From: Nautilus pompilius
Taxonomy: Eukaryota; Mollusca; Cephalopoda; Nautilida; Nautilidae
Reading direction: 5' to 3'
DNA length: 64,000 nucleotides
Assembly (NCBI GenBank): GCA_018389105.1
Contig: JACATO010000335.1
Coordinates: 62,001-126,000 of the forward strand
The notes beneath the pieces were generated by a model, which had not been told where the DNA came from, searched no databases, and saw only the letters and a program-made list of their open reading frames with translations. Both the position numbers and the translations under genes were made by a program. Positions 1 through 64,000 of this stretch are shown one piece after another (the first letter of the stretch is position 1; the number at the start of each line of letters is the position of its first letter).

Positions 1-691
1 GAGTAAGGAGTCAAAATCGTTGATTCAAAACACTTGTATAAATGATGGCAGGTAGGTTGTATGCTAGCGTGTTTTACGATCTTTTTGTAGTTAACACGGA
101 ACCAAAATTTTAATAAATTCCACCGGAAGTTTTAATTATTAGGGGATGTTTTAGTTCCAGTTAAAACTTTATCAAGGCTACACGCTTTCAGTTTTTTAAA
201 AAAAAAACAATTTTATTTTACATATATTTGTTGAAAACATTTGTTTTTGCTACAGAAGCTAAACTTGCTAGTTTAGTAATTATAATGTTTTACTTTAGCC
301 CTCCATCTCTCATCTGAGTGCCTTGTTATTCATCATATGTTGAGCCATAGGAGCTGTGACACAGTATCTTTCTTATTATTAGAAACTCATAATGACAAAT
401 TTTTATTGCTGCAATCCTGCATGCTCTGCATTAAAAGTGTTGGCTAAATATACAACCAGTTCAGTACAATAACTAGTGTTTCTAGGCTGAGATGCAATGA
501 TGTTTTATACAGAAGGTTAAAGAATTTATATTTTTTTCCTTAACCGAATCCTAAATTCATCATTTACAGTCCGTCTCATGCCTCTGCCCGATAGGACTAC
601 AGCGTGTAGATTTGTTGGCATTGTGCCCCAAATAATTAATGAAGTGGAAGGAATGTCAGTTTCAGATTTAGAAAAATTGTGGTGGCTTCTA

Positions 692-711
692 TTTTTTTTT
701 TTTTTTTTTTT
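692..711. repeat. Poly-T run
   Basis: Twenty consecutive T, interrupting a chance open frame. Confidence 0.9.
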
Positions 712-1041
712 CTTATTTTATTTAGACATTTTGCCTTCGGCATTTCTGAAGCAGAAATTTTCAAGCGAGTACGCTTGATATAGCCATTCTTGTTTTTCGC
801 AAAATTGTTTCAATCAAAATCCATGCACACTGTTTTTCTTGCACGCACTTTATTTACTTTTCGTGGTGAGCACTACTTCAGACATCCACCTGTCCATTGA
901 TTCTTGGTAAGGAGTAGAAATTTTGTCCGCAAAAATCTTTGTTACCATCAGTAACATCTGTTTGAAGTTCTTGGCATTACAATGGTGTGTTTCCGTTGCA
1001 CTGCTCTCTTCCTAGAGGGTACAAAGCAGAGTATGGACCTG

Positions 1042-1070
1042 GGCGCGCGTGCACACACACACACACACAC
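1042..1070. repeat. GC/CA microsatellite
   Basis: A GCGCGCG segment followed by about ten CA units. Confidence 0.95.
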
Positions 1071-4000
1071 GAATTCTGGCCCTCCTTGCAGGAATCCCTG
1101 TTGGGCAGAATCCCTAATTGAATGCAGAGGAAGCTGGAAACTAGAAGTCCAATTACCTCGTTCACACACTATGATTTTTATTGATTTATGCATATACATC
1201 ATTAGCAGTATGTGTGTGCCCTCACAGACCAGTTGTTGGGATTTCCTTAGTAGATAGAGAAGGAATCTATCCTTTAGTATTCTTTTTGTTGTTTTTCTTT
1301 CTTTTTTTTTTAAAAATGCCATATTGCTTGACCATGCAATTAATGACTGGTGTTACATTAGAAGACTCAAATTTTAACAAAACCTTAAAGTTTTTCAACT
1401 TTTAGAAAGTAAACTATTAATTTTTAGAGTTTCATTTGGTAATATGAAGGTTCTGTAAACAAGAAATCAAAATGAAAATTTTCAATTAATATCTATGCTG
1501 ATTCTTTACATAAGTGAATGCCATTTGGTGATAACAAGGTCCTAAATCAAGTATAGTAGCTTCAATGTGAAAAAACATAAATTGTTTATTAATCTTCTTT
1601 AGTTCTGTCTTAGCCCTGCATTTAACACCCTTTATATGCCATGCCAGTTTTTACCTACCTTATAAAATAACACCTGACTCCAATTTTCAATCCAGCTTAG
1701 AAACCCTAGAATTGGTGTCAAACTACTTGCATATTTAATCAAATATAATTGTAATCCAAAACACATGGAGTTAGAACAATAGGGATTTGTTACAAAGGGT
1801 CATAATAATATAAGTATTTCAAATTAAATCTAGATAATGTATGTATGTATTAGAATTAATGAAAAATATTACAGTGTGCATACTGATTAACTAACAATTA
1901 GGTATTAAAAATAAAATCATAATTATTATTTGAAAATAATAGATTTTTTAATTCTTTAATTGGAGAATGTATTTTCTTGTTTGCTTTTTAATTATGTTAG
2001 ATTTATGTGTGCAGTAGGTTGTTAGACACAAAATTGATTTTTAAAAATTTTTGTCCTATACTTTTAGTATCTGGGAACAGTTATGATTTCCTCTTGTGGG
2101 GATGAGTCTAATGAGATAATTAACATTTACTTGTTCTAGAATTTTCATTTGCTGTGGTAAGTTACGTTCAGATGAACTGCAATGTCTGGCGTAAATTATG
2201 GAATCCCTTCCAGCTTAGTTAAATCTCCTGATTTGTATGCTATGAAGAATCAACATCCAAACCATTAGGTCAGTTGCGCACCCAAGGTTATTACCGGCAG
2301 GAGGGGGTGGGTAAGAGATTTGCATTTGAATCATATTTTGTAGCAAGACTAATTTTTTTCTACAGCTTTTAGAAATTTGTAATTCCTGTAACAGCGAGAC
2401 AAGAGAAGGGCATCTACTAAAAGGTTATTGTCATAGTGTATTTAGCTAAGCAATCACTGTTACGCTACTTTATGCTGGCACAGATTTTCCGAGTTTAGTG
2501 AATGTAACTGAGGTAAACCAGAAGTGATTTTTATATGAAAAGAGATGGTTATTTATTCTATGCAGGATAGTTGAGCTTTATCTCTGTGCATAGATAGAGC
2601 ATAAGTTGTTTGTTGTCTGCACTTTGGCACTAGAACTGGCTTACAGCCATGTTCTTGACTTTAAACTATGCCAGGAGTGATCTGGTGTGATTGTTACGAT
2701 GGTATGTCTCAAAGATTGGTCATGAAAGGATCACTGGTAAGCATTTGATAATTAAAATTCAGGTTGGATTGTATGATGTCTGAAATGAGCTGTGATGGAA
2801 AACTTTACAAAAAAGGGTCTATTAAAGACCAGCGTGGTTAAAGTCAATTAAGGATGGCTTTCTACTTCGTAAACAAAATGGCAGCAGGTGCTTGTTCATT
2901 TTTGCTGATCACTCATTAGAACTCATCACCGACTCAGTTACGCCTTCTGCAGCCAGTGCTCTAAGGTTATTGGTGATTATTTTTGTGCTTTGCCTGCCAT
3001 GTCTTTAGGTCCAAACAGTTGAGGTAATGTGACTCTGATTTGAGGAGATGCCTCTAGCCATGTAACACTCCAAACATAATGAGCTTACATCAGCATTTTT
3101 GTTCCTTTATTTTTTTTTTTGCTTAATTTTATAACATCAAAAAAAACAACAAAGCTTCTGAAGTTGAGTCTATGGCGCCATAGCTGGATTATGGTGGTTG
3201 AATACAAAAACCCATGTTTATCTTTTCCATACTTGGCCAGACAGTGGTATTAGCCGCAGGCAATCTGTTAACAGAGTTTGTATTTCTGGCTTACCCGTTA
3301 CGATTACTGCAGGCCTTAGATTGGCATCATTTTACAAGGAAGAGTTAGTTGGCAGGAATACGTAAAGATGAGCTGTCATTTTGAAATCATTAATTTCACC
3401 AAGGGAAAACAAACTGTTTTCAGAAGTTTTAATGAGGTGGTGAAGCAAGTAGAATAACTTGCTTTGGGTCAGAATGTTCAAGATACTCTGTAATGTCATG
3501 AATATTCTGTGAAAGGCCCAAGATTGGAGCAATTAGATGTAAATACACCCTAACCCTGTATCATTGTAGCGTAGATCTGCCACCGCAAAGATACATGTAT
3601 TAAGGATATCTAAAATTCCATTCATTATGATTTAGAGACTACTACCCTTTGAGGGAATGTTGACAGACTGATGTGCAGAAGTCCTTAATTTAAATGAAAA
3701 CTGTTCAGGGGGGGAACTTTCAATTACTCTCTCGCTGGTAAGTCGGCTTCAGAAAATAATCATGCAGCCTGTCAGTCAATCTGTGTGAAAAAGAAAAGAA
3801 ACCTGCCACCATCGGTACCATTTCGTGTAGATTCAGTGAGACTGGACCTTACTGGTTAAAATTCATGTGTTCTATAATAATTTTTATTTTTTTTTATTTA
3901 GCCAAAATGGTTTAATGACAAAATTCAAGCTTCTGTCAAAGCCTCGACTTTCTCTCTTTATTAAGTTCAAAACTCCTCTACGCAAATGAGTATGAAACTT

Positions 4001-4569
4001 TGAGAATATGGAGGCGCAAGTGTAGTATTTGGAAACTAGACCAGGATGGAATGCATCTGGATGGTTTTCCATGCATCACTAGCAGAAGACTCTGTGACAC
4101 TTTGCATACATTTAAAAAAAAAAATGCAAAATAGGTTGTTACTAAAATGTATCTATGCTCATTACTTCCAACGAAGGCTCTGTTAAATATGCAATGTTGT
4201 CAAAAAAAACAACAAAATATTTTTTTTAAATATAATTAATGGTTCTTTACATTCAAGGGCTACATCAATGATGTGTTTTGTGACCACAATTTATTTATTT
4301 ATAGTTTTATGTATACATTCATAAGTAATTCGTTTTCTAAAAGTGGCAGGCTGCTGACATGTTTTAGACATGACACATTAAGATGCACACATTTTAGATG
4401 CTGTATTTGAGATGTAAAAGTCGTGTAGTTCTGGTGCCTCAGGTGAGTGAACATTTTGCGCATCTAATGCTTTGCATACATTTAATGGATTAATTTAAAC
4501 ATTTATCATGTTAACCCTCTTGTACTAAAATGTAAGTTTATAATAGTTTCTTCTCTTGACTTTTGAGGT

Positions 4570-4780
4570 CTAAGGCTCTTGAGCACTGGTCAAGGTGCAA
4601 GCCGATTAAGAGTTATCCGCACCACAAATGCCTGGAAATCTCTACTAGAATTCTTCGTTTTTAAAGGTGGGAGTAGACTGAAGTTCCAAGAGGAAATCCA
4701 TTTAGTTAGTTGCTAAAGAAGAGTGCCATGGTTGGGTGTGGAGGGTACATAAGACTGAACTTAAGTTGACTAGACTTGGA
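4570..4780. repeat. Dispersed repeat, copy A (5'-truncated relative of the 39.4-kb copy)
   Basis: The block CTTGAGCACTGGTCAAG at 4578-4594 is identical to 39492-39508. It is followed by collinear diverged matches: AAGAGTT, then GAATTCTTCGTTTTTAAAGG against GAAGCCTTCATTTTCAAATG, then GAGTAGA. The upstream two hairpins of copy B are missing here, so this copy is truncated or starts later. It is older or more diverged than copy B. Confidence 0.6.
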
Positions 4781-5533
4781 TTCTTGTATTTTTGTTTGTA
4801 AAGTATAAATCCATATTATTTATATATTGTGTGCTTTTGATGATGTTGGCATTTTGTTTAATAAAAAGTAATAAGAAATGTTGTTAGGTTTCAAGAGTAA
4901 TTTAATTATGATACTAGAGCTCAAGGATTGAGTTTGTTACTTTCATAGAACAAAAGTACTGTGAAAATTTTTTTGTCATAATCAGAGTAAACTTTATTCT
5001 CTGTACCAGCCGTGTAATAGAATACAAGCTTGCATCCACAGCTTTACTGATGAGAATTAAATTTTGCATAAGTTTCTCTCTTTTTTTAAATGTTAGCTGA
5101 GGAACTAATTTGATTTATCAAGGTTAAGCATATATGCAATTGTCTTTTTACTTGGTGCAAGGTCATATTTTTATATTACTAAATTTTTGAAAATGTAACT
5201 TTTCCCTGTACAGTGAGAGAATGATAATGGAAGGAATAACCAATTTCCAATAGTAGAAAAATTTGTAAAACAAACAAAAAATAAAGGGATTAATTGCTCT
5301 CAATTGTTAAAAATTTTATTTTGAAAATTATTATTGTTAAATTTGACTTTTATTTCATCATAAGAAATTTGCTTTTATGTGGTATGGAACAAGAGTATTG
5401 CTTTTGGGAATTAATTCATCATAGAAATGTATGACTAGACATTCTGGCCACAGATGCCAACAGTGCATCATGAACAGTTGAGGCTGGACTGGAAACCAAA
5501 GGAATCTTGCATATGTACTTTGGCTTCAAGTTT

Positions 5534-5592
5534 TCTTGTCAAGCATACAGATGTCTTCAGCAGATGTTCTTGATTATATAGCTCTAATTTTT
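5534..5592. repeat. Short dispersed repeat, copy 1
   Basis: The run GCATACAGATGTCTTCAGCA, followed by ATGTTC and, after a gap, TATAGCTCTAA, recurs at 8129-8186 with a few substitutions and a small insertion. The shared part is about 55-65 bp. This is too long and too ordered to be chance, but too short to assign to a repeat class. The long open frame on the minus strand across 5468-5860 overlaps this repeat and is not treated as a gene. Confidence 0.55.
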
Positions 5593-8120
5593 GAGGAACC
5601 AGCCAAAAGTAAAACATGTTTGGCATTTTATAGATTGCTTGCATACAAATGAGATAAACATTGTTGACTTTCAGTAGGGAAGGAAATGCTAAACCTTTTT
5701 TGATTAGTAGAGGGAGAAATGTAGAACAGCCTGCTAGTATAGAACACAAGAGCAAGTGGTCCATTGGGTAGGGGGCTGGACCTGCTTCCACCTGCTGGTT
5801 AGTAAAAGGAGACTGATCCAGAAAAAAATGTTTTGTCAAGTTGATTAAGAAAATCAACACTTCTGGTTAGATGTTAAACAGCTTTTTCATTGTTAAAATT
5901 GAAGTCACAAATGACAGGCATGCATACGCCATTGTGTTTGCCTAAGATTAGATCGAAATAGCTAACCAACTTTGATGGAAGACTTCATTTGTCAGGACAA
6001 CTGGCATTATAATTCAATGTGGATGTACAAGAAGACAGTGTTCTGATTGGTTCAGAAATTGAATTTAGGAACAGGTTACAACTTTAGTATTGAGGAGTTA
6101 GCTTAAAGATTGAAGGGAAATGATTGCATAAATCATTGATAAATATGTGGAATTCTGACATCAGCAAAATTGATTTTGTTAAGGAAAAAAAATGCAAATA
6201 AATGAGTTAATCAAATATTCTGAATTCCAATATTTGATTGTGTGATAATGACATTCTTTTGGTTCAGTGCACAAGCTAGTTGTCATTTTGTCTGTTTAAA
6301 TATTATTTCTGTTGGTAGCTTACCAGAATAAAAGTAATTTGTTAGTTAAATTTCCATAGCAACCAACTATCTTGATATTGCAATTTTATTTGGGAAGAGA
6401 TAGGAAAGAAATGCAGATTTTAATGAATAGGATGTTATCTAAGTCTTCTCACTGCAAGCTGTTAGTCCCTATTACAAAAACCTTGATTTGTCTTTTAGTT
6501 TTATATTTATCAGCCTCTGCATTATTAATTTTCTTAAAAATGCACAAATTTAAACCTTAGGTTTTAATAGAAGATATGTAAAGTAATATTTTACCCTTCC
6601 GACTATTCCTGGTAAAAAATTTAGTGTATTTCTTTGTGGCATTGTAGGGGGAGACTAAATACTAAGTGCGTGAAGCAGTCAACTCCGGACTGCGCCATCA
6701 CTGGCAGACTTTAGTTTAAAGAAAGTTATCTTCTGCAGAAGTTGACCAACTGTGGAAGTAGAACAGGTTCTCTCTTGATTATTTGGCTTATTTGTACAGC
6801 GAGGTAGGGTTAGGTTGCTTGTTGCTGCTGCCTCTTATTTAAGGGAAGATGACTTGTTCCACTTAACCATCTATATTTGGGGAGGTCACTTTTCAGGCCA
6901 CCTCATTTACTTAAGGAAAATTAAATTATCAAAGGAGTAAATATGTTTTTGCTTTTGATACTGCCCATTGTTAAGAAACGGTTATTTTTAAAGCTTAGTA
7001 AACTTAAGTAGCTGCCATTGTCCCATACTTTTGTGTGCTTATTTTTATTTTTGGTTATTTTTCTCACGTGTTAGATAGTCCTTGATCACATAAGAGGGAA
7101 TAACTGTGGTAAGTGATTGGGGGGGGATTAAGGGATACAGAGCCAACTCAGCACTACTACTGATTTCACAGATATGGCTACATGTGTGTTATATATATAT
7201 AATGCATAAAACATGCAATGAGTCTGCATGTGGGGTAGGTAATATGATGTGCCAGCAGCAGTTAGAGAGGATTCAACGTTAATGTACTGGAAATGTATAG
7301 GTTCTTATAACTTTAAAATCTGTATTGCTGTTTATGGTTGTTGAGATACGATGTATTTTTTTTATTAACAAACTTCACAGATTTACCTTGTTTCTATGTG
7401 ATATACTTAACTTCTCTATCCAGCTACAGATGTTAAAGTGCACATGAAATTAAATAGTTCATTTTTAATCACTAAATATGGCGTGTAATTCAACTGATAA
7501 ATACAGGTTTTCCATGGTCACCAGAAAACTTGAGCTACCATGTAATTAATAGTTGAGCAGAGACCAGAACAACTTTATAATGATTGATATTGATTCTGCA
7601 AATTTAAATTCATTCTAACATAACCTTTGTTTATGGGTATTTTTCATGTGACATCTCACTTCTGTTTCAGCAGAAGAAAAGAATTCTATAATTTTTATTG
7701 TAGATGTTGGGGAAAAGCTATTTTATTAAATATATTAAACATTCTTGTGTTTATCTAATTTGTAACAATGAGAAAGGCTAAACAGCCTCTGATCTGATTC
7801 TTTACATTTTTTTTCCAGTAATTTTCTTCGTGCTGATTTAAATTTAACTTGTGGCTTTTATATATAATGTATGTTGTTTTTCTTAAAAAAAAAAAAATAA
7901 CCCCTTAATTAAGGGTAAAATGATGTGGCAATGAAAAAGGGTTAATTACTAAAGAATCTCTCAGATTAACGAAGCAGATTGTGGACACTACAACCATGAT
8001 ACCATTTACACTTAGAGGCAGTGCGTCCATGTTTAGTTTAGACGTCAATTTTTGTGACAATGCATTGTGGGGGGGTTATCACCAGAGCGAAGCTTATTCT
8101 GTGTGCTTTTTTTCTTTGTT

Positions 8121-8190
8121 TTCTTGATGAGCATACAGATGTCTTCGGCAAATGTTCATGGATATCCTTAAACATTTATAGCTCTAAACC
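8121..8190. repeat. Short dispersed repeat, copy 2
   Basis: This is collinear with 5534-5592. It begins TCTTGATGAGCATACAGATG, continues TCTTCGGCAAATGTTCATGG, and after a 17-bp insertion relative to copy 1 ends TATAGCTCTAAA. It is in the same orientation as copy 1, 2.6 kb away, so it could be an old local duplication or two insertions of one repeat. Confidence 0.55.
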
Positions 8191-9210
8191 GAGGTCTTGA
8201 TTTGCTACAGCCTTTGTTTAATCATAGTTTATGAATACTGAAAAGCAGTCTTTTTAAAAATGGATTTCACAAAGTAACAAAATCAGGGAAAAAAAAGATC
8301 TTTGGTGTAATAAAAGGGCTGTGGAGTTTGTTTTTTGTTGTTTTTCAGGCTTTACCTACCATCTTGCTTCTTTTGATTAAATTAGCCAATGAACTAGGTT
8401 TTTGTGTTTTGTTCATCAGTGCAGCTGATATTTGCATATTTTTACAATTTTCTAAGCTGGTCTTGAACCTGGCCTGTTGATTACCGAATGCTAAATTGCC
8501 TTGTTGATTTTTGGCCAGTTGTTTAACCTACTCCATGGGACATCTGCACACTGAGATATCATTTCTGGTTGTAAGTCTTCCTGATGGAGTCCCACATACT
8601 GCTGACTTTTGGCAAAAATCTTAGTGACAGGTAAAAAAAATAAACTGATATATTTCTTTTGTGAGAAGATTGCTCAAACCTGACCGAGCTGATGGTAGCA
8701 ATCACATGGGCTTCATTAATTCAATTTTCAGCACTAAAGTGCTCGGAAAAGATTTGGATTTTTGCAAACATTTAGGCCATTTCTACAAACTTGCACTAAC
8801 ATAGTAATAGCAATGAATGGTAGACTTTGTGCACATTGTTCATGTGGAATGTGTTGGGAGTGGAATGCACTGCTGGCAAAGATATCTGAATTTGTACTAA
8901 AGGATGGAAAGAGATAAGCAATAGCCATAGTATTTTGCTCATAGATATGACATAATTACTGCCAGATGCTTAAATTCAGGGATTCATCTAGAGTTTAAGA
9001 AAACAGAACTTATACTTTACTTATCTGAGGATAAAAATCAAATAAGCTCTTAAATTTGACCCTTTGAACCCTAAGTCGGAATGGATGCTGGGCTCCTGAG
9101 GCATAATCACCAAAAATTAATATATTAAGCTGAAATAATGTTGTAATGCATGTATTTATACATTCAAGGTAACAAATTGTAAAATAGTTGGCTCCCGTAT
9201 AATGCCAGTA

Positions 9211-9812
9211 CAGTTGATCCCTGCGTAATGGCGGTTGGCATTCGCGGCCCCGGTTATTTGCGGAATTTCCTTTGAACCTAACTAATAATTCTTTGTGGAA
9301 ACCCCCGCATATTTGCGGAATTGCAAATATCTTCCGCGATTTTTTGGCTTTTTTTCGTGGCATTATATATTTTTTCACGCTTTTTAACGCTAAATTATTA
9401 ATAACAATATAATTTACTAATTTTGTAATATAAATACTAACATGAATTCAGCAAAATACCAATATAAAATAAGCGCTATTGGCTGGAGGTTTGAAAGTAG
9501 CCAATCCGAGAGCGTTATTCCATTTCTCCTTGCTGCTGATTGGCTGCTGCCCACAAGGCGCTATCTCAGGAAGATGCAGACCAGCAGCCCCGCATCATCC
9601 CAATTTACTGCGTGTAGCTATCTCAAGTGTTTCTCTGAGTGTTGTATTTTTTATTAAATTATTATTATATATTTACTTATATTTTTTATTATATTTTACA
9701 TTATATTTTGACATTTATAGGCATTTTTATGGACCATGTCCAATATTCGCGGTTTTTCACTCTTCGCAGGTGCTCTAGGAATGTAAGCCCTGCGAATACT
9801 GGGAGACAACTG
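9211..9812 (+). mobile_element. Non-autonomous Tigger-like element (MITE)
   Basis: The ends are CAGTTGATCCC on the left and, inverted, CAGTTGTCTCCC on the right, flanked by TA at 9209-9210 and 9813-9814. Both arms contain several TTCGCGG, TTTGCGG or TCCGCGA motifs, as in the element at 14.65 kb, but the end sequence differs (CAGTTG against CAGTAA), so this is a related but separate family. The interior holds no coherent transposase. Open frames crossing it, such as those at 9442-9992 and 9010-9378, are chance readings of transposon DNA. The right arm ends in GCGAATACTGGGAGACAACTG. The strand is nominal. Confidence 0.82.
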
Positions 9813-12800
9813 TATTCTCATTTTTTTTTTGTGCCAGGTTTTCCAGCAGGTGGATCCATTCTTGATACACATTTTTTAAAAACCTTGTCCAGAAACATGT
9901 CAAGAAATTCTATGGCTTTATTGTCAGCTTCTGTATTTTGGGCTTATGTTTTTCCCTCAAAATATAGTAGTTACAGAGAGAAATTTTTTTGACCAACCTC
10001 TATCAAGTTTGTGAACATTGTGTTTTGCTGCACTTGAGGTGATGATGCATTGCCTCCACTTCTTGATCACTACACCCATCAACATTACTTTCTTCCTCTG
10101 ATGAAAACAATCATTTTATCAGATGCTCAATAATTGTCAATTTTTTTGTTTCATGTTTTCAGAGTAAATTAAATCAAGTACCCAAGCTTCCATAAATCTT
10201 TGAGTTATGCTCACACTGGGCACCATATTTTTACCTTGTTCATTCACGTTTTAGCTTCTAAATTTTGACCAAACATTGGTTGATTAGTGGCAGCCACCAT
10301 TTGCAAATGAACACTGCCTAGGTGCTTTAGTAATATGAGCTCTGATTAGCCAATAGGTTTCCTGGAAATACAAGAACACAACATTTACACAAACCATGTG
10401 GTCAGAGAGCAAGATACAGGTATGGTGGAATGTAGACGGATTTGCGGCAGACCGAAATATCAGTCTGATGGGCTTAAAAGGTTAACTATATTTTTAAGAC
10501 TTTGAGTTTTTCTTTCTGTAAATCCTAAAAGTTGTATTTAGCTAAAAAAAAGAAAGAAAAATAAAATAAAAATTAACTATTTGAAAACCTGTATTTTACC
10601 ATAGTGTTCTAAATTTGAATAGATGTGTGCATAAGGGCAGTAGGTTTCTGTCTAACTGCCTGTGTGTATTAATGAAGCGCACAGCGACAATTTCCATTTC
10701 TTATGTTTAATGATGCAGTAGAATACTTTTGGAAGAAACTTTGATAAAAAAAAAAAGCTCCATCAGCGCATGAGCATGCAAGATGAAAACCAATGTCTTT
10801 TAGTAGTTAAATGGTTAATCGCTCAAAGGCCACTCTTTCATCTGGAATTTTTGTTTCATTTTATATTTTTCAAAAAAATAATCCCTCCTCAGTCAAAAGT
10901 TTTGGATAACTTTAATTAGTTGGTTGTTTCACGATGTTGTTTTTCTTTTTTAGGCTGGCTTGCTGCTTTCTGGTCATAATTAGCATAATAAGCAGTCTCC
11001 ATGTTGTTTTGCTGTTTTTTTGGGGGGTGGGCTGAGCTCTGAATTACCATTGTGCGCTTGATTAAGTTTTTGCTACGCAACTGTGCACCACTGTAACCAG
11101 TTTTCCAAGCATTTCTGCCATAAGGAGAATATGGCAAATAAATGATGCAAAAGGAAGAAAAGCTGAACAGCTGATGCCAAATTGTTGAAGTCTTCGAATA
11201 AATTAATATTGTGAGCATTTATATAATTTCTTTTTCTTTTTCAAAGATTTCTCCTTGGACGATGATGGCATAACTCTGTTTATTCTAAATGGTCCTAAAT
11301 CCACTCTGTGTTAGCCTTTTAATAACAAAGGGTTCTTTGTGGAAGCTGTTTTAACTTTAAAGAATATCTTAAGTGCAGTTCTGGTTTGAGATTCATTTGA
11401 TTAATGGCTACTCATGTTTACTGTATCTATCAGGTTTTGAGACTAACTTTCATAAAGTGTGATTGCCTTAAAATTACCTGTTGAAATCAAACAGCCCCCC
11501 CCCATTGTATTCCGCTGTTTATTTAGTGATATTAAGTAAAGTTTGGTATTAACCAGCATAGCGCACACCTGTGGTTTAGGAGATTGTTTATTTGCCAAAT
11601 TGCTGACTGTGACCTCTGTGAGTGTGGATTTTTGTGTTTTAAGAAAAAGTACTTCCATTGGTTAAAATAAAAAGCATCTAATATTTGTTCACATTTTATT
11701 ATTTTTTTTTTTTTAAAGAAGACTTAGAAAAAAATAAGAAATGCTTCTCTACTGGTTGTAATTTAGTTTGATAGGAAAGAAAGTTGTAGTTATAGCCATT
11801 GGCCATTTATTTCATCATTTTGTCTTTTTTTAACCTTTTAAGAATCCCCCCCTTTTTTTTGTTTGTTTGTTTGTTTTAAAGCTGTCACATTTTCCTGGTT
11901 TTCTTGAGTTACTGGAAAATGGTCAATGTCATCAACTTTCTCTTTCCAGCAGCACTGCGAGCTGTTTGGGCATTATGATGAGCAGGAAACCATAAATCTG
12001 CATACCATCATGCAGCCATAGAAAAATGGTTTTTCCAGCTTTGCTCTGAACCCAACTATTAGCATGGTACATGTACTAGTGACGATCTGGTAGAGTCTCT
12101 CATTCCTCTACCATAAAGCCATCACCTGAAAGATTACAACCTTGCAATGTTTAAAACCCATTACAGATTCCATCCTTGATTTTCTCGTTTTGTACAGTGG
12201 AACCCGTTCACTCTAGCAGCTTATTAAAAGCCATTCTTTTCTCTTGATCCTGTCTACCTTTTCATTAAGAACAGCCTGTAAGCACCACCATCATATTCTT
12301 GATTTCAGCACTTTGTCAGAACCCATGGATAGCTTTCTTTTAAAATCTTCAAATATCAGCATCTTTCCATTAATTCTCACTTAACTGTGGCCTGTAAATG
12401 AATGTCTTTTGTTTGCTGGTTGAGAAACTAAGGTTTGACCTTATGTAGTAGTCTGGGCTTGGTGTCCTCTCTTTGATTGGGATGCTACCAGTCTGCTCTG
12501 GAAGGGGTGTCAAGCCATACAATGATTTGGGGGTTGTGTGTGGAAGATTGAAAGTGATTAGATAAATTAAAGTTTCTCATCTTTATATTGAAGATTGTGG
12601 GGGATTTGATTGAGGCTTTTAAAATGTAAGCAAGTCTAGTGGCATCCTGTTCTGTGGACCCCATGCATATGTAGGTTTTTTTGTTTTTTTTTTTGGTTCC
12701 CAAATATGCAGAACAGTTTGTACATCATAATTATTTAACATTATTAATACACTCTAAAAATGTATTAAGTTATTGGTTTCGAGCAACAAAATGATATGTA

Positions 12801-12984
12801 TATACATGGATTCCTTCACATGGAAAACATTCTGTGGACTCAATTTTTCAACCAGTGATAGCACTGGTTGCATCTTTAAGTACAGTCTTTTCTTCTTCTT
12901 CTTATATTGTATTTATTATAATATTATTATGACCTCCAGTTTTATTTCTCTGAAAGGTCAGTCAATGCTAAAGAAATTAAAGAA

Positions 12985-12985
<1 letters not shown>

Positions 12986-13016
<31 letters not shown>
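12986..13016. repeat. CT microsatellite
   Basis: About fifteen CT units, followed by imperfect CT-rich sequence to about 13032. Confidence 0.95.
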
Positions 13017-13022
<6 letters not shown>

Positions 13023-13098
13023 CTCTGCTCTCTGTGCTAATCTTCATGTTTTAAATTTAAAATTTTTATAACAATACTTTGTTGTTTTTTTTTTTCAG

Positions 13099-13202
13099 GA
13101 ATTTTTTAACAAAAAGGTACAAGGGAAGTTGAAAAGACATAGAAATAAGGAACAAGATCACATGAGCTAAACAGCTGAAAGAGGAGACTTCTGCTACTTG
13201 AG
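13099..13202 (+). other. Possible non-coding or cryptic exon with good splice signals
   Basis: A long T tract followed by CAG ends at 13098, and a donor-like GAG|GTAGGT follows 13202. The 104 bp between them would be a normal exon length. The best frame is open for only 23 codons before a TAA, so it is not coding on its own; it could be a UTR or lncRNA exon, or a chance pairing in T-rich DNA. Confidence 0.15.
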
Positions 13203-14203
13203 GTAGGTATGGAAGAAGGCAGGTCTGTTTTTGTTTAGAAAAAACTAGCAAAATATTTTTAAATTTCAGAAAAATATTTAAAGATGCATTGCTATTTCAG
13301 AATTGTTAAGAAAATTTACAAAAGAGTTCATCTTTAATTAGTGTAATATTTTTTTTTCTTTTAAGAAAAAGATCGCATCACTCCAGTCTTTTACAAGACT
13401 TCATTCGCAACCATGGATTAGGTGCTAATTCGAGAGAGAGAGATTACTAGTGTAAAAGTTTAACTAAGATTAATTGGGTACCATTAAAGTTGGCACACCT
13501 GTAGTTTTTAATGGAGTGTTGGCCAAAGTTGTGTGTACAAAGTCATAGCTAAAATCTGTGTCTCTAGTAAAATTTATTATTTAATGAGTGGGTAGCACAT
13601 GCTGCTAAGTGCACTTTGTGAGGAAAGAATCCGAATGTTTTAATGAGGACTAGAATTTATGAAAAATGAATTGCTTTTTTAGGCTGGCATTCTGGAGTTA
13701 GTAGTAGATCAGTTCTAGTAGTTTTGCAAGGGTTAAATACTGAAGCTGGGGAAAAAAAATTTTTAATTTTTCTAATTGTAACTTGGAAACTTCCGATGGC
13801 TTTTATTGTTGTCGCTAGGTTTTCTTTGTCATTGTCCTATTTTTTCCTCTGCACCATGATATTTTAAAATTCAAGAAACTCTGTGAATAAATTATCTGCT
13901 CGTGTCGGCATGTGCTTGTTGTTTTCTGGACTGAAGAGAGTGCATCCTGCTTTTAACAATGTCCTGAGTTTAAAAAATCAGTTGGCCACTTAGCTGCATG
14001 CGACCGATTATTTATCAGGCATTAAAAAAAAAAGAAAAAGAAATACAGAAACTGCTTTTGGGGCGTTAATAATACAGGTACATTATTCTTCAAGCTGTTG
14101 CCAGTTAAAGGGTAGATGAAGTTGGTTTAGCACTCGAGTGGATTTACATGGCATTCAAAAGAAAAAGTGTTTGTGATTTCCCTCAAACCAGAGAAGTAAT
14201 CCT

Positions 14204-14221
14204 ACACACACACACACACAC
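14204..14221. repeat. CA microsatellite
   Basis: Nine AC units. Open frames on both strands that cross it are artefacts. Confidence 0.95.
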
Positions 14222-14647
14222 GATCCTCTTAAGACAAATTAAAACAGCAACAGTTAAAATGTCCTTCAGTGCAACTATTCTGGTTAACGATTCATGGATT
14301 GACTCCAACTCTGAATCAACGCAAGCACGTACAAATTTTTTAAAGTATATTTTTATACTAAGCCATTTGTAACTTTTTAATAATTTTCTGATGCATAGTT
14401 TAAACAGGTAGCCGTTACTATGTCGTAATGCCAAATAAAATGTGTACATCTTTCTTTTGTCAAAGTTTCAATTACTAACCAAGCCAATAGAAGAGGAATT
14501 TGTTTACAACTTCATTAATTTAGTTGTAAAACCGAAATGGCGTTCATCCACATAGATGCCATCTTAAAGAGGAAGGAACTGTGGCACACTGCACAGTTTG
14601 TCACCTTGCAACAAACTCAAATGAAAACCAGTAGTAAAAGCTATTTA

Positions 14648-15696
14648 CAGTAAACCCCCGTCATATCGCGGTTCCGCTATTTCGCGGTTTTTTCTGTAAG
14701 ACCTATTAATTTTCATATCGCGTATGTTTTTGCAATTTCGCGGCATTCCGTAGCATTGTTTATGAGTTTTAAATCTCCGCTGATTGGCTGTTCTGTTTTA
14801 GAAGCATCTCGCTGCTTCGCATCTCGCGGGGAGAGAAGCTGTTCACCTTGATCTGTCTGTTTGCCTTGCTGTTTTATTGATAACCCCAAGGATGCCACCC
14901 AAACGCCCATCATCTAAGGCTTCTGGTGAGCCAAAGAAGAAGAGAAAGTTCTTGATGATTCAGGAGAAAGAAGGTGGAACTTCTTGATATGATAAAGGAA
15001 GGACAGAGTTACGCTGCCATAGCCGCCATTACGGTATGAATGAGTCAACGGTTCGCTACTTCAATAAAGATGAGAAGAATATCAGGGCAACCGCTTCGCT
15101 GTGCATCAATGAAGGTGCAAGACCAGTTGTTTATATCCGCAATAAAAACATTCTCAGGATGGAACCTGCCTCGGCTTTTTGGATCCAAGATTGCCGAAAG
15201 AAAAACATCACTTTGGATGGTAACACCATCAGGACCAAGGCAAAGAAGCTGTACGACACTTTTGCCGTTCAAAGAGGTTCTGAAGAAGGCGTTCCGAAGC
15301 CGAACTGTCAGACAGCGACAATCCTGATGATCCTCAGCCTTCTACATCTTCATCAGGAGGCTTTTCTGCCAGCAAGGGATGGTTTGACCACTTCCAGAAG
15401 CGCTTTCAGTTGAAGAGCATTTCATTGCAAGGTTAAGCTGCATCTGCTGACAAAGAAGCTGCTGCTGCAAGGTGTTTTCCATTGCTCTTGCTTTCTCTCA
15501 ATATCTTTTGTGTGTTTAAATGTGTTTCTATTGTTTTAAAAGTGTGTTTAAAGACCTTAAAATGCATTTTAAAGTACCGTAAAAGTTATAAAAACATACC
15601 TAGGGTGTATTTAAATAGGGTATTTCTACTTCGCGGATTTTCACTTATCGCGGGTGGGTCTGGAACGTAACCCCCGCGATGGAGGAGGGACTACTG
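14648..15696 (+). mobile_element. Tigger/pogo-like DNA transposon, internally deleted
   Basis: The element starts CAGTAAACCCCCG and ends ...GGGACTACTG, giving inverted ends sharing CAGTA, and is flanked by TA on both sides (14646-14647 and 15697-15698), as is normal for Tc1/mariner-pogo insertions. Both arms carry the repeated TCGCGG/CCGCGA motifs typical of Tigger ends. The right arm has the 'acccCCGCGAT...' and 'TTATCGCGGGTGGG' stretches seen in this group. Inside lies a transposase N-terminus that breaks off before any catalytic domain, so the element is non-autonomous. At 1,049 bp it is well under half the usual length of a complete Tigger. Confidence 0.88.
14892..15460 (+). pseudogene. 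Tigger-type transposase N-terminal fragment, frameshifted
   Basis: Translation from the ATG at 14892 begins MPPKRPSSKASGEPKKKRK, the basic start typical of Tigger-1-like proteins. After a frameshift near 14965 the reading continues as VELLDMIKEGQSYAAIA. After a second shift near 15028 it continues as HYGMNESTVRYFNKDEKNIR, the CENP-B/pogo-type helix-turn-helix used for binding the transposon ends. It then runs into a CENPB-type second DNA-binding region containing FWIQDCRKKNITLDG and AKKLYDTFA. A third shift near 15280 leads to a serine-rich linker and GWFDHFQKRFQL, followed by a stop near 15435. The DDE catalytic domain is absent, lost in the internal deletion that defines this element. It cannot make a working transposase. 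Confidence 0.85.
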
Positions 15697-15698
15697 TA

Positions 15699-17240
15699 GC
15701 TGACTAAGATAAATAATTTAAGCCATTTTCCAAACTCATAACAGGATTAGCTTCATGATTAAAAATTCATGGCTTATACAAGGCAACTCAAGGAAGAGAG
15801 AGACATTGTTATATTACTGCTAATTTTCTGCTTGATTTGAAAATCAGTTATCATAAAAATGTAACTTTTAACATTACGCAGATTTCTTATTATGAAATGG
15901 AATAATCTCTTATGACTGTCTGTGCAGTGAAGTATGAAATAATTGTTAGTTATCTTTAAAATTATTTTAATATTAATTAATAATAAACTGTTTTAATACT
16001 GTCTTTCAGCCACCTCCCAAAAACTGGTACCTATACGCAGTATTTATTTTCCAGTAATACTTTATATAAAACGCACATTTTGTATTTGCTTCTTAAAGCA
16101 GGAAATTAACTTTATAAACCACATTTACACATTTGACAGTTGAGAAAAATTACTGTCTGTCGTTTTACTGAGACTGATATTTTCAGAAGTACTTTTGTTG
16201 CTGATGAACTGATGTACTATACAGAGATTGGAATCTGATGTTCCACTGACTTATTTGTGTTGCACAGAGGCTCTGAGTGCAAGTCATCAATACAGAATAT
16301 GCCGCCAAATCTGTCAGATCATTCTATTGTTTTCTAGTGATATCACCAGATCTGCTCTTACTGTATCTTCATGATTTTGAGTTGTGTGCTCCTGGTAATA
16401 TCCCTGGGCACTGGTCCAACATGGTGATTTATTGCAAGTTCTCAGTAGACGACACAGTTTATGCGTCTTTTAGATAAGTCTGAATCATCAGGACATGTGC
16501 ACATACCACAGCGCACACATCAAGGAGATTCACGATAAACCAGCATGTGGGACAGGTGCCAAGTTCATTGCTATTACCCACAATACCAGTGTTGATCCAA
16601 GAAATGGAAAGGATTCATTACTGATTACATTGGCATTTGTCAAAGCTGTTAATGGAAATTAATGGGCAACATTTTACTTTTTTTATTTGTATTCTTGAAT
16701 TATGTAAAATTTGAGTTTAACAGTTCGGTATTTTTTGCTTTAGAAAACTGACAGCATCAAGGTAATCTCTTAATATTTTTTTTTTTCTTAAACCAACTGC
16801 CCTGCAGTTTCCTCAAATCATTTATGAGAACTCAGAGCAACTCTCATCTAAGAACTTTAGAAGCAAAAACAAATGTTTTTTTTTTATCAATGAAGATTTA
16901 ATCTTTTTAAAAGCTTTTATGATATGGAAATCTTGGAACTCTAAATGGTTATTGGATAACGTCAAGCATGCCACTAATATCGGATGATTTTCACAATGGT
17001 TACCTTGCATCTCACTTTTGTTTGGGAAGGGAAGTTCCCATTTTACCTGGATTAATACAAATGCAGGAAGTTTTCATTACTGTTTCCTTCTTATTTGAAT
17101 AATTCTGTCTGTGCTTCATTAAAAAGATATAGTTTTTTTTTTTTTTTTTTAGTCTGGTTTATCATTTTGTTTGCAACCCGTGCAGACATCAAACATTTTC
17201 TTTAAAATTTAACTATCAAAACATCAGTTTTCTAAAGCTA
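15699..17240. other. Non-coding DNA, nothing recognised
   Basis: Short open frames only; no repeat or motif cluster was identified. Confidence 0.6.
17133..17150. repeat. Poly-T run
   Basis: Eighteen consecutive T just upstream of the probable decayed miniature element. Confidence 0.9.
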
Positions 17241-17640
17241 CCATCGCAGACATTCCTTGGCTTACGTAGTAATCGACCTGAGAAATTCCGAGGTTAAGGA
17301 AAAAAAAAGATTCCTTAAAAAAAATGAATAATTTTCTGACTTTTGCCGTATTTATGGATTCTGTAAGCGAGTGGTAACTACTTGTGTTAGCACAGCACAG
17401 AGGAGCCAGCAAGGTATGTGGTACAGACATATTTAATGAAGGATTTATGTATATGCCCATTACATGTTGTGTCCCTCTGAATGCTACAGTATTTTTTTTC
17501 TTTTATTTTAATAGTGTATTTACTTTGTATGGCATGCAGTAGTGTACATAGACGATAAAACAGTCCAGTACGTACTGCCTTGTACTAAAATCTGTCTTAC
17601 GGAAAAAATCGACTTTTGTAATGACATCAGTAAGTCGGGG
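17241..17640. mobile_element. Probable decayed miniature element with inverted GACTTACG-type ends
   Basis: The left part contains GGCTTACGTAGTAATCGACC (17259-17278) and ATTCCGAGG. The right part contains, inverted, TTACGGAAAAAATCGAC and GTAAGTCGGGG (ending 17640). This arrangement of 'CGACTTACG' and 'TTCCG' blocks at opposite ends resembles pogo/mariner-derived miniature elements in other animal genomes. The terminal few bases and a clear TA duplication are not recognisable, so the boundaries are approximate and the call is tentative. Confidence 0.45.
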
Positions 17641-20600
17641 ACTCTTTGCGTTTCCATTTATTGATATCAGACAGGAGGCTTAACACAGTGTGGAAATGTC
17701 AAAAGTATTACTTTCTTCCAGGTTGTTTAAAAAATATATTATTCTGTTTTTTTTTTGTTTTTTTTTTATCTTTGCTGCTGCAGCTTAAGCGTCCCCTTAT
17801 TAAAAATAATATGTTTTTATGCACAATAAAAATGGCAACATTTCTATAGAAGTTGGATGTAAAACCCATGGAAAATTGCTGCATTTGAGTTCTACAGTGA
17901 ACAGAAAGTTATTCATCTTTAATGACTGCCTTATGACAGTTTTTTTGTGTGGTATTTACAGGAAATTAAGCATGGCAGTAAATATTGTGTAAATACCATG
18001 TAAAACTGGTCTTTCTTTGGATGGGGGAGGGCTTCCATCATTAAAGATGAAGTTTTTTTTAGTTGAGTACTATACAAGAAAATTTAGTTTCAGAGTTGAA
18101 TGTTACATTCAGTAATTAAGGTGGCAAATCTGGTTTCCATATGCCCATAATTTAGAAAAGCTTTCCATAGTGAAACACTACAGAAACTCAGTTGGCCATG
18201 AGTAGGATTGGTAAAATCTCTGCCAATCTTCTGAAGCAAATCCAATGCTAATACTTTTGCTATCATACTTTTTTGGGGGGGTCTAAACTTTAAGCACAAT
18301 TGCTTTTTGTTGAAGTTTTATTGTTGTTTCTTCAAGCTTAGATTCAGGTAGATTTGATAGCTAAATGTTTCGAATCATTCTGTGATCATTGGATCCTAAT
18401 AGAGCTTTTTGTAGCATCGCACTGTGCACAGTAACTTTTTAAAACAATTGTGCACAGAAATAGATGGTAGAGTCAGCATGCAGAAACAAATTGATTTGTG
18501 CAGGGGTTAATATTCATTGATCACAATCAAAATAGAGTGGCCACATGTGAGACTAAAATTGCGAAACAGGTAATTAGTTCACCCCAGAGCTGTTGTCATT
18601 TAGGATCTAAGATTTATGCCGTCTTAGGTCAGAATATTCAAGAGAAAAATGAAATGGGAAAGCTATGGAAACAGTGTAGCGCATGCCATTAGAAGCTGAT
18701 TTAGTGTCGGTGTATATAGCCAAAGTACAGCTGAGTGGAGGAAAATTTACAAGTGTTTGCCATGCAATAGCCAGGTGCGTTGCAGGCCAGATGTGTCACA
18801 TTCCTTCCCATGTGAAATATTACAATTTCAAATTAATGATGCTCGAACCATGATCAGCCATCCTAATTTCTGCACCTGTTGAAACTTCATCAGCTTCTTT
18901 ATGTCCATAAATAATTTCTGGGGTTTTTATGAAGATTTGAGTAAATGTTTTAGAATTGAGAATGAAAATGACAGCGCGTTTTCTAGTTGACCATAATTGT
19001 GACTGCAGGAAATTTTTAATCATTCACTGTTAGGTTCGCTGCACGGCTCGAACTCAGCTGACTAGGAAGGTGATAAAATTCATCAACCATCTTCCTTCGC
19101 AGACTGGCAGACTTCAGCGTTCTGTTTCTCAGTTTAATGTGTGGCCGCCTGTGGTGTACAGAAGAGCTTTTTTCTTTTTATTACACTCTTACTCTTCCAA
19201 AATGTACATCTTTTAGAAGTAATTTTAGTCCCAACAAGTCTCGTCGGAAAGAAGATAGAATATTTAATTATTTAAAAAAAACCTTCTAGAATCTAGTAAA
19301 CATCCTGCTGGAAACTGATAATATATATATTATTACATTATGAAATGATATGCAGCTTGAACTTCACTTGTCCCAGGCCAACTTTACTTCTGTTGATACA
19401 GCTCTCATTATGTAGAATGTGTAATTACAAAGATCCTTCTGAAGCTTTAAGTCGGTGTCTGCTCTCTCTTTGTGGACTGGCTCACAAGCTGTGCTTCAGT
19501 TGTTATGAGTTTAAGAGAGTCTCAGATGATTTTTTTTTCTTCTTCTTGCATATGAACTGATCTCCATTTGTTTACTCAACAGAATAAAAGTAATCTCTCT
19601 GTGTAAACGTGATTTTTATTCTTTGATTTCACAAGGCGTCGATCAAACTCAGTTAAACAAAATAACTTGTTTTGGTTTATGTGCTTTTTATTTTTTGAAA
19701 ACTTAAAGCTGTAGGAAAATTCCACGCACTGACTGTGGTCTAGTAGAAGGCATTAAGTTTATCTTTCTTGCTGGTGAAGCCATGTTTCATTAGGGTTCAT
19801 TTGTCGTGCTCCTGTCAGATTTTTTGGGGGATAAAGTTGGAATCCTCGAGACATTCATTGTGGCCAATCAAATATCTGTTTTTGTGTGGGTGAGACGGAA
19901 CAGCAGCTTTTTTATTTTGTGATCATGTGCTTATATTACGCCAAATCAACCATATCTGCCTCCTGTGTTCACCACCGGTAACATGGTTCATGTCTCCAAT
20001 GTGGCATCTTTATAGTGGAATTGTCACATTTTTAATGCTAAGAAGCCCTCATTAGCACCGTTGAACTTTCCATTAATGTGCAACAGAAGATGGGAAAGTA
20101 TGTCTTCACAATTTTATTAATGTAGCTGAATGCTTTGATTTGATTCTCATTGTCGTCCAATGTCTTGTCTGAAACAAATCTTACCCGATCATCATGCAGA
20201 GAAGCAAATCTGTTTGTTTTTTTTTAAGAAATAGCATATTTATTTACTTGTTTTAATCCCACATAAAGGCAAAAAATTGTATAAAATTACTACATTGTTG
20301 ACCCTATGGTTTTTCTGACAGTCCCACCCAACATATTTGGTGGAAGGGAGCAAATCCATCCATAAACTCATAATCCCAATTTTTTAAAGGATAGATTCTA
20401 GTGTAGATCCTAGACAATATGATTGCAGCAACTTTTTCAATTTCAACTGGGCAAAGATTTGTATCTTGGCAGGTAGGTTTGGTGGGTCAACTTCGCATTA
20501 TGGAAATATTTCTTCAATTATCATGGGGGGGGAATTTGTTTCTGATGTTGTACATTTTCACTTTAGTAACAAGTTTTCAGATAACAACAAATCGTTAGAA

Positions 20601-21247
20601 ACTTTGTCGTCTAGGTGTATCTACAAGGGACAGTCAGATGAAATTCAGCACCAGCCAGATTTCAAATTTCTACTAAGGATGTTGAAATGATCAAATTAAC
20701 TTTCATTTTTGGTTATAATTAGTGCTACAGTGGTCATAGAAATCATGAATACTGAATAAAATTCGTAGAATCTTGGAAATGGCTGTAGAAGCATTAGATT
20801 TGATGGCTTATTTCCATTAAAAATGCTGTACATAATGCGCTGAAAATACAAGTCTGCGTAATTTGTGGTTGTGTAAGTCAATTAGTCAATAGAATCTATA
20901 TTTGAATGAGTAAGTAAGCTATGTGGGACCGAGTGGACTGAAATCTGAGTGAACAAATGGTGGCAGCAAGTGCACCATTGATGAGATGGCGGGTAATGTT
21001 TTCCAGGCGTGACAAACTTACTGGCAGCACTTTGTGTAGTAAACAGGAGCTACAAGTTGTCTGCTGCAGGAGAGAGAGCTAAAATCCAGAAAGTGGTAGG
21101 TGTATAGAACAGATGTGTTTGCACTGCTAATATTCCACTTCCTGGCTTAGACAAGGGCTTTCCAACATCTTTCTAATCATGACTGATATTTTATTTGCTA
21201 AAGTTTTTAAGGCCCTCTTTCACTTAGTACACGCATTTGCATAGGTC

Positions 21248-21291
21248 TGCCTCCTAGCTGCAGGGTTATCGGATCTGGCCACTAGGAGGCA
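21248..21291. promoter_or_regulatory. Divergent pair of CTCF-like motifs
   Basis: The plus strand at 21279-21291 reads CCACTAGGAGGCA, which fits the conserved animal CTCF core with one unfavourable base (A where G or T is usual). The sequence TGCCTCCTAG at 21248-21257 is the exact inverted copy of its CTAGGAGGCA part, giving two motifs that point away from each other with 24 bp between them. CTCF is a bilaterian insulator protein. Binding is inferred from the motif alone. Confidence 0.3.
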
Positions 21292-24200
21292 ATACCGAGT
21301 GGCTTGAAATAGGATGGTTGGTGAACTGTTTATATTAAGGTGTAATTTGCATGTGCCATTATTAAGTGTTCTTAAATTGCAAAGTGAGTTTGTGGTTGTG
21401 TGTTCTTCCTGTAATTTGAGAAATCAACAGACGTATGGGGAAAAAAACTGTTAAATGAGAAGAATGTAGCTTTTCGAGAATGCTGAATTGAAGAAAGTAT
21501 GAACATGAATGCATTAAACTGGGATTTGCCTGTTTTGAAACTGTGTTAATGGGGAGAGATTTTGGTAAGAAAAGGTATGAAGCCTTCTGAGTTACATCAA
21601 CATTTGGAAATGAAACACTTTTCAAAAGGGGATAAACCATGGCGACATATCCTTTAAAAGAAAAATATTTGGTTCTTTTCTACCTATAATTTCATAGTTT
21701 TAATTATTCTTTGCAACCCCTGGTTTGGGTACCGCTAACCTAGACAATCCTTCCATGACAAGCTCTCTGGAAACCATTTGTGTTATACATACCTTATGAT
21801 CAATTGTAAAAAATGTACTTTTCAAAATTATGTCCCGAAAGGAATGCTGTATGACTATGATGGACTTTTGTAGCAAATGAAACAATTGGATGGTGAAGGC
21901 TACTGGGTTCTAAATTTCATAGCAGTGCCATGTTACTCTTGTGAAGACAGTTCAAGTTTACAAGGGGAAGGGAGTTAGTAACTTAAGTCTCTTTTAATAG
22001 GCTGTTTGTGTAGAGACTGTAAACTCTAAGACCGAGTCAGACAGCATTGGAAACCGTTCAGAATTGCAGAATTCCATTTGTCGCTAACAAAAGCAGTGAT
22101 TTTATCTATACTGCATTGCATGGCTAAAACCTGAGAACAGAGTCTGTTTTTTTGTTGTTGTTTTTTTTAATGCAGTGCATATGACATACCTGTCCTTTTT
22201 TTTTCAACTTAGCAATATCTAGAGAAAAACATTTGGAAGAGTAAACCAACTTTTCTTACCCTCGTAAAGCATGGTTAGATCAGTTGCTGCAGGTAAAGGT
22301 AAAGCACCTGCTGTACCACCTTCAAGGATAATCACAAGGTAAAACAGCTGGCTTATCTATTTTCATTTCAGACATTTTCAGCAGTGTATGGATTTCTTTT
22401 TATGAAGAGTGTAAATAATACTGTGGTTCAGCAGTTAAAGATATGGTCAGGTTAAGTGGATCAGTAAATACTCCAGTAATAGAAATATTTGCTCCAAGAA
22501 TAATGTCGTCTCTCATGCTTATGATAAAAACGGAAATGAAATTACACATGGCGGCAAATGATTTGGCTGAACTTGCCAGCTAAGCAGAATCTAAGATAGA
22601 AACCCACATGACTGGTTTTGTGTACTTTTGTCAACATCACGCCATATTCTTCAAAACTTGCCAAATGTTTGATCCTAATCAAATAAAACATCTTAACATT
22701 ACATCGCTAAAGGTACTTGATGTGATCCCTTTAAAGAGACAGCCTTGGCACAAAGCCAAATTTAGTAGCTATGTCATTGTAGTTTCTGATATGTGGTTTG
22801 AATTTTTGAATTTTGGTGCGACTTAAAAGATCACTTCCTAAATATGGCTATAACTGCTTTGTGGAGTCTATTGGTGGCTGTTGACAGCACGGATTATAAA
22901 AGATTTTCTTCTTACAAGGATGTCTAGCAAGATGACAACCTTGTGATTTATAGTGTACTATTTCACAATCATGGTAAACTCAAAGCAACCATTTCAAATT
23001 CTGACTTAACAGTTAAACCTGTCAGTTGTCAACAGTACTTATATTATTGGTTTTAATACATTATTGAAAAGCTCATTTGTATTCTAATGTAGCAAAAAAC
23101 TACATTATTATTTGTTGACTTTTCCATGAATTTTTGTTTTCCCTTCCCAGCACTCAAACTGTGGATTTTACTAAAAATTACTGCAACAGAATCATAGCCT
23201 GCCTTATGATGTGCGAACAAGTACCAGTCTTGGGTTTGGCGTTCTGCCAGATTTCTTGATGTAACTGTAACAAGGTATCTTGTCTCTGGAATCTTGGGTG
23301 GGTTTATTTTCTGCTTGTATACTTCAGACCACAATGCCAGAGTCTCACTTGATGAGTAAATAGTTAAGGTTACTGTCTTTAGTTAATTAGAGAACACAAG
23401 AAAACAGATATACATTATGTTAAAACCTCAGATGTTTTTTTGGTTTTTGAAAATATTTTTTTAAAAATAAAAATGGTACAGTTTTTGTAACCATTTAAAA
23501 ATGGGTTGTATATTAAATTATAGAATTAGCATATTCTGTTTTGCAATTTACAGCAACATAAGATAGGGTGGGAGGTTAATGTGGCGTACAGCACGTTTGC
23601 TTGTTGCAGCAAACAGCTGTTAGTCTGGGCTATGATATGGCTAAATTCCTGTTTTGTAGAGGTTGTCTCTGGGCGGGTCAAGTTTCTACCATCGACAATC
23701 AAAAAAATTTCTGATTGTTTACTTAACAGCTGAAGTTGGAGCATGTCGGGGCCCGCACTTCTGTGAAGGTGAACCGTATCATTTATTAGGTTAACTCCTC
23801 TTCCCACCATGAAGCTTCTGCTTGCAGTGTTCTCAATGGGTAGAGCAGCAAAACGCAACTTTAATAATATTTTTGCAGCCCCTACATTTGTTATTTTGAT
23901 CTTTACAGCGTAAGGATTTTATTTTGTCGAACATAGCTGAACTTTTTTATGAATTTATCAAATCTAATGACTTCATATGACTAATGACTGGTAACATTTA
24001 ATATTTACAAAAAAATTTGATATTTATTAAAAATTTATGACTCTATAATGAACTCTGTAATCTTGCAGACATCTGCTGTATATGAACAACTTAAATTTCC
24101 GCAGCAACCATTGTGATTTGTAGAGGAGTTTCTGAGCTCTGAAACTGCTTTCTATGCATTTTTTCTTCCTCTTTAAGTCATTAACTTTGCTTCTATCTAT

Positions 24201-27200
24201 AGCATTCACTGGCATTAGTTCTATTTTCTTGGTTCACAACCCTACAGCTGATAAAGCCATTCTCTCCCCTATGTTGTTTCTCTTGGCAACAGCTCATAAC
24301 CTATAACTTAGTTATCTAATCATTGTGGAGCTTTCTCAGTTTTGGAAAATCTTCTAAAGCATCTGCCTTCTAATGTCAGCGCCAGATTCTGTTTAGGTTA
24401 AAAAGAAAAAAAGAAATTAAAAAAAAAAACACAGTGACGACACCTTAGTAGATTTATTTACTCAAATCATGCATACAAATATTTATCTATTTTTTTCAGC
24501 AGATTCTTTACAGGATGATGGTGGTCCAAATTTCTCCAAAACTAGATCTTGGGAAAGAGATGTTAATCAATCACAATTTAGTATTTAAGAAAGAAAAAGA
24601 AAATATAAATAAGGAAAACAATTTTTGTGCATACCCAAAAAACTATTTTATTAGGGTGAATATGCATAAAACCAGAAAGTGTAGATAACACGATGACAGC
24701 AGTGTATGTTTTGAAGCTGACGACAAACCTCTCTCTGCTGATAATTTAGAAACATTTTTTCCACAGTGCAATGCTACAGTGATGGGTTGGTACATAGCTT
24801 GCTGAAATATGGTGGTGGCTGCATTTTGCTGCCTCAACAATCTGGGTTCGTATGAAGCTCTGTCTTCTCTACCACCTCAATCTGGATGCATTTGCCTCCA
24901 TGGATTTCTTTTTTACAGACAAATGAGTTCTAGTATAGTTTTCTTTTGGATATCTTATTCTTTCTGAAATGTGCCTTTAGCTTTTTTGTCCATGGATTCC
25001 ACGACTGTGACGTGGTGCCATATACATGTAGTATCCACAACAGCAACAATACACCTACAAATTTAATTATAAATATTGTGCATTGTATGCTATGAATTTA
25101 TAGTTTGGCTGCTCATGGCTACAGGCCACAATTAAGATACTATGTCATTGAAACAGATATTTTAGAAATACTGGACAATAGTAGTGACCAAATTATGTAT
25201 CATTTTCTTTTGCTTGCAGTGTTCACTATTGATCTGAACGTTAACAATCTAAAGACGGAAGACTTTTAAACAAAGTGTTGTATGTTTGTACATGGAGTTA
25301 AAGTCCTGGCTTCTAGTATAGCTTGGAGGCAAGATACATGAAACTTTACATATAAGAAACTTTTTGGAGGTAATTCACAAGTTTAAAAAAAAAAAATCTC
25401 TGTAGTAAAGGAGGGTTAATTCTATTTACGATTAAATTTAAACGCCAACATTACCAATAAATCGAGTTGGATACTCAGGGATTTAGTTCTTGTTGAGTGG
25501 TGGTAAAAATATTCAATGTCAGAACCCAAGCATCATCACCACCTTGCTCTAACAAGACGTGCAAAAGAATATCACACAGTGCTTTGCACATCTGTGGCAG
25601 ATTCTTTGTGATTGTCTTGACAGGTGAGCTATAGAATTGTTCCTACAAGTATGAACAGTTTAAATGCACTGAAATGTGATATAGTGGACCTATTAGAAAA
25701 CTGTTTTGTTAAGAAATAAAATAAATTAGTTTGTCGAGGCTATAGCAATTTTGAAAATTAAAACACTTCAGAATCAGGTTCTTATCTCCATTACAATTGC
25801 TTAAATACTGGAAAGCTAACTTATCAGATGTTTTACAGTTTAAATTGATTTTCTAAATATGACAAAACCTAATGTTTGCAATATTGAAAAAATGAATAAG
25901 TTACTTTGATGTTTTCTGCAATTGGAGAATTATGGAGAACTCTTAATCAGTAATGGAAACAACAAAGGTGCTAAAGAGAAACTTGCATGGTATTGAGCAG
26001 TCTTTTGTTTACAAAATTTTGTACCATTCTAATATAATGCATTTTGTTCCTGTTGATTACTCTGTTTTCAGTTCAAGGCTGAACCCTCCCCCCTCCTCTC
26101 TTTCCGTAAATTTTTTTTTTTTCTGTAGAGTTTGATTTGTTTTTAATTTTAGATTTTTGTTTATCCATCTCATTTTATTCTTGTTGATCTGTGTTGCATT
26201 CTTAATGCTGCAGCAGCTGACAGCCATAAAATGAATGGGTTTTGTCCTTGGTGCTCAAGGTTGCCATTGTAGCAGTACATAGATTCAGTGAAATTTTGAA
26301 CTTGGGTTTTCTCAAAAATAAATAGCTTTTAATTTGAACGTAACTATCAAACTCTTGCTATCTGGCAGGAGTGATCAGTGAACCTTTTAGAAGCCCGAGG
26401 GTTAATTATATTTGAGATGCTGATAAAAACTAAATTTCATTCATGCATAGGCTGTCAGTATATGTTGGCATCAAAATGTCATCAGCCAGAGATATACTGC
26501 CATTTGGTTACCCAGGTGAATTGATGAAGAGTATCCAAAACTGGTTGTGGTAAAACTAATTTTCTTATCTCTCAGAACAGAAGGTCATAATTGATATTAA
26601 GGATTAACCCACCCACCCCCCTGGTTTTGGGCTTATCTAGCCAGGTAATTTCAAACTCATTAGTTAAGATTGGAATTTTATATAAAAAATTATTATAATT
26701 GGGTTATTATGAAGGGATTTGGTTGGAATCTGAAATAAGTGTCTACCAGTTGATTACTTAGAAAAGGAAAGCATCACCTAAATATTTTTGATATAGTTGA
26801 AAAAGAGAAAAAGGATTATATATCAGAGAATCTGAAACGAGTTTCTATGTATGGATGGACTATTCCATGGTGCAATGCTATGGAAGCCATGACAACTCCA
26901 GTTAAATGGTGATCGCTGACCACCATGCCAGTTAATGATGCAGTCTCCATACACTACATGTGAAATATTCGCAATTAGAAGGCCAGAGAAAGAGGGGATT
27001 TGTATCTATTTCTATTTAATGAGAGGTAGCACTGCAATGTGGGAAGTTTTTCTTAATTAGTGACTTGGAGAAGCTTACTGCAGATTCCGCATGCCTGAAC
27101 ATTTAATAAATAAGCAGTACGTAGCCAAAAATAAGACAAAAGATTGGTTCTGTCCACCTTACAGCAATTTATACCTATTTTGAAAATCTAGTGTTACTTT

Positions 27201-30035
27201 GCTGACAATCGTTGTTCTTAACACCAACACTTCCTGCTGCCATTTTTTTTCTTTCTTTCTGTTAAGTGTAAAGCTATTTGTCCAGTTGTTTTTATCCCTA
27301 AACAAAGAACATGTCAGTCACACTTGCAAAAAAAAACTGGCGATCATAGACTATCGCTGTTGATTGTCTTTTTTGTGGGGGGGGGATGAGAAGTTTGTGC
27401 TTTTGAAAGCACAGGCAATTAAAACAAAACCAAAAAGAAATGTGGGCAGTGGGGTCAGACTGCCCTGCTGTATCTTCTGTACGTGTTGTAAATCATTGTT
27501 TTACGTAATTCTCATTACTACATCAGCATCCGGTTTGGCTAAAAAAAGAATACCAGATATCTGACTGCATTTTTTAATCGCTCTTTCCCCCAGAACCAAT
27601 AGTAAATCATCCATGATAGTTATCCTACCTACCTTGGTTTTCTAGAAACTGGTGATGCCACTGTCAACAGATGATTTTGTTTACTAACTCCCACTTCCTC
27701 CTGACATGATTAATGGCATGGAACAGGAAAGAATCTTTGATGAATATTCACTTGCCCTGTGGCACAGGCTATTAGCTTTGAAAAACACAAATAGCAACAT
27801 CAAATAGCTTTTGGATTCATTAAGCAAGAATTTTTTTTTTATGTTTAAATATATTTTCCATAGGTGAATGATGATGTTCTCTTAAGTACTGTATATTTGT
27901 CATGGGCAGCTGGGAAGATGTTTGTCCACCTCCGTGTCTGACATGCTCTTTCTCAGTTGAGCTTTGCTGAGTAGTTATGTATCTGTCACAGCCAGTCATT
28001 TCTGTATTAATTATTTTCCACCCAGCACAGAGCCAATATTGGTTCCTGTTTCTCTGTTACCAATTTGCAAGGACAATAACTATCTTCCTTTTCACCAGCT
28101 GAAAGAAATGAAAGACAACTGAGATGTAAAGCACAGAAACTGATCGATATCATTACTTCTTATTAGCTGGTTACCTGTCCCTGATGGACAGTTCGGAAAT
28201 TAGTCCATGGGTATATTTTAGCTTTCAGTATTTCTTGACACATTACTTCTGGCGTAGAAATCATCTTTTTTTCTCTCTCTTTCACTTCCAAGATTTTGAT
28301 TGGTTTGTAGTTTCAGCAGATATAATGAATTCCCATCTTGTTTGAGGGTTTGGCCTTGTTCTTTGTCTATCAAAACTGTTTTTACATCAGTCAAAATTTT
28401 AAATTTATTTCCTTCTGACATTGTACCTAAACATTCACGCCACAAGTTACTGGAGATTCTCTACCCCCAGTGCACACCTGCCATCATTCCTCTCCTAGCA
28501 GATCCTCTGGTTGCACTATTTCTCTTGCGCTCTGATATCTCGTATGGCAGTTAAACGGACGCTTTATGTAAACAACTTATATTTTTAAGGCAATGAGGCT
28601 TACTCAGTATGCATCACACTATCTGCTTTGCTGATTCTGTAGCTTGTAAACCAGCCATTACTTATTAAAATCAGTCCAATGTTAAATGAGTTTGTAAACA
28701 GATGAGGTTAAAACATGATGATGATTATATAAGATTGAAATCATCATTTGCTGATGTGTAGTCAGTCAAAATGCACAGGTCCAGTCTACCATGAGTGCTT
28801 GCATTCACTGCTTCCACTCACCAATTAGGCAAACACTTAAAATGGATGTCACATGAACAGTGAAGGAACACTTTTTACTGTTTGGTCACAGGCATTTATC
28901 GTTTGCTTTATACTTATCTTCTCTAGTAATATACATTGCCCTACTCACAGTATAAACTGTCTAAATCTGTTCCTTTCTAGGACTCCATGCTAACCAGCAA
29001 CAAGGGCTATTCGAGCTAGAACTTTAAAACTGTACTGTTTATAGTTTGACATATCATACCTGAGAACGAATGTATTGGCTTTAAGACACCTGCTTGAATT
29101 TCTTTTGATCTTCTAAGGTCAACTATGATGGCACTTAACCTCCCCTTGTATGCTACATCACTTCTTAACTATACTGGTTGGGGTGCAGTTGTCCGTTAGC
29201 TTAGAAGCACCAGTGAGTGTGTGTTGAGATTGCTGTATATTTGTTCAACACACTCGTAATGCAAAATAAAACAACAACATGGGGTTGGAGTGCTAAATAT
29301 TTGTTGCTACAAAGAATTCTGTTAGTGAGGGTGGTACTCTGTCATAGAGGGTTGCCACTGTTATGTCTGCTCTGCCACGTTTATACGAGTAATCTACTTT
29401 AGTCTGTGTGAGGCTGAAACTTTCACATTTGGAAATATTAGATTTATCTTTGCCATTTTTAGACTGATTCATTAAATAGTTTAAATCAAATTGCATCATC
29501 TTAACACCACCACTGTTGCCAACCCTATTATACCTTCAGACTTGTCTACAAATTTCATAATATAATTGGTGAATTCAGCGTGCATCATGGATCCAGGCCC
29601 AAGAAAACTTAACCTGGAGTACTCCACTGTTAACATTTAATACCTATTATAACTCACTCGGTTTTTGCTATATACAGTTATCTAACTACCACCTGTTCTG
29701 AAGCTTTTCTTTTTCTTTTTTTTTTACATTTCTCTACAAAATGTCTATTGGAAATATGTCAAATGGTTTATGGGAATTAAAATATAGAACATCTGTACAT
29801 TTTATCTTTATCAGATTTTTACTCACTATGAAATATAGCCTACTGTGCAGGCTGCTGGACTTAGTTTCCTAGCTTGGACCGACACTGACGTGCTGCTTTC
29901 TGTGCCTCCGAGGAAGATTAGATTTTTGCTCGTTTTCAGATATATCGAAAAATAAGAGACAGCATTCTGTTTACAAATATGCAGGTGAAAATATTTTGTA
30001 ATTATTTTCCTATAAAATCGGGAGAATTTAAAACA

Positions 30036-30050
30036 AGAGAGAGAGAGAGA
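30036..30050. repeat. GA microsatellite
   Basis: About seven GA units. Confidence 0.9.
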
Positions 30051-30185
30051 TACTGAGTTTCAGCTTCTGTTACCATGAAAGAAATCTGAGTGGTAAAATG
30101 ACTCATTTAATCGATATCTTGAATATTTTTGGCACTAACATTTTCAAAAAGAGGTTATTGGTAGTTAACCGTCCTTTCCTCTCTT

Positions 30186-30200
30186 CCCTCCCTCCCTCCC
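30186..30200 (-). other. G-quadruplex motif, four G3 tracts with 1-nt loops
   Basis: The minus strand reads GGGAGGGAGGGAGGG, four G-tracts separated by single adenines, a pattern known to fold into very stable parallel quadruplexes. Runs of C follow on the plus strand (CCACCACCAACCCCC), so the minus strand has further Gs upstream. Confidence 0.7.
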
Positions 30201-30485
30201 ACCACCAACCCCCTGGCAGCAGGTGTCCTGGCTGTATAAGCTTAAATTATGGCGGAATGTGGCTGACCTTGAATGGTGTAGATGAGAAGGGGAACTGGTT
30301 ATTGATAGATGCCATTATTATTACTAGTTCTTGGGACTGTGAAGCAACTAAAGTGCTTCAAAGGTCATTATGTTGCTAATGATGTACTGATTTATCTATT
30401 CATTTATCCAAGAATACTTCTTTTACTAAATCCCAGCTGTAGTTAGATGAATAGAGTAAAATATTTAGTAAATCTTTTTTAAACT

Positions 30486-30518
30486 TATATATACATACAC
30501 ATACACACATATATATGT
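30486..30518. repeat. TA/CA compound microsatellite
   Basis: Mixed TA and CA dinucleotides, in the pattern TATATACATACACATACACACATATATATG. Confidence 0.9.
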
Positions 30519-32692
30519 AACTTCATTCTCTTGTTCTATAAATAATGTAGGTAGGTTTTCAGTCATTATGATGGTTGGTTCATATTTTTCAATAACAAAT
30601 TTAAAAATAAAATTAATTTTAAAAAAAATTCTGCAGTTAGTCTTTGTATTATATGATAAGTTCATGGACAGTAAACTACAGATGCTTTTTCAAATCCATT
30701 CAACTTTATTGTCAGTCTCGTTAGGCTTGATCACGTGTTGAAAAACTGACCACAAACTACCATGTAGAAAAATATTTAACTCTTTGCAAAGCAAAAAAAA
30801 TAGGGATGTCCAGAATTGTAAAAATAAATGTAAAAGGTGCTCTTGTTTGTTTTTTTTTTTAATTTATTTATAAAAAAAAAAAAATGAAAAATATTGCCAA
30901 AGTTGCCATGACACATTTAGAGTTATGTGGTTTAGGGTCTTTGTTTATGAAGGATTGGACAAGGGTTAGGAGATATATTCACCACAAAACACATTACATC
31001 CAGGTTATGTTGGAGTTTTGACCACAGGAATTTATCACAAAGGCATCCATTTTATTGTTATTGGCAAGTTCAACAGTTATGTCTGTCAGTGTACATACTG
31101 ATAGTCAGGGTCGGCCACAGTTTGGATGCGGTTAATCTAGTTTAATTTTCTCTCTTGTTCTGCCGTCACAGAACTCTCCATTGGCAAGGACTTTTTGGTG
31201 GTACACAAGGAGCATGCACCGTTCTGGCTGAAACCTTTAGTCATTTTAATTCTGCAATTTTTTTTTTTTTTAATTAAAATCCTGAAAATTAAAAAAAAAA
31301 ATTTAAAAATTGCTTAATCTTTTCTCTGCACCTAAATATAACTTACTAGTTTATATTCATCTGAAGAAATACATGTTTTCGATGATTGCATTTGTGTATT
31401 TGTTTCATCTTTGCTTTAATGAGAACAAAAAACAATGTCAGCTACTGCATTAGAATTGAGTTTTGTTTCAAGATTTACTTCCCTTTGCATAGGTGCTGTT
31501 GGCTCTGTGTGGTGTTTGAGCAGGGTCCTGCCTGTTGTTTTGTCTTTAGCTTTATTTTTTGCATAAGCTGAACATGTTTCATTCAGCTCATCTATCAGAG
31601 ACAATGTGTATTTATAATCCCTTCTGGTGCCACTCTTTTGTGCAACTTTAGCTGGTTAGTCCAGTTCATGAAGCCCCTGCCAGCAAAGGGATGGTTGCTA
31701 CTGTCAGTTGCAACAGCTGGCTAAACAAAATAGCCTTAGCAGAACTTCCCCGGTTTAGCTGTGGGAGAAAAGGCACTCGCAGACAGACTGGCACATAAGC
31801 GAGTGGGAACTTGTCGAACCAGGCTGGATCCTCACAGAATTTGAAAGTAGAACCTCAGCTACAGTGGGCTGATGTAACAACAATCCATCCACCACCTACT
31901 ACCAAAAAAAAAAGAGATTAAACCCTGTAATCAATCAACCTGCAGCCAATTGCAAAAAATAAAAATTGTACAAAAATATTGAGTGGGATATTGGATTTGT
32001 AACACAATTATGACAACCACTGTATGTATTTTACAAGCTGCATTCAAAATTCTCTCATAATGTCCTTATTTTTAAATTGCTTGAAAAATATTTAATGTGA
32101 AAAACTATTTTTTTGCATTTATTTTCTATGAAATGGGTTAATAAGCACTTGAAATATTATGGAGACCTAAGCTTGAATTGAATTAAGATATCTTCAGTTA
32201 GATTTCAAATGAACACTTTCTAAGTTTTTATTTTTCTAAAACTCAGAGTTTAAAGTGCTTCTGCAGTCATTCATGCTTTGTTGTAGTCATGCACAGGTGA
32301 GATTTATACCTATCTGGTTATGAACCATGGCAACCAAATTAGCACATTACAAATACTAAAACATTTCATTATTAATTCTTTATTAATGCACATGCTGTGT
32401 AGTTGATCTAATAGTGTTCATGTCAACCAGCCTTCCTGCTATTACCATCTTTTATGGCCACCCCCTTTGAAACCAAGATTGCATTTTTTTATTGAATCAT
32501 CATCTATGCAGATTTTATGAGTTCCATTCAGCTGATGCTAATGATTCTATGAAGAAAGAACAAACTTAGCTTAACACTGTCTTTGATGTTGAATAGAATT
32601 ATTTGCATCAGTTTTTACAGGCATTTACAATGTTTTTGCACCAGCAGTGTTAATTTCATGAAACATTAATTTTTGTTTGTGCCATCTCTCCT

Positions 32693-32705
32693 CCCCCCCC
32701 CCCCC
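32693..32705. repeat. Poly-C run
   Basis: Thirteen consecutive C, unusually long in a genome this AT-rich, immediately before the enhancer-like block. Confidence 0.9.
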
Positions 32706-32739
32706 ATTCTCACAACTGGGAGCTGCAGCCCCTAAATTA

Positions 32740-33020
32740 ATAGAACTCTAACACACGAAACTAATGCGAGAGTTAGTCCGCCCACCATTAACGCGAATGC
32801 AGGTTTGCTGTAGCCCTGATCATCATTTGTTCGGTAATCTCACCGTGGAAAGAAGGCCTCCTCCCATTGGCAAACAATAATCAGCCACTCTGCCAGCAGC
32901 TGTGATTTTTTATCAACTGTGTTGACAGGGCTCCGACTTTCTACTAGTGGAGAGCGCCAGGTGACCTGTCTTTTATTGTCTTCCCCGTTCTCTCCATCGT
33001 TTTCTGGTCACGGCACCGCA
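32740..33020. promoter_or_regulatory. Candidate enhancer-like block, CpG-richer with clustered transcription-factor motifs
   Basis: This stretch has visibly more CG dinucleotides than its surroundings and packs together recognisable motifs: a forkhead-type GCAAACA (32870-32876) next to a SOX-type AACAATAAT, an E-box CAGCTG (32897-32902), a TALE-type TGACAG (32923-32928), and CAGGTG (32958-32963) overlapping a TGACCT half-site. No open frame or splice signals explain it. Individual motifs are common by chance, so the call rests on their density and the local CpG retention. Confidence 0.25.
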
Positions 33021-36000
33021 GCGGGAAACTTGGCGATGGGGGGGGGTGATTTTCAGAATTGGTAGCTCTTCTGAAAGACTAAATGAAACTGGGAATTTTT
33101 TTTTTTTTTTTAATGCAGATTCCCATAGTGTGGAGCAGGGCCCTGGCTTTGTTAGTTTAACCTTCTGTAGTCTGCCAGCCAGTGATAACAATTGTGGGCA
33201 AAGACAGATAGGAAATAAATGAAATTCCTCCTAATGGAGGTATGCATGCCAGGGATTTTGCTATTAGTGGATATGTGGCTCAATGTAAGTGGAAGGAGGG
33301 AGGGAGAGAACTGGGGATAAGGTTGGACAGGTCAGGGGATCTGCTTCAAGGGTGGAGATGAGGTCATTTTTGTATGTGTCTGTAGTGTTTGCACGATTGA
33401 CATGAAGATGGATCTTGGGTGCCATGAGAGCTAGATGGCTTCTTTGCAGCTGCAGCACTCCTGTAACATTGGCAGAGATATTGAAATCACCAATCAAAGA
33501 AAAATGCTTCAAAAAGACAAAAACAAAATAGAAATTTCATCCAGCCCATTGCTGAAGAACGTCCGTTAATAGTCTGTGTTTGAGGCGTTGAAAGACAAAC
33601 ATATTGATTGAAATGGTGAGGCAAAGCAGAAAAAGTCCGTAGAAACCAGCCTAGTTCTAAAGATAACAAACAACTCCACTTCTTTTCTCCTCTTCCATTA
33701 CCAAGGTAAGTAGGTTAATTTCTTTCTCAAGTAGTTCCTTCATCTATTATGACAGTACTTTCTGCCATGGTGTCTCTCAGCAAGGAAAATCCAACAAACT
33801 TACCGTCATCGGAGACCAACCTACAGAATTGAAACTAGTGAAAGTGACGTGTTAATCTTAGATCTCTCTTCATTATTATTTGATCTATGATACGGGCCAG
33901 CGTTTGTTTTAATAGCCTTCTGATTTTCGTTGTTCACAGTCTAACAAGCGATTGATTAATTTGTGTATTGTTTTCATTTTTTAAAATTTTTTTCTATATT
34001 TTGGAAATTAATCAGAGATTTTCAATGTCTTTCCCACTAATGCTAAGTCTGTTAATTGAAAAAGAAGAAAAAATTTTTTTTTTCTTTAATATTAATGTCA
34101 AGTGAATTTTTGCTAATTTAAACTTTAAATACTTTTAAAACATGTTGGGGTGATGTAGGTCTCTAGTAAAGAAAACCACAAAAGATTTTGGGCGGGAGAT
34201 AGTTGAGCAAAATGGTGTACTGTCCATTTTCTCAAGTCCAGGGTTTTGATATTTTTTTTCTCCTTTTTTCCAGTTCAGAAACATGAGATGGCAGTTTCTA
34301 GATGTTGATGCGAAAATATGTAATTATTTCTTGTACAGGCGAGTAGAAATCATTTGAATATGGGAGGGGGTAGCTAAAAAAATGATATTTTCAAGGTCAC
34401 CAATATCTTGGAACTTTCAGAAAGAATATTTTGTGGAATTATAACCTAGTTATATAAAAAAGGCTGTTTCCATAACTATTTTTAATAAGTAAATTAACCA
34501 AAAAAAGAATGGGTAAAAAAGTGCACACATTTACATATCCAGTAGAGCAAAATACATTGTCTTTTAGTCTCACCGCCTAAAAGAAAATGATTCCACAAGT
34601 TTTTAGATCGAGCTAGAATGAGATGGCTGAGTCTCTGTTGTGACATTGCGCTGCGTCAGTAGGTTTTAGGTCTGAATCTGAATGTGCTGAAAGAGTGCTC
34701 CAGAGTAACCTTTGTTGTAGAATCCATAGGTTCAGTCTCTGATTACCTGAACAATTTCAGGAATGATAGATGCATCTTTGAGTTGAGTCAGAGATTTTTC
34801 AAATTAAACTGAAATCTCAGGTCATTGAACTAATCTGAATAGTTTCAAAAATGTTCCCAAACAGATTTTAAATTGAATTTTGGTAACTTTTCTCTGGCAC
34901 GAAGGCAAGAGGTTTTTAATTGTTGCCAAAATTAGTATAATTTTAGTAAAATTTTGCAAAAAAGATTATTGAAAATTTATAGTTTTAGGGCATCCAGCAG
35001 CCTTTGTGAGGTTGTGCTAGCCATTTTGAGGAATCTTGTAAAATAAATTTGCTAGAAGTCCATGAGTGTTTTTTCCAGAAATAGTCTTGAACAGCTAAGT
35101 TTAGTGCCTGTGTTTGGCAATGGAGACTCATCAGCTCAAATATCTCTCTCTGTATCTCCTGTGAAAGCTCTTTTTTTTTTCCATTCCATCAACCCCCCCT
35201 ATGAGACCAGTAGTATTCGAGCAGTTGATGCAGATTTTCAGATGTTTCTGCGTGGCTGTGATTACAAGGTATCTTTTAGCTGAGTACCACAGACTGGTAA
35301 ATGTTTTCTTGAGCATCTTTGAAGATACCAGTTTTCCTCTTAAATGCTCAAGGTGAATTTACACCCAAAGCATTTTTTTTATTCTTTGTGTTTTTTCATC
35401 AAAGATTGGAATCAGTAAACCAAATCACAACGAGTTTTACATTTTTCACATTGTAAAAGTTTTCTAATGCTTTTCTTTATAATTGTTGCCACCATTTAAA
35501 AAAAAAAATATTGCTGCTTCTGCTTTCCTGTCAACTTGCAGTGGATGCTTTGGTAGTTGTCTACATAGATTAGAGGAAGCAAGATCACAAACCTTGTCAT
35601 ACTTCTTCCTACCTTGTACATTTATCGGTCTCGGTCTTGGTTTCCACAAATCATTTGTTTTAGTCATTTTTTGGAAAAATCATACCTTGAAGCTGCTCTG
35701 GAAACAGAAAACCTTCCTTTCCTTTGGTTTTGGTGATGTAGGTGTAGATGGGTGATAACTAGAATACGAAGCTGAAGCAGCATCAACCTTTTGAATTTTG
35801 CTTTTTTCTCGAAAAAATTAGATTTGTTTCACGTCTAAAATAGTACGCGTTATGTTGCATTTGCTATGTCCAGATCCATGAGCATTTGCAGGCAGAAAAA
35901 GAACTTCACCTCCCTACAGACTGGATTCTTATGTAGCCTTATGTTTAGAAACACACTGCACTCCATATTTATGCTGAGATATTTTATAGAGGAACCCATT

Positions 36001-36836
36001 CCAAAATCAGCTATTTACTGGTCAGTTAGTGATAGGTCCTGTGGGCACAGAGGTTTATGAGTTCTCATGGTGTTCAAAAGTTTCTGCTGGACAAAGTCAT
36101 CTAACACAAGCACACCTGGTCAAAGGACCCCCCCCCCTGAGATATCAATGAGTCTGGCTGGACACAATGGACCTTCTCTGCAGATAAGAATCATCTTGAT
36201 CAGCATCAAGATGGAAAGAGATGTGTGGTGAATGAATTAGTCATTAATGAGTGTCTGTTGGACACAGCAGTATGTAGAGATAATAAGAGAGAGCATTTAT
36301 TTAAACTATAAAAAGAAAGAGTATTTTTTTTTTTCATTTGTTGAATTATAATTTCTGTGGTCATGTGACTTAAAACTTGTTTGAAGCTGTGAAAGTAATA
36401 AGATATTTCATTATTGAATATGCATGTTGCAGCAATTTTAAGAGTTACATTTATTGTTGAATTAAATACCTTATTACTTTCAAAGCTTCCAAATTCTAAA
36501 TCACACTTGAAAATAAGACTGGATTCAATAAATTACACTGGTCAACAAAATTAAATGTATTATACTCATTATGAATGCAAACCAACTTTTTTAGACTAAT
36601 TTTTCATGCTGATTTCAAAATTTCACTCCATTTGTATGCAGCACGTATCAGTTTTTCAGTAGATACATGCAAATATTTACATATTTGTATATATGAAATC
36701 ATTAACATAATAAATAAGGACATATTATTTTTAGAAGTAAATGAGTTTATTGAGTTAAAAATCATCACTATCATTCTACAAAGAGTGAATACCCCAAAAA
36801 TGGGTCAGACAAACAGACAAAGTTAGAACAACAGAG

Positions 36837-37915
36837 TTAGAAACATTGTGATTTGGATTTCCTGCAGTGTTCCTGATCTGGTTGATCAGGGTAAAGTGTC
36901 CAGCAGTAGTCAGCCAGCATACTGTCATTCCAGAAGCCTTGGTACCCTTTCTCCATAGCACTAATGTCCTGGTGAAATCTTTCACCATGTTCATCAGACA
37001 CTGCTCCAAGGTTATCTGCGAAGAAATCCAGATGGGAGTCCAAGAAGTGAACTTTCAGTGACATGCGACAACCCATTGCTGAGTAACATTTCAGAAGATT
37101 TTTGATGCCATCCTTGTAGTCCATTGCCTTCTTTTTGTCCAAGAAATTCTCACAGATCCAATTGAAAGCATTCCAGGCAGGCAGTTCCAGTGCATCCAGT
37201 GTTGTCTTGAAGTTGACATCTTTGAGTACTTCTCTAATTTGGGGTCCGACAAAGATACCCTCTTTCAACTTCACCTGTGTGATTTTGGGAAACTTTTCTA
37301 CAATATACTCAAACCCTCTGGCATTTCTCTTCCCTAGTGTCTTTACAAACTGTTTCATCAGTCCAAGCTTTATGTGCAAAGGAGGCAATAGGACATTACA
37401 TGGATCTACAAGAGGTGTATTCTTGATGCTAGACAGTCCTGGCTGGTATGATGTTCTTGTCTGCCAGTTTGAGTTTGATTCCGAATAATGTCAGTCAGTT
37501 TCCCGACTATCCCATAGACACAAGAAACAACAGTATTTTGTGAAACCTGACTGCATTCCCATTAACATTCCAATGACTTTTAAATCTCCACATATTTCCA
37601 TGAGTATCTTTCATAGGCAATGGCATGAAGTAAAAGTTCCATATTCTCATGGTCTTTCGGCTCCCTCCATATCATTGGAATGGCAAAAGGCATGGACTTC
37701 TTCCTCTTATTGAACCAGTCATGTAAACCATTTGAGCAAGCTGAGCAGATAAAATGTGGTGCCCATAACTTGTCCTGATCTCCAAGAGGACAGTCAAAGT
37801 ATAGCTTATAAATCTTCTTGATCTCTGGTGTTATTGTACGTTTTTGAGCTTTCACAATAAATTGTCCACAGACATAACAAAAGACATCAGGAGAATTTCT
37901 ACACTGTCTTGACAT
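36837..37915 (-). pseudogene. Transposase-like gene of an uncharacterised animal family, internally deleted and frameshifted
   Basis: The gene reads from an ATG at 37915 down to a stop at 36837. The N-terminal part (about 112 residues, to 37580) has a cysteine-rich zinc-binding-like module, FCYVCG and later FICSACSNGL, and a conserved-looking block ending WREPKDH. The C-terminal part (36837-37388 and just upstream) contains PPLHIKLGLMK, KEGIFVGPQIR and a histidine/acid-rich block, HGERFHQDI, before a short basic tail. From memory, this order matches a recurrent family of 'uncharacterized' proteins in many invertebrate genomes; its location between terminal inverted repeats suggests a transposase. 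Three lesions are visible. A large piece of the middle is missing, with the junction near 37650 between REPKDH and ENMELLL. A single-base loss near 37598 shifts the frame before CGDLKVIGM. An in-frame TGA lies at 37491-37493. An in-frame ATG further upstream at 38017 adds 34 hydrophobic residues not typical of the family, so 37915 is preferred. Confidence 0.75.
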
Positions 37916-37970
37916 TGTTAATACTGTAAAACAAGTAAGGAAATAGATACAAACGGTTATACTTATATTG

Positions 37971-38095
37971 AATTTGAGATGATGAAATATTTCATCAGAC
38001 CAATTATGACTGGACAATTTGAGATGTTGAAATACCTATTTCATCAGACAAAACTTGATTGGTTAATTTAAGATGATGAAATATTGCATCTGAAC
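37971..38095. repeat. Three-unit subterminal tandem repeat with an 18-bp palindrome
   Basis: Three related units begin with AATTTGAGATG or AATTTAAGATG at 37971, 38016 and 38065, so spacing is 45 and 49 bp. Each continues with a GAAAT...CATC(A/T)GA block. The first unit contains the perfect palindrome TGATGAAATATTTCATCA at 37980-37997; the other two have imperfect versions. The array sits between the right inverted repeat and the start of the transposase-like gene. In many DNA transposons, repeated subterminal sites in this position bind the transposase or drive its promoter. That role is inferred here. Confidence 0.75.
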
Positions 38096-38338
38096 TATGC
38101 AGCAATGAATAATGTAGTTTGTTTTAAAGGTATGTTTCCATGATGTAAATGAAATACATGCATACACGTCATTAATTGGAATTTCTATATAATGCATGAG
38201 CTAAAACCAAAAAACTTCTCATCTTGAAAACTGTACGTGATGCCAAAAAACTAATTGTATATTTGAAATCAGCATTAAAAACTACACTAAGTACACCTTG
38301 ACATATGCTTGATGAAAAATACTTGTTGACCAGTGTTA

Positions 38339-39419
38339 TCAGCATATGATCAATTCTAAATATAAGCTTAAATATTTCAAAGGTGGTTTGGACTTTCAAG
38401 GTTTATTCTTAGTGTAACCCAGAATGTTATGGCTGATATGAGGATAATATAGTTGTGTTCCAGAGTTTTTATAAGACATTTATTTAAATCGTCATCTGTA
38501 GATGAGAAATTATGAAATATATAGTGCATTTTAAATTTGAATGTGATTATAAAAAATAACAATAATAATAATAATAATAACAATAATAATAATAATAAGG
38601 GAATATCATACAGATATATTGGCTTCTGTATTTAAGGTTATATTTCAAAAGTGTATCTGTGCACAAGTTTTGACACCAGGGTTTTAAACCAACTTACAAC
38701 TGTCTAACTAGAAATTTGCAGAATATAAAACAGTGTTAACCAAGAAACATGAATATTGATAGACTTGATGTTTGTTTGTGGCAGAGATTCAGATTATTTT
38801 GATTAGAGAGCAGGAGAATTATATACACTGCTCCCATAATTCCATACTGGAGAAAGTAGCTCCCACAACAACTGCTTTGTATGCCACTGTTCTTTTAGGT
38901 ATTTTATCATTGAATCATACATATTAGTAATCCTGTATATAGTTTTATTGTTTGTTTAATCAAGAATAACACACACATTTTTCAAAGTTAATAAGAAGGT
39001 ATACATATTCTGTGTTCGTGTTAGAATCCTGTTCACTATGCAGCTGAGGCATGAAGACCAATTTATATTAAAGATGTAGGTACCTTTGAAAAAGGTCCAG
39101 AGATTTTCTTATGCTAATTAGTAATATACTAATCCAGTTACTATTTATATTAGTTCAGATTTATAGATTCATTAAATAGAATGGTTTCATATGCTTTACA
39201 CATCAGTTTTACCTAGGTAACTTGCTTATTTGTTCCTTTATATTTCTGAGTATTAAAAAACTTTTTAAATATTCTTTAAAATCTTTATTTAATGAGTATG
39301 CATTTGTATAACAGCAGTGGGGAATAAGATTTGAACCAATTTAATTATAGGATCAGTTGTTAGTTATAATTTTTCTTGGAAAACTTTGTATCTTTTTGAG
39401 TCTAACAATCTCCCAGTAG
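38339..39419. other. CpG-poor non-coding DNA between two repeats
   Basis: AT-rich sequence with an AAT microsatellite and few CG dinucleotides. It probably belongs to the same repeat-rich island as its neighbours. Confidence 0.55.
38556..38598. repeat. AAT microsatellite
   Basis: About fourteen AAT units with two AAC interruptions, 220 bp beyond the right end of the 1.8-kb transposon. Confidence 0.95.
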
Positions 39420-39746
39420 AACTAGAAGGGGAATGTGTGGGTTATCACCCTTGGTGATTGAGCAAGTTAGCTCAATATGGTTAGGGGCCATCTTGAGCAC
39501 TGGTCAAGATGCTGGTCAGTCAAGAGTTGCCTGTGGAATACCCACTGCATGTACCAGAAACCCTGATAGAAGCCTTCATTTTCAAATGTGAGTAGAAATC
39601 AGAGCACTCAGGAAGAAACTCATGGTTGGCTGATAGAGCAGAGCAAGAGAGAACTGTGTCAGGGAGGTATGCCAAACCAAGCCAGTCTCAATTTGGATTT
39701 AAACTCAGGTCCTATAATAGTCCAATAGACAAACACCTGCCATCCT
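39420..39746. repeat. Dispersed repeat, copy B (SINE-like, structured)
   Basis: This copy shares CTTGAGCACTGGTCAAG and about 200 bp of diverged downstream sequence with a second locus near 4.57-4.78 kb, so it is a dispersed repeat. It contains three consecutive perfect hairpins at 39444-39511. On the minus strand, the T-arm-like GAGTTTAAATCC (39706-39695) and an A-box-like TGGCAGGTG (39742-39734) hint at a tRNA-derived SINE head, but their 36-bp separation is shorter than in tRNA. On the plus strand, TAGCTCAATATGG (39468-39480) also resembles an A box. The class is therefore inferred. No poly-A tail or target duplication is obvious. Confidence 0.6.
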
Positions 39747-40953
39747 GTTGTTAAAATTACTTATGCACATTTGGAAATTATCAGACCAATTCAAAAAAGT
39801 ATGGCATGCACTCATGGACCTATTAAATCAAGTATATAAAGCCTTGAAAAGGTCCAAAGCCAGCTTCCTTGAATCATCAATGGTACAAATAATTGCATTT
39901 TAAAGAGACTGCTTTAGCAATACAAATGTAGTTCATTGCAACATGGTTTTCCAGATGACAAAAGAAGTTTATCACTTGACAAAGAAAGAAGCCACCAGTG
40001 GTTTCAGTTGATAACTTGGCTAAAACCTTATGAACATCAATACCAGTCAAATATTCAGATTGTGTTACAGCCAACAAATTGTACATTCATGGGACTTTTT
40101 TGTCTGGTAGTATGTTGAAGCTAGATCCTTAAATGGTTTTACGAACATGCTGGATGCCTGCTTTTGGGGACAAAAGAGCCATATTGAAGTTTGTGAATCA
40201 TGCACACATCTGACTATACAAATGTAAAATTCTGATCTATGAAGTGAAGATTTCTGATCTTTCTGAATTTAATGGAAAAATTAAAGAATTTTTTAAAAAT
40301 TATTATTCTATTTCCAAGATCAGATTTATCATCAAACTAAATCTCATTATTTTATTTATTTATTCTTTTAAATTAAGAGAACCGAGAAACTTTTCAATCA
40401 ATAATAACTGTAAATGTGGAGCAAAATCAGCATAATAGTGGATGGAATTTTCAAGTACTGTTTATTAAATTAGAGGCACTATATGTAATAGCAAGAATCT
40501 AAATGAACAAAACAGATCTACATGGTATTATTGCAAGCCAGAAATGACAACTTTGAGGGAATAAGTCCTAACAGAAAATGAAAATCTCCTTCAACTATAA
40601 AACAATTTGACATAAAACTGTTGATTTGTTATTTGTAATAATGCATTTAGAAAAAATTTATACGTACAGACTCTTGTTCCTATGGTTAGATAAGTGTACA
40701 CTTAGTTTTGAAATTTGAAAACCGTTTGGAAGAGTCTGTCTACCTTATCTTGGTTACATCGACTCTGCATATTTGTTTAGGAATCAGGAAGCAGTCACTG
40801 AGCGAGACACACGCACCCTGACCTCTGACGATGCTGAGCAACTGCTCTGTACAGCAGAACAGACTTTGCTTTTAACTGATTAAACCAGACTTCCTTTGTC
40901 TTTCCATCAGTGCTTTATTGGTAATCCAGAGAAGTTTCTTTTGGTCGATTTGA

Positions 40954-40972
40954 GAAAAAAAAAAAAAAAAAA
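40954..40972. repeat. Poly-A run
   Basis: About eighteen consecutive A within the 40.7-41.1 kb CG-retaining block. Confidence 0.9.
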
Positions 40973-41183
40973 TAAACAACCTATTTTAAAAATCAAGACA
41001 GTTTCTTGTCGGAATCACTTTGATACTGACACTTCAGTCTCCAGAACCGGCTTGGCCACCATTCCAGAAAGAAACTCCTTTGCAAGCTCGCGTAGTCGGA
41101 CATCAAAAATTATAAGGTAAAAAGAAAAAGGGAAATTAATTAAACCACGAGGTTCAGCTTCAACTATTACGACACCCAGTTTT

Positions 41184-41205
41184 AAAAAAAAAAAAATTTT
41201 TTTTT
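41184..41205. repeat. A-tract/T-tract inverted junction
   Basis: Thirteen A followed directly by nine T, a stiff, nucleosome-disfavouring sequence. A similar A10T7 junction lies near 52609-52625. Confidence 0.85.
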
Positions 41206-44200
41206 CTTCTTCCTCAACGTTAGCTTTTATCAGTGCTGTTTGATGTTTGGAAAGGAAAGTTGATTTGCCTTCGAATTAAGCCGCAGATGGTGACATTTAA
41301 AGCCTACATCTTTAAGAAAAACGAAAAACATTGCGCTTTTATAAAACCATGTCATCGTCGGTTCCTGGAAATGAGAGGGTTCTTATAACGAATCATTTTG
41401 CTTTTCTCATTTCATATTTCAGTAAAAGAAAGAGAAAAAAACCGCTAAGAAAGAGTTTTTTTTTTTTTTGTTATTTGGAATCAATCCAATTTGTTGTAAC
41501 CTTTTACTTTCATATCGAGAGAATTTTGAATAATTAATGGGGAAAAAACAGGAAAAAAAAAAGTTTATTTTCAGAGGCACATTTTTGGTAATTGCATTGG
41601 TTTGTTTTGTTTGTTTACATGAGAAAATTTAAATAGGGATTTGATTTTTTTTCTTTTTGTTATGCCCATGCAAAATGACTTGAAATAAGAAGACAATTGT
41701 TTCCATGGTGTTAAGTTAATGACAAGTTAGGTATGGCGGTGTCTTGTGTACTAAATCAATAAAAACCTTTTTCTTTTTTTCTTCCTAGCCATACAGAACT
41801 CGCACACATTGATTTAAAAGATTTGTTTTACAACTTGCTCTTGGCGTTAGCTGTTTCTGCAGCGACATTTACAGTCTCTCCTATAGGTTACCTGCTTGAA
41901 TTCTCACCTTCCGTGCTTCAAGATGGCTTCCATCTTATTTGATTTCTTGCTTGAGTGTGCCACCAGGCCAAATGAATCAAGGGCAGGGGTTTTTGTTGTT
42001 GTTTTTGGCTCTTGAAATTTATTTTCAATGATACACAGTATAGATTTGAATGAGAACCAATGATGTAATTTTTGTTTGTTAAATAAGATGCGTTGCTGTT
42101 TTGGAAATAATCTACGGTATACGCTGATTTATTTCGTTGTTTAACATTTCCTGAAGCAGAGTGAAGCAGCAAAGATCTCATAAATTTTTGTTGTCGTGTG
42201 ATGTGGCCCCTATCACACATTTGTCAAGGTAAAACATGGCCATTGCAGAACAGGTTTCTTGTCTTTGTTTTAAGATGGCGTTTAAATTTATGGAGCTGGC
42301 ATAGTACAAGTGCATGGCATCGAAACAAGGAATAAAACAACAACCCATTAGGCTACAAAAATGTCACCAAGCCCAATCTTTGCTGCATAAGAGAAAATTT
42401 CATTTTTAATCCTTACAAATGCAGCATCCATAATGTCTGGCTTGTTCATTCACCACAGACTTCAGCCTGTATTTAATTGCTTAGACAAACAAAAGGGGGG
42501 TATTTAAATCTGCATTCCATGGTTTTCTCAGATATACTGGTCTCACTGCTCTGGTGTTCTGTAGCTGTAACACTTCCCCCATATATTGGGGTAACTATAA
42601 AGTTACTTTCTGTCAGCTCCCAGACCACAAATGGAAGTGTGTATGCACAAAGAGGGCTAGAATTGGCACCGTGATGAATGTGTTTCCATATTTGGCTACA
42701 GAGAGGGTTAGAGTTATCACCCAAATATATTATATGTATATATATTTTTTTTTTCCCTTTGTAGATAATCTTAAATGGCTATTATAAGGACACATGGAGA
42801 GAAAACTCTGTTTTAGAGGGTCTCAGCCTGGATAAACCTACCCCTCCTGCCATGTAATACAAAGGAGTTGGGTAGCCAGCTGCCCTTGCTAGGATGAGGA
42901 ACATGAACACAAAACACTGGTCTAAATAAGGCCTCATTTATAAACAGCTGTGGCGGCCGGTCAGTCGTGGAACCGACCCAGCTCCAAGCACACACATGCA
43001 ACTTCACACACACTTCCCCCTTTCGCATGACACAACAACAACAAAAAAAAAAGTAAGAGTTTTCTTAATTGTTGAATATAATGCCAGGGATTTCTGCTAA
43101 GAGAACTGTCTGAAATGACTCAAAGAAATGGGAAGAGTTGATTCTGTATATTCTCTTATATAACAACAACATTAACACCTTTGAGGTGAAATTCCATCAG
43201 TTACAGATATAGGCAACATCAGGTGAAATATGTAGCACCATGGTTATTACCAAAGGTATTCGCATTCTTCTGGGCCTGGTGTTTCATACTTCAGCAGGTG
43301 CATCAGCTGAATTCTATGTTTTTCACATAGACAGAGGTAAATGCTATTTTCATGTCACTATAGAGGCTTCCTGGAAATATTCACTCCTGCCACAAAGTAT
43401 TACTTTTTATCTAAGATGGGTGCCAAAGTAGTATTTAATTGAGTTTGCGCTTTGCTGTACTTATTTTCTGTTGTTACAGATGTTCATTGATAGGTCAAAT
43501 GGGAAACTGATTACAACAGTTAACCATATTGTAGTAGTTTATAGATGGAAACTTGTCACAATTATTAATTTTTACCAATATCTATGCATGGACTTTGCTT
43601 GCAACTTTATCTAACCAAGTAATTCTCATTGGTTTCATCCAACAACAAAATTTATTTTTTTTAAAGTTGGAAGTCTGGGAATAAAATGCATGTATTAAAT
43701 TCTTTCAGAATTTCCTTATCAATCACTAAGATGGAAGGCATTGTAAGATAACCTTAGAAACCCAGAATTCTTCATGGTGATGATGAATTATCATGTAGAG
43801 GGACAGAGAGAACTGAATTTTGGCATTTCTTTGGCAGAAATAAGTTTGTTTGCTCGCAGGGTAATATGACTTGTTTTACTGCTTGAAAATATTACATCAG
43901 CTATACATGATTAATTAAAAGCATAAAGTGACAGGAGGAAGACATCTTTGCTTTTCATACAAGATTCAACCTCTCAACTGTTTGTAATCTTTTTTTTTTT
44001 AGCTTGGTTTCAGTTTTATTTTTGAATTGATTGGTTTTAAAGAATACTGTGCAGATTTTGTTTTTCTAAACTCTTAAAATATAAATTGATCTATTTACAT
44101 ACCACCATCTTTTCTTTATATTGGCTATAATAAATCTGTTTTTTTTTTCCCCTCAAAGTAGCTATGAAGAGTTACCATACTGCCCTAAATCTTGACTCAT

Positions 44201-44270
44201 TATCTTATAGAGTATGCAGTTCAGACATGGAGCACACATTATTTTAAAAACACAGATATCTTGGAAATAG

Positions 44271-44288
44271 TTTTTTTTTTTTTTTTTT
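44271..44288. repeat. Poly-T run
   Basis: Eighteen consecutive T. Confidence 0.9.
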
Positions 44289-47200
44289 AGATATTCAGGT
44301 GTTTGTTTTCATAAAGTGGATGGTGCATTGTAGGTCATCTTGCCATCCATAGCTGGTTGGTGAGGTTGGTTTTCCTGCACCATACTGCCTCTGGCATCTT
44401 TGTACAAGATGCATCTCTAAAGGATGGTGTCTGCATTTCTGTGTTTGAAAGTTTGAAGGTTTTCCTGTATGGTGATAACATATGAGTGTTCAGTTCGAGC
44501 AAAGACTACAGATGCTTTTATTATTTAACCCTGTGCATGCTCCTGCCTACATTTGTGGCCCTTGCTTGATCACTCTTTAGAGTTTGAAATCATAAATGTG
44601 CCCTAAATGGAAGACTGTTAGTACTGAATTCATCTGATCATTAAGTATATTTCTATAATTATCTCACTTAAGCTGAAAACTATTGCAATGTTAATAACCA
44701 GTCAAAACTGTTAGTAAATCTTTTATTAATTTTAATTCACTATGAATAAGATTATTATGGCCTAAAAATGATTTCAGTGATGTGATTAAAGATTTAAAAT
44801 TTGTTTTTGTGAAGGAATTCCCAAAGACAGATGATATTCATATCACTATCTCAACTTTTCAGTAAGACACATTATTTTGTAATAATCATATAGGCCCTTA
44901 AAGTATTTTGCAGACCAGGTATTGAAAACAAGAAGTGTAAATGTTTTTTTTTAAAGATGCACCAGTTTCACACTTTTTTCCAAAAAGGGTTATATGTAAA
45001 TATTAAAATCTCTTTGAATTTTTAGCTAAATGGTTAGGGATATAGCAAATCACAAATTGGTAAAATTTAGTTTATCAGTCATCTTCCAATGTTCCATTCT
45101 CTCTCTCTCTGAAGGTTCTTCCCTTATCTCCTCTTTAGATTTTGCTTAAATTTATGGATTACAATTTGTTTTGGTCAGGCAGAACACTAAATGATGGGAC
45201 ACATGCTCATGACACCCCTGGTAGATACTAGGTTATACCCAGCTGAGATAGCATCACTTTAATGGTACCAGCTTCCAGATTTCATTTGAACCTCTAGTGG
45301 GTTCTACACAACTTAAATACTGCACGTTACAATGCAGTCTGCCTTAGAAATCCATGATTCCTTAACTCAGTTGAACTTGATTTTTTTACCTTTAATTTTT
45401 GTCCTCCTGAATTGTAATAAACCACATTGAGGTGGATCAGCATATCCACAGTAAGTGGAGGGGTCTCCTGACACTGGAGCCTTCTTGAGTATAAATTCCA
45501 GGTTTCTGGCTTAAACATAGAGGTGGAAGACAGCTAGATTTGCTATTGCATGCAGTAGTTATATTTTTAAAAGCAATCTAGGCTCTAAATCATTTCTTCT
45601 CTGGATTAAAGACCAGTCCAGATGTTATAATCAGACTTGGCCTCATCCAGATGTGCATGTTTTTATTGGTTTGCTGAATGCAGTCACATCCAGCAATAAG
45701 TCATTTATTCACTATACACGTAAATCTGGATGATAGAAGTCTAGGCTGTAAATAATCTTTGAGTGTATTGGAGGTGCATCATCTGTAATTGTTTTCGGTT
45801 TCTTTCATCTAAACTTTATGAAGCAGATATGACGCCGATATTTATTGCAAACTTTACAAACTGTGTGTGGTGAAAACAACTTGTTTGTAATTGTTTGGTT
45901 GAAAAGAGAGCTCTCATAATATCCTGCATACAAATGGATAAAATAACAGGCAACTTAGTAATTCATTGTATTTAATACAGCGTGCACTGTTATCCTTGCA
46001 TGTAAATAGGTTTTAAGCAAATGGAGGCCACCCTCTGTCATGCTAAGAAAGAAAAGGATTATGGAGTTATTGTTCGTGTATTGTGAAATACTAGAGGCAT
46101 TTGTAATTTGTAGGTAAAGTGAAATCAGACATGCCAAGCATCAAATAGACTGCTGAGATAAAATTTACCGGAGACTTACAGAGAAAATGTCAGTCTGAAA
46201 AATATGGCGTAGTTTCAACATCTTCATCTGGTCATTGCTCTGGTGTATACTTAATATGTACATATCAGTTGCATCCTCTGCTTTATAGTTAAATAGAACT
46301 TGCTTGCAATAGGCGTTGATAGATAGTGATCTGGTCTTGAATATAGGTGAAGTTGGTGGTGGAGCAGATTTGGTTTGTCGAAGCATTTATAAACTGGTCA
46401 CATTAAAAACATTTCCATTCCAGTCCTACTTTTGTTGATTACATGTGGGTGGTCACGAGTACTGTGGAATTCTGCCAACTTCTTCGTACTCAAAACCATA
46501 TTTTCTGCTGCAGATCTTTACTACCGTCTAGTGGCATCGAAATATATCACTTACCAAGCATGCTACTTAAAGGCTGATCAATTAATGGCACTTGCATGCA
46601 GATGTAATCGTTACCATGATCTAGAATCATGTCTCACTGCATTCCCAGGTGAAAAATATATTTGTAAAGTGGTTTATATCATAAATGGCTTCCATAGGAA
46701 GGCAAGAAATGAAAAGAGCAAATCTGGGCCTAAAAGATAGAGGAAGAAAACACCAGTGATGTTACATCTCTGGCCGAAGTCACACACACGAATGAATCTC
46801 TCTTCAGTATGGCGTGCAGTAAGCTGTTCAAAGAAAGTTTTGGCATCTCATCGAAATCTAGAGTTGCCCTTGATTGAGTGATGCCTAATATTTGGTCAGC
46901 TGATACATAAGCGACAAATAAGGATTATCCTTGGATAATATGTAGTGGTTGGTAAGCTTGGATGCAATAACCGTAGCAAAGATTTTTTCCCTAGCAGTAC
47001 AAAAGCAAAGCTATTTCCATAGCAACAGAATTGGCTGAGTGTTCTGTGAGCTTTTTTTTTGGATCTAGCTGAATGCACCCACCTTATTTAAGTTATCTAA
47101 AAACATACTAAGATGTCATGGAATAACTCAAATAGCATAAACGGCTCAGCACAATTCATCAATTCAAATGAAAAATAAATATGCCGAGAAAAAACAACAT

Positions 47201-50200
47201 TTTATTTATATTGCAGGAAGTCCAAAATGTAGAGTAAAATCATTCAATTCTAAGAAGTCACTTTCTATTCATTTTGTTGGTGAAACAACATCCCATGCTT
47301 CACTATCGGAAGTTTTGCAACCACTTCTAAAGCAGAGCACACAAGTTTTCTTTCTTTGTTGCTATCCTTACCAAGATGTGATAGGCATGGTTGTGCAAGT
47401 ATACTTTTTTTTCTCTTAGTCTGCTTCAGTTTTCTGGAAGCCACCCGCCAAGCCATTGTCAGTGCCTATCCTGAAGTCTTTGTGGTTGTAGCCATGTTGA
47501 GGACATGTCTCTAAGGATCACCAGAGGCAGGTGATTGACTGTTGTCACAAAGGTGCCAATACTGATTGAATTTTTTCAAATGTTTTTTTAGTATCATGAT
47601 CTTTGACATCCCTGCCACATTCAGCATGTTGTCTGTTCTCTAAAAAATTGTTGATGAGTGGAACATGAATAGCATGGAGGTGATCAACAGATGACTCATT
47701 ATAGCCCAGTCAAAAGTGGCCAACTTTTCTGGCCATTTTTAGGTGATTTGCACTGGAAATTATTAAGGAGGGCAATGGAAAGATTTTCTTCCTTGTTGGT
47801 AAACCTACGATGCTAAGCGTTTAAGTGACAGTTACTGTCTGCATTGAAACGTGAGACCTCAAAGGAAGATCCTTATTTCATATTTCTTTATTCGATTGAA
47901 CTAGAAAATAAAACTGTAAAGAGTATTGTAGAAACTAAGTTTCTAGAGTGTTATGAATTCAAAGATTACCATCTGAGAAGAAACTATGGGTATCTGCATG
48001 TGATACTGCAAACATTATTCTGGCATGGGCATCTGGCATAGCTAGTTACAAGTATGCAAATTCCATAGCATGGCACTATTGAATTACCACAGGCTGAAAT
48101 TGGTGGTCACTGATGTGACTGATGATGTAACTGATATAAATTATTTCCAATATTTCTTTTACGTTTTCCAGTTATTTACTCAAAAAAAAAATGAATGTAG
48201 CTCTGAAAAACAATGTATTTTTGAAGACTGCTGGGTGGAAAGCCCACAAAACACCATATTTGCAGTCTGGTGTTATCACTCTGAAAATGCATCCTACAAC
48301 CCACAGAGAGACAGTAGAGAGAGAGGTCACAATATTTCTTGGGTGTTTGAAAATAATTTATTCATCTGAATGTATGATGCATTGTATAAGCTTTGAAGAA
48401 GCCTAGCTAAACTTCTGTAGTCTACAGGAATCTTAGGTGTATGCAGAAAAAAAGATGCACCATACTATATGCACACTCTAGCATATGGAGATGAGAAGTG
48501 ATCCAGGGATGACAGAAGCCAAACAAACTGTCCCTATTCAAGAGTATCACTACATGAAAACAGGATGGTAGTGCCAATCGATGAAGAAAAAAAATTCTGA
48601 CCAGCTTGGTTAATAATGGCACCATCTCATCAAATGAAAGAAGAAATTTTGATAGGACGAATAGCATTAAATGAATATGCTTAACTTCTGAAGCAGTTAA
48701 CCATTCTTGACCAAAAAGACCTGCTAGTCCATACCGATCCTAAATATGGTGAAGAAGAGGTTCAAATTATGCATTTATTTTTATCTTCTGGTGATGAGTG
48801 CAGTCCATGCCTTTCAAGACTACTTTGACAACCACAGTCAGTGAGTGCCAATGCATCTTAAACTTCTGATCAAATGCACATGTTTCATGCAGTACATACA
48901 TCTGAATGTTAGCAGGGATTCAGCTGCAGGAAGATACTCTTGTGACTTCCCTGTAAAGAATGTGACCTCCATCATGTTTACAGAGCTTTATGGCTCTTGA
49001 CTTTCAATGTGGAAGCATCTTCATCTTTGTCAGATGACGGGTAAGATCAGATCATTCATCCGCCTTAGACATACAAACAAGGTGTGCGAATCATGACAGC
49101 AGGGTACATAAATATCTCTAAGCTAACAGCCCAGTATGCAAGCACTGCCTGACTCCTGAGTCATTTTATATAATATATTATGTGTTGTAGGGCATTGCAT
49201 ACATAGGTTACTTAAGTCAGTATCTATTCTATATCATTTCTCACAAAAATGAATAGTTGCCTCAGTGTGTTAGAATAAAAGAAATGTCTGTTTTCCATCA
49301 TATTGTTTAAGTGCTTAATTATTTTCCTGAAATTCTCTAGACTTTTCAATTCTTTTTAATAAGAAAATTATCTCTATTTCCAACCTGTGGGCTTGTAGCT
49401 ACCTCTAAGATCAGTACTACATCCATACCAGCAACACATACATGATAGTAACAGAAGACACCATTCCTTATCGATACTTTTACAGGTGGCGATAAATTAT
49501 ATGATAATGTTACTGAAAACCTACTAGCCTAAATCAAGTTGTTGAAAGAAATGGATGAAATTTAATGTCATAAAGTTTATATATATAATCTACCTTTGGC
49601 ACTGTATTTCTGACCATTATTATAAAATAGGTTATAATATAGCTTCTTGTGTAGATAGAACATTGAGACATTCCTGGACTCTTGACAGATCTATTACATT
49701 ACCATACAACTTTTGTGTTTAACTCCAGAAATGTGCCCTGACAGAAATCCAGTTGTCCAGTTTTATCTTTTTAAGTGGTCTCTGACATTTTTAAAATTCT
49801 CGTCATTGTTTTCATTGATCTCAAGATCCTGATAACAGTTGCTATCACTGTCCACATGCTGAGCCAGTGACTGTAGTGTTTACCTGTCCCAGCAAAATAA
49901 AATCAAAAATAAATAGTAATTGTAGTTTAGACACAAGTAAAGATATGCATAGCTTATGTAATATAATATTGTATATAATATACACAGGATATTTTAGATT
50001 GCTATGTGAATGAGTTTTAATATATATATTTAGAACAGTATGGAATTCCTGCTTGTCTAATTGTTTAAGAGATGAAGAAACAGTTCTGCTTTTGAGACAA
50101 GAGGAGGAAACTAATTTACAAATGCATGTTGGTCACACTGACAGAGACATGCACCTTAACAGCAATAAATCTTTGATGCGCTTAGTTCTAAGAGACAAAG

Positions 50201-51487
50201 TCCTGTTATCAAGACAAAGGAAATTACATGTACACGTAACTTACAACATGTAGGTAACAATAACAGTCACTTGAACTTTATGAAATCATTAACAAAATTC
50301 ATTCAGATCGCAAGAAAAAGCCTTTATTTATCAAAACTTCTCGTCCGTTATGTGTCAGTTTGTTTTTTTTTTTCTCAAAAATTCTTTCCGAATTCTCAAA
50401 GCGGGAAGTTGATAGATCTGATGTTGTAATAGCAAAGGTAAAATAGAATTTTAGGTGCAAGTATTTACATCAAACAGACAGCTGTGAGTCAACAACTTAT
50501 ATCTGTTTAAGTCATCCGACCAGTTCTGGATTATTGCATGAAGTCTTTACATTGTAACGACCGTAGATGGTCTTAAGGGCTATGGAAGGGTTTCACTCAA
50601 AACAATAGGGGGTGTGAAAAGCTATGAATAATTTTGAAAACAATTGAACTAACTTGGGGGTGGCATATCACTGTGACTTGGTGGAAGCATGCAGAGAGTC
50701 TCTGGCATAAGTCTTAGTGCAAATTAACGATTAAAATTTAGTTTTACAGTCAGCATAGTGTAGTTGGATACAATGCCTTATCATCTTTATTATTGTTTTA
50801 GCTGGATAATTAGTTTGTTTTTGGAATAAGCTGGATTCTTATATTTTGGAGAATGTATGTAACACGCTCTGCTGATTAGATGGTTTATCTGAAATGAGAA
50901 AAAACACCAAATATTTTTTTATGTAGTATAAATAAAACTCCAGATGACACATTAATCATGCAGAAATTAATAGGATTAATATTCTGAAAGATCCACTCTT
51001 ATTAATAACTTTTTATAGTGGTGTTTTTTCCAGTAGTTTCTTCTGCTAGTATTATAAAACAGTCTTTGATTTATTACTTGGGTAAATTATAGTTATGTCG
51101 CTAACAACTGCATGGGTGGCGGGTTGATGTAAGCTGCCCATGTTCAGCTCTGGGTAAATAAACATAGGTTAAGTTTCAGGTCTAGCCGTTGGTATAGTTT
51201 TCTTCATAGTTTTGACTTAGTCCGTGATGAGAGGATTTCCTTCAGCTGCTCCAGATTCCTCCTCCTCCAGAAGAAGAAGAGTTCTGGTATGCTGGTTGGT
51301 TGACAATCTTGGTTGGTGGCACTCTCTTTGGTTTGGATGGTTCATTGGATTTTGATTCCTAGGAATAGCACCGTTAACATGTTGGGTTAAACATAGCCAC
51401 ACTGACTAGTGATTCAAACCACCTACCTCATCATCTCTCTCAGGAAATGTGAACTATAGAGAAGAATTTACTCATGTCAGTTTCATC

Positions 51488-51513
51488 CTCTCTCTCTCTC
51501 TCTCTCTGTGTGT
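51488..51513. repeat. CT/GT microsatellite
   Basis: About ten CT units followed by three GT units. Confidence 0.9.
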
Positions 51514-53777
51514 AGTTTTCTAAGAGTACTGTCAGGAGTACAGCTTCCATGATGTTGGCTACAGAAAGTAGTGGTAACAGCATCCTTGGATAACAGAAAC
51601 AATGAGGTTGCAGTGGATAACAATACTAAAGATCACAGTCTAGGTACAGTAGCAATAATGACACATGCTATAACAGGTAAATTGCTGTTTTTTCCTGAAC
51701 AGCCCAGCAGATTAGTTTAAAAATTATGGTTCAGTCGACAGAATTTTTTGTTTTCTCTTGTGTCTGCTTAATATAAGCAGTGTGGATCTGCCACTGACAA
51801 GAGATAATAGGAAATAGGTACTATTTTAAATGTTAACGTTTTTCACCTTCAGTACAGCTTTAAAATTTGAATCATCTGTCTAAATCCTGTTCTAGATTAT
51901 TTCTAAAAGGCATATCAGACTTTGACTGGCTAATAATATACATTTGCCTAACATGAAGCATTAAACATATTGTTGTAGTCAATTCATTTACTAAGAAAGT
52001 ATCTTGTGTCATCTTCAAAAAATTGTTTACAAGTTAATGAAATGTTTTAGTTTTACAGTAGCAACACAATTATACAACACATGCGTGACTGCTAGAATGG
52101 TATTCGCCATGATGATTGTGCAATTTATCCACCCACCAGGTTATAGATTTAGCAAGGAACTTGAACTTCTGGCTAAAAATACAATGAAATTTTATTGAAT
52201 TCATATTATGCATAACTTGTTATATGCTAAAGTTTTAGTTATGTTGTTGTTTAACATTTGGTCATGGTATGAAAAAAAAAAATAGAATTTTAACTGTGAG
52301 CTGTTTGCCACCTTATCTAAAGACTAGTAATTATTGTAATTTTGATGTCATTGAAAATCTGAAGCATCTGTCGCCATATAGATTTTTTTTGTTGTTTTTA
52401 TTGTTTTCTTATTGAAATAAAATAATATTTGCTAGATTGGATAAATGCCACCAACAGTTGCTGTTTTTTTACCGTTGGAAGTTGTCATTTAACCTTTTTT
52501 GGAATTCCTCCCTGATAAGAGAGAGAGAGAGAGCAAGTGAAGATGAGATAGTATTGAAATTTTTATTGACCGAATTATAGATTTGTAAAATTGTTAATGT
52601 AAGAATAGAAAAAAAAAATTTTTTTAACTACAATTTGCTCTTGGAACACATTTAGTGAATATAAATAATAGCATCCTTCAAATTTCAATCAATTCATTCT
52701 TTCTTTTGTCTGATGTCTAGTGCAGGCAGGGTAGGGGTCATTGAAGATATAGTATTTGGCACTGATCCCCCTTCTTTGTTGCCTAATGTTTTTTTTTTTC
52801 AGAAGAGAGCAAGAGTACCAGTGCCAGTAACCCTCCCTGTTGCTGCTGGATGCCCCATATCAAATGTAAATCTCTCTTAGTCAGGTTTCTTCAAAGGGGC
52901 AATTTAAGATCCTGGCAATGACATCTTGCTTGCAAACCTCACTTATTTCAGAGCTGTACAGCTGAAGGGAAGTGTTGGTGATAGCAGAACTTGCTAGACA
53001 GTCAGTCATTTTATTAACAGCGACCAGCATGACTCAGTCCATATACTCATATAGTCTCCTCCTCAGAAAGCCAACTCGACCTGATCATAGACAGGTCTGC
53101 CATGGAGTTGGTGGCCATAATAATGTGTTCCAGGTTGTTTTAGCATGGAATATCCACAGTAGGAGCATCTGATGGCCTCTTATCTTGTAACTTTATGTGG
53201 AGTTCTGCTTAATTTCTTTTCACACACTGATGCCTAAAAGGGAGGAAATAGTGGTTTGGGAAAGGAGCATAATGCTGCAGTTGTGTCCTCAGAAATATTT
53301 CCAATCTTGTGACACATGGGGCCAAACACTTCCACCTTTGGCCAGCTTATATATAATTTAGAATTATTTCTTTTATGACTGTCATTTTATTCTGTTTTTA
53401 AAGATGGTTGCTTTTGACCTTTCATAAAAAGCCAGGTGAATTCTGTGAACAGTTACTCTATATGTATTATTAAAACACTAATACATCATGTCTACAATGT
53501 TTCTGTCTAAGAAAACAAAATGCTATGGATGCTAATTTATTGGTCAGCCATAGTAGAACTTGGCTAGAAGGTAAAATGAGGCCAGAGTTGACAACAGATC
53601 CTGATGCCAGAGAGACAGCTATGCCTGTGTGTAGTTTTGGTGTTAATGTTTGTAGCATTGCATTGTGGGAGTGTTTCTTCAATTATTGGTGGGAAAGAAA
53701 TAGACTTTTTGCTTTAATAGTAGATTTTGCCAACAAATTCAGATGATGACACTAGAAACATATTTTTGTTGTTCTTT

Positions 53778-53817
53778 CACACACACCACACACCACACAC
53801 ACACACAACAGAGAGAG
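53778..53817. repeat. CA/CCA and GA compound microsatellite
   Basis: CA units with periodic CCA interruptions, ending in a short GA run. Confidence 0.9.
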
Positions 53818-55717
53818 AAAATGAATTCAGGAATCAATGTAAATGTATCACTGACTCATTCTTCTTTATATATCATTAACTGGATATCATTATAAAGTGG
53901 ATGCTGGCAGGATTTGAGCTAAGTTGAAACATGGAATCTCTTTATGATAGATCTCAAACCAGTTAATATTAATCAAACTACTTTTATGCTTTTGTTAATT
54001 GAATTGCTTTCTATTTTTCCACTGCTTCTCTTTCAGAATCATTAATTTCCATACTTTGCCCTCCTGACACCTGCAGACAAAATTATCTATAAGCCTGCAT
54101 GCTGCTCTTTATATTGTCGTCTTTATTTATGTTTCTTTTACATTGAAGACGGAGGCAGACTATCATCAGAAAACATAAGTCTAATCATCCAACATTTATT
54201 GTGCATGCAGTGGTGGTGATGACCATTTTTTTCATTGTGATGCCTTTAAACTAAACTTGGCTCTGCATCTCTTGTATGGCATCTTATACCGCAAAAATGC
54301 ATTGTTAACAAAATCAGTTAAGCATTGTGCTGACAGTCTGTCACATGGCTCTGTATCATTCAATCGTGATGTAATGTTACATTGGGATGTGAATCTCACT
54401 CACCTGGATGTGAGTATTTGGCTTAATTCTATGGCTGACAGTAAATAATAGGTTTTGTGCCAACAGTGTCAGGATTTTCATCCATCAATGTTTAGATTTC
54501 AGATTTAAAATTATGGAGCCTTTATTCATCCCAAATCTTAAACCTGATCCTTATTTGCATTCTTAGTAGAGTACAGGTACTTTAGACACTGAACTTGTTT
54601 ATTGTTTTGTTTTGAATTAAATCTAAGCATGCTTTACTTCTGTTTAGGTATGTTAAGCTAAAATTAGATTTGATTTTTTTCACTTTGATGACAGTGTATT
54701 CATATGTGCGTACCTTATTTACTGCATATGTGCATGTATTTTTTCTTTTACAAAAAATAGCGCAAATTCTGAGACTTGACACCAGTGTTCCTCCAACATG
54801 CACACCTGTTTAAAATTTGTTCTTTGGATCCCGTCATTATCCATTCGTTAACTAAAGGTAGACAAGTCAGTTCTGTGTAAGCTGAAAATTGGGGTTAATC
54901 TCAGAATTTCTGGCTCATAGAAGCATCTGCTGTATCAGCTCATCTTTCTTTTAAAATGTAATTCCCAGGTAAGCAGGGGTAGTGTTTTAAAACGGTTAAT
55001 AACACGTCATTTATTAGAACTGGAAATGACAGAGAAATGGAGCATACACAGAGATTTACTTGCATTGTCAGGTAATTGTTTCTCTTTGACAAGTGGTGCC
55101 ACAGTGACCCACCCACTCCTGCCTTACTCCTTTCTCCTTCATCATTCTCATCACCTTGGTTACTAAGCTGCTTTTGGTGAGCAAATCTGGTGATGTAATT
55201 TCTTGTGACATCTAGCCAGTCTTTGTCAAGTTAGGAAATATTCCTCCTGCTTAACCTTTGACACAAGTCAGATATATTTTGTTTTGTGTCATGGTTTTAA
55301 CTCCCAGTTTTGGTCTCTTTCCATTTTATTTATTTATATTTTTACTTGTCCAACCCCTTGATCTGATTGCGCCAACAATCTTCACCACAAAGATGATGAT
55401 TGACAATTAAAAATAAAAGAAAGAAACAAAAAATCCAGCTGCGATTGTCAAAATGATCACGACCTTTATCCGAAGAACAATTTATTTTGATTTATCAGCC
55501 AACATTATTTGGAGAGCTGAGTGCTAAGCAGAATCAAGGCTTCTAAGATATATTGAAGTATATAATCAGTAAAAAAAACAAAACTAGCTGTATTTCCTAA
55601 AACTTTCATCTAAATCTAATTATCTGCCTTCAAAAGAAACTCACCATCAATTTTCTGTTGTTACTTTGTCTGTTTTCAGTATTTGTAGAGGGGCTCCGAG
55701 AACTAGCGTTCAAGCCT

Positions 55718-55734
55718 CCCACCCCACCCCACCC
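55718..55734 (-). other. G-quadruplex motif, four G3-G4 tracts with 1-nt loops
   Basis: The minus strand reads GGGTGGGGTGGGGTGGG. Single-T loops make it a strong quadruplex candidate. It lies in otherwise unremarkable non-coding DNA. Confidence 0.7.
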
Positions 55735-57539
55735 TGTAAAGCAGTTATGTTATTTGTTGAAATACTTGGCCTTCAGGAATTTTTTTCTTTCCTAAAAAAA
55801 AAAAGCTGGTACATTTAGATATTTCTAAAAAAATCTCTAGGTGTTAACTGATAACGAATCTTATTTTCACTCAAACTGCTGGCAGAAAAGTTTATTTTTG
55901 TTGTTGCAGATATTTTTGATTTTTGGCATTTAGAACCATTAGGTTTACAGCAAAGTAGCTTCGGAATTTATGTTGACTTGAACTGGTTCTTCTGAATTTT
56001 GTGTCCACTCACCATCTTTGCTCTTATATCTTAGCATGTTATTGCACATTAGCCACATCATGAAATTAAGACGAGTCTTACATTGATAGTATATTTGTCG
56101 GTTTTTGTATTTTTTTAGCTTTTAATTGCAGCACTGAATTTGAATGTGAGTTGGATAACAGCCGTTTTAAAATGTGCTTCCTCTGTGCGTGCAGTCTACA
56201 TACTTATATTTCACAAATTTAAAATGTTACAGCAGCAAAATTGTTAGGAAGAGCTCAGCACAGATTGGCCCGAATGGATTTAGGTTTTAAAGATTATGGT
56301 TTTTCCTTGTTTTGGTTTTAAAAAAATAATTAATTAAGATTTATAAAGCCTGTTTCATTTTCCAATGCCTGTTTTAACTGTTTAGCAAATGCTGTATATA
56401 GTAGTTATGAGATCAGCTACAGTGGATGCAAAATTTTACCCAAATTATTGAGCATTCATTGGGCATGTTACTATGTAAAATGAAATTCTAACTCAATAGA
56501 GCTTATTAAGCATTGTTTTTATATATGTGAGGTTCTTTAAAATTGTGGTAATTGCTTGTCAGAATACAACTACACAGTAATAAGGCAGGAAACTTTGATA
56601 GATGTACACTTTACGATACTGCTTTGATTAAATATCATTTTAACAAAAGAAATACATAGATGATGATTCAGAAATCAATTAATATTGCATTAGTCATGAT
56701 ATAATTACATCTAAAAATCAGGCTTATTTCAAGTAAAGTAATTTTAGTCATTACTGTATATTGGGCTTGATAGTGAAGTTTATCATCTTTACTCACTGTC
56801 TTGGACAGCATAAAGAAATGCATGCTAAATCTGTTTTAATATCTCTCACTGGGGGCAGCACAGTAGTCCGGGTTTAGTTTCGTCATGCAATGTGAACCCC
56901 TCTACTTTTCTAGCAAACTGCGTGGGTTTCATCTGGAAGTTTTATTAGGACTTTCAGTAGATCCCTTCAGTTGGCCAAAGTCAAAACATGCCCCCCGCCC
57001 TCTTTCTCCTGTCCAAATAGTGTTCCGGATAGGGTGCACAACAACAATCGTAAGTTTCCTTTTTATAATCTTCTCTAATAAATAAGGCAATGAGATAACA
57101 GAGTACATACATATATTGAAAAATTCCCACCTAATCTTTGACAAATCTGGTTCTTTGCCATGAACATGCAGTTTGTAGACTGATCAAAAGGCGATAATAA
57201 TCTAGTAGTCTGACAAACTGTCCAGAACTTATGAAACAACATTTTTAATGAGTAAAGAAGAGAAAAAACCTGGTATCAAAAAAAATAAAAATGTGTCGGG
57301 GGTTACAAGAGACAGCATGTCCGAGTTTTCAATAAATCAAAAGGTCTAATTAATGACTTAGTAACCTATTTTATTAAAGTTTAAACCTGATTTATTTTAG
57401 TCATTCCTTTTACAAGTTCCCACATATCGTATTAGTTAAGAAAAATCTGTTGACAGAAAAAATGATTATTTGAAAGCTGTTTCCCCTTTGGGAATTAAAC
57501 CCTTTTTGAGTTTTGTTTTTTTAAATTTGGATTTTGTCA

Positions 57540-57760
57540 GGGATTTTACGTAATGTGATCTCGCTCTTTACGTCCACACCCATCCAACAGTGTATTTCTC
57601 CCCTTACGCATTCGTGACTTTTGACCTCCGAGGGACTTGAGCATCAAAGAATTACTGTTTTATTAAAATCTCTCTAGATTATCGATTAAGTAGGTACACC
57701 TGTTTGAGGTGTGTCTGAACAATAAAGATCAGACATCCAAAATGGCTAAACTAGTTAACT
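57540..57760. promoter_or_regulatory. Candidate regulatory block with a T-box-like inverted pair
   Basis: TTACGTAATG (near 57546), TTTGACCTCC, ATCGATTAAG (57681-57690) and the inverted pair ACACCT-GTTTG-AGGTGT (57696-57712) fall within about 200 bp. AGGTGT is the T-box half-site, here as facing half-sites 5 bp apart. The stretch retains more CG than its neighbours. It is only a candidate. Confidence 0.22.
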
Positions 57761-58560
57761 AATGCACAATGCAAGCTGTTTCCTTTTAAAATTTTCTTAG
57801 TAAGGCGCAACTAAGCTGCTTGAGGCGTCCGGCTTGAACATGGTGATGTAGCTTGTCGTCTTTGACATTTTGATTCCTCTCCAGACACAATGCATGGTGC
57901 TTTGCTATGGGAATTTGAAATGACAGAGTGAATGCGTGGAAAAGAATTGGTGCTATAGTAGAAATATGGTATGATGCAGTCACTTGAAGGCAGATTGTCA
58001 CATGATTAGTAATGTGACAATAGCTTGCTGTCACGAGTAGCACTTTCCAGAGTATCAACAAACAATGCAGCACTCCGTGAGTGCTCACACGGTTTGTTCT
58101 AATATGAAGATGTGCTGATGCTATAAACAAAGTATAATTACATCCGGTATTCTTGGCTGTAAAATTCCTGAAAAGATTTTTGTGATGGCCCACGTTTTCA
58201 AAAACCTACTGGATCTCCTCTCAAAATGTCTAATAATACTTGGACCCTAATAATTCTAATCATTTAGAATAAACTAAATGCCTGGGATCTGTAAACGGTC
58301 TAGTGTATTTATGTTATACTCTTTGCTGGTGTGTTTTCAAAATCTTTTCCATAAAGAAAATTCCATATCTATAAAACACACTCAAGATATGGCTGAAGTT
58401 TTGTTGGTTTTATAAGAAAAAGGGAACTGGTTAAAATGAATTCTTAATATATTCAGTCTATTTTAAAGGTTCTTTCCTATATTGTGTGTGTGTGGAGAAA
58501 GAAATGTGAATACAACAAACCACCTATTGTTTTGCTAAGCAGTGTACATAAATAGTCTAG

Positions 58561-58574
58561 TATATATATATATA
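58561..58574. repeat. TA microsatellite
   Basis: Seven TA units. Confidence 0.9.
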
Positions 58575-59607
58575 GTGACACTGATAGCTGGTGCTGGGTA
58601 CATTGACAGCTGCTTAATACATAAAACCCGTGTATTTGTCAGGCATAAATCTAACACAATTTTCAGTGTACAGGAATCAGAATTTATTCTAAACAATGTG
58701 GAAAAAGAGAGAAAATGCTGGTTAACTAGAAAGTTACAGAATTTTAAAAAAGAAAATTATATAACCATTTCCAAGCTCTCTCTCTCTCTCAGAATTATTA
58801 TTATAGAAATTTGATTTCATTTTTTTTTTTTTTGCATTTGAAGAATTATGTGAACTATAAAATTGGGCAGAATTTTGTGCCAGAAGCAGAGATAATCGGA
58901 GTTTGAAGAAAGCAGAAATAAACTAGAACATAATATGTAACAGAATGGAGTGTAGTACAACCATAGAGTTGTAACAGTAGCAGCGGGAAGAGACATGAAA
59001 GCTCAGAATTCAAGCAACAGTCCTATCCTGCTGTTTGCTCTCATCTTTATATCCACTTTTAATTGAAAGAGAAACCATTCAGAGAACAACTTTGTGTTGG
59101 TCATTAAGCAGGAAGTAAAGATGACTTTCTGAGATCTTGACCCTTTAAAAAAAAAAAAAAACTTTAAGTATCCAGATTTAAAGATGTAAGTATTTTAAAG
59201 TGTTTTTTTTTTACGTTTATTGTTGTATTTATTGAATGTTTTTATTCACTGTTCCTGTCAGCTTTATAATTTGTTTGCAACACAGTTCACTCAAAGCTCT
59301 GTGCGCACTAAACTGGTCTGCTGTCTCTTGGCGTAACTTAGAATATTTTCCAAGATTTCCATTGATTTGGAACCTGAAGTACTTAATTATAAAATTACCA
59401 GCATTTTTGTGGAACTTATCAGTGGTAGAAGAAGAAGAAGGAAAAGGTGGGGGTGGTATTCTAATCGATATGTAAACAACCTCACACACATCAAAGCATC
59501 TGCAACTAATCTTTCCGTTCTTCCCTGTTCTGTTTATGATAATGAAGCTAATTTACAAGAAAGGACTGAGTAGATTAGGTACTGTTTGTAATGCTACTGT
59601 GCATTGT

Positions 59608-59627
59608 TTTTGTTGTTGTTGTTGTTC
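59608..59627. repeat. GTT microsatellite
   Basis: About six TTG units. Confidence 0.9.
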
Positions 59628-61365
59628 TTATCTGGAATGCAAATTACGGTTCCCCAATTAGATTAACAGCTGAATTATATCACTCCTCGTTTTGATTTAC
59701 CCCAGGCCTGCTCAATTTGTCTGAACCTATGCATGATAACTGCCTGTGGAAGCAGCAGTCTGCCCCGTTGTTGATTTAAGGAATGAGTATATACACCATA
59801 ATATTCTGAAAATATCATCAGCTATACTATGCTTTTACGTTGTTGTTTTTTTTTTCTGATTGTTTACTGTGATAATTAGACCCGGTTACTTTCCAAGATC
59901 ACAGATTTATAGGGTCTTTTGGAGTCGTCGTCATGATGGGGAATTTTTCATTCAAAGATCAAATTTTAAAAGTACCATGTGATTAGTGGTACAGTTTATG
60001 GGGACACGTTGTAGTTGAAGCACATAAAATAAAACTTTTAATGTTCTACATCAAAAGAAATGCAGGAAACCTAGAAGTAAGTAAATTTTCTGTTACCATC
60101 TGCCTATCCCCATAATTTGACAGCCGCTCAGTGCACCAGAAAGTGTCCAAACGTCTGCACAGGGTTTTCTGAGGGGTTATATTAATATAAGTGGAAAGTA
60201 CTTTCTGTCCACTTGCTGTAAACTGCAACCGGCTACGTCATTCCTGTAAGTTTTCGTGTTAACTCTCTTCTCTCGTTCAATCATATTAGTGTGATTTTTT
60301 TTTACCTGTTTACCATGGCTGCCTTATGCAGAGAAATGTTGGGTCTATAATCACACTGTTTAAGCTTGCTTGTCTGTGTGCAACACCAGTATTTCTGTTT
60401 GAACATCCCTACAAAGATTAAGCTAAGCCATTCACCTGCAGGTATAACAAAGGTGTTTCATTACAGCATTGAGGGCGATTTGTATACATACAGATGCTGA
60501 TGAGCACGTGAACAGTGATGCATTCTTCCAGCTACCAGCAGGTTAGATTCAAGGGTCCTTAACAATAAACACATCACAGCTGGATACTGGATTTAAAGCG
60601 ACAACCTATTGTATGATGTAAATCCGTTTGAAAGTCAACTTCATAGGTAGCCTTTCTCATGCTGGGATCAGCCATGATGATTTTCTGCCTCCCTGTAGCA
60701 ATTAAACCAAAACTGTCTTTGTACCTGTGTTAAATTGTTTGCCCCTTTGCACACAGTGTCCGGCAGTGCAGCCCCTAAACTGAACACTCCATATTAACCA
60801 ATAGTGCAAGCAGTTTTACCTTGTCTCTCTATGTTTCGTTTTCCTAGCCAGTTCTGTGTACTGTTGTTTCGTGTCAGCAGACCACCTACTGTTCAAATGG
60901 ATAGTCCCACCAGTTAAACACACATGCATGTCTGCCACTCCATCACCTCCCTTTATTTTCTAAAAGAAAATTATTACATAATTTAAAATGTTTGTTGTTG
61001 TAGTCTCTGAGAACTAACCTTAATTTTGGGGGGGATTGTCTTTTTGTTACAGTTTCTCTTCCACTGAAAACCTTTATGATGTTATGCATCAGTTGGGCGC
61101 ACAAACAAACTTTGCTTGAACACCAAAAAAACCAACGTACTCAGTCTCAGGAAGTTCTGACTGTGGTGTAAAGTTGTTTGGGTATGCAATGGTTTTACGT
61201 TTGACCAGCATAGCTGTTTGTAAGCGAGGCTTATCTGCCCCTGTGAGAGACTATACAGAGGTATCCGGACACCCAAATGCTTGCCTCACTGACTTAGCTC
61301 TACTTTTCCTGCATTGAGTGAACCTCATAAAAGAGTGCAACATCATGATCTGTAAAGGTTAAAAA

Positions 61366-61381
61366 ATATATATATATATAT
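61366..61381. repeat. TA microsatellite
   Basis: Eight AT units after a short A run. Confidence 0.9.
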
Positions 61382-61502
61382 CGAAGGTTTAGAATAGAGT
61401 TTCTGGTAAAACAGAGACAAGCATCTCTTTATTTGGATTATTTCGCTTTTGAGATATGGTCAGTGGGTGAGTGGTATATCCACTCAACATGGTGATGGGG
61501 CA

Positions 61503-61542
61503 CATACACACACACACACGTATGCGCGCACACACACACACA
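61503..61542. repeat. CA microsatellite with a GCGC interruption
   Basis: Two CA blocks separated by GTATGCGCG. Confidence 0.95.
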
Positions 61543-62989
61543 GCCCCACCAACCTACTATAGCACATAACTATCAGGCTATCACCATGGTTACTTTCAGT
61601 CTTCTGTGCCAGGACATGGATTTTTCCCCATTTCTAATCAGAAGAGTTCTGGTATACATTTTCTGAATGCCTTAATCTGTCTGAGAGATGCCGTTGATCT
61701 CCCATAACCAGCTTATCAGACTTCTGGTTTTCTGACAGCAGCACACCCACCCCCCCTCCAGTTGTTGCAGTGTATAGTAATAACAACCAATAAATCAATA
61801 TTAGTTTTCAGTTTTGACTGGTCACATAACCAACATTTTAATCATTTGACTCTTTAAAAGAACTGAAATTACTGAAATTATTTTTTTTGCGTCTGCTTAT
61901 TAGTCTTTAGTTGCCAAAATTAAAAAAAAAAAATGTTTCATATATATATATATCCGGTGGTTAACATAGATTATCTCCTCTATATTAAATGGCTTCTTTA
62001 TAAATACAGACTGTTTTCTTTTTGTTTTTTTATTATTCCTAAAGCAAACCAATTCTGAGCAACTACATTTTTTTCCCCTATTGGAAAGTTGTGATGCGCA
62101 TAGACATCGAGACATTTGTGATAGATTGTGTGCACCAGTTCTCTGTAATAAACAAATCCCCAGTCTCTCTGTTGTATCACTTGGTCAGTCTTCACTAGAG
62201 TTTGAACATTCCAGCCTCTGAATGATTACGCTTGGATTTCAAATGTTTTATGCGCTACAAGTAGTAGAATGCGGCGAACCATTTAAAATAGTTATCCAAT
62301 CTTGAGTACGAGCTTGTATAAAGCTAAAATGAAGAAATTTCATAATAACTCACCCAATCATTCTGATTTTAGTTTTGTCAAGCAGAAAACTTCTTAGTAC
62401 AAGCACAAAAAATATATATATAAAAAAGACATTTACTGCAATTTAAAGATATTTTATTGATTCCTTTATGTACACAAAAAAAAATAGTTTTTAAAGAGTT
62501 CTGAAAAATTAGGCGCACTTTTTCCCTGTTCGCTATCAGACTTTTTATGTCTGTTTGAGAATGGGGTTTTCTTTGAGAAAATATTTGTCTTTAATATTAT
62601 ATCCAATTACTGAAGCTGTATTTCTACTCTTATATTTAAAAATTAATCTGACTCATCGCATTATTCATTTACTTTTGTTCTGCATGATTGTGGGAAGCTG
62701 AGTTTTGTCCCTTTGTTCTTGTGCTACTGCGTGGCCAATGGAGCCATTTTGATTTTAAACATTATTGCTTATTTATTTCTTTATTGAAATTACTTCAAGG
62801 ATGCTGAGATAAAACAATGTTAGCAATCTCATTCTGTATGCATAACATCAATTTTAACAACAGCAAAAAAAAAAAAAAGTTATGCACGAGATATTTCTCC
62901 TCCAAAAGTCTTGCTTTTGGATGATTGCCTGCGTTATAGATGTCTTCCTTGGGCATTTAGATTACGGAATGGTTGCAGGAACATGAAGG

Positions 62990-63200
62990 AGTGCACGTGA
63001 CTGGCGACAGCTCGTTAATGACCTGCCATTATTTTTTCATGGTTTTTCCCCTCAGCGGGTGACATGGAGAGACAGACTGCTATAGATATCCCTGGTTTCT
63101 ACTTTGGTGTTAAGTGCCAATTAGTGGCGGTGGTCTTATTTCGGCACACAGAGTCACTGTAAGCCGATAACTTACTAGCCGGTCCACTCTCCGGAGTTGT
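62990..63200. promoter_or_regulatory. Candidate regulatory block with E-box, NK-type and homeodomain motifs
   Basis: The block contains CACGTG (62994-62999), TTAATGACCT, NK-homeobox-type TTAAGTG (63110-63116) and CCAATTAG (63117-63124). It keeps more CG dinucleotides than nearby sequence. It is non-coding in all frames that I examined. Function is inferred from motif density only. Confidence 0.2.
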
Positions 63201-64000
63201 ATTTTTATTTTTATTTTTTTTTTAAACATTTCCATTGCTACATAAATCTAACTTTTCTGAGAAAGAGGAAGCTAGAATGAGAAACCTAGTGCAGCTGCTA
63301 CATCTGAATGCGCGTTTAAACAGCCACAAAAAAGGGGGAATTTCTGTTTTGATTGTTTACCGGTCAGTGAGCAGAGTTTATTGGGTTTCTGCTGTTGGCA
63401 GTTAGAACGATGTAAGCATAACCCTTACTTCTCTTGCCTTAACAGTTGTTATTCGCACAGTGGATGCAAGCAACAAAAACAGATATTCTACGGTTCATAC
63501 TCAGACCTCATCCTCCAGCGGAGAGCAGTTTGAATGACTAGCTGACTAACGTGTGCCTCGCCGTTATTCTAGTTCTTTTGCTACGCAGGTTAAAGACTGA
63601 GAATTTTCCAAGATAGATGTGGAGATTTTGGTGAGCTGCAGAGATTCCCATTTACTATGATTTCTCTTTTAGCATCTATAATGAAAGAAACAATGTTTTA
63701 TTTTCAGAAGAATTCAAGCATTTCTCCTCTTTCTCCCTCTCTTTTAAATATCAACCAGATTGATCCAATTTATTTTCAGTTACACTACATTTATGATTTG
63801 TCCAGTCTGCATAGGAGAATATTGTTGCTGCTTAGTTTTGGTGTAAAAACTAATTCTTCTAAAAGAGTGGTGTGGTGGATTAGCTTAGCTTATCTGCTGA
63901 TAATGGTGGTGGTTGTGTCTATATTATGTGTGGCATCAGGCCTCTGGTTTCTATCTTACGTAGTAGAAGAGTGACAGAAAGAAGCAATCCAAGTTTCTTC

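Follow-up and report, generated by a model that had tools for sequence, protein, structure and literature searches.

A decayed, internally deleted DNA transposon of Nautilus that very probably belongs to a new Chapaev3 family

The window, a 64-kb stretch of Nautilus DNA, harbors a 1,800-bp element at 36536–38335 whose gene lies on the minus strand. Both termini are formed by the perfect inverted 13-mer CACTGGTCAACAA (36536–36548, plus strand, and 38323–38335, minus strand) and are flanked by TTA, just as a preliminary description of the locus had reported. The features of the locus are the following:

36533–36535, no strand: left target-site duplication TTA, preceded by A (from the empty-site alignment)
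36536–38335, minus strand: non-autonomous, internally deleted DNA transposon of 1,800 bp, very probably of Chapaev3 type
36536–36548, plus strand: 13-bp terminal inverted repeat CACTGGTCAACAA, gene 3′ side
36607–36619, plus strand: subterminal repeat TGCTGATTTCAAA, a candidate transposase-binding site (from the comparison of the arms)
36837–37490, minus strand: C-terminal transposase frame, 217 aa plus stop, containing LH, H(4)H and the Glu of GERFHQ
37580–37915, minus strand: N-terminal frame from the first Met, through the cysteine-rich region and over the deletion junction to a stop
37639–37657, minus strand: deletion-junction 19-mer, found at 147 exact places in the genome
37971–38090, no strand: subterminal tandem repeats, period 49, 2.6 copies; palindrome TGATGAAATATTTCATCA at 37980–37997
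38262–38274, minus strand: inverted partner of the TGCTGATTTCAAA repeat
38323–38335, minus strand: 13-bp terminal inverted repeat, gene 5′ side
38336–38338, no strand: right target-site duplication TTA, followed by T (from the empty-site alignment)

The two terminal 13-mers are the only exact ones in the 64-kb window; at up to two mismatches, a scan finds six matches against 2.85 expected, a number reached by 11 of 100 shuffles, so that near-matches within the window do not exceed chance. Beyond the 13 bp, the arms of the element resemble each other as previously described, with a top 29-mer match of 25/29 that none of 60 single-base shuffles of one arm equals (best 23). The arms also hold TGCTGATTTCAAA in inverted orientation, and a 49-bp tandem array and an 18-bp palindrome are situated on the 5′ side of the gene. 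The gene is split over two minus-strand frames, 37580–38035 and 36837–37490, with a break between 37490 and 37580. A gene with a cysteine-rich N-terminus is indeed enclosed in a DNA transposon; the N-terminus is rich in both cysteine and histidine, and the cysteine-rich part is probably DNA-binding.

An AAT microsatellite of 14.7 copies (38555–38598) follows the right end of the element at a distance of about 220 bp. Elsewhere in the window, an open frame at 14988–15413 (plus strand) resembles what we take to be the helix-turn-helix start of a Tigger/pogo-type transposase.

We searched the Nautilus assembly itself (727.6 Mb, 2,558 contigs) for these ends. The exact 13-mer occurs 2,100 times in the 728-Mb genome (1,059 + 1,041), compared with 23 times (15 + 8) for the reversed pattern, and 1,722 of the 2,100 (867 + 855) are directly preceded by ATWA, compared with none (0 + 0) in the control; both the 2,100 and the 1,722 pool several families with an identical 13-mer. 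For ends that are specific to the family and follow ATWA, the 5′ side of the gene accounts for 528 and the 3′ side for 588, whereas the controls gave none.

Among 100 of the 13-mer matches listed, 20 end pairs are visible that were chosen blind to the protein, and half of these (10/20) have identical flanking triplets. Further loci, which were detected or selected through their protein score or open frame, brought the total to 71 sources, which after subtraction of five duplicates and four sources lacking an end pair correspond to 62 distinct two-ended elements. Identical triplets flank 45 of the 62 (24 TTA, 19 TAA, one TAT and one ATA; TWA in 43 of 45), with an A before and a T after the element in all 45 cases. 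The window copy itself occupies the target site A-TTA..TTA-T. The other 17 elements count against this pattern; their triplets are unlike, comprising unrelated flanks, single changes and five cases of TTA versus TAA. Pairs of CACTGGTCAACAA with flanking TTA, which it had been proposed to look for elsewhere in the genome, therefore recur. Gene copies without these ends do occur, in that four of the 71 sources show no pair at one mismatch or fewer and relatives bear variant ends; the element nevertheless stands.

To look at empty sites, we joined the flanks of 12 sites and searched the first 1,471 bases, which contain eight sites in full plus 31 bases from a ninth. Element-free paralogues spanning the junction were found for three of the eight whole sites (the window site, L009 and L018), with 40 of 657 candidates scored. 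The window site has 10 junction-spanning matches of 78–83% identity among these 40; the five paralogues examined carry a single copy of the target each, one TTA and four TCA, and 118–139 of 166–171 aligned bases are identical. At the L018 site, the one paralogue examined has a single TAT, and the four examined at the L009 site have a less clean junction. Paralogues with a single target copy, another suggested check, thus exist. Since 10 of the 40 scored matches cross the joined window flanks (36446–36535 and 38339–38428), the element is nested in another, older repeat.

Alignment to 20 fetched elements reveals that the internal gap of the window copy is common to L014, L016, L017 and L018. Twenty of the 62 elements have no gap of at least 150 bases and are 2,294–2,390 bp long. 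Ten, including the window copy, share the window's gap to the base, and one more is off by one; the others fall into a class of 14 with one shared gap, a class of 10 with a larger gap (an element of about 1.3 kb) and seven elements with gaps of their own. Copies within a class diverge by 2.6–3.1% on average. The 19-mer across the window's deletion junction has 147 exact genome matches (control 0).

Full-length copies with an unbroken gene, which the preliminary description recommended searching for, exist at about 2.29–2.39 kb. A stop-free stretch of at least 563 residues is present in six of 150 scored matches (out of 6,209 first-look candidates), and in L059 the frame runs uninterrupted for 554 aa from its first Met. 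Of the 1,659 bases in the frame of an intact relative, 1,070 are represented in the window copy, which is 98.6% identical there (1,054/1,069). Residues 89–285 (about 197 codons) are absent, and with them the first catalytic Asp (residue 253), Cys 92 and Cys 95. The term "complete", originally applied to the transposon, is thus correct for the ends but not for the interior, where this segment is deleted and the frame is broken. What remains in the window is a dead derivative of the full-length element that carries an internal deletion and, because one Asp is missing, would be unable to catalyse transposition. The 147 junctions suggest that the deleted form was moved by transposase from full-length relatives.

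The deleted 1.8-kb form might have been retained as a trans repressor of transposition, acting via an in-frame 357-aa product that consists of the cysteine-rich and C-terminal parts without the first Asp. The KP product of the P-element, a trans repressor of transposition, provides a parallel. The deletion is in frame, its junction is present 147 times, and L014, L048, L053 and L077 have an open frame of 396–397 residues. However, the last three owe their place in the sample to protein score or frame length, and among the five protein-blind window-type copies (window copy included) the frame is kept in L014 only. Moreover, two other deletion classes are equally common in the sample (14 and 10 versus 10 of 62).

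We also counted single-copy substitutions in 21 elements (the window copy and L009–L028), numbered on the natural frame of L059, for which the expected nonsynonymous, synonymous and stop fractions are 0.716, 0.238 and 0.046. The 21 elements show 184 nonsynonymous, 64 synonymous and 17 stop substitutions (total 265), of which 121, 35 and 11 (total 167) belong to the 16 deleted copies and 63, 29 and 6 (total 98) to the five full-length copies. Substitutions in the deleted copies are near-neutral, and these copies have decayed without visible constraint. Given these neutral counts, we dropped the repressor role, which we regard as very unlikely, and treat the deleted form as a decaying derivative. 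The full-length copies, together with the variants common to at least two copies (30 nonsynonymous, 15 synonymous and three stop; total 48), lean slightly to the synonymous side, a bias expected if the autonomous form was once under constraint.

To test the motifs in relatives, we searched the same genome with codon-restricted patterns, which gave 281 and 687 matches versus none in the controls, and grouped 17 fetched loci (L079–L095) with L001–L003 and L005. Besides the family of the window copy, there are nine diverged DNA groups of Chapaev3-type elements, and this grouping is unchanged at 75, 80 and 85% identity. Several of the nine bear the identical 13-bp end, CAC..GTG termini are also found at the readable ends of the diverged relatives, and the protein pieces of the relatives are mostly 40–60% identical to the intact protein.

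We aligned 40 rows with the query, where one group may contribute several rows and many come from broken copies. Where covered, the second Asp (16 rows), LH (16 rows) and the Glu of GERFH (18 rows) are invariant, and the first Asp (8/10), C(2)C (11/12) and the two histidines of H(4)H (15/18 and 17/18) are well conserved. As judged from sequence, the family protein appears to carry the DDE, C(2)C, LH and H(4)H set, from which the window copy lacks the first Asp, Cys 92 and Cys 95. We assign H(4)H to the conserved H-x4-H of VHFLDSH, because 7 of 18 stretches have Q in place of the first His of HGERFH (QGERFH; HGERFH in the window's family); HGERFH was rejected as the H(4)H motif for this reason.

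No Pfam family reaches the cut-off for the window pieces, four relative pieces or the intact protein. One of 24 further stretches matches zf_UBZ with an E-value of 0.003, the best among them, and we took this match as chance. Sequence searches of the PDB gave nothing convincing (best E 0.24), and collections of viral, prokaryotic and phage sequences contain no relative at the sensitivity used. A first model of the full-length protein has a mean pLDDT of 47 and is too poor for use, whereas a second reaches a mean pLDDT of 61, which represents moderate confidence. In this second model, only the first two Asp residues are situated in confident parts; pLDDT falls below 50 around C(2)C, H(4)H and the Glu. 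Foldseek returned nothing at E ≤ 0.001 for the first model, nor for the second in PDB or BFVD. When Foldseek's top 1,000 chains were re-ranked with VIA-align, the 27 top structural matches of the predicted core were all RAG1 or HzTransib, and the core is therefore predicted, at moderate confidence, to adopt a RAG1/Transib-like RNase H fold. Of the profile and structure searches recommended at the outset, the former thus gave nothing at cut-off and the latter ranked RAG1 and HzTransib best.

These results also bear on a PIF/Harbinger origin, which the 3-bp TTA/TAA duplication might suggest, since PIF/Harbinger elements also make 3-bp duplications. A Harbinger-type DDE domain is absent among the Pfam matches of the four relative pieces (E ≤ 10) and of the intact protein and the 24 stretches (E ≤ 1). 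Neither the combination of C(2)C, LH and H(4)H nor the structural resemblance to RAG1/Transib is, to our knowledge, a feature of Harbinger elements. We therefore consider a PIF/Harbinger element exceedingly improbable.

The preliminary description raised the possibility that no superfamily had been assigned to such elements. This is not borne out, as ends, target, motifs, length and predicted fold match published Chapaev3. In the sections of PMC4079192 available to us, Chapaev3 has 5′-CAC..GTG-3′ ends, the motifs C(2)C, LH and H(4)H and, in all members examined there, a duplicated TWA that is bordered 5′ by A and 3′ by T. Garfield is given as 2,289 bp with a protein of 556 aa, shorter Chapaev3 members are tabulated as well, and internal-deletion derivatives are reported to have been amplified as non-autonomous subfamilies. 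Excerpts of PMC4411706 describe an N-terminal Chapa zinc-finger domain and group Chapaev3 with Transib and RAG1, and two Chapaev3 families are listed by name in part of PMC3630058.

A new superfamily, so far without a name, of which this locus would be the first member to be defined, would agree with the failure to reach any Pfam cut-off with the protein pieces or the intact protein, with the lack of a convincing PDB sequence match and with a protein family that was familiar at first reading only as "uncharacterized" entries. Nevertheless, absent Pfam coverage does not equal absent classification, and since the ends, the A-TWA-T target, the three diagnostic motifs, the length and the RAG1/Transib-like fold are those of Chapaev3 as published in the portions cited, we find a new superfamily highly improbable.

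A lineage of the CMC group other than Chapaev3 (EnSpm/CACTA, Mirage or other Chapaevs) has to be weighed as well. The relevant part of PMC12730594 defines CMCT as EnSpm, Mirage, Chapaev, Transib and others, with Chapaev3 as a sublineage of Chapaev; C(2)C and H(3–4)H are common to EnSpm, Mirage, Chapaev and Transib, whose CA..TG ends and duplications of 2–5 bp are found in most CMCT lineages. However, the A-TWA-T target (A before and T after in 45/45, TWA in 43) is the one that PMC4079192 gives for Chapaev3, the element is similar in size to Garfield, and no Pfam transposase model was matched; an EnSpm-type domain is likewise absent among the matches of the same four pieces, the intact protein and the 24 stretches. 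Another CMC lineage is accordingly very improbable. We conclude with high confidence that the locus is a dead, internally deleted Chapaev3 copy, the Chapaev3 proteins having been compared by their published description; it is one of many copies in the genome, and they constitute a new family within this named group.

Some elements have TTA at one flank and TAA at the opposite one, with the outer A and T intact. We built 43 two-ended pairs from the family-specific ends listed (75 and 99 rows of the two sides), and five of them (approximately 1 in 9) show this pattern, corresponding to P = 0.009 at a 3% rate and 7e-5 at 1% for a pattern that was spotted post hoc. The pattern occurs on the otherwise intact elements L010, L012, L024, L040 and L057 and on five of the 43 pairs, the 62-element and 43-pair sets overlapping. 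TTA and TAA are mutually reverse complements, and such pairs are commoner than single mutations seem to yield. These pairs probably stem from chimeric copies, gene conversion or errors in the assembly. An insertion, repair or end-exchange step of Chapaev3 that frequently creates chimeric elements, as opposed to ordinary mutation or assembly error, seems an unlikely explanation.

The full-length element (about 2.29–2.39 kb) encodes a single predicted DDE transposase of about 554 aa, which, by analogy with the family, would bind the subterminal repeats and the 13-bp ends and excise the element. The excised element would then be joined into a 3-bp staggered cut at A^TWA^T, and TWA would be duplicated because the gaps of this cut are repaired. 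An internal deletion in a full-length ancestor removed the first catalytic Asp and gave rise to the window form, which would have multiplied in trans to its 147 exact junctions before the copies decayed.

Although the locus is otherwise an ordinary transposon fossil, it provides a name and a structure for a protein that has no Pfam model at cut-off and whose family the preliminary description knew as "uncharacterized" entries. With a Pfam or Dfam profile built on the family, such entries could be recognised as RAG1-like transposases and masked. Chapaev3 elements are distant relatives of RAG1, the recombinase of the immune system.

The solved structures of Transib transposase and RAG1 differ from the predicted core, with 9–14% identity and an rmsd of 5.2–11.4 Å. 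The duplication differs too, since Transib makes a GC-rich duplication of 5 bp, whereas the Nautilus element duplicates the 3 bp TWA. EnSpm/CACTA, Mirage and the other Chapaevs have similar ends, short duplications and motifs (PMC12730594), but the available part of that account describes no A-TWA-T target for them, and the Nautilus protein has no Pfam transposase match. The Chapaev3 elements Merrow, Garfield and Conan, as far as PMC4079192 is available, share the CAC..GTG ends, the A-TWA-T duplication, the motifs and the amplified deletion derivatives. In contrast to the two-exon proteins described there for Merrow and Garfield, the Nautilus protein is encoded in one unbroken frame of 554 aa, as in most other Chapaev3 elements (PMC4079192). 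In size, the full-length Nautilus element (2,294–2,390 bp, 554 aa) resembles Garfield (2,289 bp, 556 aa).
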